Origin: Amyelois transitella
Taxonomy: Eukaryota; Arthropoda; Insecta; Lepidoptera; Pyralidae
Direction: 5' to 3'
Length of the DNA: 64,000 nucleotides
NCBI RefSeq assembly: GCF_032362555.1
Contig: NC_083535.1
Span: 7,130,001 to 7,194,000 of the forward strand
In this document: in pieces, positions 1 through 64,000 of the stretch
Numbering within the stretch: the first letter of the stretch is position 1
How the letters are laid out: each line of letters opens with the position of its first letter
Program-made: the position numbers and the translations under genes
The notes under the pieces: generated by a model
The model's database searches: none
What the model was told of the DNA's origin: nothing
The model's input: the letters and a program-made list of their open reading frames with translations, nothing else

Positions 1-3000
1 TAAGGCCCCGAGATAACGTTGGTTCAAAATGTTTATCGATACTGTTGGCTCTGTCTACCCCGTAAGGGACAAACCTGTATGTTTGGTACAAATAAGAGCA
101 AGAGAAGATAAATCCGTTTATAATTAATTACCTATGTCTAATCTTCCACAGTCTGTCCATGGCTTTGTGTGCTTTCTGCTCGTAGATAGGGTTGCCAGTG
201 AGCCGCGACAATGCCGCCATCTCCAGGATCATGGTTCCCGCGCAAGCGGTACACGTTTCGCGGGATTCCGACATCCCTCGGATGCCGTGTCTTAGGTTTA
301 CCTGAGTAAAAAATTAATTTACCACTTTGATCAACTATGTACTACGTCCACCGATGTGAATCACACACACAATCCTACAAAACATGTTTAGATCCAGTTT
401 TGAACAGATGGACATATTTGTTTGTTTCGTGCAAATTTTCAGCAGGATTGAGTCTATAAATTGTTGTAGTGTATGATTTACCATGTCGGAGAGAATGCAT
501 GACATTTCAATACAAACAGTATTTTTAAAGACATGCATGTTTTGAAATTATAATTAGAGTAATGTTAATGATTATACCATTACCATTGTCACCGTCACTT
601 TTACTTTATTTATTATTTCCGGTAATTATAATTGCATAATATGTAATTAATATATTTGCAAAATCCCCTAATGACACTGCATTATTCCCTTTTGTGTTAT
701 TATCTATATCTACCTACACGTCCTTTTAGCTAGATGTTTATTGTGCTGGATGAAGGTTTTATATGCTGGTTTTATGTGTGCTCGATATATAAATCACTAC
801 ATTAGACTAGGGAAAAGGAAAACTATTCCCAAGTAGCGACGTTCCAAAAACTTGTATTGTATACCTAACTTTTGTGTTATATGTATTGTAGTGATACAAA
901 TTAATGAAAATTACGTTTTCTTATTCACAGTCTATCTTCTAATCAAAATGCCACCTATGAATGTGACAGCTGTAACTTTAATGATCCTAAAATTTAAGGA
1001 GCATAGGAGTAACTGTACTTACATTAGCATGAGGTATTCCAGTAGAAGTGTTGAAGGCGGGCAGCAGCCTCTTGCCCAGATCCTCGGCCATGGCCAGCAG
1101 CTCCCCGGCGTACCACTGCAGCACCGGAACTTCCGGCTGCAGGGACGTCGCTATCACGTGAGCTGACAGCAAACCCCTGGAAACATGAGCTTTCGTACGC
1201 CTGACTTTGGAACTGACGTTATCTTTAACTTCGACTCCTGTCGTACCTAAATCCCGATAACATCGAAAAAAGCCCAGGGCGTGACTTCTTACTATGATCC
1301 TGAATTAGGGTAAGTCATGTTTTGACACGAAGCAACTCCGGTGTGTCTTACGCAATCTTTTCAGAGGAACCTTACCTATGTTTGACAATGCGGTTGGTGA
1401 CAATATCCGTAACTTGAAAGTTGAAACCCGAATTGGGATCTTCTTACAAGGGGACATGAACCAAGTACAAATAATAGTCTCTATGAAATGATAAAAAAAG
1501 GGGAAGGAATTTAAAAGAAAGAAAGAAAGTAAGTGGAAATCAACAGTTTTTGCTTTCCCTATGAAAAAAAGAAATGATAGTGTGTAGGTATGTATGTAGA
1601 AAACCATGAATGTCGCAAAATTTTGGTGCTATTAAAAATAATAAAATAAAAATTAGTAAATAAAATAAACTATGTAAATAGAAAAAGTGACGGTACTAAT
1701 ATAAAATCAAAACGAACTTGGTTTTAACTTACACACTGGTCTAAGATATGGTAATTTCTCATCCATAGATCAATTAAATACCTGGCATGTATTCCTCAGG
1801 CTTAAAAAAAAATATTCTTTTGGCTAAACGATGAAAGTCAGTACTTCAAAAAGTGATGTACGGCATGTAATGGACCTATCAAACTTACCCAATAACTCGT
1901 ATATTAGTCTCAAAGACAGATACGACAATGTCGTGGTCGAAGGTTACATCCTTGATGACCAGCTGCATCGCCCGGCTGAATTCTGAGAAGTCGCCCATCA
2001 CTGCCAGCGTATCCAGGCTATCCACGAGAGTGAGAGAAAAGCTAGAAACAATTGGCATATTTAGTGGTAGGTTTTTGTTAACTTTATGAAGGTGATAGTA
2101 AAAAAATATACGAGTATTAGATTTAGCTGTCGCTTTTTGAGTCGACAGTGGAAGTCGCGTCATTCTTGACTAAATAACTCGTAGTCTGAAGCCATTGGCA
2201 TAGTAGAAGAAGAGGTACATACGTCATCATTATCTTAGTGTATTCTAAGTTTCGCTCTTAGCCCGTTAGCCCTTGTGTTGCTCATATAGGTTGTCTAGTA
2301 GTACGGAGTAACCTTCTTTTTGCACAAAGCGTCCAGCATTTGACTTTCGTAACAGGAAGGGCTCTACCAGATAAGATAAGGACAAGTGTCGTTATTTTGT
2401 TTTGTATAGCTTACTTTTTCCTACGTCGCCTCTTAAACCCTAGGAAAGATTTGAAGTCGTTAAATATTACTCGTCAAACAACACGTCCCTCAAGACTGAC
2501 TGATAGGCAACGCGCAGACCAGTGGGTCTACTGACATAAAATTAGGCATGTAGGTTCCTTATGTGATCTACCGGTGCACTTAGAGAGGACCCGGGGCTTT
2601 TCGTTATGATGCGAGCCCAGCCGCACAGGCGTACTCGTCTAAGTCGTTGCAGGTAGGTTTTGTCTACTCCGAAAGAAAAGAAGACGTGAACATTTGGTTC
2701 ATTAATTAAATAAAATACCAAAAATATACTTCTGACGTGTAGTCCTACGAAAAGCGAAAGTAGGTCACTGCTGTTCCTAACCACTTAAAAAACAAGAACC
2801 TTGAATATAACAGTCTATATTATTCGAACAATGCAAGTAGTGCGTTGCATTGCATTGCTTGCAGTCATCTACTTTACTAACACAGAAAAAATAATTTTAA
2901 CACCATAACTTTGTTTATATTGAACACAATTCGTACCTAACTTCAAAGACGTACTTATACCAAATACTCAGTACAGTTCTAAGGTATACTTCTAAAGAGG

Positions 3001-6000
3001 ATTTAGAATTTTACATACATACATATAAACACGTCTACATCCCTTGCGGGGGTAAATAGAGCCAACAGTCTTGGTAAGAATGAAAGGCCACAATCAGCTG
3101 TATGGCTTAATAATAGAATTGAGATTCAAATAGGACACGTTGCTAGCCCATCGCCTATAAGAAGAATCTCAAGTTTATTAGTCTATCCCTTAGTCGCCTT
3201 ATTCAACATCCCTGGGAAAGGATGAGATGGTCCTATTCTAAAGTGCCGGAGTGAAAATTCAGGAGATTTGAGAAAGAAAATACCGTTATTTTTTATTTTA
3301 TTTACTTAGTTAAAATAAGCCATTTCTCATATATGTTTATCTATGAAATATTGAAAGAACAAGAACAAGGGAATGCTGTAATATGAAAGAAGATGTGACA
3401 GGAATGGAAACGGGATAGCTGCTAATCAAGCTTGCTGCTTGATCAAACAAATATACTAGGAGGCTCTACAAGACTAACAGAATCAAAATCAGACAGGCTT
3501 GCATGAAATGAGCAATGAATGTGGATGAAGTGAAAGAAGTATGATCATGACAAGTACATAATTTTTTTTCTTTCACGTATGGAAAAGAGGCGTAATTTTG
3601 GTATGTTACAAAAAACAGCGTAAGAGCATTGATGGTCGAATCGCTGCCCGGTTGAAATGCGTGATGCGCATAAAAGGCACAGGTTCAAATTCGACCTCGG
3701 CCGTCTACCAATAACTATTTTAGCAGTTATGTACATTAGTTGGACTACTAACCGACGTTCTTATGGTCTTAGTGCCGTGTGGTTCCCGGCACCAATAAAA
3801 AAAAGAATAGGACCACTCCATCTCGTTCCCATGGATGTCGTAAAAGGCGACTAAGGGATAGGCTTATATAATTACTTGGGATTCTTCTTTTAGGCGATGG
3901 GCTAGCAACCTGTCACTATTTGAATCTCAATTCCATCATAAAGCCAAACAGCTGAACGTGGCCTATCAGTCTTTTCAAGACTGTTGGCTCTGTCTACCCC
4001 GCAAGGGATATAGACGTGATTATATGTCTGTATGTATGTTCTTATGGTGAAGGAAAATATCTTGAGGAAACCTGAACATTCACGCAACTGGATGTGTAAC
4101 CAGGATCTATTGAATACTGGTTAGCTTCCCTGGCAAAGGGTGCGGAGGTCAATTAAACCTGACTCACCCTATTCAAGTTCCATGGACAAAAACACCGGGA
4201 TTCTTTCCTGAGTGGTAAGATTGCAACCGGGACTAAAGCCAGGAGGAAGAAGACAACAAACATCATTCGTCATGAGCAATAAAAAAACAGATTCTCAGGA
4301 ATATAATTTCACGATATATAAAAAGTGATACAATTCTGAAACAGTATAGACTATTAGAAATAGCCAATCAATTAACTGCCAAGCTAATGTGTCGTGAGTT
4401 TGTTTTATTGCCATATTTAAATTTAAGGGTAGAGAAGACATCTTGAGACAGTTACATGAGAGAAGAAATGTGCTTCCTGCGGCTGTGACAAAGTTGTTTA
4501 TGTACAATTAACTTTTGTTGTTAAAAGAACCACGCGCTTGCTGGCTGTTATCAGAGTATTCTAGAAAATTCTCTGTATAGTTAATGAAAATTGCTAGGAA
4601 TTTCTTTATCAGAAGTAATAAAAAAACTGTGTTGGCGAAACTATGTTAGGTAGATATTTTTATATGAAGATAGGTACTCGTAGTTGGACATTTCTGCATG
4701 ACTGTTCCATTTTCTTTTTTTGTATGTCCTGTAAGAGCACTTGATAGTATTCAACTAAAAATTAAGATCTAAGAGTATAAGTTCATGTAAAAAAAAAACA
4801 TCCAGCTAGCCAAACACCAATATTCATGGAAGCAAAGAAGAAGTGAAACAAGGATCTTTTAATAAAATATTGAAGTAATCTTGTGGTGTTATCTCAAGAA
4901 AGATACTCATAACAGTATAAAACCTTGATAAAATGAAAATTAAAACAAGGTCATCTAACTAGCAATTGCAATAATGTACCTATCTGTTTAAATAAAAATA
5001 TTCATATCTTCAACAGTGAATAATTTTGTATAGATAGCATATCCAATCAACATATTTGTGTCATTACAACTTCATATATCATATGCATAGGTATTTTTAC
5101 CGTGTTTAATTTATTAAGTTGATTTGGATATATAACAAGAACATTTGGTATACAATGCTACAGTTTACCTATGATAACCAAGGATATGATGCCGGAATAC
5201 AACTATTCTGGCATCATATCCTTGGAACAAGAAATATACATAAAACATATAAACTAAATAAACAAAAATACTTGTTAAACTATTCCTTACATGAGAGTTA
5301 TGAATGTAGATGAAGTGAACGAAGTATGCAAGGATTGTGGGAAGTGGAAAAATGTAGACTCTACCTACAAGACATAATTTTATGTCTACACACTGTACAT
5401 AGTCAATGAGTGACTATAGTACAGTGTGTAGACATAAAATTATGTCATGAGACATCTTTTAATGCTGTATAAATATTGCCATTGAGGTAGATGTTCATAA
5501 TTTTCATTCCCTTTAATGTGTCACAGACAAGCACACTATTTCAAATTAATTTAAAAAAAGTCCCTATTCATAATGTCTTATCACCTGCAAACTGTAGGTC
5601 ACAAAATGTCTAGACCACTAGATAACAGATGTGCATCAATCTGTCCCACAACAAAATATGAATTATCATTTCATGAGATATAGCCATTATCACACTTACT
5701 TGCCAAGGGTATCATCCATGTCTCCCCTGCTTGGTGTGATGCCTTTCCACCTTCCCTTGCAGCTTAATGGCATCAGCTCATCAGCAGGGTATGCATTATT
5801 CATGTATGCATCATAAGCATGATAAAACATCTTCCTTGCTTCCTCCCTGGGTATCAGAAATGATTAGTTGGCATGGTATCTAATTCCCTTCATGCAAGAT
5901 AAAGGAACTATACCTTTAAACAGTAAGTCAACTTTGCGATACTGACTTACCAAGAACATCAGAAAATCCATGAACAAGAAAGTAATACCTCTAATTGTGT

Positions 6001-6425
6001 AAGTAATATGTGTTGTTGGTCTATTTTCATAATAGATCAGTCCAGTACAAAAGTAAGAATGAAAGAGAATTTAGGATTAATGGAAAATTATATCCTAAAT
6101 GTGCGTAGGGATGTACAAATTCTAGTTTGTGAATTATATTATTGTTTATTTTACTCATTTGCTTAACATTTGTGTAGTTACTTTTGACAATGACCTACCC
6201 ATTTCCAAGATTACAGAAAGATTGTATCGATTGTTAAAGTAGATCATTTTAAGAGTGTCTTGCACAATACCCATGTAGTTAAAATTAATTTAAGAATACT
6301 TAGTAAAGGCTCAGTTCTTACCTTAGATTAAATCTTTCTACTGTTGTCATACGGGAAGCTGTTGATTCTTCTTCTGTCTTAACACATATAGCGAAAATAA
6401 AAACTAACAAAACTCGATATGCCAT
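1..6425 (-). CDS. EDEM-type ER mannosidase (GH47), 5' part
   Basis: Partial gene; its 3' end lies beyond base 1. Five coding exons join in phase with AG/GT borders: 6425-6322, 5846-5700, 2041-1889, 1176-1023 and 301-132, giving about 242 residues. The start ATG opens a hydrophobic signal peptide ([15 protein letters not shown]). A GH47 domain follows: [15 protein letters not shown] near residue 55, [12 protein letters not shown] at 85-96, SVFETNIRV at 125-133 with the candidate catalytic acid Glu128, [12 protein letters not shown], then [13 protein letters not shown]. These blocks resemble EDEM3 more than EDEM1 or EDEM2 as I remember them. Family members act in the ER lumen, trimming mannose from misfolded glycoproteins and so marking them for ER-associated degradation. 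Two large introns (1177-1888 is shorter; 2042-5699 is the largest) hold SINE copies and long hairpins. Family assignment is secure; the paralogue is less so. Confidence 0.9.
40..90 (+). repeat. SINE-like family A, 3' fragment
   Basis: Contains the family's GTTGGCTCTGTCTACCCC block and the AAGGGA that follows it, but not the head or centre. It lies in an EDEM intron beyond the last exon in the window. Confidence 0.6.
3013..3251 (-). repeat. SINE-like family A, near full length, reversed
   Basis: Reads in reverse from the CATACATACATA tail through the CCCTTGCGGGG and GAGCCAACAGTCTTG blocks to GTGCCGG at the head end. It lies in the large EDEM intron. Confidence 0.8.
3640..3735 (+). repeat. tRNA-like SINE head
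   Basis: Contains AGGTTCAAATTCGACC, which resembles a tRNA B box (GGTTCRANNC), preceded by GATGCGCATAAAAGGCAC. This suggests the pol III promoter head of a tRNA-derived SINE. It sits just 5' of a family A SINE copy. Confidence 0.45.
3770..4040 (+). repeat. SINE-like family A, full length
   Basis: The best reference copy in the window. In order: head GTGTGGTTCCCGGCACC; A-rich stretch; CCATGGATGTCGTAAAAGGC; GACTAAGGGATAGGC; GGCGATGGGCTAGCAACCTG; CAGCTGAACGTGGCC; TTTTCAAGACTGTTGGCTC; CCCCGCAAGGGATATAGAC; tail ending GTCTGTATGTATG. The element is about 270 bp. I see no clear tRNA-like head within it. Copies across the window diverge and are often truncated at the 5' end, as expected for retrotransposed elements. 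Confidence 0.85.
4042..4260 (+). repeat. Second SINE-like family (B), 3' part
   Basis: The string GAGGAAACCTGAACATTC, then a TGTGTAACCAGGATC block, CCTGACTCACC, and a GCCAGGAGGAAGAAGA tail. Similar strings recur at 33301-33500, 33735-33935, 45170-45300 and 51040-51215, so this is a dispersed family. It follows directly on the family A copy. Confidence 0.6.
5177..5226. repeat. Intronic hairpin, about 20-bp arms
   Basis: CCAAGGATATGATGCC with GGAAT is mirrored after a six-base loop by ATTC and GGCATCATATCCTTGG. One base in the arms does not pair in the Watson-Crick sense. It lies in the large EDEM intron. Confidence 0.85.
5371..5446. repeat. Intronic hairpin, about 35-bp arms
   Basis: The left arm opens GACATAATTTTATGTCTAC and its reverse complement closes the element. 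The arms differ by a single inserted base, and the loop is about five bases. It could be a tiny MITE or a small-RNA-type hairpin. It lies in the large EDEM intron. Confidence 0.9.
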
Positions 6426-6660
6426 TATTATCACCATATCACAATGTTTTCGAATGACTAGCGCTCACTTCTTTAAACAGGCAGGTAAGATTTTTATTTA
6501 CAAAGAAAATTAAACAAAATTATTAAAAGTTAGTATTAAATTATACAAAACTCACATTTTAAAGAAAATGAAACAAACACCTTGTTTTCCTACAACTAGT
6601 TACAAAACCACCATGACACTTAAGTTGACCTGTCCTGCTGAGCTGCCTGCCCTGCCTGCT
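6426..6660 (-). promoter_or_regulatory. Probable 5' UTR and promoter of the EDEM gene
   Basis: This is the sequence directly upstream of the EDEM start codon on the minus strand. It holds no coding signal. I see no clear TATA box at a standard distance, so the transcription start is not placed. The assignment rests on position only. Confidence 0.35.
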
Positions 6661-6921
6661 GTCTGTTTGATAGGGATGTAAAAAAATAATTGAATGAAAC
6701 GATTACATGAACATTGATTAACATTACAAGTACTCGATAACATTTAAGTCGATTATCGACTGCCACACCAATATTTCACGCCTCACGCACATTGACAATC
6801 TTTGAGTCAAAAAAGATAATCACTACGTTTTACTTTGAGTAAATGTCACACCATTAGTCAAGAAATAAATAAAATCAATTGCGCATGCATAATGAAAGTA
6901 TTTTCAATCTATATCTATTAC

Positions 6922-7246
6922 ATATAATAAAACAGTAAAAATATTTTGTCTGTACATTAAGTATTTTGGACTGAAATGGATAGAAGAACACTTAGAATGA
7001 ATATTAGAAAGCAAAAATATATTTTTTAAATTTCTTGTCTGTCTGTCTGTATGTATGATCACAATTATCTCCGAAAGTACTGAACCGATTTACTTAAACG
7101 ATTTACATCAAAATCGGTTCACTAAAAAAAAGTTATCGACATTTGAATGAACTCAAGGCATGAGTTTGCCTGCAAATAAGTTACGAAATTTAAAATTCAA
7201 AGTCATTTTATCATTATACAACAGAATTATACCTATAACATATAAA
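6922..7246 (+). repeat. Left arm of 1.2-kb inverted repeat
   Basis: Pairs with 7760-8123 in reverse complement. Shared landmarks are CAGTAAAAATATTTTGTCTG, the GTCTGTCTGTCTGTATG stretch, CTCCGAAAGTACTGAACCG, and CAAGGCATGAGTTTGCCTGC. The TCGGAGATAA and ACCGATTT strings resemble the ends of common moth transposons, so both arms probably come from one family inserted in opposite orientations, or from one foldback element. Confidence 0.75.
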
Positions 7247-7257
7247 TATAAATATAA

Positions 7258-7385
7258 GTGAAAGGCGACTAAGGGATAGGCTTACAAACATGGGATTCTT
7301 TTTTAGGCGATGGGCGAGCAACCTATCACAATTTGAATCTGATGCTGAACGTGGCCATTCAGTCTTTATAAGCCTTCTTTTCTGT
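7258..7385 (+). repeat. SINE-like family A fragment
   Basis: Central and 3' blocks (GGCGACTAAGGGATAGGC, GGCGATGGGCGAGCAACC, GAACGTGGCCATTCAGTC) lie inside the spacer of the 1.2-kb inverted repeat. Confidence 0.75.
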
Positions 7386-7759
7386 TTTTTTTTCTGTGAT
7401 TTTATTAAATCACTGTCACTTAATGAAGTGATGACTTACCTATAACGGCTTCTGAACACCTACACTTCTAAAACGGCTTGTGAATCTACTAATATAACAA
7501 AACAAAAATAAAACGTAAACACTAGAAATTTGTCAAAACAGAAAATTATTCCCAACTAGCTATTGCCCGCGACTTCGCCCGCGAAAATTGCGACTTGAAT
7601 CTACAAAAATGTGAACCCAACCCAACTTCACAGCCTCACGCGCCAACCACTGACCCATGGTTACAGTGGTGTCGAAATTAAAGTAGACTTACAAACCAAA
7701 AATCTTTTTACGTGAGAATTACGCATGTTATGTGTGGCAAAAGCAGGATATTATCAAAC

Positions 7760-8123
7760 TATAATTAACATATAGGTATAATGCTGTCGTACAATGATAA
7801 ATTACTTTGAATTTAAAATTTCGTAACCTATTTGCAGGCAAATTCATGCCTTGAGTTAATTCAAATGACGCTAACTTTTAATGAACCGATTTTGATGAAA
7901 CAAACTTTAAATGTTTGTCTGAGTTAAAACAAAGTAATTGGAGAAAGTTTTAAGTAAATCGGTTCAGTACTTTCGGAGATAAGCATGATCATTCATACAG
8001 ACAGAGAGACAGACAAAAATTTAAAAAAAAATGTTTGCTTTCTTATTGTCCCTCTATCTATTTCAGTTAAAAATAAAAAATACTAAATATACAGACAAAA
8101 TATTTTTACTGTTTTATTATATT
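7760..8123 (-). repeat. Right arm of 1.2-kb inverted repeat
   Basis: Reverse-complement partner of 6922-7246. It is about 40 bases longer because of an extra stretch around the TGTTTGTCTGAGTTAAAAC string. Both arms end in TA-rich DNA, and no coding sequence lies within them. Confidence 0.75.
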
Positions 8124-9471
8124 TTTAGATAACCGAAAACGTCAACAAGATAGTAGGTTCAAATCAAAATTCGGCACACACTGTACATCAAAGTATTTAA
8201 CGCTGACATTCCATTAAATATTATATAAATTTCAATTAATTCAATTCATCTATTCAAGTTAACAATATATTCTCTCGTCCACATTTCTATTCTAATTCTA
8301 AGTTAAGTCAATTGTGAAGTTGAGGTTGTTGAAGAAAATGCTGCCGTGCAGTTTGTGCACTGGCGCTTTAGAAGCGACAGTAAATTTACTTTTAAGTCAT
8401 TCGACATCAACCAATGTCGTGAAACTTAAAAATAAAGAACAGTTATTAACAGATGTCTGAAATATTAATGAATATTTTTTTTAGAATTTTGAGTAAAACA
8501 TTTTTGCGATCACCAAGTCGGACGTACATACTTCTTGGTGACCGCAATAATATATGTAAGACGTTTCGTTACACGCGGGCAAAGAAAGGCAGAAAACCGC
8601 TGCGCGGGGGCAATGCACTCAAATAAAAAAGGAACGCATTTAAACTTTGTGGATTCTCTTTCGGAACGACTTTTGGGTTTCGTGAGCATTCTAGTGTTGT
8701 TAATAATTTTGTGGATGACTGATGTTTTTGTTTGGTTTTTATATCAGAAATAAGTCTATATGAGTTTAACGAGCCTTTTTCTGAGGAACCCAATTGAGAC
8801 ACCACTTCCATAATTATTATGCGTATCCTCTCTTACCGCCACTCCAGTTAAATCTAAACGTAGAAAAGGAGAGAAGACTAGACATACTGACTTACTTTCA
8901 TTTCTGTCTAGGTTTGGGCTTTGATGAGGTAAAATTTATAAATGAGTGGATACTTTTAGGGCAAAATTAAATGTTTCCAGGTAATTTAAATTGCTAAAAA
9001 AAAAGAATACACATATGGCCTCAACCTGAGACATGTCGACAAGATATTCTTCATCTTCCCTCTTTTTTTTACTTTGTGGTTAACATTAAATTAAAGACAG
9101 AGAAAATACATATTCTATCAACGGTGGTGAATATAAACAATAGGTAGCTTGACAGAACTTTTTTTTAACATTTTTTCGATTTCTGTCAGCTGATCTTTCC
9201 TATATTGTAAAGAAGAAGCAGACAGATGTACGCTTAAGCATTCATCATAAATAATAAATAAAGGTCATTTTCACGAAGACAATTAAAATTAAAATTGGCA
9301 ATGCTGCCAGCCTTCTGGGCACTCTCCCGCAAGTTGATGCTATGCAGGGACTGTACAATTTGTAAATTTAATTTAAGTTTGTAATTCGTTTATTTCTTTT
9401 TATAAGAAGTTTTATTTTTTATTTTGCTTATTCCAAAATGATGTATTTAATGAAGACATAATTTGATATTT

Positions 9472-9690
9472 AGCTATACTAATATTATAAACCTGAAGAG
9501 TTTGTTTGTTTGAACGCGCTATCTCAGGAACTACTGGTTCGAATTGAAAAAATATTTTTGTGTATTACATTACGCTGCAACTATTAGAAGCGAAGAAATA
9601 ATGGAAAATAAAAAAAAGGGGGAATATTATTCATCTCTGAGGGCTTCAACGATGCCCAAAATAACTATGCCACGCGGACTAAGTCGAGCT
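9472..9690 (+). repeat. Moth transposon fragment, ATATTATAAA type
   Basis: Begins CTAATATTATAAACCTGAA, then TGAACGCGCTATCTCAGGAA and CTACTGGTTCGAATTG, and near its end CCACGCGGACTAAGTCG. These strings recur in many moth genomes in non-autonomous elements. Related fragments lie at 17063-17130, 29033-29190 and 59278-59300. Confidence 0.55.
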
Positions 9691-9805
9691 AATCAGCTCA
9701 GTTCACCAATCAGCAATCGCTCTTAACCAAAAGAGCAATCGCACTTCCAGTTAGTATATTTCCGTGGTACTTACCTAGCCAACAATGTTCGGTTCGGGTT
9801 CGGGT

Positions 9806-9850
9806 CACGTGACTAAACATTAATACTATATTTCAAGCCGCCATATTGCA
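9806..9850 (+). promoter_or_regulatory. Candidate MEP-1 core promoter
   Basis: A perfect E-box CACGTG lies at 9806-9811 and GCCGCCATATTG, a YY1/Pho-type motif, at about 9838-9849. The GC content rises locally. A likely non-coding first exon follows, ending at a GTGAGT donor at 10097. No TATA box is seen. The assignment rests on motif and position. Confidence 0.45.
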
Positions 9851-10096
9851 TTTGTGCGGTGGTCAAAAGATTGTGCTGGCGCCTAATTTTGTAATTTATT
9901 ATATTACATAAATTAAAAATTACTGTTCTAACACTGTAAATTGGTGTTCTGAAGACTGTTATTTGAAATTATTTACAAAAGTATACTGTGCGAAAAAGTT
10001 TTGTGTGTAATTTTTTTTAAGAAATAGTTGTGAGTTCCACCATTGAAGTAACCAAGTGGTGAACCAGAAAAGCATCACCTACATCATCCCGTAGAG
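9850..10096 (+). other. MEP-1: Probable non-coding first exon of MEP-1
   Basis: A stretch between the promoter motifs and a strong donor (GTAGAG/GTGAGT at 10096/10097). It has no long ORF. The next good acceptor, TTTTGACAG at 10661, opens the exon that holds the MEP-1 start. The 5' end is not defined. Confidence 0.45.
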
Positions 10097-10538
10097 GTGA
10101 GTTTGTATTCCATTGAATAAGTACCGTACTGAAAATTGAAAAGAATATAACAGTTTTTATTGTCTTGTCGAGTTAGAAATTAATGTACCGGCTTGAATTG
10201 TTTACATAAAGATCTCTAAAGCTACTGTTCTTGTGCATATAAAATATCAGTAGAGTGGTTAACGGTATTATCATAAAAAAGATAATGATTAAGTATTCTG
10301 ATGATTGCTGTTTTGTTTATTATTTCAATTTGGAGCGAAATTTATATGCTGTCTTTTGGTTTTCGAGTTGAGTATACACACGTAAATATGTAAACAAAGT
10401 TAGAGACCTATAGTTTTTAGTTGATTTTTAATGTTTTCTTGTATTGGATGTGACCTTTGAATAAATAGGATATTTTGTACACGTAGCTGTAAAGTGCGGT
10501 ACCATGGAACCGCCATTTTGATTGCTAGTGCCTTGCCA

Positions 10539-10566
10539 GGGGGGGAAGAGGGGCGGCGGGAGGGGG
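10539..10566 (+). promoter_or_regulatory. G-rich tract with G-quadruplex pattern
   Basis: Four runs of three or more G separated by short loops, in the first MEP-1 intron. It lies 25 bases after a second CCGCCAT motif (10511-10517). It may mark an alternative promoter or be an isolated G-rich patch. Confidence 0.4.
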
Positions 10567-10670
10567 CAGGTTCACTATAAAAAATATGACGCTCAGACAC
10601 TAGGTATCTCATTCTCATAATCATGACTATTAGAAACATAACCTATTATTTGTTTTGACAGGTGTAGGAC

Positions 10671-10697
10671 ATGGAATGTAGCATTGAGACATTATGA
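10671..10697 (+). promoter_or_regulatory. Upstream ORF overlapping the MEP-1 start
   Basis: An ATG nine bases into the exon opens an eight-codon ORF (MECSIETL) whose TGA at 10695-10697 overlaps the MEP-1 ATG at 10694 in the arrangement ATGA. A scanning ribosome would meet it first, so it could lower MEP-1 translation or allow reinitiation. Confidence 0.6.
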
Positions 10698-13600
10698 ATG
10701 GCACTATGGATGAGCCCATGAATACCTCACTTCCAGAGTCCCCTGAAAAGCAGCTTAATGTAAAGGAAGTCACCAGTGAGAATTTTGAGGATGGTTCAAA
10801 CCATTGTGAAAATAGCAACAATACTGAAAATGACAACCACTTAGATAGTGAGGCCAGCCAGGAGGGTCCTGCCCATACCAATGTTGAGGATTCGGCCAAT
10901 GATAACAGTAATGACAGTAAAACTGCCATAAAAGATTTAGAATCATTAAATACTGAATCACTTTCACCTAGAACCGAGCCTGTACAGGAAAACGGCACTA
11001 ATGTTCCTGTACATAATCACTGTGTTAATAGCAATGAATCCAATCCAGAATCAACAACAAGCTTAAAAAGTAAATCAGAATTAGAAGACAATAATGAGCA
11101 TGATACTGAAGGTTTGCAAAATGAATCAAAGAAGAAGGAATCCCCAAATATTGCCATTGACTATCCTGAGGTAAACATATTTTAATTTTACTATAAACTT
11201 TATTTATTAAATATTGTACATTTTTTCATGTTTACTTAGCAATACAAATTTCAAGATACAAGTCCCAATAATAAAATTATTATAAAAAAAATTAAAGACT
11301 ATTTGTATTAATACCTATTTACTCTTCAGCTATACATATTTAACAAGGTAGGAGCCACGGATTTCCCTGATTTCCCTGCTCTTGAATTTTCTGTAATAAT
11401 ACCCTGTAAATTTAATTTATTTCTGTGTAAAACATACATACATACATATGGTCACGTCTATATCCCTTGCGAGGTAGACAGGGCCAACAGTCTTTTCAAG
11501 ACTAAATGGCCTCATTCAGCTATTTGGCTTAATAATATAATTGAAATTCAAATACTGACAGGTTGCTAATCCATCGCCTATAAAAGAATCCCAAGTTTGT
11601 GAGCCTAAAGCCCTGTGTAAAATTCTATCAAAATCTGTCTATTACTTATTGAATATTTTTATTAAATAATATTAGTATGAATAAAAGTAAACTAATTATG
11701 TAATCTTTTTGGATTTTATAAGGTATTAGTAAAGTTATCTAAAGTCCAAACACACTCCAGTTTTACTGTATGAAGGGTTTATATGTTCAAACAGTTAATG
11801 TCATAGTCTATTCTGTGGGGGTACGAAAATGCTTAATGTGTACAACTAAAACAATAAACAACTAACTAAATGAGAAACATATTTATATTATGGGAGATTC
11901 TTAGAGTTCGGAAAATCACATAAACTATACTAACACTAGATTTTAATTAAAATCTTAAAATTGGTAGTTTTTTATAAATATTGTCCGCGACTTCATTCAC
12001 CATAAGAGTTTACTGAAAAGCTGAGCCCTGGTTAAAATATATCCAAGAAACATTTTTCGAAAGATTTAATCAGTCTCGTATGCTTGTATTCTACATATTA
12101 TGCGTTAAAAACACTAATTAAAAGTCACAGGACTGAAACATTGAAAGAAATGTTTTTGAACATAGATTTCTAAATGTTTTTCAAATCTGCTACATACTTT
12201 AAATGTTTTCGACATAACCAATTACTAGACATAATTTAACATAAAAATAAATTTAACATTTACCATGTTTCAGGAAACAGATGAGGTTGATTCTGAAGAA
12301 GACTCATCAGATGAAGGTTCAGAAGTATCTGCCGTACCTAAGCCTGAAGACACTGTGAGTATCAACTCTGATTCAGATGTTGATGGTGGAGATGAAACTT
12401 CACAAGAAAGCACTAATAGAAATAAAAGTAATGATGTAATTATAATAGATAATGAGAAATTAACTGAAAACCACAATGGTAATTCTGAGGACTGTCGTAG
12501 TCCAGAGATACATGAAATAAACAGTGATAATGATGATGACTGTGTAGTAGCTGAAGACGTGAAACCAACTCCAAAAGTCATCAAAAAAGTTGAAAATAAA
12601 GTACAGTTGCGTCGTAGTAGTAGGTCAATTAAACGCAAAAGATATACTGATGAAAATGGGGATGAATCTGATATAGAAGAAATTGAATTAGACGACCCAT
12701 TGACCCGCAAAAAGCCTATTGTTATTAATGATACTAGAGGTTTAGTTGAGATGGCAAGTAAACAAGCAAAAATGAACCATGGAATTCGCCAAAAGAAAGA
12801 GCCAACTGTAGTCATAATAGATACAAATTCTATGTTATCAGGGAAAAACTCAAACCAACAGGGTAAAAAATCAAATACATCTATAAGCTCTGCCCTGACT
12901 GCACAGAACTTGTACCAGAGCATTGTGGCCCGCGGCACAACTGTCACACCTGTGAGCAGTAAATCCAATACTAATAACACTAATATTCCTGTGGGCACAC
13001 AGATTACAACTCCTTCGATATTACCATCATTGACTGATGATATGTTTGTCGTAGAAGCTCCTTCGTTTATAGTACCTTATGTTTATGAAAAGCCTTCATT
13101 GAAGCCATTTAGAGAATTCGTAGATATATTGGGGAAGGAACTTGAAGAACAGAAAGCCAAAGAAGAGAAAGAACGCCTAGAGAGAGAAAAGATTGAAAAA
13201 GAGAAAAGAGAAAAAGAAAGACAAGAAAAACGAGATAGAGGCGAAGAAGTAGAAGAATCAGAGGATGAGAAGGAGGTGACAGTTGAAAGCGTCAAAACAG
13301 ATGAACATGAAGATGAAAAAAGGAAGAAGAAAGAAAAAAAGAGAGGTAGGTTTGCTTTTCCTAATCCTTTTTCTAATATTCCCGATTATTTCTGCCATTC
13401 TATTTTGGAGTAATGGATTTTATCAATAAAAATTATTAATGTTAAAGTTTAAAAGTATTATTATTTCACATGTTATGTATATATATATAACAAATATATA
13501 ACAGAATAATGTTATATTAAATTAATGTTTTTGAAATAAGATGGCACAGATTTTAGCTAGCTAACCTTGATTGATCAATTTTCAAGTAGGTATCTTTCGC

Positions 13601-16206
13601 TTATATTTTGGGACTACGTTATAAAGAAACAATCATTATAAATTAGTTTTGTTGTGCAGCTCGAAGGAATCAACCAAATGATGATGATGATGCATCTTGG
13701 GATGGAGAAAGTTCTTCAGAATCCGAAGATGACATAATAAGTGATGAGGAAAACACCACTATTGTCATTAAAGATAAGGCAGATTCAATTGAAGAGATCA
13801 AGGATGTTACAGATTTGACTGTAGAGAAAGTTATCTCTGGCAAATCAGACAATTATTTTGATTGCTCATTAGGCAAGTTCTTTGTCAATATTGGACTGAA
13901 TCTAGTCCAAGAATATGTACAGAATGATTTATTGAAACAACAGAATCGTAAACTTTATAGAGAGAAAAAGTCTGGACAGAACACTAAGGCCACAGAGTCA
14001 TCTATTGCATCCCTTATGAAAAATGTAGAATTTAGTAAAGAAAATAATGCCCCTTACAAATTTTCACAGAAAAAATGTGAACACTGTAGTTTTAAAAGTG
14101 AATCGATGTTGGCTATGGCACATCATTTAGAAACACCTCATATGAAAAATAATTTGTACAAATGTAATTATTGTACTTTCGAAATTAAAAGTCCTCATGA
14201 TATTTTGTACCATATGGAGGCAGAACATAATGTAAGAGGGAAATTAGAAAGGGCCCCAGCATACCACCAATGTGCAAATTGTCCATTTGAAGACAATGGC
14301 AAGGGTAAACTTGCACGGCACTTGATTCCTTGTGCTAAGAAGTTCAAACCTGAGCTGAATCTAGCTCCTCCAGTTGAGTGGGAACCTCCAGCAAAAATAC
14401 CAAAGGTAATTTACTACTTATAATGTGGATATTTTAGTAAATATTGTAAGCTAAATAAAAAAAATTGAGGCCTATTAGAAAATGTGTATAGTGAAGTAAC
14501 CTATCTACTTTTGAAATCTTATTAGCCAGTTAACAGTTCCACTTACTTTAATGAGATATTATTACACTTCGTAGATAAGCATGTCTTGACTATTTATTGA
14601 TTCAATCTCAAATTGTTTCTTAAAATTTTTATTAGTTTCCTATTTTTTCATGTGTTTTTATAGAAAATAATTTTTAACTCCAGATTGCACGGGCTCGTAA
14701 TAACATGATGAGTCCTTACCAAAACCCGTTCAACCGCACCATCGGCAACAATATCCACAGGCCGCCAATGAACATGGGCAATATGATGGCGGGTGTGAGT
14801 TCCTCATTCAGGCCACGCGGCCGCTCGCCCTTGGCCCCAGGTCCGCGGGGCAATGTGCACGGCATACCCATTCTGAGAGGAGGAGTAATGATTCGAAATA
14901 CCCCACCTGTACAGGTATGTCTAGAAAACTTCTTTCTTAGGCACAAATACCAAATGATATGTGAATTTTATAATCATAAAAGCATTATGATTATAAAATT
15001 CACATATCACAATGATTAATCATAAGAAATTTTAGTTATATATTCATTTTATTTTGGGATTGTATTATTTCACATACTTCAGAAACATTTTGAGAAAAAA
15101 ATATTACCTTAACGAAGAGCAGACTTTCTAAATAGGTATTTAGAAAGTCTGCTCTTAATTGCGTCTATTGTTATTTCAGAATAATGGCAAACCAAAGTCG
15201 TCACATCAGCCTTCTATCTCGATAACTCCGCTTCCTCGACACGCGTCTCCGGTACTCCCTCCACTGCCATCGCAGCATGCCAAGAGCGCTTTCGTTATCT
15301 GTGAAATATGTGACGGTTACATCAAAGACTTAGAACAACTGAGGAACCACATGCAATGGATCCACAAAGTCAAGATTCATCCTAAAATGATATACAACAG
15401 GCCACCGTTAAACTGTCAGAAATGTCAATTTAGGTATGTTATTTTTAATCAGAGTTCATTAATTAAAATCTAAAATCTGTTTACAACTGAGCCCTACATA
15501 CAATTATTATTTATTTATTTGTAAGAATATCATTGTATATATATAAGATTGTTTTCTATTTCAGGTTCTTCACAGATCAAGGTCTGGAAAGGCACTTATT
15601 AGGGTCTCATGGTTTAGTCACCAGTTCCATGCAGGAAGCTGCGAACAAGGGAAAAGATGCGGGGAGGTGCCCTGTTTGTGGCAGGGTAAGTAACATATCT
15701 AATTAACATTAAGAAGTCTCTTATAATCTTTGTGCCTTAATGTTCGAGAAATGCATTTTTTCAGGGTTGTCGTCCAGAGAAAATTCTGTCATTATAGTAT
15801 AAGTTTCAATGATTTTCAACATGTAGGGAAACTTATTAACCACATTTTCCATTTATTTTATAACTAATTAAATATTAAATACTAATAGCAATCAATAATG
15901 TGTTTTACACAGGTTTACCAATGGAAATTACTCAACCATGTATCGAGGGATCACAACCTTACTCTCAAGCCAGCACATCTCTCATACAAATGTACCGTAT
16001 GTACGGCGACGTTCGGCATGTACAAACAGTTTGAGAACCACGTGTACTCGGCGCACAGCGTGGTGGCCAAACGCGTTATGGATAAGAGCAAGCCAAGCCA
16101 ACCCCCGGCCAAAACGAGCGACTCCCTTCTCAAGCCACTGAAAATTAATGACGAGATTACCATCATCCCACAACCCGCGAAGGCTGCCTCAGCTAAAGAC
16201 AAATAA
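10694..16206 (+). CDS. MEP-1: MEP-1 zinc-finger chromatin protein
   Basis: Seven coding exons join in phase: 10694-11170, 12274-13345, 13660-14405, 14684-14914, 15180-15433, 15565-15685, 15913-16206; 1064 residues. The N-terminal half is acidic and Ser-rich, with a charged coiled-coil-like EEKERLEREKIEKEKRE run near residue 460. A conserved block with FFVNIGLNLVQEYVQNDLL precedes seven C2H2-type fingers, whose first Cys lie near residues 656, 685, 721, 883, 921, 962 and 994. Fingers five and six are split by introns. The third is atypical, ending HLIPC. I recognise the layout as MEP-1; the fly and worm proteins act with Mi-2 in a nuclear complex that represses germline and other genes. That role is inferred for this moth. 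The start is chosen as the first ATG opening the long frame after the 10661 acceptor. Confidence 0.88.
11171..12273. other. First coding intron of MEP-1
   Basis: AT-rich intron without coding signal. It contains a reversed SINE-like family A copy at 11432-11612 and a short CCGCGACTTCATTCACC string, probably another transposon scrap. Confidence 0.7.
11432..11612 (-). repeat. SINE-like family A, 3' two thirds, reversed
   Basis: Begins with the CATACATACATATGGTCACG tail, then CCCTTGCGAGGTAGACAG and GGTTGCTAATCCATCGCC. The head half is missing. It lies in the first coding intron of MEP-1. Confidence 0.8.
14955..15009. repeat. Intronic hairpin, 25-bp arms
   Basis: TGATATGTGAATTTTATAAT continues to ATCATAA, then a five-base loop AAGCA, then the perfect reverse complement. 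It lies in the 265-bp MEP-1 intron 14915-15179. Confidence 0.9.
15115..15156. repeat. Intronic hairpin, 20-bp perfect arms
   Basis: AAGAGCAGACTTTCTAAATA is followed two bases later by its exact reverse complement. It lies in the same MEP-1 intron as the hairpin at 14955-15009, about 25 bases before the 3' splice site. Confidence 0.9.
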
Positions 16207-16207
16207 G

Positions 16208-16273
16208 GTATAAATCATTGATTAATTCTCATTTACATAAAAACAAAGTTAAAAGTATTTCATTTTGTTTCAG
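16208..16273 (+). other. MEP-1: Probable 3' UTR intron of MEP-1
   Basis: A donor AAG/GTATAA begins one base after the TAA stop, and a good acceptor TTTTGTTTCAG ends at 16273. An intron this close to the stop would not normally trigger nonsense-mediated decay. If it is not spliced, the stop is unchanged. Confidence 0.5.
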
Positions 16274-17470
16274 TATCAAAGTTTACTTGGTCCTCCTAGA
16301 GGTGACTGACTCTTGAGTAACACCCTCACTTCTATAATTTTTAGTTGCTGTTAATACTTAGGTAACAGTTGAGAAATATTTCCTAGTATTTTCCAATCCA
16401 GACGTGAAATGGTTTAAATTGCGTATCAGAATAGTGTTGAAGCTGTATTTTCTGTTTTGGTACCGTGTGGTTCCCGGCAATTTTATAATAGTACCATTCC
16501 ATATTTTTTCCTATGCATGTCGTTAAAAGTGACAATTCAACACATACATAAAGCTGAATTCAACTTTTCAGTCTTTTCAAGACTGTTGGCTCTGTTTACC
16601 CCGCAAGGGTAAAAGACGAGATTAATGTTGTGTATGTCTATTTTGTCTTTTGGTTGAAATTTTCCTCGCAGTTTGTACGAAAACTAACTTTTTACTATAA
16701 AGATGAAATTATAAGAACACAATGTTTGTTTATGATGTCATACTTCAGAACATGCTTTTGCGAATGTGTATAAGAAATGCTTAACCGCAAATGCAAGAAA
16801 ATGATAATCATAGGATTTTTCTGAACATCAAAATTTAAGCAATTGTGTTAAGACTAAAGAATATACAACATAATATACAATAGCTCACAAGCGCTTTATA
16901 AGATGTATGTGATTTCCCAATAAAATGCGACATTCCATACAATAAGCGATATAAGTATAATATGATGACTTTAATATGATTTCAAAGATGGGTCTCGTTA
17001 GTTCTTAGCAGGAGAGAGCGCCATGCGATAGTCAATAGTATATCACCACATTAACTGCTACATTAAAATTATAAATGCGAAAGTTTGTTTTAGGTATAAA
17101 CATATGTTTGTTAAATTTACCCAACGGACTTGGATGACACTTCGAAATAAATACTACAATTTTCACGCAAGCGATTGACTAAAACCACCTATGAACTAAA
17201 AGTTTCATGTCATTTCAGCAGCTGTAAGGTGCAATTTCTTTTTATCGAATAGTAAGATTTGTCTCGCAAGCAAAGCATCGCAGTTAACAGATTTAGTTTC
17301 TATAAGAATTAACGATTGTTAGGCAGAAGATAAATTTTTTCGCAAGACTTCTGCGAATGTTAACATATTTTGTGTGCTGTTTCTAAAGCGAAGACGTAAT
17401 TTACGAATGAAATAGTGCTTGCAGCGAATATTACATTGCGTTAGGATTTTTTTTGCTATAGTGTAATAAA
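16274..17470 (+). other. MEP-1: Probable MEP-1 3' UTR
   Basis: Non-coding sequence after the stop, including a degenerate family A SINE (16458-16640). AATAAA at 17465-17470 is one candidate poly(A) signal, and another lies at 17815-17820. The true 3' end is unknown. Confidence 0.4.
16458..16640 (+). repeat. SINE-like family A, degenerate
   Basis: Head CCGTGTGGTTCCCGGCA is followed by an internally deleted centre, then TCAGTCTTTTCAAGACTG and GTTTACCCCGCAAGGG. It probably lies within the MEP-1 3' UTR. Confidence 0.75.
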
Positions 17471-17974
17471 ATGTAAAAAACATATAATTTGTTTGACATG
17501 TCTAAATATTCCAAATGTCTAAATTGGAAATGGTTATACTATTACTATTAATGGGATTCTTATCCAATTTTCATAAAATTATAAAAAGGGTGAAGAAGGA
17601 CTTATATAAATGTACCTTTTATCCCGGAAAAAGGACGCATGGGATTATTATAAAAGACAATATACGCGGGTGAACATAGTTGCGTCGGATGAAGACACGT
17701 CAAGATGAGAGAGGTTAGCCAATGGGCAAATGATAGATAGATAGATTTTTATAATCGTTTGACTTTAATAGGTTATATTATATTTTATTTATACTTGATT
17801 ATGTAACCTGTTTTAATAAAAGTACTATTTTTATTTGCTTTAACCTGCCCTGGCGATATTCATAATTTTGTATTGTTTTATTGTTTAGACACTAAAATGT
17901 GCCCACGTAAAAGTATATTCTCAATGAGAAAAGTCCCTCTTCTTCTGAGACGGATATAATCTTACTATAATAGC

Positions 17975-18245
17975 CAACATGCCATATGGTTCCCGGCACT
18001 TTAGAATAGGAACACTCCATCTATTTGCCAGGGATATCATATAAGGCGATTAAGGGATAGGTCAATAAACTTGGGATTCTTGTAGGCGATGAGCTAGCAA
18101 CCTGTCACTATTTGAATTTCAATTCCATCATTAAGCTATACATCTGAGCATGGCTTTTCGCGGGGCCTGAGTAACACAGCCCATAGGCTGTGTAGATATA
18201 GATTCCTCCGCGAGGGATATAGACGTGATTATATTTATGTATGTA
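17975..18245 (+). repeat. SINE-like family A, full length
   Basis: Head CATATGGTTCCCGGCAC, centre GGCGATTAAGGGATAGG and GGCGATGAGCTAGCAACCTG, tail CGCGAGGGATATAGACG and TTATGTATGTA. An internal stretch near 18160-18200 differs from other copies (GGGGCCTGAGTAACACAG). Confidence 0.8.
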
Positions 18246-21200
18246 GCTTACGAAATCAATCGACACACATTTTTTTTTAATTATATGTTATTGAACGATA
18301 AAAATCTGAATCCCGCTTTAATTTCGGGAAGTCCTCTCCGAGTGCATTCGTAGACCACATAAGAACGTACAATGCCAAATTTCAATTGTCTAGGATCAGT
18401 GTTTTGGGCTGTGCGTTGTCTGTCAGTCACTCAGTAATGAAACAGTTTTATAAAGATTTATTATTTTATGTACTGACCTTTGCTCCTCTTTACTCAGCGT
18501 TTTTATGTGATTTTCATTTTGCCCTGGAAGAATTATATTATTTTAATTATCACATTGTAAATAGTCGATCATAATTATGTCAACATTCAAGTATTGTGTG
18601 TATGTTTGAGTTTTCATGTTCTATACATGATCATGACATGACAGTATTATTCTCCTTTTTTTAGCAATTCCATAATATGACGACCAGTTTAAGAAGATAA
18701 TAAGTTAGATGCGGTTTTGTTTCAGGTGTGCTTGTGGCGGGAAGTCATTGATCGGGCGCGGCCTGGCTGCATATTGTACAAGCGCGTGTTGTGATCCCGC
18801 GTTGAGCTCATCTCATACCACAATTAGTGTGCATTCCGATAATATGATAATGATAGCCACTGTCACAAAACTATAATAAGCACTAATTAAATGTAATTCT
18901 CCTATTTAAAATAATATACAAAAACGTCTTTTGATACTTTAAGTGCCGTCAAAGTTATCGAAGTTCCAAAGGAACTTTCACTGCCCAGGCTTTCGAAGCC
19001 AGTGATACAAGATTCAAATTGTCTTAGCTGTATTTAGTTTTTATAGTTAAGTGTACCAAAAATAACAAATCAGTAAAATATTAGTTATATGGGCATTGGG
19101 ATCATTGTAATGAATATTAATTGTAATGTTATTGTCTATATAAATGTTAAATTGGAATGTTTACTAATTGTGAGTATATTTATCTCACCATTTCGTAGTA
19201 GTACCTCTGCAGAACACCGGTAGTGTCTGCATAGTTTGTGATTATTGTTTGTGCAAATCATTTGATGTTTGAAGTTTATAGAGTGTTATTATTACAAACG
19301 TGTCTCGTAGATCTAATATGCAAGGTTTAACTTTAATATTGGAAATGTGGAGTCTGTCTAGTACTAAGTTCAATTAACGTGGATCAAATCAGCAGATATA
19401 TAAATAAAGTTGAGGATATATTGACTGTGACGCTATCGCCGAAAGATACAGTTTTTACTAACTTTTTGTAATTATAGTTAGAAGTCAACTCTAATTGTGA
19501 GGTTCGCTTGGTGAGAAGCATAGCTCGAGATCGTTGCAATGTCGCTTGTTGTGTTGCTAGACGACGCATCTGACATTAAGCGATTCACGCATTGTTTCCT
19601 AGATCGTGACATCATGCCATGTTTTAGTTACATTCTTGGTTAACGACGTCGGCGGCAAAAAATCTACTTATTTTGTATTGCGTCCAAAATATACTATACC
19701 AATGCAATCTAGAGAAGAAAACTAGTTACATCTGAAAGTATGTACCACATCGTAGTGCCCTTTAATGTGTAAATTGAAACCCCTTGAACTTGAGCAAAAA
19801 CTAAACGAGTAGTCATAGATTGATGAATTTTTTTATCGATGCTTAGTTTCATGAATACATAGAAATGTGAACGTATCGATACAGTCAAAGAATTTTTATA
19901 TAGAAACTTTTGGGAAAAGCTGTAAAGAGTACAGCTTTTGTGTGTTGAATTCATATTTAAAATTTTTAATAATCTGCAGACAAGACCTAGGGTTGAAGCA
20001 CACTTTACTTTGTATAATAATATACCTCCTTAAGTATAATGTACATAATTATACAAAATAGATATAATGAATGTCTGGTTGATTATGAAAACATTTACAT
20101 GTAGGTTTTTACGCGGTGTTAAAATAATATTTATACTTTTTGTAATAGTTTTTCAAATATATGGATTTAATATAAATCTAGTATAAGTACATACTGCGCT
20201 TGAAAACAGATAAAACGTGAGTTCAAATTTTAAATAATACGGAAGAACTCAAAATATCCCATTAGTGAAATGAATAAAATTTACTACAAAAAAAATTATA
20301 GGGTTTTCGTTTTGTCGGGGACCAGGTTCTAATAGCATCTATCATTTCATGCTAATACATATAAGAAATTATTTTTCTTTAAAAAATGTCTACTTGTTTG
20401 ATTGATAGTCTTTTAAGAAACGTTTTGTGGCCATTAAACAATCTGAATTATGCTCAAAATATCTTTCACAACCTTCAAACCGATGTGGAAAAGTTTTAAG
20501 TATGAACTCATACAATCGAACAAAAATTGTCAAAAATCTAAACATATTTAATTTTTTTTTTGCGGTATTGGGTTATTGAATGAGGGCTTATTATTTAAGA
20601 TTATGTACACGCCCCGTCGCGCCATATAATATTTACCAGTATATAATACGATACTAGTAAAATAAATAACGGTAGTAAAATATTGGTATGGCCATATATA
20701 AAAAGTCTAAACTCGAAAATTAATATTAATAAACGTAAATAATACAACTTGTTATTTCGTATCGAAACCGTTTTATGAACCCTGCTTCGCACTAATCTGT
20801 CATTACTCATTACACAAAATTAAAATCTGTATTTTTTAGGTACCTACTACGTTTTCTTTCTTATATTGATTATATTTCCTAATAGTCGAGACTCGATGAG
20901 TCATGCAAAATGATTACTGGCTCTACACCGAAATTAAGAGATTTCAAATTCATGAATCACTTTTGACTGATTATTACTTGTTGATTATTATATCTTATTC
21001 CAAATGACGATAGTCTTAAATTTGTCAATCTTGCCAAGTGTTAATTTATCTTGTTGACTATAAAATAAATCAAATAGGCAATAATGTACTGATTTCCGAA
21101 ATGAATCATATATGACTTTATTGCGGAATTAATAAATTATGGAAATCGGTTCACGGAAATAAAATAATTTATTGTTTAATTTCATTTTCCCAATATGAAC

Positions 21201-23530
21201 CATGTTTACCAGTTGTATAAATTTTGAAATGGTGGGGGTGACTGACTTCAAATAGGTACTTGCGATTTACATATTTTTTTTAATTCCTATTGTAAAAAAA
21301 TATGCGTGTCCATATACATATAATATCCATTTGTCGCACACACAATATGTAACGAAAGCTCTGTCCGACCCACGGTCTTTTAGACGGTTCATAATCTCAC
21401 AAGAAACATTTAAACTTGCCGATTGTCCTTGTCAGTCTAACGCATAGAGTTCGTAATAACTTAAGACCATCAGTGATAAGTACTGGTGAATGTGACGAGT
21501 GTTGACTGTGTTTTGTTTTCATCTTACATCTCGGTCCGAGTTCTAAATTCAATTTATTTTGGTATTTTAATTTTGTAACAAATAAAAATAAGCAAACCTA
21601 ATTGCCATCTCTAGCATATTTAACAGATATTCGAATTTGACATTTTAGATGTTTATAATTGGTATATATAATAAATTTTGTCACACTAAAGTTAATTAAC
21701 AAAGAAAAAACTTACTTGGTCGTTAACCAAATAACTGGTATATTCCTAATTGTCAATATATGCGTAGTTTTTAGTTGGCTCTTTTATTTTTGTGTATTTT
21801 TGCTAATTGAGTTCATAAGCCAATGTAAAATTTATTATAATCTTATCTACCCGACAAAGTCAAAATTATGTGTCGTTAGTCGATAGAAAAGAGAAAATAA
21901 TATATAACCCTCCCCCAAAAAAAAAATGCCTTTATAGGTATAAAGTAATTAAAATGTGAAACGTCTTTCATAAGAATTATTGATAACAATATTCGCGTTC
22001 GTACTATCAGCAGAAGTTTGTGATTTATTGCAATACTATGTATGTTATCTTGCTAAGACTATTCAGGCTCAGCTACGTATGCAATAAAGTTGATAAAATT
22101 GGAATTGTAAATTGTGACGACCTGTTGGTAACTTGGTGCATTTCTGTGGAAATGTTTATTATTTAGTTGCTCAAGGTTTGTATAGAATTTTATATAATTA
22201 TAAATATTTATTTTGCTTAATCTTCAGTGTTTGAGTAGTCGAGTAGTACTCAGCGATTTTTTTTGTCAGTAAGCTTATGGGTTAAACTAAAATCTGAAAG
22301 CCTGCTCTACGCTTGTGCTTAATGTTTATTCTCCGAAAATAGTTATATTGTCCAAAACCTGGAAGTTTTATTTTTATATTTTACACCTTTTTTTTTCCGG
22401 ACTAGATGTTTATTAAAATTATTTTTTAAATAACAAACTTAGCAGTCAGCTTTCGTATTTTAAAAATCCTTGCTTGATTTATTAAGTCAGGAACAGATTG
22501 TTTGTTGTGTCTGTAGGCGCTATATTGTGTCTAAGAAGGCCTAATTTTAATTAAACTGCGTAGGTACGTATTACATCATTAAACATTTAAAATTTTACTT
22601 ACATGTGAAGTAAATTAATTTTAAAATTCATTTATCAGTTGTTATTTCTTGGGTAAAACAATTAGATAAAAAATGTAAAAAGAAGAGAAGCGTTAAAGTA
22701 TGTACGTATGTAATACAGGGCAATTTTTTTTATAATTACGTGCGTTATAAAGAGTTTTGTTAAAATAATGCACATTCTGAATCGACCTAGAGAAAAAGGA
22801 CAGCGAGATGTCACTGCGTAGTTGACAAGTTTGGTTATTTATTCCAGCTGATTATAATTTAGTTTGGGCTTCACTTATATGGAACTTGTGAAATTGTCTT
22901 GGCCAATAAAGCGCAGCAAACAGGTCACGTGGTCCAAATGCAATGCGCGGCCGCTCGCGAAGCCACATTCCTATAAGGTTTCTTTCTCTAGTTAAATCGG
23001 AGGTGCGTGGTAAATATTTATTATTTAAATTTAATTAAGGTTTTTTAAATTAGCTACTAGTTTGAACGAAAATTGAAGAAAACATTTCCATATATTTTTT
23101 TGTGAGAGTCAATAAACTGGTTATCGTTTCTGTGTAGGTTCAACCTTAAAATAATTTAAAGCTGTATTCAAAACTAATGTAACATTTTGTTATTTTGTAA
23201 ATATTACGTAGCTATTTTAAGTATTTGTAATAAAGGTACCATGATGGATGTTTAATTGATGGCTATATTCGTGATTATATAATAACAGTCCTGACATAGA
23301 ACTTCTCGTTCTATGCTTACTTAAAATGTTATGAGGACTCGGATTTGATCGAAGACAAGTCTTATTTTATTATTCTACCTGAAAATAACGAAAAAAGTTT
23401 CTTTTTATAATACATACTTTTTCTGTCTTTTTGTTAATAAATATAAATTATCGAGTTAGAAAGTATTCTGCTTTTTATTGCTTCCTTATTTTAATTATTT
23501 ATATAAATTGTACGTAATGTATTTATATAA

Positions 23531-23916
23531 TACTAGAGGCCGCCCGCGACTTCGTCCGCATGGAAACCCTATCAATCCTGCGGGAACTCTGGGATAAAAA
23601 GTAGCCTATGTGTTATTCTGGGTCTTCAGCTACCTACATACCAAATTTCATGGTAATCGGTTCAGTAGTTTTTGCGTGAAAGAGTAACAAACATCCATAC
23701 ATCCATACAAACTTTCGCCTTTATACTAGAGGCCGCCCGCGACTTCGTCCGCATGGAAACCCTATCAATCCCGCGGGAACTCTGGGATAAAAAGTAGCCT
23801 ATGTGTTATTCTGGGTCTTCAGCTACCTACATACCAAATTTCATGGTAATCGGTTCAGTAGTTTTTGCGTCAAAGAGTAACAAACATCCATACATCCATA
23901 CAAACTTTCGCCTTTA
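23531..23916 (+). repeat. 193-bp tandem duplication of a moth transposon
   Basis: Two units (23531-23723, 23724-23916) each begin TACTAGAGGCCGCCCGCGAC, carry GTTATTCTGGGTCTTCAGC and GGTAATCGGTTCAGTAG, and end CAAACTTTCGCCTTTATA. By eye they differ at about two positions, so the duplication looks recent. The unit resembles a very common non-autonomous moth element. Confidence 0.9.
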
Positions 23917-24191
23917 TAATAGTAGTAGGATAATACGGTCTTAAATATTGCAATTAAAACAATTTCTGTTTACATGTGGGAAATTTTAAAAAACTCCGGT
24001 AATATCATTATAAGTTGTTCTAGTGCATATAACTGTATTATTAATATTTTGTTCCGTTTTGCTATACTACATGGGTTAAGTTTAACTCACATAGACATTC
24101 ACTTAAAAATTGTAGTTGAATTTATCAGCTTCTTAATGAAAATAAAGAAGTCAAGGCAACACATTGATATCTAGCAAAGTTTATTTTGTGT

Positions 24192-24412
24192 CATGCCGTG
24201 TGGTGTCCGGCACTTAACAATAAGACCATGCCTTACCTTTTCCATGAATATGGTTATAGCCGACAAATAGAAAGTTGGGATTTTTGTAGGCGATCGGCTA
24301 GCAAACTAACTATTTGAATCTTAATTCAATTTATAACCCTATCATAGGAACGTGGCCTTTCATTCTTTTCAAAACGTTTGCTCTGTCTACCCGCAAAGGG
24401 TTGTATCTATCT
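24192..24412 (+). repeat. SINE-like family A, degenerate
   Basis: Head GCCGTGTGGTGTCCGGCAC, centre GGCGATCGGCTAGCAAAC, end GCTCTGTCTACCCGCAAAGG. The TATG tail is lost. Confidence 0.75.
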
Positions 24413-25384
24413 TATTTTGTGTAAGTATTTTACGGCGTCTTGGTTCACACAAAACGTATAAATTTTATTACAGTAAAAAAGAAAATGGTTATGAAGATCA
24501 GTTTTTTACGAGACTGAAAAACAAACTCATTAACTATCTCAAAGTTTACGCCTTACCTAAGGAATTTAACTACAGTCACTCCTTCCAAACCAAGATAAGA
24601 AAATTATGGTACGCTCTCAGATTTTGAATTTTTGTTAAAATAAAACATAGGTCAAATTCTTACTCAAATGAATTTCCTGCATCTCATAACGTCTTTTATG
24701 GATATCTTTAAAATAAACAGTGAAGCGTCGCAATCGTACTCAATCTCGTTAGAGGAGCCCTCTAACGAGGGAACTCTCGGCCAACTTTATGTTTGATAGT
24801 TCGTTCCTCACAACTCGAGTGAGGAAATTCCTCTTAAGTCGAGGGCGCCGGAGCCGACTTATAATACTGATATTTTCGAGTTGAGGTTGAGTCGAGTCAA
24901 GAAAATCTCGAGGTGACTTGTTTATCGCAGAGTATACAGGATAAGTAAAGGAAATCATAAGGCCATTGGAATGGAAGGAATCATTGCTGTGGTTTGAACA
25001 ATCAGGGTTTGCATTAGGCGTTTCGACGCTTGTCATATACGAGTATGCTTCGAAGATACCTGGACCACCTCTCATACACCAATCAAGGCAAGACAGCTAT
25101 CTCCTTATGAAATTGTTTTCCTTTTAAATGGTTTTATTAGTAAGTAGATAGTTAAATACAAGAACATTTATTGCAAAATCCAGAGCCTGGAATTACAGCT
25201 ATTCGATTTTATATCACGATTTCCTTGTTTTATTTCAAACGTACTGCTGACAATCACGCTACTGCTATGAAGGAAGGAACAAACGTGTTACGAGTTGTAT
25301 GTAGAAGGGAAAAATTGTCCGTGGTGGAAAATGCGCCGGCGCCGGCTTTTACCGCAGTGAGTCAGAGTGTGTTGCTGTGGAAAC

Positions 25385-28116
25385 ATGTGGCAGTGGGCGA
25401 CGGTGTGGCAGGTCGGCACCCTCGTGCTTGTCGCAGGGACCATCGACTTTTCCTTTTTTACACAGAAGCGTTTCGCACCATCGCGGGTAAGGTTTATTTT
25501 ATATTATCTTTCGCCCACGTTAAATGTACCCTATTTTCCATTTCCGTACTTCCACACTATAAGAGGGAAAGATGTACAAACAAACATTTTAATATTTGTA
25601 ATATTAGTATGAATCAATACGGTGTCTTTTTAAGATTTGATGAGAAAATGAAATCATTCTACCTTTGCGAATGAAGATTTATGTTTTGAACTATGTATCA
25701 AAATCGATATGTTCGATTTATAAAAAAGAATTATGTTCAAAATAAATTTTTAATGTCATAGTAACAGAAATTTAAAAGACAAAATATTTGTCAAACAAAC
25801 AAAAACTTCGTGTCAGGCAGGTTGGTTATTATACGGCACATAATAAAATTAAAACAGTAATGTTAAGAAGTTATGTTATCGCAATATGTCTATTAAAATA
25901 TGTGTTATATTTCTAAGATACCTTATATTCTTTTTGATTAATACAAAAAATAAGAATTCTTACCTTATTAAAATCTATGATTACTGACTGAATATTTTTA
26001 AAATCTCCACTGAAGTTATAGTATCGAATCCGAGTTTTAGTAATAGTAACCTGATTTAGCTTGTCTGAACAACATACATGATTTTCACACCTGGATAGAG
26101 TTTTTATAAAATAATTCTAGAGTGGTATCAGGGATACCTAATTATTATATATAAAATAACAATATAAAAAGTAACTTGTGTTAAGAAGAAAGAAAAAATA
26201 TAGAATGATCTTGTTATGGAGAAAACTAGGTAATCGAATATTTCCTATATGTTTTTATTTTGCTTTTTTGGGTAACATTATTTTAGTGGAATTAAGTACC
26301 TCACAAAAATGTTTGGCTTTTGACTAAGACTCTGCCTGCACCGTTAAATATTTAATAAATTTCTTTACTGCAATTAAGAGCTTCAGCATAATGAATAATC
26401 TTTAACTTACATGATTACGAAAATCATCTTACTTATAAATTGGTTCAGTTAAGATAAGATCTTTGTATATAAATAAGAATGATCAGCGGCGAACGCAGAG
26501 GCATTGGCTCGTGGAAGTTTAAACACCGGTGGTAACTTTATTTCCCCAGCTCGCGACGAATGTCAATGTTTACACATTATTTTTAAAGCATTATTGGATA
26601 TTACAGAATTATTAAAAGTAAATAATTAATCACGTTAATATATTTCTATTGAAATATACATATTTATGCTTATTATTGAGTGGAGGGTTCAATCGATCCA
26701 CCACACCCTCGAGTCTATCGTTTATTGTAAGCAATTTTAAAATATTTACTCCTCGCGTGAGAATTTTTTTTTAATTTGACATAATAACGTTTAACAATGA
26801 TTGATCACAAACAATACGGAACTAGATGGATATGTAGGTAATTACGTTAACGTTTTTTGATGCGAAATTATGATAGGCAAAAGTGATGGTTCTGTTCAGG
26901 AAATTAAGACGAGCAGTGTTAATTAGTAGTCACGCCAACTCGACTTTAATCAATTACACTATAATTATTGTGTTACAATTACAGTTTACATATATTTTTC
27001 TAACGTTATTTTATTTGTCTTATCCAAAATAGCTACTGACTTAACTATTATGTATCTAGTATCCCACAAATTGCTTCGTGTCAGTTTGTTTAAATAGAAA
27101 TAATTGTTACTTTCAAGGATTCTTAACAACTGTCTGTTGAATTTGAGATGTCGACGATTATTTAGGATAATAAAAGATTGTAAATAAGAACTATTTTAAG
27201 TAATTAATTGCCCAAGCGAAATTCGAACTTAATGATACTGTACGTCGTTTTATTACCGAAATAATTTTTGCGACTTACTAATTTTAAGCATTTTGTTTGA
27301 ACACATATGTACTTACCTGGAGCTAGCGTTTTAATTTGGTTTTGTATCAGTTTTCAAGCGTTGTACAAGCTCTTGTTTATTGCTAACATTAGTTATTGTT
27401 TCAGGTCGACTGTTATGATGTTCCTGCGATGACTCCTCATAGATTTGCACGTTCTTTAAATAATGGTAAGATTTATCTCGGTCACAAATATTTTTCAGGT
27501 AGTTGTCAAGTTTTTCTTGTTAAATTTTAGTACCATTTTTTTATTTCGTGCAGGGTGGCGTCCAATTCACAACCCCAGTAAAATAACTATGAGTACACCT
27601 GTTTATCCGCCGAATCCATTACTTAACCCAAATGAAATATTGTCCCGGCGAATAGACATTCTGCTTCCGGGTGGTAAGGAAATAGTAAAGGAGCATGCGA
27701 AACTGGTACAAGATATCAACAGTCTCAAACAAGTAGTGTTTATATCTCCTCTCGTAGATGAGAATCGAGATTATGATGACTCAGTCTTCCATGAAATGAT
27801 CGAGACGTCCACTACGGCCCGGCCTACACCTTATCCTTCGAAACAGTATAAAACTACTTCGTTTCCTATAATCCTAGTGGGCGGGGAAAGCCAGAACGAT
27901 CTCATCAAAACGCAACCTATGAAGTTTTCGAAGCCAATAAGTCTGGTGGGAACGTCCGTATCCCCGTTATTGAAACATCCATATCCTTTTGTGATGCAGG
28001 CGAAATCCCAACGGCCTTTCAAATTTTGTATGCATCCGATGCCGGCCATGTACACCACTACGACTCGACGTCCCAGTCTACTACAGAGACTAATTAATGC
28101 TATTATTCCGAGGTAG
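25385..28116 (+). CDS. Uncharacterised small secreted protein
   Basis: Three exons join in phase: 25385-25486, 27405-27465 and 27554-28116; 241 residues, stop TAG. The ATG opens MWQWATVWQVGTLVLVAG, a plausible signal peptide, followed by TIDFSFFTQKRFAPSR. The mature part is basic, with only two Cys by my reading (VDCYDV and KFCMHP), a Pro-rich PVYPPNPLLNPNE stretch, a Thr/Pro-rich ETSTTARPTPYPS stretch, and a basic C-terminus ending in INAIIPR. No transmembrane segment follows the signal. I do not recognise the family. Signal peptide, intact splice sites and a 562-base last exon without stops support a real gene, probably a lepidopteran or insect secreted factor. An acceptor-like TTTTACCGCAG just upstream (25345-25355) suggests a further 5' untranslated exon. 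Confidence 0.7.
25487..27404. other. First intron of the secreted-protein gene
   Basis: AT-rich intron without coding signal. TATATAAATAAG at about 26467, followed by GATCAGCGGCGAACGCAG, looks like a TATA box with an initiator and may be an internal promoter, though the spacing is short. Confidence 0.5.
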
Positions 28117-29032
28117 CTTTAGAATATTTGCAAAATGCTGTGATAAAGTCTGCTTTTCTATTACTAAAGTACAGTTGCGGGCATAAGTAGTATTGTTCTT
28201 ACAACGGTTACAATATAATATCAAACTGCTGGTAACTTTGATGACATCAATACAGAGCTGTAAAACTGCAATATAATGAGAGACAAAATATGAATATTAA
28301 TAACAAATGTTAAATCTTACTTTTGGAATATGTAAAAAATATCTCGTTTCAGTTTTTTGACAATTGTTTTTGTGTTACTTTTTTAGGTACTCCTGTTTAG
28401 CCTGAAATATTTTTTCATAGTAGATTAAGTCATTACAAGAAACATAAATTTATTGAATATACATGAATTTCCTATTTTAAACCTACATTTAATGTTGCAT
28501 TATGCCAATTAAGTTAATAATTGTAAACTAAATAATTTTTATTGTAAATAGATGCATTTTGTACAGTAACCCCGTGTTTCTTTTATCAGCTTTAAGTCGT
28601 GTAGATCGGAAGTGTGATACAAACCTATATTGAAGAGATGACATTTTGGTCAGCCGTCGTTCAAACGATCCCGTTAACAACATTGGGTAACACACAACAT
28701 GCGCGCGAGTCTATAGAACCATTCGCGTGTGCTACTTCTAATTACTGATGCCAATTATGTATTGTCTGATTTTTTACACTTTTACGCAGCGAAATGGAAA
28801 AGTTGAACGTCTTATGCATTATGACGAAATTCAATTTTTTATGCGTTTTACACGTTCTAGTGATGTAATTATTATGGTTGTCGCATTCGATCACGAAGCT
28901 TTATGTGCAATATTACATAAGTATCTCGTTGTGACACAGGTTTTTAGCACCTATTAGTGCTACAAATTTAATCTAAATGATAGTCCTAGATTTTAGCAGA
29001 TGTACTATATCCTAATTAGGTATTAACCCTAC

Positions 29033-29190
29033 AAATATTATAAATGCGAAAGTTTGTAGGTAAGGATGTGTGGCTGTGTTCGTGAGTCTTTAACATTTGC
29101 GTGAAAGATAAAGAAGGTTAGAGATTTTTCTTTGTTCACGTGAATCCTGTTTCTTTGTTCACGCGGACGAAGACGCGGGCACAGCTAGCA
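29033..29190 (+). repeat. Moth transposon fragment
   Basis: Runs from AATATTATAAATGCGAAAG to CGCGGACGAAGACGCGGGCA, the end strings of a common non-autonomous moth element. Confidence 0.6.
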
Positions 29191-29675
29191 TTTAATATAC
29201 TTTTTTATGTACCATTTGTTTCCTAAACCTCGACCTCGTTGCATCTTCACCTTTTTAAAGAGGAGCCGCGGGGTCCCATTGTGACCACGATGCGATCCTT
29301 ACTCCAGTAAGGAATGTTTTCCCCCCAAGCGACTCCCGTCTTTCCCCCAGCAACATTTGCAGTGGATCGAAACCATACAAAATCATGGTTATATTTTACA
29401 CGCGAGCGCAGTTGCGGGCATAAGTAGTATTGCACTTATTGCCAGCGATAAATAAGTCGATGTAGAGCATCAGTATGATGGCACAATGAAAGGCTTTTTT
29501 CATCGCTGTTTTGTAACGTCAATGTACTGCTCTTGCGAAAGTTCATGGGAATTTTATGTCTAGATAAGCTAGATGTTTGAGCTAAGATACTGTTTCGTGT
29601 TTAAAAGAAGTTTAAAAAGGTTAAGATCCATTAATTTTTATGGCTTATACTTGCCATTAATTTTTAATTTTTGCC

Positions 29676-29886
29676 ATTGATGTCGTAAAAGGCGACTAAG
29701 GGATAGGCTTACATGCTTGTGATTCTTTTTTTAGGCGATGGGCTAGCAACCTGTCACTATTTGGATCTCAATTCCATCATTAAGCCGAGCAGCTGAACGT
29801 GGCCATTCAGTCGTTTCGGGACTATTGGCTCTGTCTACCCCTTAAGGGATATAGACGACACTATATGTATGTATGTATGTATGTAT
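29676..29886 (+). repeat. SINE-like family A, 5' truncated
   Basis: Starts at GATGTCGTAAAAGGCGAC and runs through all 3' blocks to a tail of repeated TATG (four or more units). It is a good example of 5' truncation with a microsatellite tail. Confidence 0.85.
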
Positions 29887-30542
29887 TAATTTTTATGACT
29901 TGCTTGTCAATAAGTGCAGATACATATACATCTCTCTGAACATTATTGACCGTTAGTTAGAAAAGACAATGAATTTTAATTATATCTTGAAAATACAAAG
30001 AAGGATATCTATAATCCTAGTTATTGATGTATGAATATGTGTACCTACATTGTGGAAACATGGGTTTCCTACCCATGTTTCTTACAAATTTGCAAGGATA
30101 TTATGTATACTGTTACTGAAACAAACATGTATTTTTGAATATATCATTCATATATTAGGTAAGTACATATTTCTAAAAAGAACTATTCTTATTTCTATGA
30201 GACCTTGACTAAATATAATTTGGAAATACATTTGAAAAAAATTACAAACGTTCTTATCTTGTATGTACTATAACAATTACTCTAGAAAAAACTTATAAGG
30301 AACTTTGTCGAAATATTATAAAATATGTATATAATAAAAATTTTAACAACTAGATCTTACGTCACTACTTACTAACAAAGTTAAGTATAACACATTAGGG
30401 TTTAGGATAATTATTGTGTTGACCTTATAATAAAAATTCGCATGTCAAGTAAAGGGTCATATATCATATTTCATCATATGTATTTTAATTACTTTATTTA
30501 AGTACCATTAATGATTGTTATTTTATTAATAATTGTTTTTAT

Positions 30543-30660
30543 TCAGGTTTCTAAAACATCAATGGAAACAAAAGGTTGGCAAAGAAGAATACATTCATTT
30601 TTGTTGTGAGGGTGGCGAATAAGTTTAAACCTAGGAGTACAAAAGTGCACATGTAACACT
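30543..30660 (-). pseudogene. Decayed copy of the NCKX last exon
   Basis: The reverse complement aligns with the end of the neighbouring NCKX last exon and about 10 bases past its stop. A frame reads FATLTTKMNVFFFANL against [15 protein letters not shown], with a 3-base insertion and a changed C-terminus (LFPLMF stop). A stop lies just upstream of the open part and no convincing acceptor is present, so it is probably a truncated tandem duplicate. A rarely used alternative last exon is less likely. Confidence 0.7.
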
Positions 30661-30738
30661 ACATTTTGGCTTAATAGTTAATTTATTATTATTTATTGTT
30701 ATTTAACAAACAATGTAAATATTCAGATTTCCACCACA

Positions 30739-33700
30739 TCAATGGAAACACGTCGGGAGGTTGACTACGAAAAAGACATTCATTTCTATGAGTGTAGCGA
30801 AGATGATAAAACCGACGTACACCACAGAGCATGTGATGCCGACGCGCCAGTCCAGCTGGAACTTGTTGAGGGCCAGGCTGCCGTACAGGGCGAATAGGGT
30901 AGACAAAAGGGATATAGCACTGTATGATATTCCGCTAGAGTTCATTGCCACCTATGAGTAAAGATAATAATATATTTATTTATTGACAATATTCAGTGTT
31001 ATTGTAAAAGTTAGGCGGTGTTCATCCGCCGTCCGCTCCGCCATGAACCATGTTTCTTATGTGATTTATTAATTTTCTAATAATATTGTTAGTACTGGAT
31101 ATTGTCATTAAATAAAAATTCATGGTACAAGTACTAATATTTTAATGATCTTGTAGTTAGTTTTCCTTTTAATAATTTTCATTTGATATTAATAAATTGT
31201 AAAGAATTATATTATAACAACACATTACACAAAGTAAACAATGAATAATTAAAATTACCAATGACGATGATGCGCAAAAGGCTTATCGCATTACGCAATC
31301 TCTTTCAGGCTTTTAGGAGATTGTATTAGAATATAAGCTTGTATGCAATAAGCGGATAACGTAGGTTTTTGTCAAAAAGAAGTATGATGTGTGTACCTAA
31401 CACTTAACAATAAAAGTTACTCACGTAATGCTTGCCGGGCGTAGTAGGGTAGAACAACGCCTTAACAAGCCAGGGCAATCCCAAACACAACAGAATGTCG
31501 AAGGTGTTAGAGCCAATGGAATTACTGATACCCATCGTGCCATTGCCTGGAATAAAATATTAATATATCGTATTGTGAGTATGTTGGCGTGACGTTCTTT
31601 ATAGAATCAAAGAATATCACGAATTAAAGAGTAGGTAAATTTTTGTTTTAGTTAGTAATTCTTATATCAATTATCGCAAATGCCACGGGAGTATTCTTCT
31701 CTATGTGTATGCACTGGACTAGGTACGTTTGTGGGCAATTTCTTGAAAACATTTCAAGTTCATACAGGATTTATTAGCCAAAAAATAAAGTGTAGGTATG
31801 CAGATACCCAATAAGTAGTTTTTATCATAATTGTCGTGGTTTGAAACTGAACATGTAACATCATTAGTTTTTCCCTTTCATTTTCTTGTGTTTTTTCTTT
31901 GGCGTGAAGGGCTATCTGAACTTTAATGCCACCAGCAAACCAGCTGAACGTGGTCTTCGGATCATTTCGAAACAGTAGTTGTTGCTTTGTCTATCTTCTA
32001 AATGTCAAAGACATGATATTTGGTTATTTTTATGCTTGTATGCTAAAATATTAATTACCATGATTAGTAACCAGTACACTTGATACTGCTTCTGGGAGAC
32101 TCGTGCCAGCCGCTAAGATCGTGAGGCCAGTGATGCTATCCGGCAAATTTAAAGTGTCCCCTGCAAATTAACAATCTCATTTTCAGCTCCTGTTTCACAA
32201 CATGTAGGTAAGTACTAAACGCTCGCATCTGCATGAGGATAAGCAAATCACATGCTGCATTGCAGTTTAAATTCAATTGCTCTAGCATCGTATTACTCTC
32301 GCATTTTGCTTGGTTATTTAATAGATTCGCAGATACAATCACAAGAAAATTGCAAAATTCACAAAGTTACAAAAAATTGAGGTATTTAAAAAGAAATTGA
32401 AAAACGGAACATTTTTATTTGTGTAACAACGCTCAAAATCAAAATCGTTAGGTAAACATAGATAAAAAAAGGTAAACATAGATAAGAGGCAGTTGATTAA
32501 AAGCATTTTGTCAATAAGCAGTTTTCCTTAAAACACCGAACTGAAATTATAGAAGCAATATTAGTCGTAGCTTGTTTAATCTAACGTCCTGGTTATCTTA
32601 AATACCTATTTCAAATTTATTTTCTTGCCGCAGTAATTTTGAAATTACCTAATATAGTGATTATCCAAGCAACCAAGTAAGACACTCCTCCGATCCAAGA
32701 TATGCACATAATGAAGGTAAGTGGGTAGAGCGAGGGGTGACGGCGGCAGTCGGGGATGGTCAACCAGAGAAGCAGACTGATGGGCCAGGTTAGCAGCCAT
32801 AGGAACTTCTTCGCGATTGAAGTCTTCTCGTCTGGCCAAGACCAGATGGAACTATCGCTGCTGGTGTCTGAAAAGGTATAAGGCATCGATTGGCGCGTCT
32901 GGGAACCGAATATATTTTTACAAACTGCACAAATAAGTGACTATAAGTTCTCTCGTTGTGAACTAATTGAGGGGACTTTGAAGGATACTAAAGATACTAC
33001 TCGTACATACATTCCACTGATTTGCAGGAATATCCATATAAGGTCCTGCAAATTATTAGTAAAAATAGTATGCATGAAGATTAAAGTAACATTAACTCTG
33101 TGTTGATTATCTGAGCGAGGGTACAAGGCGTAACAAACACCATTGTTTTTTAAAGTAACAGTTATCAAATGACTGCAATTGTATGGAGTGTCCGGGATTA
33201 CTGTAGGATATCCTTTATAAGATAAGATTTAAGAGCGCCGGTGATCGCAAAGATAAGGAGCGTGGGTGGTTCAAATCCTACTCCGGCAACGTAACAATGT
33301 CTCTATTCTGTGTTAATGAGAGAAAATATCGAAAGGAAACCTGCACATCCAGGCGACAGCATGTGTGTGTAACCATGATCCATGGTGTTAAGGTTTCCTT
33401 GCAAAGATTGCGTACGTCAGACAGGATTCGTGTAATAACCTGACTCACCTAATCCAAGGTCGTGGTCGTAAGCGCACCTCGGGATTTGTAATAAGAGGTA
33501 GATCCTACTCACCAGAACCAGTAGAGTTGTGACGACGTGTCATCTCCATGCCTTCCTCCAAGTCCAAGTTAGGGTTGGTGCGACTCAGGCGGCGCGATAC
33601 ATCTTTCGCGTGTTGTTTTTCTGAAAACAGGTACATAAATTATAGCAAACTAACTGTAGCCGTATTTAAATATCTATAGATAAAGTCAACCTTCATTAGT

Positions 33701-36700
33701 TTGATTCCTACTTGATGTTCAATAGTAATAGAAAACAGTGAAGAAACCTGTATATTCAGGCAACTGGACGTATAAATGTTATCCGATGTGGGTAAAGTTT
33801 CCCCTAAAGAAAAGGTTGTGAAGGTCAGACGGGAGTTGCTTTGTATCGTCGACCTTTCTTATCCAATTCAGGATCACATGCACCCCGGGCTCCGAAGGTA
33901 TAACCAAGACTAAGGCCAGGAAAATTATAAATATACATAACATTTTTCCTACGAGTTTCAATTAGCTAACTATTATAAATAATATATTCTGTCTAATTAA
34001 AAAGATTATATAATTGTTAGCGATATTTACACTATACAATCCATTATTATTAATATTGCGTTTGTAACGATAAAAAAGGGAAAAATAATGAGTTGACCAT
34101 ACGTGTGAGATTTGATTATATTTCTCTATGACTAATATGACTAACGAGTAGTAGTAGTATTGCATAATTGTATCGGCATGTATTGTATGACAGCGTCTGT
34201 TGTGATGAGAAACAAACTTTCTCTGATAGACCTGGGTCTAGGAAGTCTTTATGTTTTTATTATTAAATATTTACAATTTTAGAACTTACTTCGATTCTAA
34301 CTCACTCTGTGTTATTTATCCCGTATATATATTTATGATTGCTAAAAGGTGCGGGTGCACTAAATGGAATCTGAGTTTTAGGAATCACTGAGTATTTGTG
34401 ATTTTTGGCTCTGTAAATGACCTGAAATGTGCGTGTGTGTTTTTATACATGAAAGCAGAAATTGACAAAACATTCAGTATAATTATTGGGTTAAAATATC
34501 TACCTACCTTTTATTAGTAGCGGAGTGATTTCTGTATATATTTTAGGTTTCTTGAAAATGCAACACCCTCCTTTGACAAAGTTGCCCAAGCGGCTGTTGA
34601 AGATCATCGCTGAAATTGTTGAAACATTGTTATTTTTAATCAAAAACAAAGAAGATCAAATACATTTATTTTTTCCTTCTGTTAGTCATGTTAAGTTAAT
34701 GACTAAGGGATAGGCTTACAAACTTGGGATTCTTCTTTAGGCGATGGGCTAGCAAACTGTCACTATTTGAATCTCAATTCTATCTATCATTAAACCAAAT
34801 AGCTGAACGTGGCCATTCACTCTTTTCAAGACTGTTGGCTCTGTCTACCCCGCAAGGGATATAGAAGTGACGATAAGTATGTATGTAAGTAATTTTCTTC
34901 TTTATATTAATTAAAAAAAACTTATTAAGATTTTTATTCAAAAAAGAAATTAAGAATAAAATATCTCCCAGAATTTTAATATTTTAACATGAAATTATTT
35001 AATATGTATATTATAAATGGATTCTTACTTAAAATGTATACAGTATACATAAGCACAAGCAGCAACGCCTCGTGCCAGTACACCTTGTTGTCCAGCAGTG
35101 TCAGGATCAGGGTCACCACGGCCACCGCGTACATCATGCAGTCCCGCGATATCGACCACCAGTCCAGGTTTATGACCTGGTTGACAAAGGAAGTATAAAT
35201 AAAAACATTTACAAAATACGACTGAACGCATTTGACATACCTACATAAATATTAACTTTTATACCACAATCCATAGCTGTACCCATACCAATCTTACGGT
35301 TACATTATTATATGAGCCGAATCATGGGAGGAGTACGATGGTGTGTATACAACATGAACATAAAGAAGGTTAATGTTCAAAAAAAAAATAAAGTTGTGAT
35401 AAATTTACTTGCTACGAACTACGACGTAGCAATCTACGATTTTCGAGTACTAAAATTTATTTTTTTGTAATTTTTTTCCATGTTTCATCCGAATTGTTTT
35501 TTTAAAACGAAAAAGGAGTTATAATAATAAAATTTTGTAGTCTGCATTGTGTAGAACGATTATTGAAGAGACCAACACTAACCACAACGGCATCGCACAT
35601 GATTTGTTGCAGTGGTTTAAAATTGTAGGTATTTATAATTTCATATTTCCTTGTTTACATATTCAATACTTGTTTGTTGAAAATGCAAACAGCTACATAC
35701 ATGACACAAAGCACTCAAAATTAAGAGCTAACAATATTTGTTTAAATAAATTCAGTGAACATACTCTGCCAGCAAAGAAAGCGCAACAGGCTGGCACAGC
35801 TAGTACGTTGAAGACCGCGGACCCAACGATAGCTCCCACGCCCAGGTCTCCCTGGGTCACGAAGGTACCCACGCAGTTAATGAACAGCTCTGGGCTAGAA
35901 CTAGCAGCCGCCATGAAAGTGGCTCCAGCGATGTCTGGCTCCATTGTTAGACCTGGAATTGTTTTTTTATACTTATGTCATAATTTCTTTCTTTCTTTCA
36001 CGAAAAGACCATCATGCCTAAATAAATAATAGTACCATTCCATCTATTTCCCATGGATGTCGTAAAAGGCGGCTAAGGGATAGCCTAACAAAATTTCGGA
36101 ATTCCGTGACTCAGGTTTTTATTGGACTCCGGTCTGTTTGAACTCCGCAACCATTGCAGGGCAACCTAAACAATTTCAGATCATCGTTATCCAATTACAG
36201 GTTTCTTCCCGATGTTTTTTCCTTATCGTAAAGTATTCCATTATTTCTCCTCTCTCTCTCCGAGCTCTGGTACACCCTCTGTTGGGTATAGGCATCCATT
36301 GTTATATAAAATAAACATAGTAATTGAAAATAATGTGTAAATACATACATACCTTTTGTTCTTGGTCAATACCAAGAACAATCGTTCACAGAGAAACATC
36401 CCCCCTTCTGTTCATACAAACCAAAAGCACGGGGAGTCAAGTTATTTGCAGGCTACTGTGCGTAAACTTTAAATATTTATACCCAGGCGTCAAAGGCTTT
36501 ACACATACCTCAAAGACTAACATGCATTCAAGTATAACACTCTATTAACTTTGTCACTTACGATCGCATATCATGTCGATGGCAGGCACGAAGTATTGCT
36601 CGCAGACCGCCCCGAGCAGGAGGAAACAGTACACGGCCAGGACACAATGCACCACGATGAAGCCCTGGAAATTTATTTATTAGAGATAAATTTCCAGGAC

Positions 36701-38907
36701 ATATGTACACAGGATAAGACACGGAAGTTTATTTTACCAACGGTGAAATGCTACAACGTACATACATACATATCGTCACGTCTATATCCCTTGTGGGGTA
36801 GACAGAGCCAACAGTCCTGAAAAGACTGATCGGTCACGTTCAGCTATTTGGCTTAATGATCTTTCAAGTCTTTATTTATTGTTATTATTTACTAGTTGTT
36901 GCTCGCAACTCCATTTGCTATTATTAAATTTACTCAAATATCCGTACATATTACACAGTAGGGACCAGCCCTTTGGCTTCTACATCACATGATCCAGATC
37001 TTCTATTTTTTTGCCAAAGAAATGCTTAAAGAGTAAACAACTTTTGTTAAGACGTCTTTTTCATAATTCGGATGTTTTAAATCACGTGTTTCAGACTTTC
37101 GACTTTTATACGCCAACAGAAAATGTTCATCAGGTTGAACAACTTTTGTTAAGATGTAATTTCAATATTATATATAGATTGGCTGAAATGTTAGGGTTCG
37201 ATATCAGCTGTTCCAGATTACAAAATAAATTATACTTTATATGTTGGCCAGGCATAAGAGCTAAGCAACAAAAAATGTTTCATGCAAATATGTTTAGTAG
37301 TTCCGGAGATTAATGTGTACAAACAAACATACAAACCGACAGACTTTCTTTTTCAAATTCATGATTGGTTTCTATTTCTTCATCGTTATAAATTGTTTTT
37401 TTTTAATATACTCAATGTACACAATTACAATTTTATTTTACTGTTTTATTATATGTATTGATTCCTACTTATTTTCTAATATGCCGTGGCATATTAGGAT
37501 TAGATACTAAATCTTTTTCTTATTGATGTTGTCAGAAGCAAGTAAGGGAATAAACACTATTCTGAAAATACATGCATTAACAATAAGTAGCGACTAGCTA
37601 CTTATTGTTTCTTCTTATGTTAATAAATGAATTTAATTCATATTGTTTTCCTTTGGGAATCTTTATTACTCACTCACATCATGCTCTTTTAGTATTGTAA
37701 CTTTCTGCTTATTTAATAATACTTACTATATCTCTAACGACAGACTTTTATCTTTTCTACTCGATAAAGTCACTCTACACACAAGTTATCAGTCTTAACA
37801 GACAGTTTATATACTACAAGATATTGCCACTCGCATGAGGCAACATACATATTTTTATTACGTCTACATCACTTGCAGGGTAGACAGAGCCAACAGTCTT
37901 GAAAAGACTGAAATAAGCCACATCCATAATTGAGATTCCAATAGTGACAGGTTGCAACCCCATCGCGTAGGTACAAGAAGAATCTCATGGTAAAACCTAT
38001 GGTGCGACGATAAATTTGACCAATTAAATTCTTGTCAATTATCTCGTCTAAATTTCCTTCACGCTGATGAAACGTAAGATGCTATTGCTATGATTGATGT
38101 ATCTAGTGGACCTTACATGTTGCCTCTGCGCACGGCTGAGCCCGTCGGAAGGGAACTCTAGTATGGCGGCTGGCGTGCAGTTTTTGCCGCTTTCCAAAAC
38201 ACCCAATAGTTTCCGTGGAGAAAATCTCTCCACTGCACCTAGAACAGAAGGCGATACGAATATGAAGGTCATATAGGAATTAAATTTTTAAATGATATTT
38301 CAGTTATATATTCTGTCTATTATTTTCTGTTTATAATTTATTTAGACATGTTTTGTCTATCTGTCAAAATATAGAATTAGTTTAACATTTTTTATAAATA
38401 ATTCAGAATAAGAAGCCATGCGTACCTATATGGCCGCGTTGAAACTGAACCTGGTATTGCTCGTATAATGGAACAGTAACTTAATAAATCTAAAAATATT
38501 TTGTAAAAAGCCTTCACCATTGGTAAGAGTAGATTATGAGTAAGATTATTTCTTGAATTTGATAAATTTTTCAAAGAAAGACAAAATTTAATTTCATCAA
38601 ATTAAGCGTAAAGTTGTGAACTTTTTTCTTATATATAAATTACTATGAGAGGTATTTGAGTCCTATGTTTAAAAATTATTAAGAAAATTGTCTGGTATTC
38701 AAAGTATGTTGCTTAAAGTGATAAATATTATTTTTAGTCGTTACCTGATGCAGTTTCAGAAAAATCTTTGAAATAATCTGAATTAGAAATTGACCCTAGA
38801 AACACCATGTAGAAAATAGGAATACCGAAAAACAGTATCACTCTGACTTTTGTCGCTAGTCTAGTTTTGCACACATTTTGTCTAGTCCTTATCAACATTT
38901 TTTCCAT
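30739..38907 (-). CDS. K+-dependent Na+/Ca2+ exchanger (SLC24/NCKX), copy 1
   Basis: Eleven coding exons join in phase: 38907-38745, 38238-38117, 36664-36562, 35952-35765, 35176-35029, 34609-34508, 33620-33513, 32867-32649, 32160-32059, 31546-31425, 30951-30739; 529 residues. The N-terminus has a hydrophobic [18 protein letters not shown] segment, then a lumenal/extracellular [12 protein letters not shown] block with an N-glycosylation sequon at Asn74. Alpha-1 repeat: [16 protein letters not shown] with Glu151. A hydrophilic cytosolic loop spans roughly residues 242-320. Alpha-2 repeat: [16 protein letters not shown] with Glu408, then [15 protein letters not shown] with Asp435. NCKX proteins use Na+ and K+ gradients to export Ca2+ across the membrane. 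The alpha-2 site has Glu where NCKX2 has Asp548; the 27-residue spacing to the Asp575 equivalent is kept. It probably belongs with fly CG1090/CG12376-like exchangers. The ATG at 38907 is the first in frame (MEKML); a second Met follows at codon 4. Confidence 0.92.
31940..32035 (+). repeat. SINE-like family A, very degenerate
   Basis: CAGCTGAACGTGGTCTT followed by CAGTAGTTGTTGCTTTGTC matches the 3' blocks weakly. It lies in an NCKX copy 1 intron. Confidence 0.4.
33228..33500 (+). repeat. tRNA-derived SINE (family B), near full length
   Basis: The head GCCGGTGATCGCAAAGATAA and GTGGTTCAAATCCTAC with CCGGCA look like a degenerate tRNA T arm and acceptor stem (B box GGTTCAAATCC). The body carries AAAGGAAACCTGCACATCC, GTGTAACCATGATCC and CCTGACTCACCTAATCC, shared with the copy at 4042-4260. 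It lies between two NCKX copy 1 exons. Confidence 0.6.
33735..33935 (+). repeat. SINE-like family B, 3' part
   Basis: GAAACCTGTATATTCAGGC, GTGAAGGTCAGACGGGAG, CACCCCGGGCTCCGAAGG and GACTAAGGCCAGGAA match the family B body and tail. It lies in an NCKX copy 1 intron. Confidence 0.55.
34278..34335 (+). repeat. Repeat fragment ending CCCGTATATATAT
   Basis: AACTTACTTCGATTCTAACT then ATTTATCCCGTATATATAT. It is closely similar to the insert found inside the SINE at 57245-57585, so it belongs to a dispersed element, probably the 3' part of a tRNA-derived SINE. Confidence 0.5.
34694..34893 (+). repeat. SINE-like family A, 5' truncated
   Basis: Starts at AATGACTAAGGGATAGGC and runs through CAAGACTGTTGGCTCTGTC and CCCCGCAAGGGATATAG to a GTATGTATGTAAG tail. 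It lies in an NCKX copy 1 intron. Confidence 0.85.
36016..36092 (+). repeat. SINE-like family A, central fragment
   Basis: ACCATTCCATCTATTTCCC then ATGGATGTCGTAAAAGGCGG. The 3' blocks are missing. It lies in an NCKX copy 1 intron. Confidence 0.65.
36664..36698. repeat. Hairpin at an NCKX 3' splice site
   Basis: CCTGGAAATTTAT and ATAAATTTCCAGG are inverted with a nine-base loop. On the minus strand the second arm contains the AG acceptor of the exon 36664-36562. Confidence 0.75.
36753..36862 (-). repeat. SINE-like family A, 3' third, reversed
   Basis: ACATACATACATATCGTCAC tail, then CCCTTGTGGGGTAGACAGAG and GTTCAGCTATTTGGCTTAAT. It lies in an NCKX copy 1 intron. Confidence 0.8.
37579..37609. 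repeat. Small intronic hairpin
   Basis: AACAATAAGTAGC and GCTACTTATTGTT are inverted with a five-base loop, in an NCKX copy 1 intron. Confidence 0.8.
37846..37995 (-). repeat. SINE-like family A, reversed fragment
   Basis: TACGTCTACATCACTTGCAG then AGAGCCAACAGTCTTGAAAA and GACAGGTTGCAACCCCATCG. It lies in an NCKX copy 1 intron. Confidence 0.75.
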
Positions 38908-39203
38908 TTAAATACAAATCTATGAAATAATTTCTATACACGAATAAATTCTAGGATCACTAAGAGTTTTGGTTATTAAAGCGTTCGTCAAATGAAAAAC
39001 TCAAATAATTTGCTGCGTATACAGTTCAACAGCATTAGTATGATGTTGGTCAACATACGCGCACTGCTGAGCCCGATGACGGAATATTACTGCTTCAAAT
39101 CAGTTCTGCGGTCCTTGTAGCAAATAAATATTTATCAAGTAAGTAGTATTATTAGTGGTATCATATCAGTGTTATCGGCAGGAGTGTAAATAAAACTGCT
39201 TAC

Positions 39204-39320
39204 TGTCCGCAGGTAGGTTGTGGTGTCGCACGGCGCCGGCGGCAGCCCGGGCGCGGTCGGCGGGTCTTTCCGGCCACTTTGGTGATGTGCAAGCTACGCT
39301 GCGCTACGGACCTATTGCAA
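39204..39320 (-). promoter_or_regulatory. Candidate 5' UTR exon and promoter of NCKX copy 1
   Basis: A GC-rich island upstream of the coding start, ending on the minus strand at a good donor (GCGGACA/GTAAGC at 39204/39203). An acceptor TTATTTCATAG lies just before the ATG exon. There is no coding frame, so it would be untranslated. The start site is not placed. Confidence 0.4.
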
Positions 39321-42300
39321 TCACTGTTGTATAGGTACTTTTTGATATGAGAAAAGCACATTGACAAAAAAAGATATGTTTTTAGAAGAACTAATAAAAT
39401 TTTAGCCAAAATAAATGTACAAGTAGTACACTCGATAATTGATGGTCAAATAAATCGTGATGACAAAGATACCATCAAAACATAACTGATTATTATCAGC
39501 TATTGCTTCCACACACAGGTGAATGCCACATCTTCTTCTTACGTCTTCTTCGTCAGCTTCTTGTTACGTCAATAATTGTTACGACAATCAGTGTAAAATA
39601 ATAATAGGGCATTCAAAATTATAATTAAGTATAAAGGCTGCGAAATAATTCGAGTAAAGGACTAATTTTATTTTTATTTCTACGGGCTACTGTTATATAA
39701 AAAATTTTTGTCTGTAATATTAATTTAAATAACAGAATTAGATATCTATTTAGAATAACGTTTCAAAACCATTAAGGTTTCATTTGAAAAATAAAAACAT
39801 AATGATAAGCTATTGTAATACCTAATTGATGGTATCATCACAGATTGCCATCATATAAGTTCTAATAGATATCAAATAAATTCGATCCTGATTAAAGTTG
39901 TTACAAATTTGATAATTTTTATTATTTACTCACCTGGACTTAAAATATTCCATTTATTATATTAATCTGTAGATTATGTTGTCGGTGAAGTGGCGAGGAA
40001 CTTTCCACTATTTGCGCTTAGTATGTTTACATCAATATCTATATTTAATAATATTGATAAAGTGGTATGTGTTTGATATTGGTAACACAATTACAAGGGA
40101 TTTTGAAGACATTATATTGATATCATTCATGTAACGCAAACTTTTGATCAAGGAGTCGTGGCTATGACGAAATATACCTACTTTTTTCGAATCTTACTTG
40201 TATATTATGTTCCTACGTAAAAGTTCCTTTTCAAGTAGTTGATATTAAAAATATTGTTTTGGTGGTATATCCTACATTTGAAACTCAATGTATAAGTTTT
40301 TTTGTTATTAATCAAATCCTGTTGGCCATGCCATCTAACAACCTCAATAACTTTTTGGTTTGGCAAATGTCTCCTGTAACCTGTTGTAAACATTTTTCTA
40401 ACCTCGATGCTGACACCCACTCTTATAATTGTCGGCGGCGGTGGCCACTGTTCTCTGCGGACGAGCACAAATCTCTCTTAATTAGATTTAATTGTCGCGT
40501 GCCGCTATGAACTGAGTCGCTTTAGGGCAGGGTGTATGACCGGTTCATCAATTCTACTTAGTCAAGATGATTATAAAGTGTTAACGAACAATGCGTTAGG
40601 TTTCCGGAAGAAAATAATAGGACCACGCCAAGTGTTCACGCGAATGGCTTAAACGATGTATGAGGAAAAAGATAAAAGAAGTTCGCCTCAAACTCATGGA
40701 AAGAGTAGGTTGAAACCATCGATTTTCCCAGTGTGAAATATGGCGAGGAGTCAAGATTTAGTCGTGTCAAGCGTCGTATTCCCCGCTTTTCCAGATAAAG
40801 GTACTCTTAGATGTAGTAGAAAAAGAAACACTATAAAATTTACAAAGAAACTTCGAAACTAAGTATATAAGTTAGATTTTACTGCAGGGAATCCTTATTC
40901 ACTGTCACTTGCCTGAAATTTCTAGTAAGTGACAAATAAACATATGTTCTCTTACCATATGAACATTAGCTTGTATTCAGAGAAAAAAAAATCCTTTTCT
41001 TGGAAAAAAAATACACAATGACGAATATCTATCACTTGACCTACGACACTCTACTAATTGTATATTCATATTATCGTAAGTATATTAAAAGTAAAAGTAA
41101 GTATATTGAATTAAGTTCTCAGTCACTAACGCCAAACTGCTTACAGCATCCCAGTTCCTAACCGAGGCATTATTCAAATATACCTACATAGATTAACATC
41201 TACGACCCATAAGCTTGGAAAAAGGCACTTAAGTTTTCTCAATTAATACACATTGTCTTTGACATACTATCTGATAAATCAATCAATGCTTTGTGAAGCA
41301 TTGGTTGATGTGTACGATGAGCGTAGAGGCGGAGGCGGGCTGGACCGCGATGATCTCGCTGGAGTCACTCCCGCACTGCGCCTGAGTGCCGCTCGACGTA
41401 CCTCTACGTGTATTGTATGGAAATAAATAATTGGCCCCCGTATTCTTCTTTTGACGAGCTCTCCGGCGGGTCCATTATGTCCGTTTGAGTGAGCGGTGGC
41501 ATTCGGACGCCGGTGGCGACGTCCTCGGTTGCCTGTGTCGCGCTCCACAACATCACGGCAACATGAATACCTCCGAACGAGGTACTTTCCTCCCTTTCAT
41601 TTAAAAACTCGACCACTCAGACCCCGGCATTTAGTGCTGACCGGAGCTGGCGCCGTGCTTGTACCGACCAAGGTTAACGAAGGAGGTCGGAAGTGCGTCT
41701 AATTCCCGGTGAATGGCTAGGTCACTCTGTAAGTGTTTCCAATAGGCTAGAGAAGAAGATGGTGCCATCGCTTGGAATGCAGAATTTGAAAGTGAATTAA
41801 GTGCCTCGTAGTGTGACGTCCGCCGATCAACGTTTTTTATGAAACCGGGTAAACAGTAAGTATGGAAGACTAGAGAGAAGATCATCGATTCTCACCATGT
41901 CTTACAATGACCCAGGTAAACATGTTTTTATCTTATACAAACATTGCTGTAGGTTCAGTAATCAGTATGTAAGATAAACATTGACAAATTTCAAAACGCT
42001 GGTCAAATACTCATACTTTACTAACAAAACAAGGGCGTGGCGTGGCTATCGAAGTCGACTCTACAATAACCTAATGACCTTTCTGAAAACGAATTGGAGT
42101 CTAATATACATTAATGTACTTAGCTACCTTTATCAGCTACACAAACGGTAATAGGGAAAAGTGACTGACCTGCCACAATAAGTACAAATGTAGTTATGAT
42201 GTAAAGCGAAATCGTAAAAAAGATGTAGATAGATAGATAGATAGATAAAACTCTTTATTGCACCATAAGAGAAAACATACAAAACAACACAAAGCAGATA

Positions 42301-44840
42301 TAGTATATGGTACAAAGGCGGACTTATCGCTAAAGCAATCTCTTCCAGTCAACCTTTGGGTGGAAGGAAACCAAACAGGAGATCGGCGTTGGCGCAGAAC
42401 AAGATAAATAAATGTTTGAACATAATAAGATACATACTACTAATAAAATATATTATATATATATACATACATACAGAATATATATCTAAATATAATACAT
42501 ATAAATACATACAAATACGCATAAATACAGATAAATACATATAATAATAACATATACTTAGGATAGAGTAGAAAGATAATGAGACTTAACGAGATTTCTG
42601 AAACTATTAATAGTCTGGGCTTTCCTGATATCGACAGGGAGAGCATTCCATAGACGGACAGCTTGTACAGTAAAAGAGTGGGAGTAAAAATTGGTGCTGG
42701 ATGTCGGTAGTCTTAGTCGATGTACTCGTAAGTAATAAAGTTTTAAAATAACCGTGACTTTCTTTCTTTATTTTATTTCAAAGAATACCCAGTCAATTCA
42801 TAGGAGTAATTACGTGATGTCAATTGACAATGCACCGATAAAATCAAGGATCATATCATCTATGACATCGGCTGAAAATTGGCTTTGAAATTGCTTGATC
42901 TATTCTTAGCTAAATGCTAAACCAACTTATTGGAAGCTTTGGGATATCTAAATAAACCTGAAGAAAATGTTGAAAAGCCTTTTTTATGTCATACATTAGG
43001 AAAATTTTATTGTTTCTAGGCTTGTCGGTTTTGGTGATTAGGGGAATTACTTCATAGTAATTTGGCGTGATTAGGCCGGTTCGGTAAGTTAGAAGGGGAG
43101 GCATGAGCACCGACTCGGCGCCTCATCCGGTCGCTCCTGGCGCAAATTGTCAATTGCTCGTCGTCGCCTCAGGGCTGTCAGCGCGCAAGGTTGAGCTCTG
43201 TCGGGCTTCACGTGATCTCTAGGTGCCGCCGGCGTCCAAAATCGTAACCCAAATTTCCTAAAACATCTTAACTTGGAAATGGCATGAGAAATCAAGAAAG
43301 CGCCGTTTATCATCATTGGTGTCTTAAACACATTTTTAACTAGATTCTGTTACGGTTTTAATGGTATTGTATCAAGTGAAAAATATACGAAGTTTGGAAA
43401 GTAGAAAGTATTGACTGAACTGCCAGACATTGATAATTCTAAGTGCATGTAAAGCTATCAAATAGGTTGAGTAAATCGAAAGCCGACTTATGCGACGTTA
43501 ATGCGGACTTCCTGCCTTCTTTGATCTGTCAATTTCCTTCATAGTGCACTTGGGGATGTGCGAGCGAAGTCTAAACGAGACTTGACACGCACAATTTGGC
43601 ACAAACAGATCTCGCAATCAGAAGTACCACATCGGCGGCGGCATTGAAACGTCGTGTTTTCTAAAATCAGTTAATTCAGTTAAACATGTTAGTGCAGTGG
43701 TCATTTGAGACAATTTGCCTACGATTTGCTTGTTGACTTTGCCAATTGCTCGAGACGATTTTAGAAGTGCTGTATCAAGTGCTTGCGTTAATTTTGAACA
43801 ATATGACCGTTTTCTTCAATAGTACGTTTTAACTACTATAGTTAATAATCTCGTAATATTAAAGCATTGTATAAATGGAATTGTCGAAATTTCTTTGACA
43901 AAAGTAATACGTTACATTGTCTTGCTATGTATGAGGAAGCAATTAAATATTATTTATCTACCTCGTTATAACACTTTTACTTGAAGAACATGATTATCGT
44001 TACAATGTCACTACTCCAGTTAACGGAAATAATTCAAATAAGGAAAAATATTGCTGTAATAAAATCTACACCTTATATTTTTTAAGACATCTAAGAAAAG
44101 CTATAAATGCATTCTTTGTATTGTGCAAAATTAAGTGTACCAATTTAGCTGCATTTACTTTGTAGAGCATTTTTCATTCAGCACGAACTTAACATCTAGA
44201 GACAGTAAATCAATTGACATTGATATGGGTTAACAAAGAGGTCAGAAGAGTCCGTGTCCCTTTAAATGTACAATTGGATTGGTTGCTTTATTATATCTTC
44301 GAATAAAGCGTATCCCATGGTTCTATCTCACGCTACGTACTTTTCTTTTCATACATAGTTTTATCTTACTGTGTGTTAGTATACACGCAAAAATATACTT
44401 TTAAATACTACGTACAAAGTATTATATGAAGAAAAATTTATTCCCTTAAAGTAAATTTACAATTTATGTAATGTAGGCATATACGTAAACACGAAAACAA
44501 TAACTGATCTTAGAAAAAACAAAAAATAAATAAAAGCGTTAGCAACAAGCGCATTTAAATTTACAAAGCGTACATTATATATTTAGTTTTAGGCAGGCAG
44601 TCAACAGTTAATATTTGCCAAATAATTTAATAGCATGTAAATATTAATAACTGCTTTTGCGAACCTCTCCCTAGCTTTGCGTTCAATTGCTAAGAACGCA
44701 ATCGAGATAATGATAATCTTATCTTAAGAGGGAGAAAAGAAGTTTAACAAGACAAGTCTTTCCCTAATTAATTAAAATTAAAATTGTAACAAATGATAAT
44801 GTATGCAAGTTTGTGCACATTATGTGTCTGTGCGTTTCAG
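39321..44840. other. Region between the head-to-head NCKX genes
   Basis: Should contain the promoters of both NCKX genes. It holds GC-rich patches at 41280-41700 and 43080-43250, whose short ORFs I cannot assign, and a LINE 3' end at 42224-42730. A 19-base candidate first coding exon for NCKX copy 2 lies at 41897-41915. The rest is AT-rich and featureless to me. Confidence 0.5.
42224..42730 (-). mobile_element. LINE 3' end (non-LTR retrotransposon)
   Basis: On the minus strand, from about 42720 to 42545, a frame reads HRLRLPTSSTNFYSHSF and VRLWNALPVDIRKA, the typical C-terminus of a jockey/CR1-like reverse transcriptase. A 3' UTR follows and ends in a TATC microsatellite at 42225-42246. All upstream parts are missing, so this is a 5'-truncated dead copy between the two NCKX genes. 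Confidence 0.7.
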
Positions 44841-47800
44841 AGACGGTTCTCCGCAACTGCACGCCGCCAGCTATCGACGACTTCCCCGCGGGCGTGTTCA
44901 CGGAGCTCCAACGACAACATGGCGCCATAGTGCTGCACGCGCTGATCTCCCTCTATCTCTTCATAGCCCTTGCCGTCGTCTGTGACAAGTTCTTCGTGCC
45001 CGCCGTCGATAGGATATGTCATGGTACTTATTTTTTATTCCGTTGAATACTGCCCGCATCCTTGTTTTAATAACAGTTAATATATTTTAGTTTAAAGGTA
45101 CCTATTTGTTTCTACGGACTATTGTATCAATGTATTTTGTAAGTGCATACATAAATGAATTATTAATAGTATTATCGAAGTCTGACTTTGCGAAAGTCAG
45201 CTGGGAATCGCTTCGTGTAAAACCTGATTTACTCAATCCAGGATCTGGATCTGCGCTTCTGGCCATAGAGTTAAAGATATAACGGGAGTAAAGATATCGA
45301 TGACATATTTAAGCAGCAAAGAAGGATAAATACACGGAACCCAAGCTTCAAAAATGGAACACTACTACATCGCAAAACATCTCTAGGCAACACTATGATC
45401 TGATGATATGCCTGTCCACTTGAACGGAAGACAATTGTCTCGATGCTCGTACATGTGATCGCTTACATTAATTAATTCGTGACAAACAGGGATAAACACA
45501 CCAGTCGAATATTTAGAAAAATACACATATTGCGCACATATATTTTCACAATCATACATAGTCTCGTCTTTAACTTATTCGGGGTAGACATAGTCAATAA
45601 CGACGAGATAAAGCGACGAATGGCAATCACAAGATCGGCAATGGACAGAATGAGAAAAGTATGGAGGAATCGTAGCATCACTAAGACCACAAAGACCAGA
45701 CTGGTGCGCACGCTTATTTTCCCCATATTTTTGTATGCTGCTGAAACCTGGACATTGCGAGAAGTGGAAAGAAAAAAGATAGACGCCCTAGAGATGTGGT
45801 GCTGGAGGAGAATGCTTGGTGTGTCTTGGACAGAGTTCCGCACTAACGTCTCGATACTCCAAGAGCTCGGTATTAAGCAGCGACTATTTCCCTTAGTACA
45901 ATCTCGCATTTTGTCATTCTTTGGACACGTTACAAGGAGAGGCAACCGATCCATAGAACGGCTTGTTGTCCAGGGTAAAGTGGAAGGCTCTCGACCGCGC
46001 GGGAGGTCACCCATGCGATGGACCGACCAAATAAAGTCTGTGATTGGCGGTTCACTTAACGAGTGCAGCAGGATGACTTCCAGCAGGGAGAAATGGCGTG
46101 ACATCGTAAGGCGCACATTGGCGCCCGCCTCCAACACTACATGATGACCACGACCACTCTGTCAAGAGTGACACGACTAAGAAGAAGAAGAAGAATAGTC
46201 AATAAATAGTCTCGAAAAATCTTCTTGACACACATATAAAATCTAGTCTCTTTCCCGGTGGTAGGTGAGATATATCTTTCCACTTGCTACGATCCTTGCA
46301 AACTTTTTTCGCTTCATCCAGATCACACTCCATGCACGCTCATTTATTTAAGGTACTCATGACCTGACCTTTCACCAGGACGTTTCAAATGACAAATATG
46401 CATACTTTTACAGCATTGAACATGACAAACGACGTAGCAGGCGCTACCTTCATGGCCGCCGCCACGTCAGCCCCGGAGCTGTTCGTGAACGTAATCGGGA
46501 CCTTCATCACCGAAGGAGATATCGGGGTCGGCACCATAGTGGGCTCAGCCGTCTTCAACATCCTCGCCGTCGCGGCTTGTTGCGGCATCGGCGCTGGGAT
46601 GGTAAAACATTCGATTTTAAACAAATACGTACATATTCTCCGTCTTTATCCTAAAAAGTGGTAAAAGACTCAAAAGACCCGTTTACCTGGAGGGCTTATG
46701 ATGAAATTCAAATAATACTTATTATATTTTAATTCATAATTTTGTTTATAAGAAGTGAAGTTACTGGCAGAGAAGAATGGCACCACTACTATAACAAATT
46801 TAGTTTTTGTTATTAGAGATCCCTTTCTGGAAACATCATTCAACGTCGCTATTTTTCTCAATTTTTACTGACTTAAACTTTGGTAGCCAAGTTTACAAAG
46901 CATATTCTTTTCAAGCATATTCAAAATCCGTTGTAATAATTGTTCAATTTCAGGTGGTACCCCTGGATTGGTGGCCTTTGACCAGGGACTGTCTAGCGTA
47001 CGGAATCACGGTCTCGATACTTATTTGCATTATGCACGATGAATACGTGCAGTGGTATGAAGCATTTTTGTTGGTCCTTCTTTACGGAGTTTACATTTGC
47101 ATCATGTATTATGACAAATCTATTCAAAATTTTGCAAGAGGTAAGATTTTTAGCAGATAATATACCCTTGTTTTACTTATGATATATATTTCATGCTTAG
47201 TTACTTAATTTGTAATTTTACAGGTAGTTGGAAGTGGTTTCATAACATGTTCAATAAAACAAATGAAAAAAATTCCGATAATGGTAAGTTTATAGGTAAA
47301 TAAATATTAAATTATTTTGCTAGAAAAAAAAAATATACTTATGTATGCTTATTTAAATTTAAACCATTCATTTTAGACGTCAAAGATGTGAAATGTATTT
47401 CTACTGGCGGAAAGAATGAATCACTACCAGATCACCACCAACATAACGGCAATCTTAAGATTCCCATGACTCCACATTCAGCGATCACTGAAAAAGACAC
47501 AGATTTAGTGTTTCCGCATATTGACAAATTAGTTATAGCTACTAGTGAAGACTCTAGTAAAAATATTGAAGATACTGACTCCAAAACTATCGACATGGAA
47601 ATTGTAACACCGGAGGAAATTGCTGACAATGCCAATACTGAAGAGGCTGATAAAGAAACTGTTGATGAGTATGAACATTCACTATGGAAATGGCCATCCG
47701 GGCGAAGTTGTTTGACTAAGGTATTTCTTGAACTCCGATTGATATTGTTTGTAGCATATAATCCCATCAAGTGTTTTGGACCAAATTTTATTTTCTGCAA

Positions 47801-49204
47801 AAGCAGTAAGTAGGTACTTACAAGTTTCGAAGATAAAGAATGAAGCACGTAGGTGTTATAGTGGTAGATGTGTTTAACGTAAATGTTATATTTGTTATAT
47901 CAGTGCGGTTTTGTTGTAACAACTGATAATAAAGTAATATTAATTTGTTCTTTTTACAGACAACTTGGATAGTAACATGGCCTATACATCTGGTATTTTT
48001 ATTCACAATACCGGATTGTGAAAAGCCGCGATTTAAAAATTGGTTTCCGCTTACTTTCATCATGTGCATCGTCTGGATAGGATCTCTTTCTTATGTTGTA
48101 GCATGGATGATTACTATAATTGGTAAGAACATTCAAATTTTAATACTGCATTCAATAGTTTTTTGGTATTTTCAATAATAATAATAAGGCTTGATATTAT
48201 TGTCTAACAAACATAGTTAACTGACAATATAGTTTCGTTGTTATAAGTTAGTAAGATATATTTTGTTTATATTATTTTCAGGTGATACGTTAATGATACC
48301 AGATTCTGTAATGGGTATAACTTTCTTGGCTGCTGGCACCTCAGTACCCGAAGCAGTTTCAAGCGTGATTGTTGCGAAACAAGGTAAACCATTATTTATA
48401 TACAAAAAGTGTAAAATAACTTTCAGAAGTGAAATACTAATGTATATATTGTATTTTAATTATTATCCAAGGTTAAAAGATAAATAAGGCTAGTACTGAG
48501 ATTAGTTACAATTCAATCGATAATTGCAAGATATAAGGATAAATATATTTTTATCTTACAGGGCACGGTTCAATGGGCATCAGTAATTCTATTGGATCCA
48601 ACACTTTTGACATACTTCTGTGTCTGGGTCTGCCCTGGCTGATCAAGGCGTCGCTGACACCTGCGGAACCGGGCCACTACTGGGTAAGAAGTTATATTTT
48701 TTCCAAGATCCAAGCTACAAATGCGAATATTTTGAATTTTCGTAATAAAAAAACTTTTTTGCTTCGCGAATTATTATTATAATAGTAATTATTCTAATAT
48801 CCAGCCAAGCGAACTGTTGCTTTTAAGTATATATTTTCAATTTATTAATTGTCATATTCTGTTCTTTAATTTGATTTAGTAATGCTGTGTACTTGCGACA
48901 TAATTCATGTTAACAATACTTTCATAAGGTTCACCTAAAAAAACCAGAGCGTCTAACATTTTAACAATTTTAACAGGTGAAGATAAATTCCATGGGTTTG
49001 GAGTACTCCGCAATATCCCTGCTTTCGACCCTGCTGTTGTTGTACTTGACGTTTTGGTTCAATAAGTTCAAACTGGACGCAGCGGTGGGTCGCGCTTGCC
49101 TGGCGATGTACGCCATGTTTCTGGTGCTGGCAACGCTTATAGAACTCAACGTGTTCTTCCCAGTGAACATGCGCACGTGCAAGAGAACGGAACTCAAATC
49201 TTAG
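44841..49204 (+). CDS. K+-dependent Na+/Ca2+ exchanger (SLC24/NCKX), copy 2
   Basis: Nine exons join in phase: 44841-45023, 46414-46601, 46954-47140, 47224-47283, 47377-47720, 47960-48122, 48282-48383, 48562-48683, 48977-49204; 525 residues plus an unplaced start. The first listed exon opens after TTTCAG in phase 1 with [16 protein letters not shown]. Alpha-1: [16 protein letters not shown]; alpha-2: [16 protein letters not shown] with Glu at 48350-48352, then [15 protein letters not shown]. The cytosolic loop, mostly exon 47377-47720, is acidic and longer than in copy 1. The C-terminus [17 protein letters not shown] is close to that of copy 1. It is a membrane Ca2+ exporter driven by Na+ and K+ gradients by family knowledge. 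Intron positions largely match copy 1, so the two arose by duplication. The donor after 45023 (GTACTT) is weak. An unspliced start at ATG 44822 is possible but would lack a signal peptide. Confidence 0.9.
45170..45300 (+). repeat. SINE-like family B fragment
   Basis: GCTTCGTGTAAAACCTGA, CTCAATCCAGGATCTGG and GGCCATAGAGTTAAAGAT match the family B body. It lies in the first NCKX copy 2 intron, upstream of a LINE remnant. Confidence 0.5.
45580..46195 (+). mobile_element. LINE reverse transcriptase C-terminal remnant
   Basis: An uninterrupted frame to a stop at about 46144 encodes the end of a non-LTR retrotransposon polyprotein: [49 protein letters not shown] and [11 protein letters not shown]. 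These motifs are typical of RTE-like or related LINEs of moths. An AAGAAGAAGAAGAA tail follows. The copy is truncated at the 5' end but has no stop or frameshift in about 190 codons, so the insertion is young. It lies sense-oriented in the NCKX copy 2 intron 45024-46413. Confidence 0.85.
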
Positions 49205-51861
49205 ACCAGTGGTTGGACTTGTAAGACATGAACTGTGTAACCGGCGAGCCGTGGTACCACCACGTGTGTTACTAATAGATAAGTGGGTTTGAGCTATTCG
49301 ACCAATTATCTTTTACGTACTTTTTTGTATGACTGTTTGTCTTTCAAAGTGTCCGATACAACTATATTCCATAGAATCAACAAATTCAGGAATTTATAAT
49401 TTAAGAAAACGTGGAATAAGATCTATGTAGATTATTACTTTAGTTAATGTGACAATTAAACTCGATTGATCACATTTCTTAAAATCATATTTTACTTTTT
49501 TATTGTTAAGATTTATTGATTATTTTAAATTAGTATTTCAGTATTAAAACAAACGTAAGTTTTAAAATATTCTCACCAAAGATATCTACTATTTTTATAA
49601 TTTTACACATTTGGAATTCTCTAAATACTGGTCAAGTTGTTATCAAGAATCTCAGCAATTCTTTTGTTGTACATAATATACGATGTAATATTATAACAGC
49701 ATTTTAAGAATACCTAATTAAATAATCTTATTTAAAATGTTTATTTTATTGACAGAACTCTCCTATGCTATTCTAATGTTGAGAAATTATTATGCCACAT
49801 TCTAATCAGTAGTTTCTTGTAATCAGATTTTTTCTTATAGCTCTTCCATTCCTTTATGTAAACTCAGATTTTTAATTAAATTGCCACTACATATTTTATT
49901 CATAATCTTATAATTAATAATAAATACTATGTGATATAATATTTATATTTGCTGAAGTAAGCAAAAGTTGTCGTAGCGCTACGAATTACCAAAAACTACA
50001 ATCCTTTGTCGTAGTACATTTCGTAGCATATAATTATGCTACAAAATTATTAAAGCGGTTTAGGTAGCCACCTCTGATTTTAAGCCAATAGTTTAAAATG
50101 TAACATTGAATAAGCTACAATGAGTATTTGTTACCTAAACTGAATAGGTTTTAATAAAGTTTGCCATACAAATTGCAAAGGCCGAGGCACAATTAAAGAT
50201 TTTTTGGCTGTTAACTCCCAAGAAACGTATTATAATGTTATGGATAATGTTATGAATATATGTAGTTCTACATATTGTTCATATGAATAACTACATGTAG
50301 TTGACTTCTGTGCATAATATTTTTATTTAACTCTATATTTATAAAGAAAATCTATGTTAAATATAAATGAATAATGTGACTGATACAGCCTTAACCACTA
50401 TGTCTAGATATTTAAATTTTGGCACGTTCCTTAAGTAGACTAGGGTAGCTAAAATTATAGATGATATCGGGGGATGTCGCCGAGAATGGCAATTAATAGG
50501 ATTTTCCGCTTTACGCGGCCCGAGTCCAGCCGCAGGCGACGGTACTTTGGTAGCGAATAAACTTGAAAACTACTTGAGCAATGTTATTCAGAGATGTAGA
50601 GATAGAACAAATCTTCTGGATTATAATTTCCCTAAAAAAATTGTGGAAAAATCCCCAGGCAACAATCTACCATTATAATATAAAGGCTGATAATAAAAAA
50701 AATAGTGAACTCAAACTATATTTCTCTTTAATAATTACTTCTTCGACTCATTCGACTGGTTTCGCGACCGCAGCTGTCCACTTTCTGAAAAGTAAATTAG
50801 AGCTTAATGACTTGTAAGTAGGTTCATATACTCTTCTTACCCTCTTAAACCTTGCCATCATGGTCAAATACAACGGATTATTTGTAAATGTACAACCACT
50901 ACTGATGTAATTAATCCTTCAGGGAGTTACGCTTTCACATAAAATACAGGCGTTTCACTCAATTCTTTTATCAGTTTTAAATGCCTCACCGCCTTTTATT
51001 TAGGAGTAACATGTTAATGATTAATATAGTTCAGTGTTTACCATGATCCGATATGGTTTAGGTTGCGGAGGTTAGACAGGAGACGCTTCGTGTAAAAATC
51101 TTACTAAGGTATCGGGTAAGCTCAATCCAGAATCGGAACCGACGACAACTAAAGGACGCAACCCCGGGTTCCACACCAGATAGATAACGTAACTGGGACT
51201 TATGTGAGGATGAAGAAGAATAAAGGTATAGTGTGATGCTAAACAGATTAGCTTACACGTGATGTTATGTCACGTGTCTGGGGTGAGTAGCCGTTATTGA
51301 TCGAAATCACTGCACTTCTCTCTTGGACTCATTATAACGTATCGTGATCGAGGATCTTTGACTTTGGTTTTAAAGCTCAATTTCGCTAAAATGGCATGCA
51401 AGTAACAGCTGTTGAAGGCTATAAATAGATTTGATAAAGTAATTACAGTTTGAAGCACTAGCTAGTTGAATAGTCAGTGCTTCTGTTGATAAGTCGCTTC
51501 TTATAATATCCTCACAGAAAGAGATATCTGAAGCCCTACATTCAAAATGGTGAGAATAGATGTTTTTTAAGTCAGGTATATGACGTTGGTGTATCGATAT
51601 TAAATTCAAAGTTGAGCGGAGTGAACAGAGTCAAATCTATTCAGGGACTATATATTGCTTGGGCAATATATATTTATCTAAAGAAAAAACTGATTGTCTG
51701 ACTGCCTGACATTTAGGAGATTAACTCAAACCGCTGGGTAAAGAGAGAGAAATTTAGTAAAAATGTTTACTAAAAGCGATATCCTGAAATTTTAATAGGA
51801 TTTTTAGATAGCGTGCTGAGCCCCTGACAAAAGCTTGTACACAATTTAAATACTACAGGTA
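49205..51861. other. Intergenic region, convergent NCKX and SLC5 genes
   Basis: Holds the 3' UTR of NCKX copy 2 (candidate AATAAA at 50153-50158). A family B SINE fragment lies at 51040-51215 and a small hairpin TATATATTGC/GCAATATATA near 51650-51673. A GC-richer patch at 50460-50550 is unassigned. No gene is supported. Confidence 0.55.
51040..51215 (+). repeat. SINE-like family B fragment
   Basis: Carries GGTTAGACAGGAGACGCTTC, AAGCTCAATCCAGAATCGG and ACCCCGGGTTCCACACC, then GGATGAAGAAGAA at its tail. Confidence 0.55.
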
Positions 51862-54800
51862 TTAAAGGCACACGCAACGTACCTTTATTGTATTTCGGTC
51901 GTCCCGAATCATGTTGCAATGATCAATGTAAATGCAACGCGAAAGTTTGAAATCAGTTAAAGCTAGCATTGTATAAAAACTAACGGTATAAGCCGTGCGT
52001 GATCGCAGCTGGTCCAGCTCTCTGGCGTGCGTGAGTTCGATGTCGTGCTGGGTGAGTCGCGGGCGCAGGCAGTGCGGGTTCTGCGTCGGCAGCCAGCGGT
52101 GGATCATCGGGGTTAGCAGGTCTCGGTGCACCTGGGAAGAAGTGGATTTTTTTTGTTTTAACAGAATCCTACAGAAACATCGATAATGAGTAATAGTTAT
52201 TTTATTAATAATCACAATATATAGAAGAGGACTCTGATTGATTGTGCCGCGTGGTTCCCGGCACCAAAAAAAAAAAGAATAGGATCACTCCTTCTCGTTC
52301 CCATGGATGTCGTAAATGGCGACTAAGGGGTAGGTTTATAAACTTGGGATTCTTCTTTTAAGCGATAGGCAGGCAACCTGTCACTATGAATACTGAAACT
52401 CAACTATAGACGTTATATATATTTTATTATTCACTGACATATTAAAGGACAGCCCACCCCAATCGAAACCGGTTTAAAAGAGAATTTCTCGAAATTCCCG
52501 CAGAAATCAAACGTCGCCGCCAATGGGCTTTCGCTAGTAGGAATAAACTGAAGTCTTACCAAAGCCGGATCATTAGGCTGAGTGAAATATGACACGACGA
52601 CACCAACAAACACGCAAACAATCATCCCCACAAAGGTATAATACAAATAACTCAATCTGTACAAGAAAAATGTACCGGACCTGGAATTTAAAAAGAATTT
52701 GAAATAAATAAATAATATAATTATTTGCTAGATATTATTTCAATTTAGTTTTACGTATATAGTTACTTTAACACTAACATATGAATTTCAGGGTTTTATA
52801 GGCAACGGTATTGTATTTTTTGTGGGCGTTAAGCCACCCGGCTAATAATAGCCTTATATGTAGTCCTGTGGGTATTGGCTCTGTTTACCTCGTAAGAGAT
52901 AAATATGACTTTTAATGGTAGTTCTAACTGATGTAGCTTTTTCTTAATAATGACCTTTATAAATTAGGAATTACCCACCGATCAAATTCGACCGTGTACT
53001 CTGGCAGTGGCGCTGAGGTAGTGGGCAAAGTGAAGTTATCAGGACAACCATCAATGGAAACTGGTTTAGGCATTATTACTATATCACCCCGCATCATGGC
53101 AGCTTGAGTGCCTATGGATATCCAACCAACAAGTAAAGTCGAAGTTATTCCTCCAACAAGAGCACCCTATAAATATACAAGTTGTGACAATAAAATTTGT
53201 ATAAAGTATTTATGGATTTGCTTACATATGTAAATAAGATTGAGTTGAATAGGCATGTCACATAGTTCATATTAGTTAATATAATTGCAGTGCTATCCAG
53301 TCGCTTTAATTTATTTTTATCGTTGGCAAAGCAATGTAGTCGTCATTTATTTTAGATAGATATAATAGAAATCTTTTAAAAACTTTGAATCATAATTAAT
53401 CGTAGTATAGCTTTATTAAACCAGCTAGAATGTTAGATATTGCCGAACTACGTGAGTAATACGTGCTTCCGTTCCGAAAACGCCGAAACATTAGGCGATT
53501 TGTTTTTTTATTTTAAAATGAAACATACCGTAGCATTGGTCCATGGTAGGAATAACCCCATAGAGAACAGACCTAGAAGGCTGCCTGCTGTAATACCGGC
53601 TAGGCTTTTACCGGCTTGAATTAGGGCGCCCATGTGTTCCACTAGGAAAACTAAAGCTACGCAAACGGCACCTATAATTAACAGAAAAACCATTTTTGAA
53701 CTCGGAATGATTACAGAAAATAATATGAGTTGAGTCTTGGCTAACAGGTAGTTATTTCAATAGCAAAAGCTACATGTTTGTCATTTTGTTAGGCCTGTTT
53801 TTCTTTGTGTACGAATTAACCTTGAAAGTGAAAACCAAGAAAGTGGAATTGGTTAACCCACAACTAATAATGATGAATGTAATTTATATGAATTTAGTGT
53901 AAGTATATGTGGTGTAGAAGATAATATGACAAGATTCATGACTGTATAAAAAATATTGCAGGATTGTTAATAGTGGACGCGAATCCAAATTGAAAAGGAG
54001 AATGTCCCCGGTTTAGTTTTTATATAGTTCAAAAATTTATGATGTTTAAAAAAATATAAAATGTATATAACAAACCAATAACAACCACAATTATTTTCAT
54101 AATCAAACTCGCTGTGCGCTCCGAAATAGGTTTGTTATACGCAGGTCTTATGAGGTCCTCAAAAATAACACCGCATAATGAATTTAGTCCTGTTGACATT
54201 GAACTGAAAGAAATGATGTTGGATTAAAATCCTAACATAGATATAGGGTTGTATAACTTATAGCGTATTTTCACCGGAGTTATACCTCAAAGCGGCGCTG
54301 AAAACACCACTCATGAATATTCCTGGCAACGCTGGTATGGATCCCGTGATGGTCATGACGAAATAAGGCAAAAGTTGGTCACTTTTTCTGATTGCCCCAG
54401 TCGTAAGAGGGTCGCAGGTGGCGAAAGTGGCGTATATGACTAGGCCAGTGTAACAACATAACGAGACGATGATGAAGATGCCGGCAGCCATTATAAATAT
54501 CGTTCTAAAAAACATAAGTCAAATGAAGAAAAATAATTAAAAACATGTTTTGTTATTTATTGACTTTAATGCTACATTTACGATAGAAAAGTTTATTAAA
54601 TTCTTATAAGTTAGTCAATAAAAATAATATAAAAAAATACAACTTACATCCTGGCTCTTTTGAGAGAGGACAATGCAAGACATCGTTGTACCATCGCTTG
54701 ATTAACCGAACATGAAGCTAACCAACTGAAATAATTACCGAAGACTGTCGACCAGAACGTATGTCGTATTGTAGGATCAGGATCCATGCTGAAATTTAAA

Positions 54801-56566
54801 AGATGTCCATTGTATCTGCATGTATGTTAGAAGTAATATGTTTGTAAGTGATAAAATTACAATAAAAGACAATTACTTGAAAAAATCAAGGCGGTCTCCT
54901 TTATCGTTAATTTGAAGAACTTCAGTTATGCCCCCGAGTCTCCACGTGCCATATACCAGGACAAATATTACACCAAAGTACATAAGTACAGTTTGTAGTG
55001 TGTCAGTCCATACGACAGCTTTCAGCCCACCCTAAAAGGAAGAATAAAATTAAACATACATACATAGTGATTTAAGGCATAAACAGATTTTTTTATTATT
55101 ATTATTACTTTGTTTTTATGATGCTTATTTTTGTTAAAACTTTCTTTACTAAAGTGTGTGATATGTTTTTAAATCTTTTTGAATTATTTCTTCGCACAAG
55201 GGTTGAGGAACTCAAAATCATAGTTACAGTCTTAATTTAAAAGGAGGCTAATCAACATTCTATATATAAATAATTTGTTTTACCTAGTAGTTCTCAGCAG
55301 TTCAACAATGTATGATCTAGTTGACCTCGATATGAGATAGCTCTTAGACAAGCAATTGGTATGATTCGGTAGGGGTTAAAATAAGGTCAGTATGAACATT
55401 TGTAGGTACGTACATGTCCGAACAATAGATTACTTTTTTAAATACTTACGAGAGTAGTGTAGAATATACAAACAATACACACTATAGGTGTAATTAAATG
55501 GAGATTTATTCCAGTTACTGAAAATAAAAAAATCATATAGTCTTGTTTTTTTTGTACAGTAAAATGCAAAAAAAATAATGGTAGCTTGTAAAACATTACC
55601 TTGACTGAAAGCTAATGCTGGAACATATATCACTATAGGTATGTATAATAACATCTTGATTATGAATATTACAGACCCGAGTAGACGCACATTTTGACTG
55701 AATCGTAGTCGCAAGTACTGTAAATACATTAAAGTGAACCTTTAACTACAAATCAAAGTACTGTGGGATAGTTACTTATTTATTTTAAATTTCATTAAAC
55801 ATAAACATTTGAGGCCTATCAAGGATTCTGCGTATGTTTATTTGCTTCATATGAACATACTGCATCAGTTCCATTTAGCGTCTATATTTTTTTTATTTTT
55901 ATTATGGCACGAATCGTCAAAAACAGAAAAATCATGGCGTATACTAAGTTTACTTCACCTTGTTTATTATTAATAGTATATAATTCAAAAGATCACTTTA
56001 GGCTTATGGTAATAAAGATTGTATGTTAGGCATACTAAGTACGCAAGTAACCCCTAACCAAAATACCTCATATGTTGATGTTATTTGTAAATTGTAGAAA
56101 ACAGGAAGGTAAACAATAGCTATGGTCAATGATACAGCCCACTCGGATAGTACTATAGTCCACAATTGAGTGCCGTATGTATACATTTCAGCAGGCAGTC
56201 CCAGTAGCGAGATCCCAGAAATGTAACTGAAAGAATACATACGCCGTAAACATACGTACATAATAATTATATCAGCAAGCGATGTTAAGGATTATTGCGA
56301 TACCTGGCTATGAGTGACATCGATATAGGGAACATGCCCATTGTTTTTCCGCCCATAAGGTACTCAGCAGTAGTATTCTGCTTCTTGCTCGCGAAGAAGG
56401 CGAAGTATACGCCGATAAGCGCAGAAAGGAGCAGCATCGCTCCAAATACGAGATAATCTAACCAATCAAAGTATACCACCGTCATTTTGGACACGTGTGG
56501 AGCTCTGAGCCAGGTCACACGTCCGTCCACTCTGACACTTTTACTCCATGTCGGTGCAATAGGCAT
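51862..56566 (-). CDS. SLC5 sodium-coupled solute transporter (SMCT/SMVT-like)
   Basis: Twelve exons join in phase: 56566-56304, 56226-56067, 55717-55600, 55517-55450, 55031-54877, 54788-54648, 54504-54286, 54203-54076, 53671-53529, 53166-52979, 52680-52560, 52131-51862; 657 residues if the last exon is read to its TAA. Typical motifs: ATAEYLMGG-like TTAEYLMGGKTMG, ISLLGLPAEMYTYGTQ, YLPVFYNLQITSTYEYL, GGLKAVVWTDTLQ, SGVFSAALSSMSTGLNSL. Family members are plasma-membrane carriers with a LeuT-type fold of about 13 helices, co-transporting Na+ with monocarboxylates, biotin or pantothenate, iodide and others. The substrate cannot be read from sequence. Met1 is chosen because it opens 31 hydrophilic residues before the first helix (YLVFGAMLLLSALIGVYF). 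The donor of the tenth exon is CG/GTGGGT. A GTACGT donor near 51885 leaves an alternative, longer C-terminus possible. Confidence 0.9.
52240..52390 (+). repeat. SINE-like family A, 5' half
   Basis: Head GCCGCGTGGTTCCCGGCACC, A-run, then TTCCCATGGATGTCGTAAA and AGGCAGGCAACCTGTCAC. It lies in the last intron of the SLC5 gene. Confidence 0.85.
52862..52915 (+). repeat. SINE-like family A, 3' scrap
   Basis: GGTATTGGCTCTGTTTACC then GTAAGAGATAAATATGAC match the last 45 bases of the family loosely. It lies in an SLC5 intron. Confidence 0.45.
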
Positions 56567-56770
56567 TTACCGAGCGGAACTTGTAGCTTGACGTTGCTAT
56601 ATTTATCCTTAGAAGGATCTCGGACTCGGCCTGTCCCATTGGAGGGATGAGACGGGCAATTGGCTAGTTACCGGTGTCGGTTGGAGCGCTGATTCCGGTC
56701 GTCCGCTGGCGATATCTAATACCTTTGTAACTTTAATCACGAGTGGACGTGGTGACGCGCGTTTAAAAAT
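56567..56770 (-). promoter_or_regulatory. Probable 5' UTR and promoter of the SLC5 gene
   Basis: Sequence directly upstream of the start on the minus strand, with local GC enrichment (GGTGACGCGCG, CCGGTCGTCCGCTGG). No TATA box at a clear position. Assigned by position only. Confidence 0.35.
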
Positions 56771-59700
56771 AACGTAGTGTCTTCATTCATCTTGTTACCA
56801 AATGAAAAAAAAAGCGTAGTAACAATCAAGATTTTGAACAGGATGGATAATTTCTTGCAGAGGACCTAATTTTTTTAAACCTGATCGGTCATCAGGAAAT
56901 GAAATGATATTTAAGATTCACATCTACCTACATTTATCTGTGTCATGTCGCAGCACTCGTAGCAAGCAGGTCGAGATTTTTTTCATTAATCGCCTTGATT
57001 GTCTGAGCTATAATATAATATAATATAAATATAGATATCATAGAAATCGTCTCAGTAACTACAGAAAAAGATATACCTTACTTTAGTTTTTTACTAAATT
57101 ACTAAATATAGGTACATATCTTTTAATAATCGTTCGTTTTAACGTTTTGAAATTTTAAGATATATTTTCTTAAGATAACCTTCTTTCGGAACGGAAAGAT
57201 AATTTCGATTTTTTGAACTGAACCGAATATTTAGAACTGAAACCGCCCGTCCATACATACATACATATGGTCACGTCTATATCCCTTGCGGGGTAGACAG
57301 AGCCAACAGTCTTGAAAAGGCTAAATGGCCACGTTCAGCTATTTGGCTTAATGATAGAATTGAGATTTAAATAGTGACGGGTTGCTAACCAATCGCCTAA
57401 AAAAAGAATCTCAAGTTTGTAAGCCTATCCCTTAGTTCGAGTCCCAAACTTACTTCGAGGCTAACTCAATCTGTGTAATTTGTCCCGTATATATATATAT
57501 TTAGTCGTCTTGTACGACATCCATGGGAAAGAGATGGAGTGGCCCTATTCTTTTTGATATTGGTGCCGGGAACCACACGGCCTTCCATTTAAACAAAAAA
57601 TAATTTCGAACCCATTGCATGTCGCTAGTTAATATTTAATCATTGATATAAACTGAACGTAGGTATTATAATTTCAGGGAAAAATATACCACTGTAATTG
57701 TTTTGCATACTTTATTTCATAATTGTGTCAATTATCATGTATGTTTACTGGCTTAAACATTTAAACATAGTATTCTAAGCCGCGTAGATAAATATTATAA
57801 TACTGAATGTAAATTTAAATGTATTGATATGAATATCTTAGAAGTGAAAAAGTTCCATACGGGTAGGATCCTAATAATGTGTTGAATATTTTTGCAGTAC
57901 GAAATGGGATAGGTATGTAAATTGTATTAATATTTCTCGATAGGTAAATCAAACTTGCAGTGGAAAGCATATATACTTAGTCTTACGGGTGTTCTTCAAG
58001 TTTGACATTCACACAAAAATTTGACACAATGTGTTAATATAAAAAAAATATGATGTTTTACATACATGTATGTATTTGTTGATATTTTTATGTTGTTTAA
58101 CATACATGTATTTGTGGACATTTAAGCAGTACGCTTTTCTGATGCAGATTTAACAATATGTATAAATAAACCCACTCTATTTTAGCTGGTATCACACCAT
58201 TGAACATTTATATATGACAAAATATGAACTCTAATATTATGTGCATAAATATTATTTTTTTAACAAATTTTATATATATGTTTTAGTATTTTACATATAT
58301 TTCACTACATTTTATATCACTCATCATAACAATTTGTACCATACATATTCATTAGCATACATAACAATTAAATTACAAGACAGATTGATGAAAATGTGTG
58401 TAAGTTAGTGATAACACGATTGAAAAATGAAAATACGACTAAGCTAGAGAACTTCAAATCTTACAAATGGGAAAGCAGAACTTTGCCAATGTAATCCAAA
58501 TTATGTGAAACCAAAACTGATGGTAAATAGTGAATGGGTTAAAAAAAAGTGGCTGTTGTTATTTGACGATTTCATTAAATTAAACATAAATAAAATCATA
58601 CCTCTTTCCTGGAAGAGTAGGCATAGACTACATAATTCCACTTGTCACGATATCTGCATACTTCATTAAATTAACAAAAATACTTAGATCAATACACTGG
58701 CAAAGTATACTTTTTATTTTATTTTGAAACGTTTGTATGTAAACGATGGAGATAGCTGCTAACAAAGTTTGTAAACAATTTAGAACGTGGTGAAATAATC
58801 TAGTAGGAAAGTATGTTTCTTATATACTAATTACTGTTTAACATTTGTATAACAATAATCTGACAAAGTGTATTACGTTAATGACGATTAAGACAACATT
58901 AAGAATATAAAATTATAGACAACAAATTTGTAATAAAATTAATTTTGATACTTAAATACCTAGAAACTACAATTTATAATGTCATAAATAGATAATTCTA
59001 AAAATTAAGTAAGTTAAACTGTACTTGTATAAAAAGGTCAAAATGTTACTTTTACCACATCAAATAAATCATATCAAAAAGCCTATGCATGCAAATTGCG
59101 ACTTGAATGTATCTACCGCGTGGTAGTAATTTCATTTTGTGGAGCGTCTACTCCTAGGGCCTAATGCTAGCGGACCTATTGAAGCGCTGATGTCAAAAGG
59201 ATTACAATAGGTACCGATTATTGTGTCGAAACCAACAAATCAGGCCACCGACTGTGGCTTAGATCAATCTACCAATACAAATATTATAAATGCAAGTGCA
59301 CATTACAAAAATATATATCTCTATATTAGTTATTTAGCATACTAACGTGAATATTTTATCGAAATGTCTACGTCAGCATAACAATCCATAAACTATGAAA
59401 CTTCTAACGTGGTGCTCACTATTACAAATGTTAGGTACTTAAATTGACATCGTTATGGAAAGCATGCAGGAATTAAAATATGTTTAAGCCAGAGTTAGTT
59501 AGAGGAAGTGCGAGTCTGTGGAAGCAATATCATATTGAGAAGTCATTAATTAATCTAGTGAGTACAAAATACTTAGCTTCGGAACCTAGATTGTTCAAAG
59601 GAATCATTAGAATTCGTTACAATACCCAATTTGAACCATTCAATTTTAAAAAGTCGTAAAGTCGAGATATTTAGCCTAAAAATCGAACTACAAGTTTTTT

Positions 59701-60360
59701 AATGGATACATTCCAAAAGAACATGCCGCCTTTAATTTTCTAAGGAAAACATCATAAGATTGTTTGTAATTGTAGGAAGGTATACACTGATAGTATTTTA
59801 CTACATCATAAAAGGTTAAAAACTATCCTGGTTTATTATAACCTTTAACTATAGTACATATACACACATTAATTAGATGTTAACTATTTACCAAGGGTTT
59901 CTTTATCGTCCATTTTACAAGCATAGAACATACGTAAGTACTTCCCTGTTTCTAAATTTTACGAATCACGATTCTAGTTCACGAATAGCTACAGCTATTT
60001 GCTGTTTGATAACAGTACAAAAATACACCTTTTCGTTGAGAGGTTGCGCTCATAAGATTTTAGTAAACCATGGAAGCATTTGTAAATGCAATTATTTATT
60101 TGTTTTGTCATTTTCCTATAGAAATTTTACAAAAGATTTCTATATTTTTCACATTGACGTTTTATTGATTAGCTACTTACTTACGACTGTCTGTGTTCAG
60201 AACGTTGTGTCTCGCTTTCATTTGCAAAATAATCATTTGATTTCTATGAATTTTTTCTATGAAAGAGAGATAACATAATGACATCGTAATTTTAATCCAT
60301 ATATTTTGCGAGATTTTATGGAAATCCAGTGTTTCACTTACAAATGTTTTCATTACAGGC
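56771..60360. other. Intergenic, SLC5 start to Hyperkinetic end
   Basis: AT-rich DNA that should include the Hyperkinetic 3' UTR (both genes run on the minus strand). It contains a composite SINE at 57250-57585 and a TACATACATGTAT-type repeat pair near 58060-58110. No gene is supported. Confidence 0.55.
57250..57585 (-). repeat. SINE-like family A, full length with internal insert
   Basis: Reversed copy with tail CATACATACATACATATGG, all central blocks and the head GGTGCCGGGAACCACACGG. Between CTATCCCTTAG and TCGTCTTGTACGACATCC about 65 bases are inserted, containing GTTCGAGTCCC (B-box like) and CCCGTATATATATATAT. Confidence 0.85.
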
Positions 60361-63300
60361 TTAAATGTCTGCTGGAGACGACAGATCTAGTCGGGATCTG
60401 CGACGGTCGCGGGAGGCGGAGAGTTGTCCTGAAGACGACCTTTGTAAAGAAGCGGACCGCGGGCGAGCCGTGTCGGTCTTGGATTTCTTCACCTTGCTGC
60501 CCCCGCTGGCTGGCTGCTTGCCTTTCAGTGAGGACACTGACACTACTATATCCGTCGATACCCCATCTTGTTCTAAAAATTATGATCTGTCAGTATTTTT
60601 AAAACTTTTGCAATAACATTGCCATTTTTCTGTAAATAACACAGTTAGGAGAAAAAATAAACTTGAGAAGATGAAGATTTCGCTGAGCTTAGATATCTCA
60701 ATAATACACTTTATGGATCGTTAAAAGTTAAGTCATAACCACGGCCAATGAAACGCGATAGAAACGTCGACAATTAATGGTACATGTACATTAAAACCTG
60801 TGTTATTTAGAGTATATGAACGCATATTATTAGTAATTTTACTATTATTAGATTTACCTGTTCGCTTTATAACCTCGCCGGCATTGTTTAAGAAATATTT
60901 AGGTTTATTATCCTTTGGTGATTCCTAAAAAAAGGACAATATCATTATACTACCAACACTAATTGATCGACATACATTACTTATTTCATGTTAAGTAATC
61001 TTTTTAATGATATAAGCAATACCACGAATGAAAATATACATACTAAATACACTGACTGGCCCTCATAATGGCCCGCCAATCTTCAAAAAAAAAATTATTA
61101 TACTCCATTTGTCTAGGTAATTAAATAAAAGTAAACAATTTTGAAATGTCTTATAAATTATCAAATTATACATTTCTCAAATAAAGTATGATTATTGCAA
61201 AAGTAATTTTATGCGTCTGTTATTTAATTTTCTTTTTTTTTCTCACGGCTTTAAATTATTAAAGCCATGTCCATGCCTTTAAATGTATTTTTCTACAAAA
61301 ACAGGTGTATCATGATGGTTTACTTTTATTTATGTGCCTATAGAATAGGGCTATACGCACTTTGATTTTTTATTCAACATAGTATAGCGTGCAACATAAA
61401 ACTAGGTGATTTCCATACGTACTGCCGACACCTTTGATTTACTAGATTTGGAAGCAGAGTCAGTGCTTCCCCGCCACCACGGTCACTGAATCTCACAGAA
61501 GGCCCGCCCGGACTCTTTCCCGGGGGTAGCAGACTCGCCCTCCACAGCGTTGTCACCCTCGGGCTTCGGTGACCCAGTTCCTGATGTGGTGGCACCGCTG
61601 AAATGCCAAATTGTTCAAATAAATATTCCTATTAAAATTATAAATAATTTGTAAGGATACACTTTGCAGTATTAGGTAAAGTTTAGACATTCGAATAACA
61701 TATGTATTTAAACAGTTAGCTTTTGAGGCGGGCGAAGTAACGGACAACAGCAGATATAAAAAGAAATAAACCTTTGTAGACTTTTCTTGTGTTTATTTTT
61801 ATTTATTTTAATTTACATTTTCAATGTTTTCAGTAAATTTTACATTTTTGTATTGAAATAAAAATAGGTCAGATTCTAAAGTATTTTAGTTCATGTAGGT
61901 GTCACTTTTACAGTCTCATATCAACTTATATGTCCACCGTGTATTATTAAGTATGGCATAGGGTGCAACTGGGAACGCGCCAGGTTTAGAGAGAGTGTAT
62001 TATTTTTATAAATATAGTATGTAATTGATTAGCTAATAAGAAACTTACGTCATGTCCACTCGAACAGTATTATTATTCTGTTGGTTGCGCATTGCCAGCG
62101 TGGAGACCATGGGAGGCCGCTGTGGTTTATTGGACAATAGCCTCTCAATCTCCACCATCACCGACGGCGTCAACTGCGGCACAATCTGAAAAGAGATGGT
62201 AAATTTTCTTTGAAAATTATACTTAAATTATGCTTAAAAATTCAGTGCATAAAATCTTAGTTAATATTATATAGTAGACGACTGTTAGTAATTATATAAT
62301 AGTTATATAATTACTAACAGTCGTCTACTGTAACTTTATTTTAATCTATTTAAATACTACGTGGTTTGTGCTCGGGTTCCTTTCTCAGAATGGTAGGCAA
62401 AAAGACTTCCAAATGACACGATCCCGGCATACTTCTTTTGCATCATCACCATATCAATTTATTAAATCAATTCAATAATCAATTTATTCATTTTAGCTCG
62501 TCGGCTAAGGGGAACTCTTGACCATACCAGAAGCTAATTAAAATTTTAGTTTAATACCTGTAAAGCATGAATATTCTCTTTGAACTGTTCTACGCTTGTT
62601 GCCCCCAACAATAAGCAATTAACTGACTCATTCTTCAAACACCAAGCAACTGCCAATTGGCTCATGGAGCAATCTGGAATTTAAACCATAAATTTTTGAA
62701 CATAATATTTATATTTCGACTAAAATACGTGCAAAAATATTAAGGTCTTTATAGATAATGTAATTTTTTTCCATAATTGTAATAATGTTCGTACCCCACT
62801 ATATATTATCCGTAATTGAATGACGCAATTACTTAGATAAAAGTTTTTGGCGTAATCAACATTTAATTTACCTTTTTAAAAGTGTATGCGATTCCGCTAT
62901 TCGGCTATTAAAATACTTGCATTGCTTCAAACCGGAACTTAAAAGAACTAAATAATGACATAGTAAGAGGACTACATAACGCACTGAGAGAATTGGCGAG
63001 GTTGGACAAGTCGCGGAGTTTGTCGCCGTAAGTCCTTGGCTCTTCCCCAGTCAGTTGCTCCTTGCTGCCGGAGCTCCGCATCTAGGTACATAAAAAATAT
63101 AGTAAAGGCAATGAATTTTTGTAACAGAAATACTTATAAAAAAACGCAATTATTAAGCTATAAACTAGTGAAATGTAAAATAAAATTTCTTACCTTGTCC
63201 TACATATTATTACCATGAAGCAACGCCATGAAAAAAGCATGAGCACTGTATATTTTATTTGCCAGTAAAGTACGGTACAAACGAATCCTACGGTTTTCAC

Positions 63301-64000
63301 TGAAGAATAAGGTCACTTCATCTTTTCCTGTAGATGTCTTAGGAAAGGATAGGATCTGGGTACTTAAGTAGTGAATCAAATATTTCCAGAGTTTCTGGCA
63401 GGAAGGTGACCGTGAAATAGTCGCGAATATTTTTTTTACATTGGAAGTATCACTTACATGTTATTTTATATTATGACTACAGACTATATGATTGTTTCCA
63501 AGGTTTGGTACCAAGGCAAACGGATTCGAGAACGCAATGTGATGAGTGAGAAAGGGAGCTCGAAAATAAACAATTTGAACCCAGGAAGAGAATGAAAATA
63601 AAGCCGGCGTTGTAAAAAAAAATAGTGAAAAGTTAAATAAACAAAAGAAGTGAAAACATGATAAAGGTGATAAAGAGTCAAAGTTTACTTCAGGCACAGC
63701 GAGATCTTCTTCGCACCAACTGAAAGTACTATATTTTCTATTGAAGCGCGATTTGGCAAAGAGACCAGTGATCTCCTCGCGGCCGAGGCCTTTGCCCGTT
63801 GTAATAGCAGACCAGACCATCATTCCTGGTAAACAATTAATACCTATAAAAGTGTTACATAAATGGTTACTTAACTACATTGCTCAATAATAAGTTTAAG
63901 ACTTACCAACGCCAATTTTGTGATATAGCTCAGGCATGTACAACTCTGGTTTTTCACGACAGAACATGTGATATTCTGTTTGTTCCATTATGGGTGTGAT
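60361..64000 (-). CDS. Hk: Hyperkinetic, Kv channel beta subunit (C-terminal part)
   Basis: Partial; the N-terminal half lies beyond the right edge. Exons join in phase: 64000-63907, 63825-63689, 63081-62985, 62673-62558, 62185-62049, 61597-61423, 60924-60858, 60572-60361. The first five encode the end of the aldo-keto-reductase-like Kv-beta core: [67 protein letters not shown], then [20 protein letters not shown]. These proteins bind the T1 domain of Shaker channels in the cytoplasm and alter gating with a bound NADPH. In exon 61597-61423 the frame meets TGA at 61485-61483, which ends a 37-codon tail ([15 protein letters not shown]... CEIQ). Beyond it the frame stays open for 112 codons to TAA at 60363-60361. 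The donor of exon 63081-62985 was set at A/GTGCGT because it gives an alignment without gap. Confidence 0.88.
61483..61485 (-). other. Hk: In-frame TGA followed by C in Hyperkinetic
   Basis: Context on the minus strand is GAGATTCAG-TGA-CCGTGG. Either this is the normal stop of a short form, or it is bypassed (readthrough, editing) to make the long C-terminus. The downstream frame is Ser/Lys-rich and basic. Confidence 0.75.
62273..62329. repeat. Intronic hairpin, 27-bp perfect arms
   Basis: AGTAGACGACTGTTAGTAAT with TATATAA, a three-base loop TAG, then the exact reverse complement. It lies in the Hyperkinetic intron between exons 62673-62558 and 62185-62049. Confidence 0.92.

Follow-up and report, generated by a model that had tools for sequence, protein, structure and literature searches.

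The closest described system is Hk of Drosophila, a conserved readthrough candidate identified by coding conservation past its stop (PMC13170385, citing Jungreis 2016). As far as the available portions of that source go, it is among six genes with predicted post-stop stem-loops, in all of which readthrough was predicted from conservation; the structures considered there span at least 35 nt, have a loop of 3-10 nt, tolerate bulges no larger than 2 nt and lie no farther than 60-80 nt from the stop. All six stem-loops raised readthrough over a stemless construct in S2 cells, that of Hk reaching 4-5 times the dfr288 level, and because each loop was set after the UAG of dfr together with bases +4 to +9 of that context, this fly assay speaks for the Hk stem-loop and not for the Hk stop (PMC13170385).

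In the accessible sections of PMC5100048, 61-76% of the fly and mosquito candidates end in TGA and 49-63% have a 3' C, 113 fly-mosquito pairs have orthologous stops, structures come and go while readthrough persists, and abundant readthrough was not seen in beetle and honeybee; where the second ORF contained an exon break or a predicted 3' splice site and the part preceding it lacked a coding score, the case was taken as splicing. Long fly extensions are often low-complexity and disordered (PMC4528330, partial text). A phrase search for Hk in the accessible main text of PMC5100048, PMC3840789, PMC8417969, PMC4999894 and PMC4528330 did not find it, the negative result for the ribosome-profiling and 2016 evolution papers counting against readthrough; PMC13170385 was the only source on Hk readthrough found in the literature, and none was found for lepidopteran Hk.

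The locus analysed here resembles Drosophila Hk in that the same Kv-beta gene has a stop followed by an open extension. Unlike the fly gene, for which a long stem-loop is predicted, it has no such structure after the stop, and its extension is cut by two introns; this comparison draws on the published description of fly Hk, whose stop may or may not be orthologous. With the UGA-C candidates of Jungreis 2016 it shares a TGA, a 3' C, a long multi-exon gene and a low-complexity extension; it differs in a second ORF that holds both a predicted 3' splice site and an exon break, which the criteria of that study would mark for scrutiny as alternative splicing (PMC5100048). We favour ribosomal readthrough of the TGA, a reading that we consider probable, if by no means secure, and it leads, instead of sharing an even call, because of the fly Hk precedent. 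The first-pass annotation had also proposed readthrough; as the best single reading it stands, through that precedent, the TGA-C context and a serine bias, while its phase argument proved weak and it overlooked an acceptor at 61441 that lies in phase beyond the TGA.

The Hk frame and its continuation past the TGA

Hk occupies the minus strand at one end of the window, by which we mean the whole 64,000-nt stretch of DNA that was analysed (Table 1); the remainder of its core lies directly upstream, beyond the window. The joined core exons matched the Pfam family Aldo_ket_red (PF00248; E 1.6e-40), as befits a Kv-beta protein, and rat Kv-beta2 (1exb) was their best PDB match (E 2.6e-96), the best 12 matches all being Kv-beta2. 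The Kv-beta2 alignment stops at NKPQ, so the whole Hk tail, including the 44 codons before the TGA, lies outside the solved core. One core exon, when started at 63843 on the minus strand, carries an INCLPG insert that Kv-beta2 lacks; starting it at 63825 instead, after an in-phase AG (TTTACCAG/GAATGATGG) 18 nt downstream, would drop INCLPG and restore the Kv-beta2 match.

Table 1. Coordinates of the Hk exons and neighbouring features in the window
Feature	Coordinates	Strand	Basis or remark
Hk core exon, in-window part	63907..64000	-	Translation, phase chaining, Kv-beta match
Hk core exon	63689..63843	-	Phase chaining, Kv-beta match; acceptor alternatively 63825
Hk core exon	62985..63081	-	Phase chaining
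Hk core exon	62558..62673	-	Phase chaining, Kv-beta match
E5, last Kv-beta core exon, up to VDMT, ends in phase 2	62049..62185	-	Phase, Kv-beta match
E6, tail exon with the TGA, 175 nt, donor GCA/GTACGT	61423..61597	-	Frame, phase, splice scores
TGA stop, next base C; candidate readthrough codon	61483..61485	-	Frame reading
Post-TGA stretch of E6, 20 open codons, 7 Ser by 6 codons	61423..61482	-	Translation, shuffle test
7-bp hairpin GGAAGCA/TGCTTCC, begins 13 nt past the TGA	61450..61470	-	Fold
Rival in-phase 3' splice site TCTAG/T, first exon base 61441, CTGAC 18 nt upstream	61441..61442	-	Splice score
Two AATAAA hexamers, possible short-transcript end	61374-61369, 61330-61325	-	9.8% of 200-nt windows hold two
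E7, candidate extension exon, 67 nt, strong splice sites	60858..60924	-	Phase, splice scores, codon usage p 0.02
Possible alternative end after E7, 16 residues then stop	60580..60629	-	Acceptor 60629 scores above that of E8
E8, last candidate extension exon, 212 nt, Ser/Arg/Lys-rich, ends TAA	60361..60572	-	Phase, composition

The coordinates and phases of the first-pass annotation were reproduced: the Kv-beta frame runs into a single TGA at 61485-61483, stays open for 20 codons and continues through E7 and E8 to the TAA, 112 codons in all. Its description of TGA followed by C as a leaky context likewise holds, the stop reading TGAC at 61485-61482, which is the commonest context among the fly and mosquito candidates in the accessible part of PMC5100048. 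The claim that chance retention of phase over these exons is unlikely was, in contrast, overstated. When two introns were allowed and no splice site had to score better than the weakest of those proposed, 112 codons or more were reached from 140 of 1838 random starts and, under the same rule, from 342 of 1500 starts having 20 open codons; these starts came from the rest of the window, with 58000-64000 excluded, and real exons of other genes may be among them. Raising the thresholds to 5 for donors and 3 for acceptors cuts the observed chain to 26 codons. The GC content of E6 and E8 is high (0.53-0.64), a range in which fewer stops occur, and E8 can be read without a stop in one other sense frame as well. 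E6 is also entirely open in a second frame (61374-61628, minus strand, 84 codons from stop to stop).

Other ways of joining the exons were also read. An out-of-frame reading of E6 hits a stop in E7, E5 joined straight to E7 is out of frame, and E5 joined to E8 gives another open frame; the only phase-0 donor upstream of the TGA lies at 61545 and scores -0.1. The 92-residue E7-E8 tail matched only itself in its own genome (2 places, one copy in the assembly). No relatives of the tail appeared in scans of viral contigs or of genome contigs, the latter having no insect relatives among them; Pfam gave only sub-threshold matches to it, and querying the PDB with the E6 tail together with the last core exon returned nothing useful. 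As for selenocysteine insertion at the UGA, no Rfam/SECIS match was obtained within 59500-62300 at E values up to 1.

Splice scores were calculated with approximate matrices, not trained on this DNA, and were read against the ranges of 8 core Hk donors (3.0-8.7) and 8 core acceptors (2.6-10.3), junctions that had been chosen with the same matrices. The E6 donor (4.3) falls inside the core range, which the E7 donor (8.8) slightly exceeds; of the acceptors, those of E6 and E7 (2.6 and 8.8) are inside their range, and that of E8 (0.7) is below it. The two E7 sites rank in the top 1.2% and 0.8% of sites in the window.

Possible coding signal and RNA structure beyond the stop

The 20 codons after the TGA include 7 serines written with 6 different codons, a bias that dinucleotide shuffling rarely reproduced (P 0.0002 in frame; P 0.001 for any residue and any frame), and E8 holds 17 serines in 69 residues (P 0.005 in frame; 0.02 for any residue or frame), the test having been picked after the sequence was seen. 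Upstream of the TGA, E6 displays no residue bias (P 0.35 and 0.58). As controls, 9041 overlapping 20-codon windows, stop-free and GC-matched, were taken from the same 64,000 nt: 58 had a residue that occurred 7 or more times through 5 or more codons, 172 had one that often irrespective of codons, and 61 had at least 7 serines. A codon-usage score derived from 8986 codons of 30 ORFs at the kinase locus gave p values of 0.02 and 0.51 for the parts of E6 before and after the TGA, of 0.02 for E7, 0.32 for E8 and 0.05 for E7 and E8 together, with 0.12 for the core exon E5; the test is weak, since no more than 6 of the 9 core pieces come out above zero. The post-TGA serine bias suggests a protein-level signal and is more telling than codon usage. 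A GC-rich block that runs over the TGA to about 61451 also counts for readthrough; against it counts that RAFCEIQ and PWWRG, which flank the TGA, are unlike the remaining tail and without serine bias.

The 60 nt after the stop fold into only a 21-nt hairpin with 7 bp and a 12-nt hairpin, short of the stem-loop definition given above (Kansara 2026), and 80-nt folds add no stem that reaches it. The 7-bp hairpin is no more than chance predicts, as 636 of 3000 shuffles contain one; fold z values in three post-stop pieces were -0.61, 0.03 and 0.52, and the ordinariness of the hairpin (z 0.03) counts against readthrough. The motif CAGCAGCA, enriched near readthrough stops, is absent here and also counts against it. 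The 740-nt stretch from E6 to E7 folds better than 20 shuffles (z -3.37), a result not taken as readthrough evidence because the stretch is mostly intron. Within that intron, positions 61085-61369 form a long imperfect inverted repeat with 60-nt arms at 70%.

Proposed readthrough and its alternatives

According to the reading that we favour, the ordinary short Hk (ending GRAFCEIQ) would terminate at the TGA, and a fraction of ribosomes would pass it and add a 112-residue tail, rich in Ser, Lys and Arg, from the rest of E6, E7 and E8. The added tail is probably disordered and may change the interactions or placement of Hk; the model supposes that this species shares the readthrough predicted for the fly gene and that the translated mRNA carries the E6-E7 junction. 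A more elaborate version, which we hold to be quite unlikely, is that Hk readthrough is older than the split from flies and is gated by splicing: an unspliced E6 with poly(A) sites of its own would yield the short form only, an E6-E7-E8 mRNA with its leaky TGA would yield the form with a long, basic, phosphorylatable tail, and the dose of tail would be set by these two serial switches. The fresh part would be the occurrence outside flies together with an extension interrupted by two introns. If readthrough is correct, that of a neuronal potassium channel subunit, hitherto listed for flies, would be common to another insect order, the age and purpose of Hk readthrough would become testable, and Hk, which tunes sleep and channels of the Shaker type, would carry a regulated basic tail.

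Should the TGA be spliced around instead, the long form would be an ordinary isoform. E5 would then join, in phase, a 3' splice site that lies beyond the TGA within E6 (at 61441, with 61465 as the less likely option), giving a long form without the TGA, and the short form would end at the TGA, perhaps with intronic polyadenylation; we regard this, the main rival, as unlikely. Three AGs lie in E6 past the TGA, two of them in phase with E5, and 61441 (CTGACTCTGCTTCCAAATCTAG/T) scores 5.0 versus 2.6 for the E6 acceptor, at least as high as 2 of the 8 core acceptors; the resulting form reads VDMT-KSKVSA-ESPKDNK, with no TGA. At the thresholds used there are six stop-free in-phase exons that would fit between E5 and E7, the best two starting at 61441. 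Just 45 of the window's 3158 AGs combine such a score with a CTRAY motif; the motif itself tells little, because the other listed acceptors lack CTRAY except 60572. The locus resembles an alternative 3' splice site or composite terminal exon in its in-phase acceptor past the stop and in AATAAA in the next intron, where two such hexamers lie 109-158 nt beyond the TGA, and the exclusion test of Jungreis 2016 describes the same pattern (PMC5100048, accessible text). It departs from that arrangement in that the exon from 61441 would be only 19 nt long and would leave the Ser-rich STDSASKSS untranslated, and an in-phase AG of such a score arises by chance in 374 of 2897 GC-matched 60-nt windows (12.9%). 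The site at 61465 would keep the serine stretch but scores -3.4, under all 8 core acceptors. Restricted to the 41 nt before 61441, the serine bias is weaker (P 0.008 in frame, 0.26 for any residue or frame), so coding evidence cannot firmly part readthrough from splicing.

That the extension is untranslated, the protein ending in E6 and the open downstream exons being chance or untranslated sequence, is decidedly unlikely in our estimate. For it, a share of the starts in the chaining control do as well as the observed frame, codon usage cannot be told from base composition either past the TGA or in E8, and the acceptor at 60629, which outscores the weak one of E8, brings a stop 16 residues on. 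Against it speak the serine bias, which E8 and the post-TGA codons show in one and the same frame, the strong E7 splice sites and GC blocks that fit E6 and E8. Slightly less probable again is a tail of ordinary coding sequence whose TGA arose in this individual by recent nonsense mutation, belongs to a heterozygous allele or comes from faulty assembly, since TGA-C is what readthrough would lead one to expect and the fly ortholog is a readthrough candidate (PMC13170385, available portions). Such a lesion would nevertheless look just like this, with three exons open in frame but for one stop, and several sense codons are one change away from TGA.

Editing of insect channel transcripts is common, and A-to-I conversion of the TGA to TGG (Trp) had been offered as a second route to the long form; the case for it proved poor, and we consider it extremely improbable. 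The target A, with a 5' G and a 3' C, is in a disfavoured ADAR context, and its best duplex partner within -3000/+2000 nt was equalled or beaten by those of 28 of 60 shuffled targets. In a search of titles and abstracts, no paper tying Hk to ADAR or RNA editing was found. An inverted repeat about 790 nt upstream could in principle recruit ADAR. This repeat (62270-62332) lies in the intron before E5, with 30-bp arms that are 97% complementary around a 3-nt loop, and is possibly a small mobile element or a dsRNA former.
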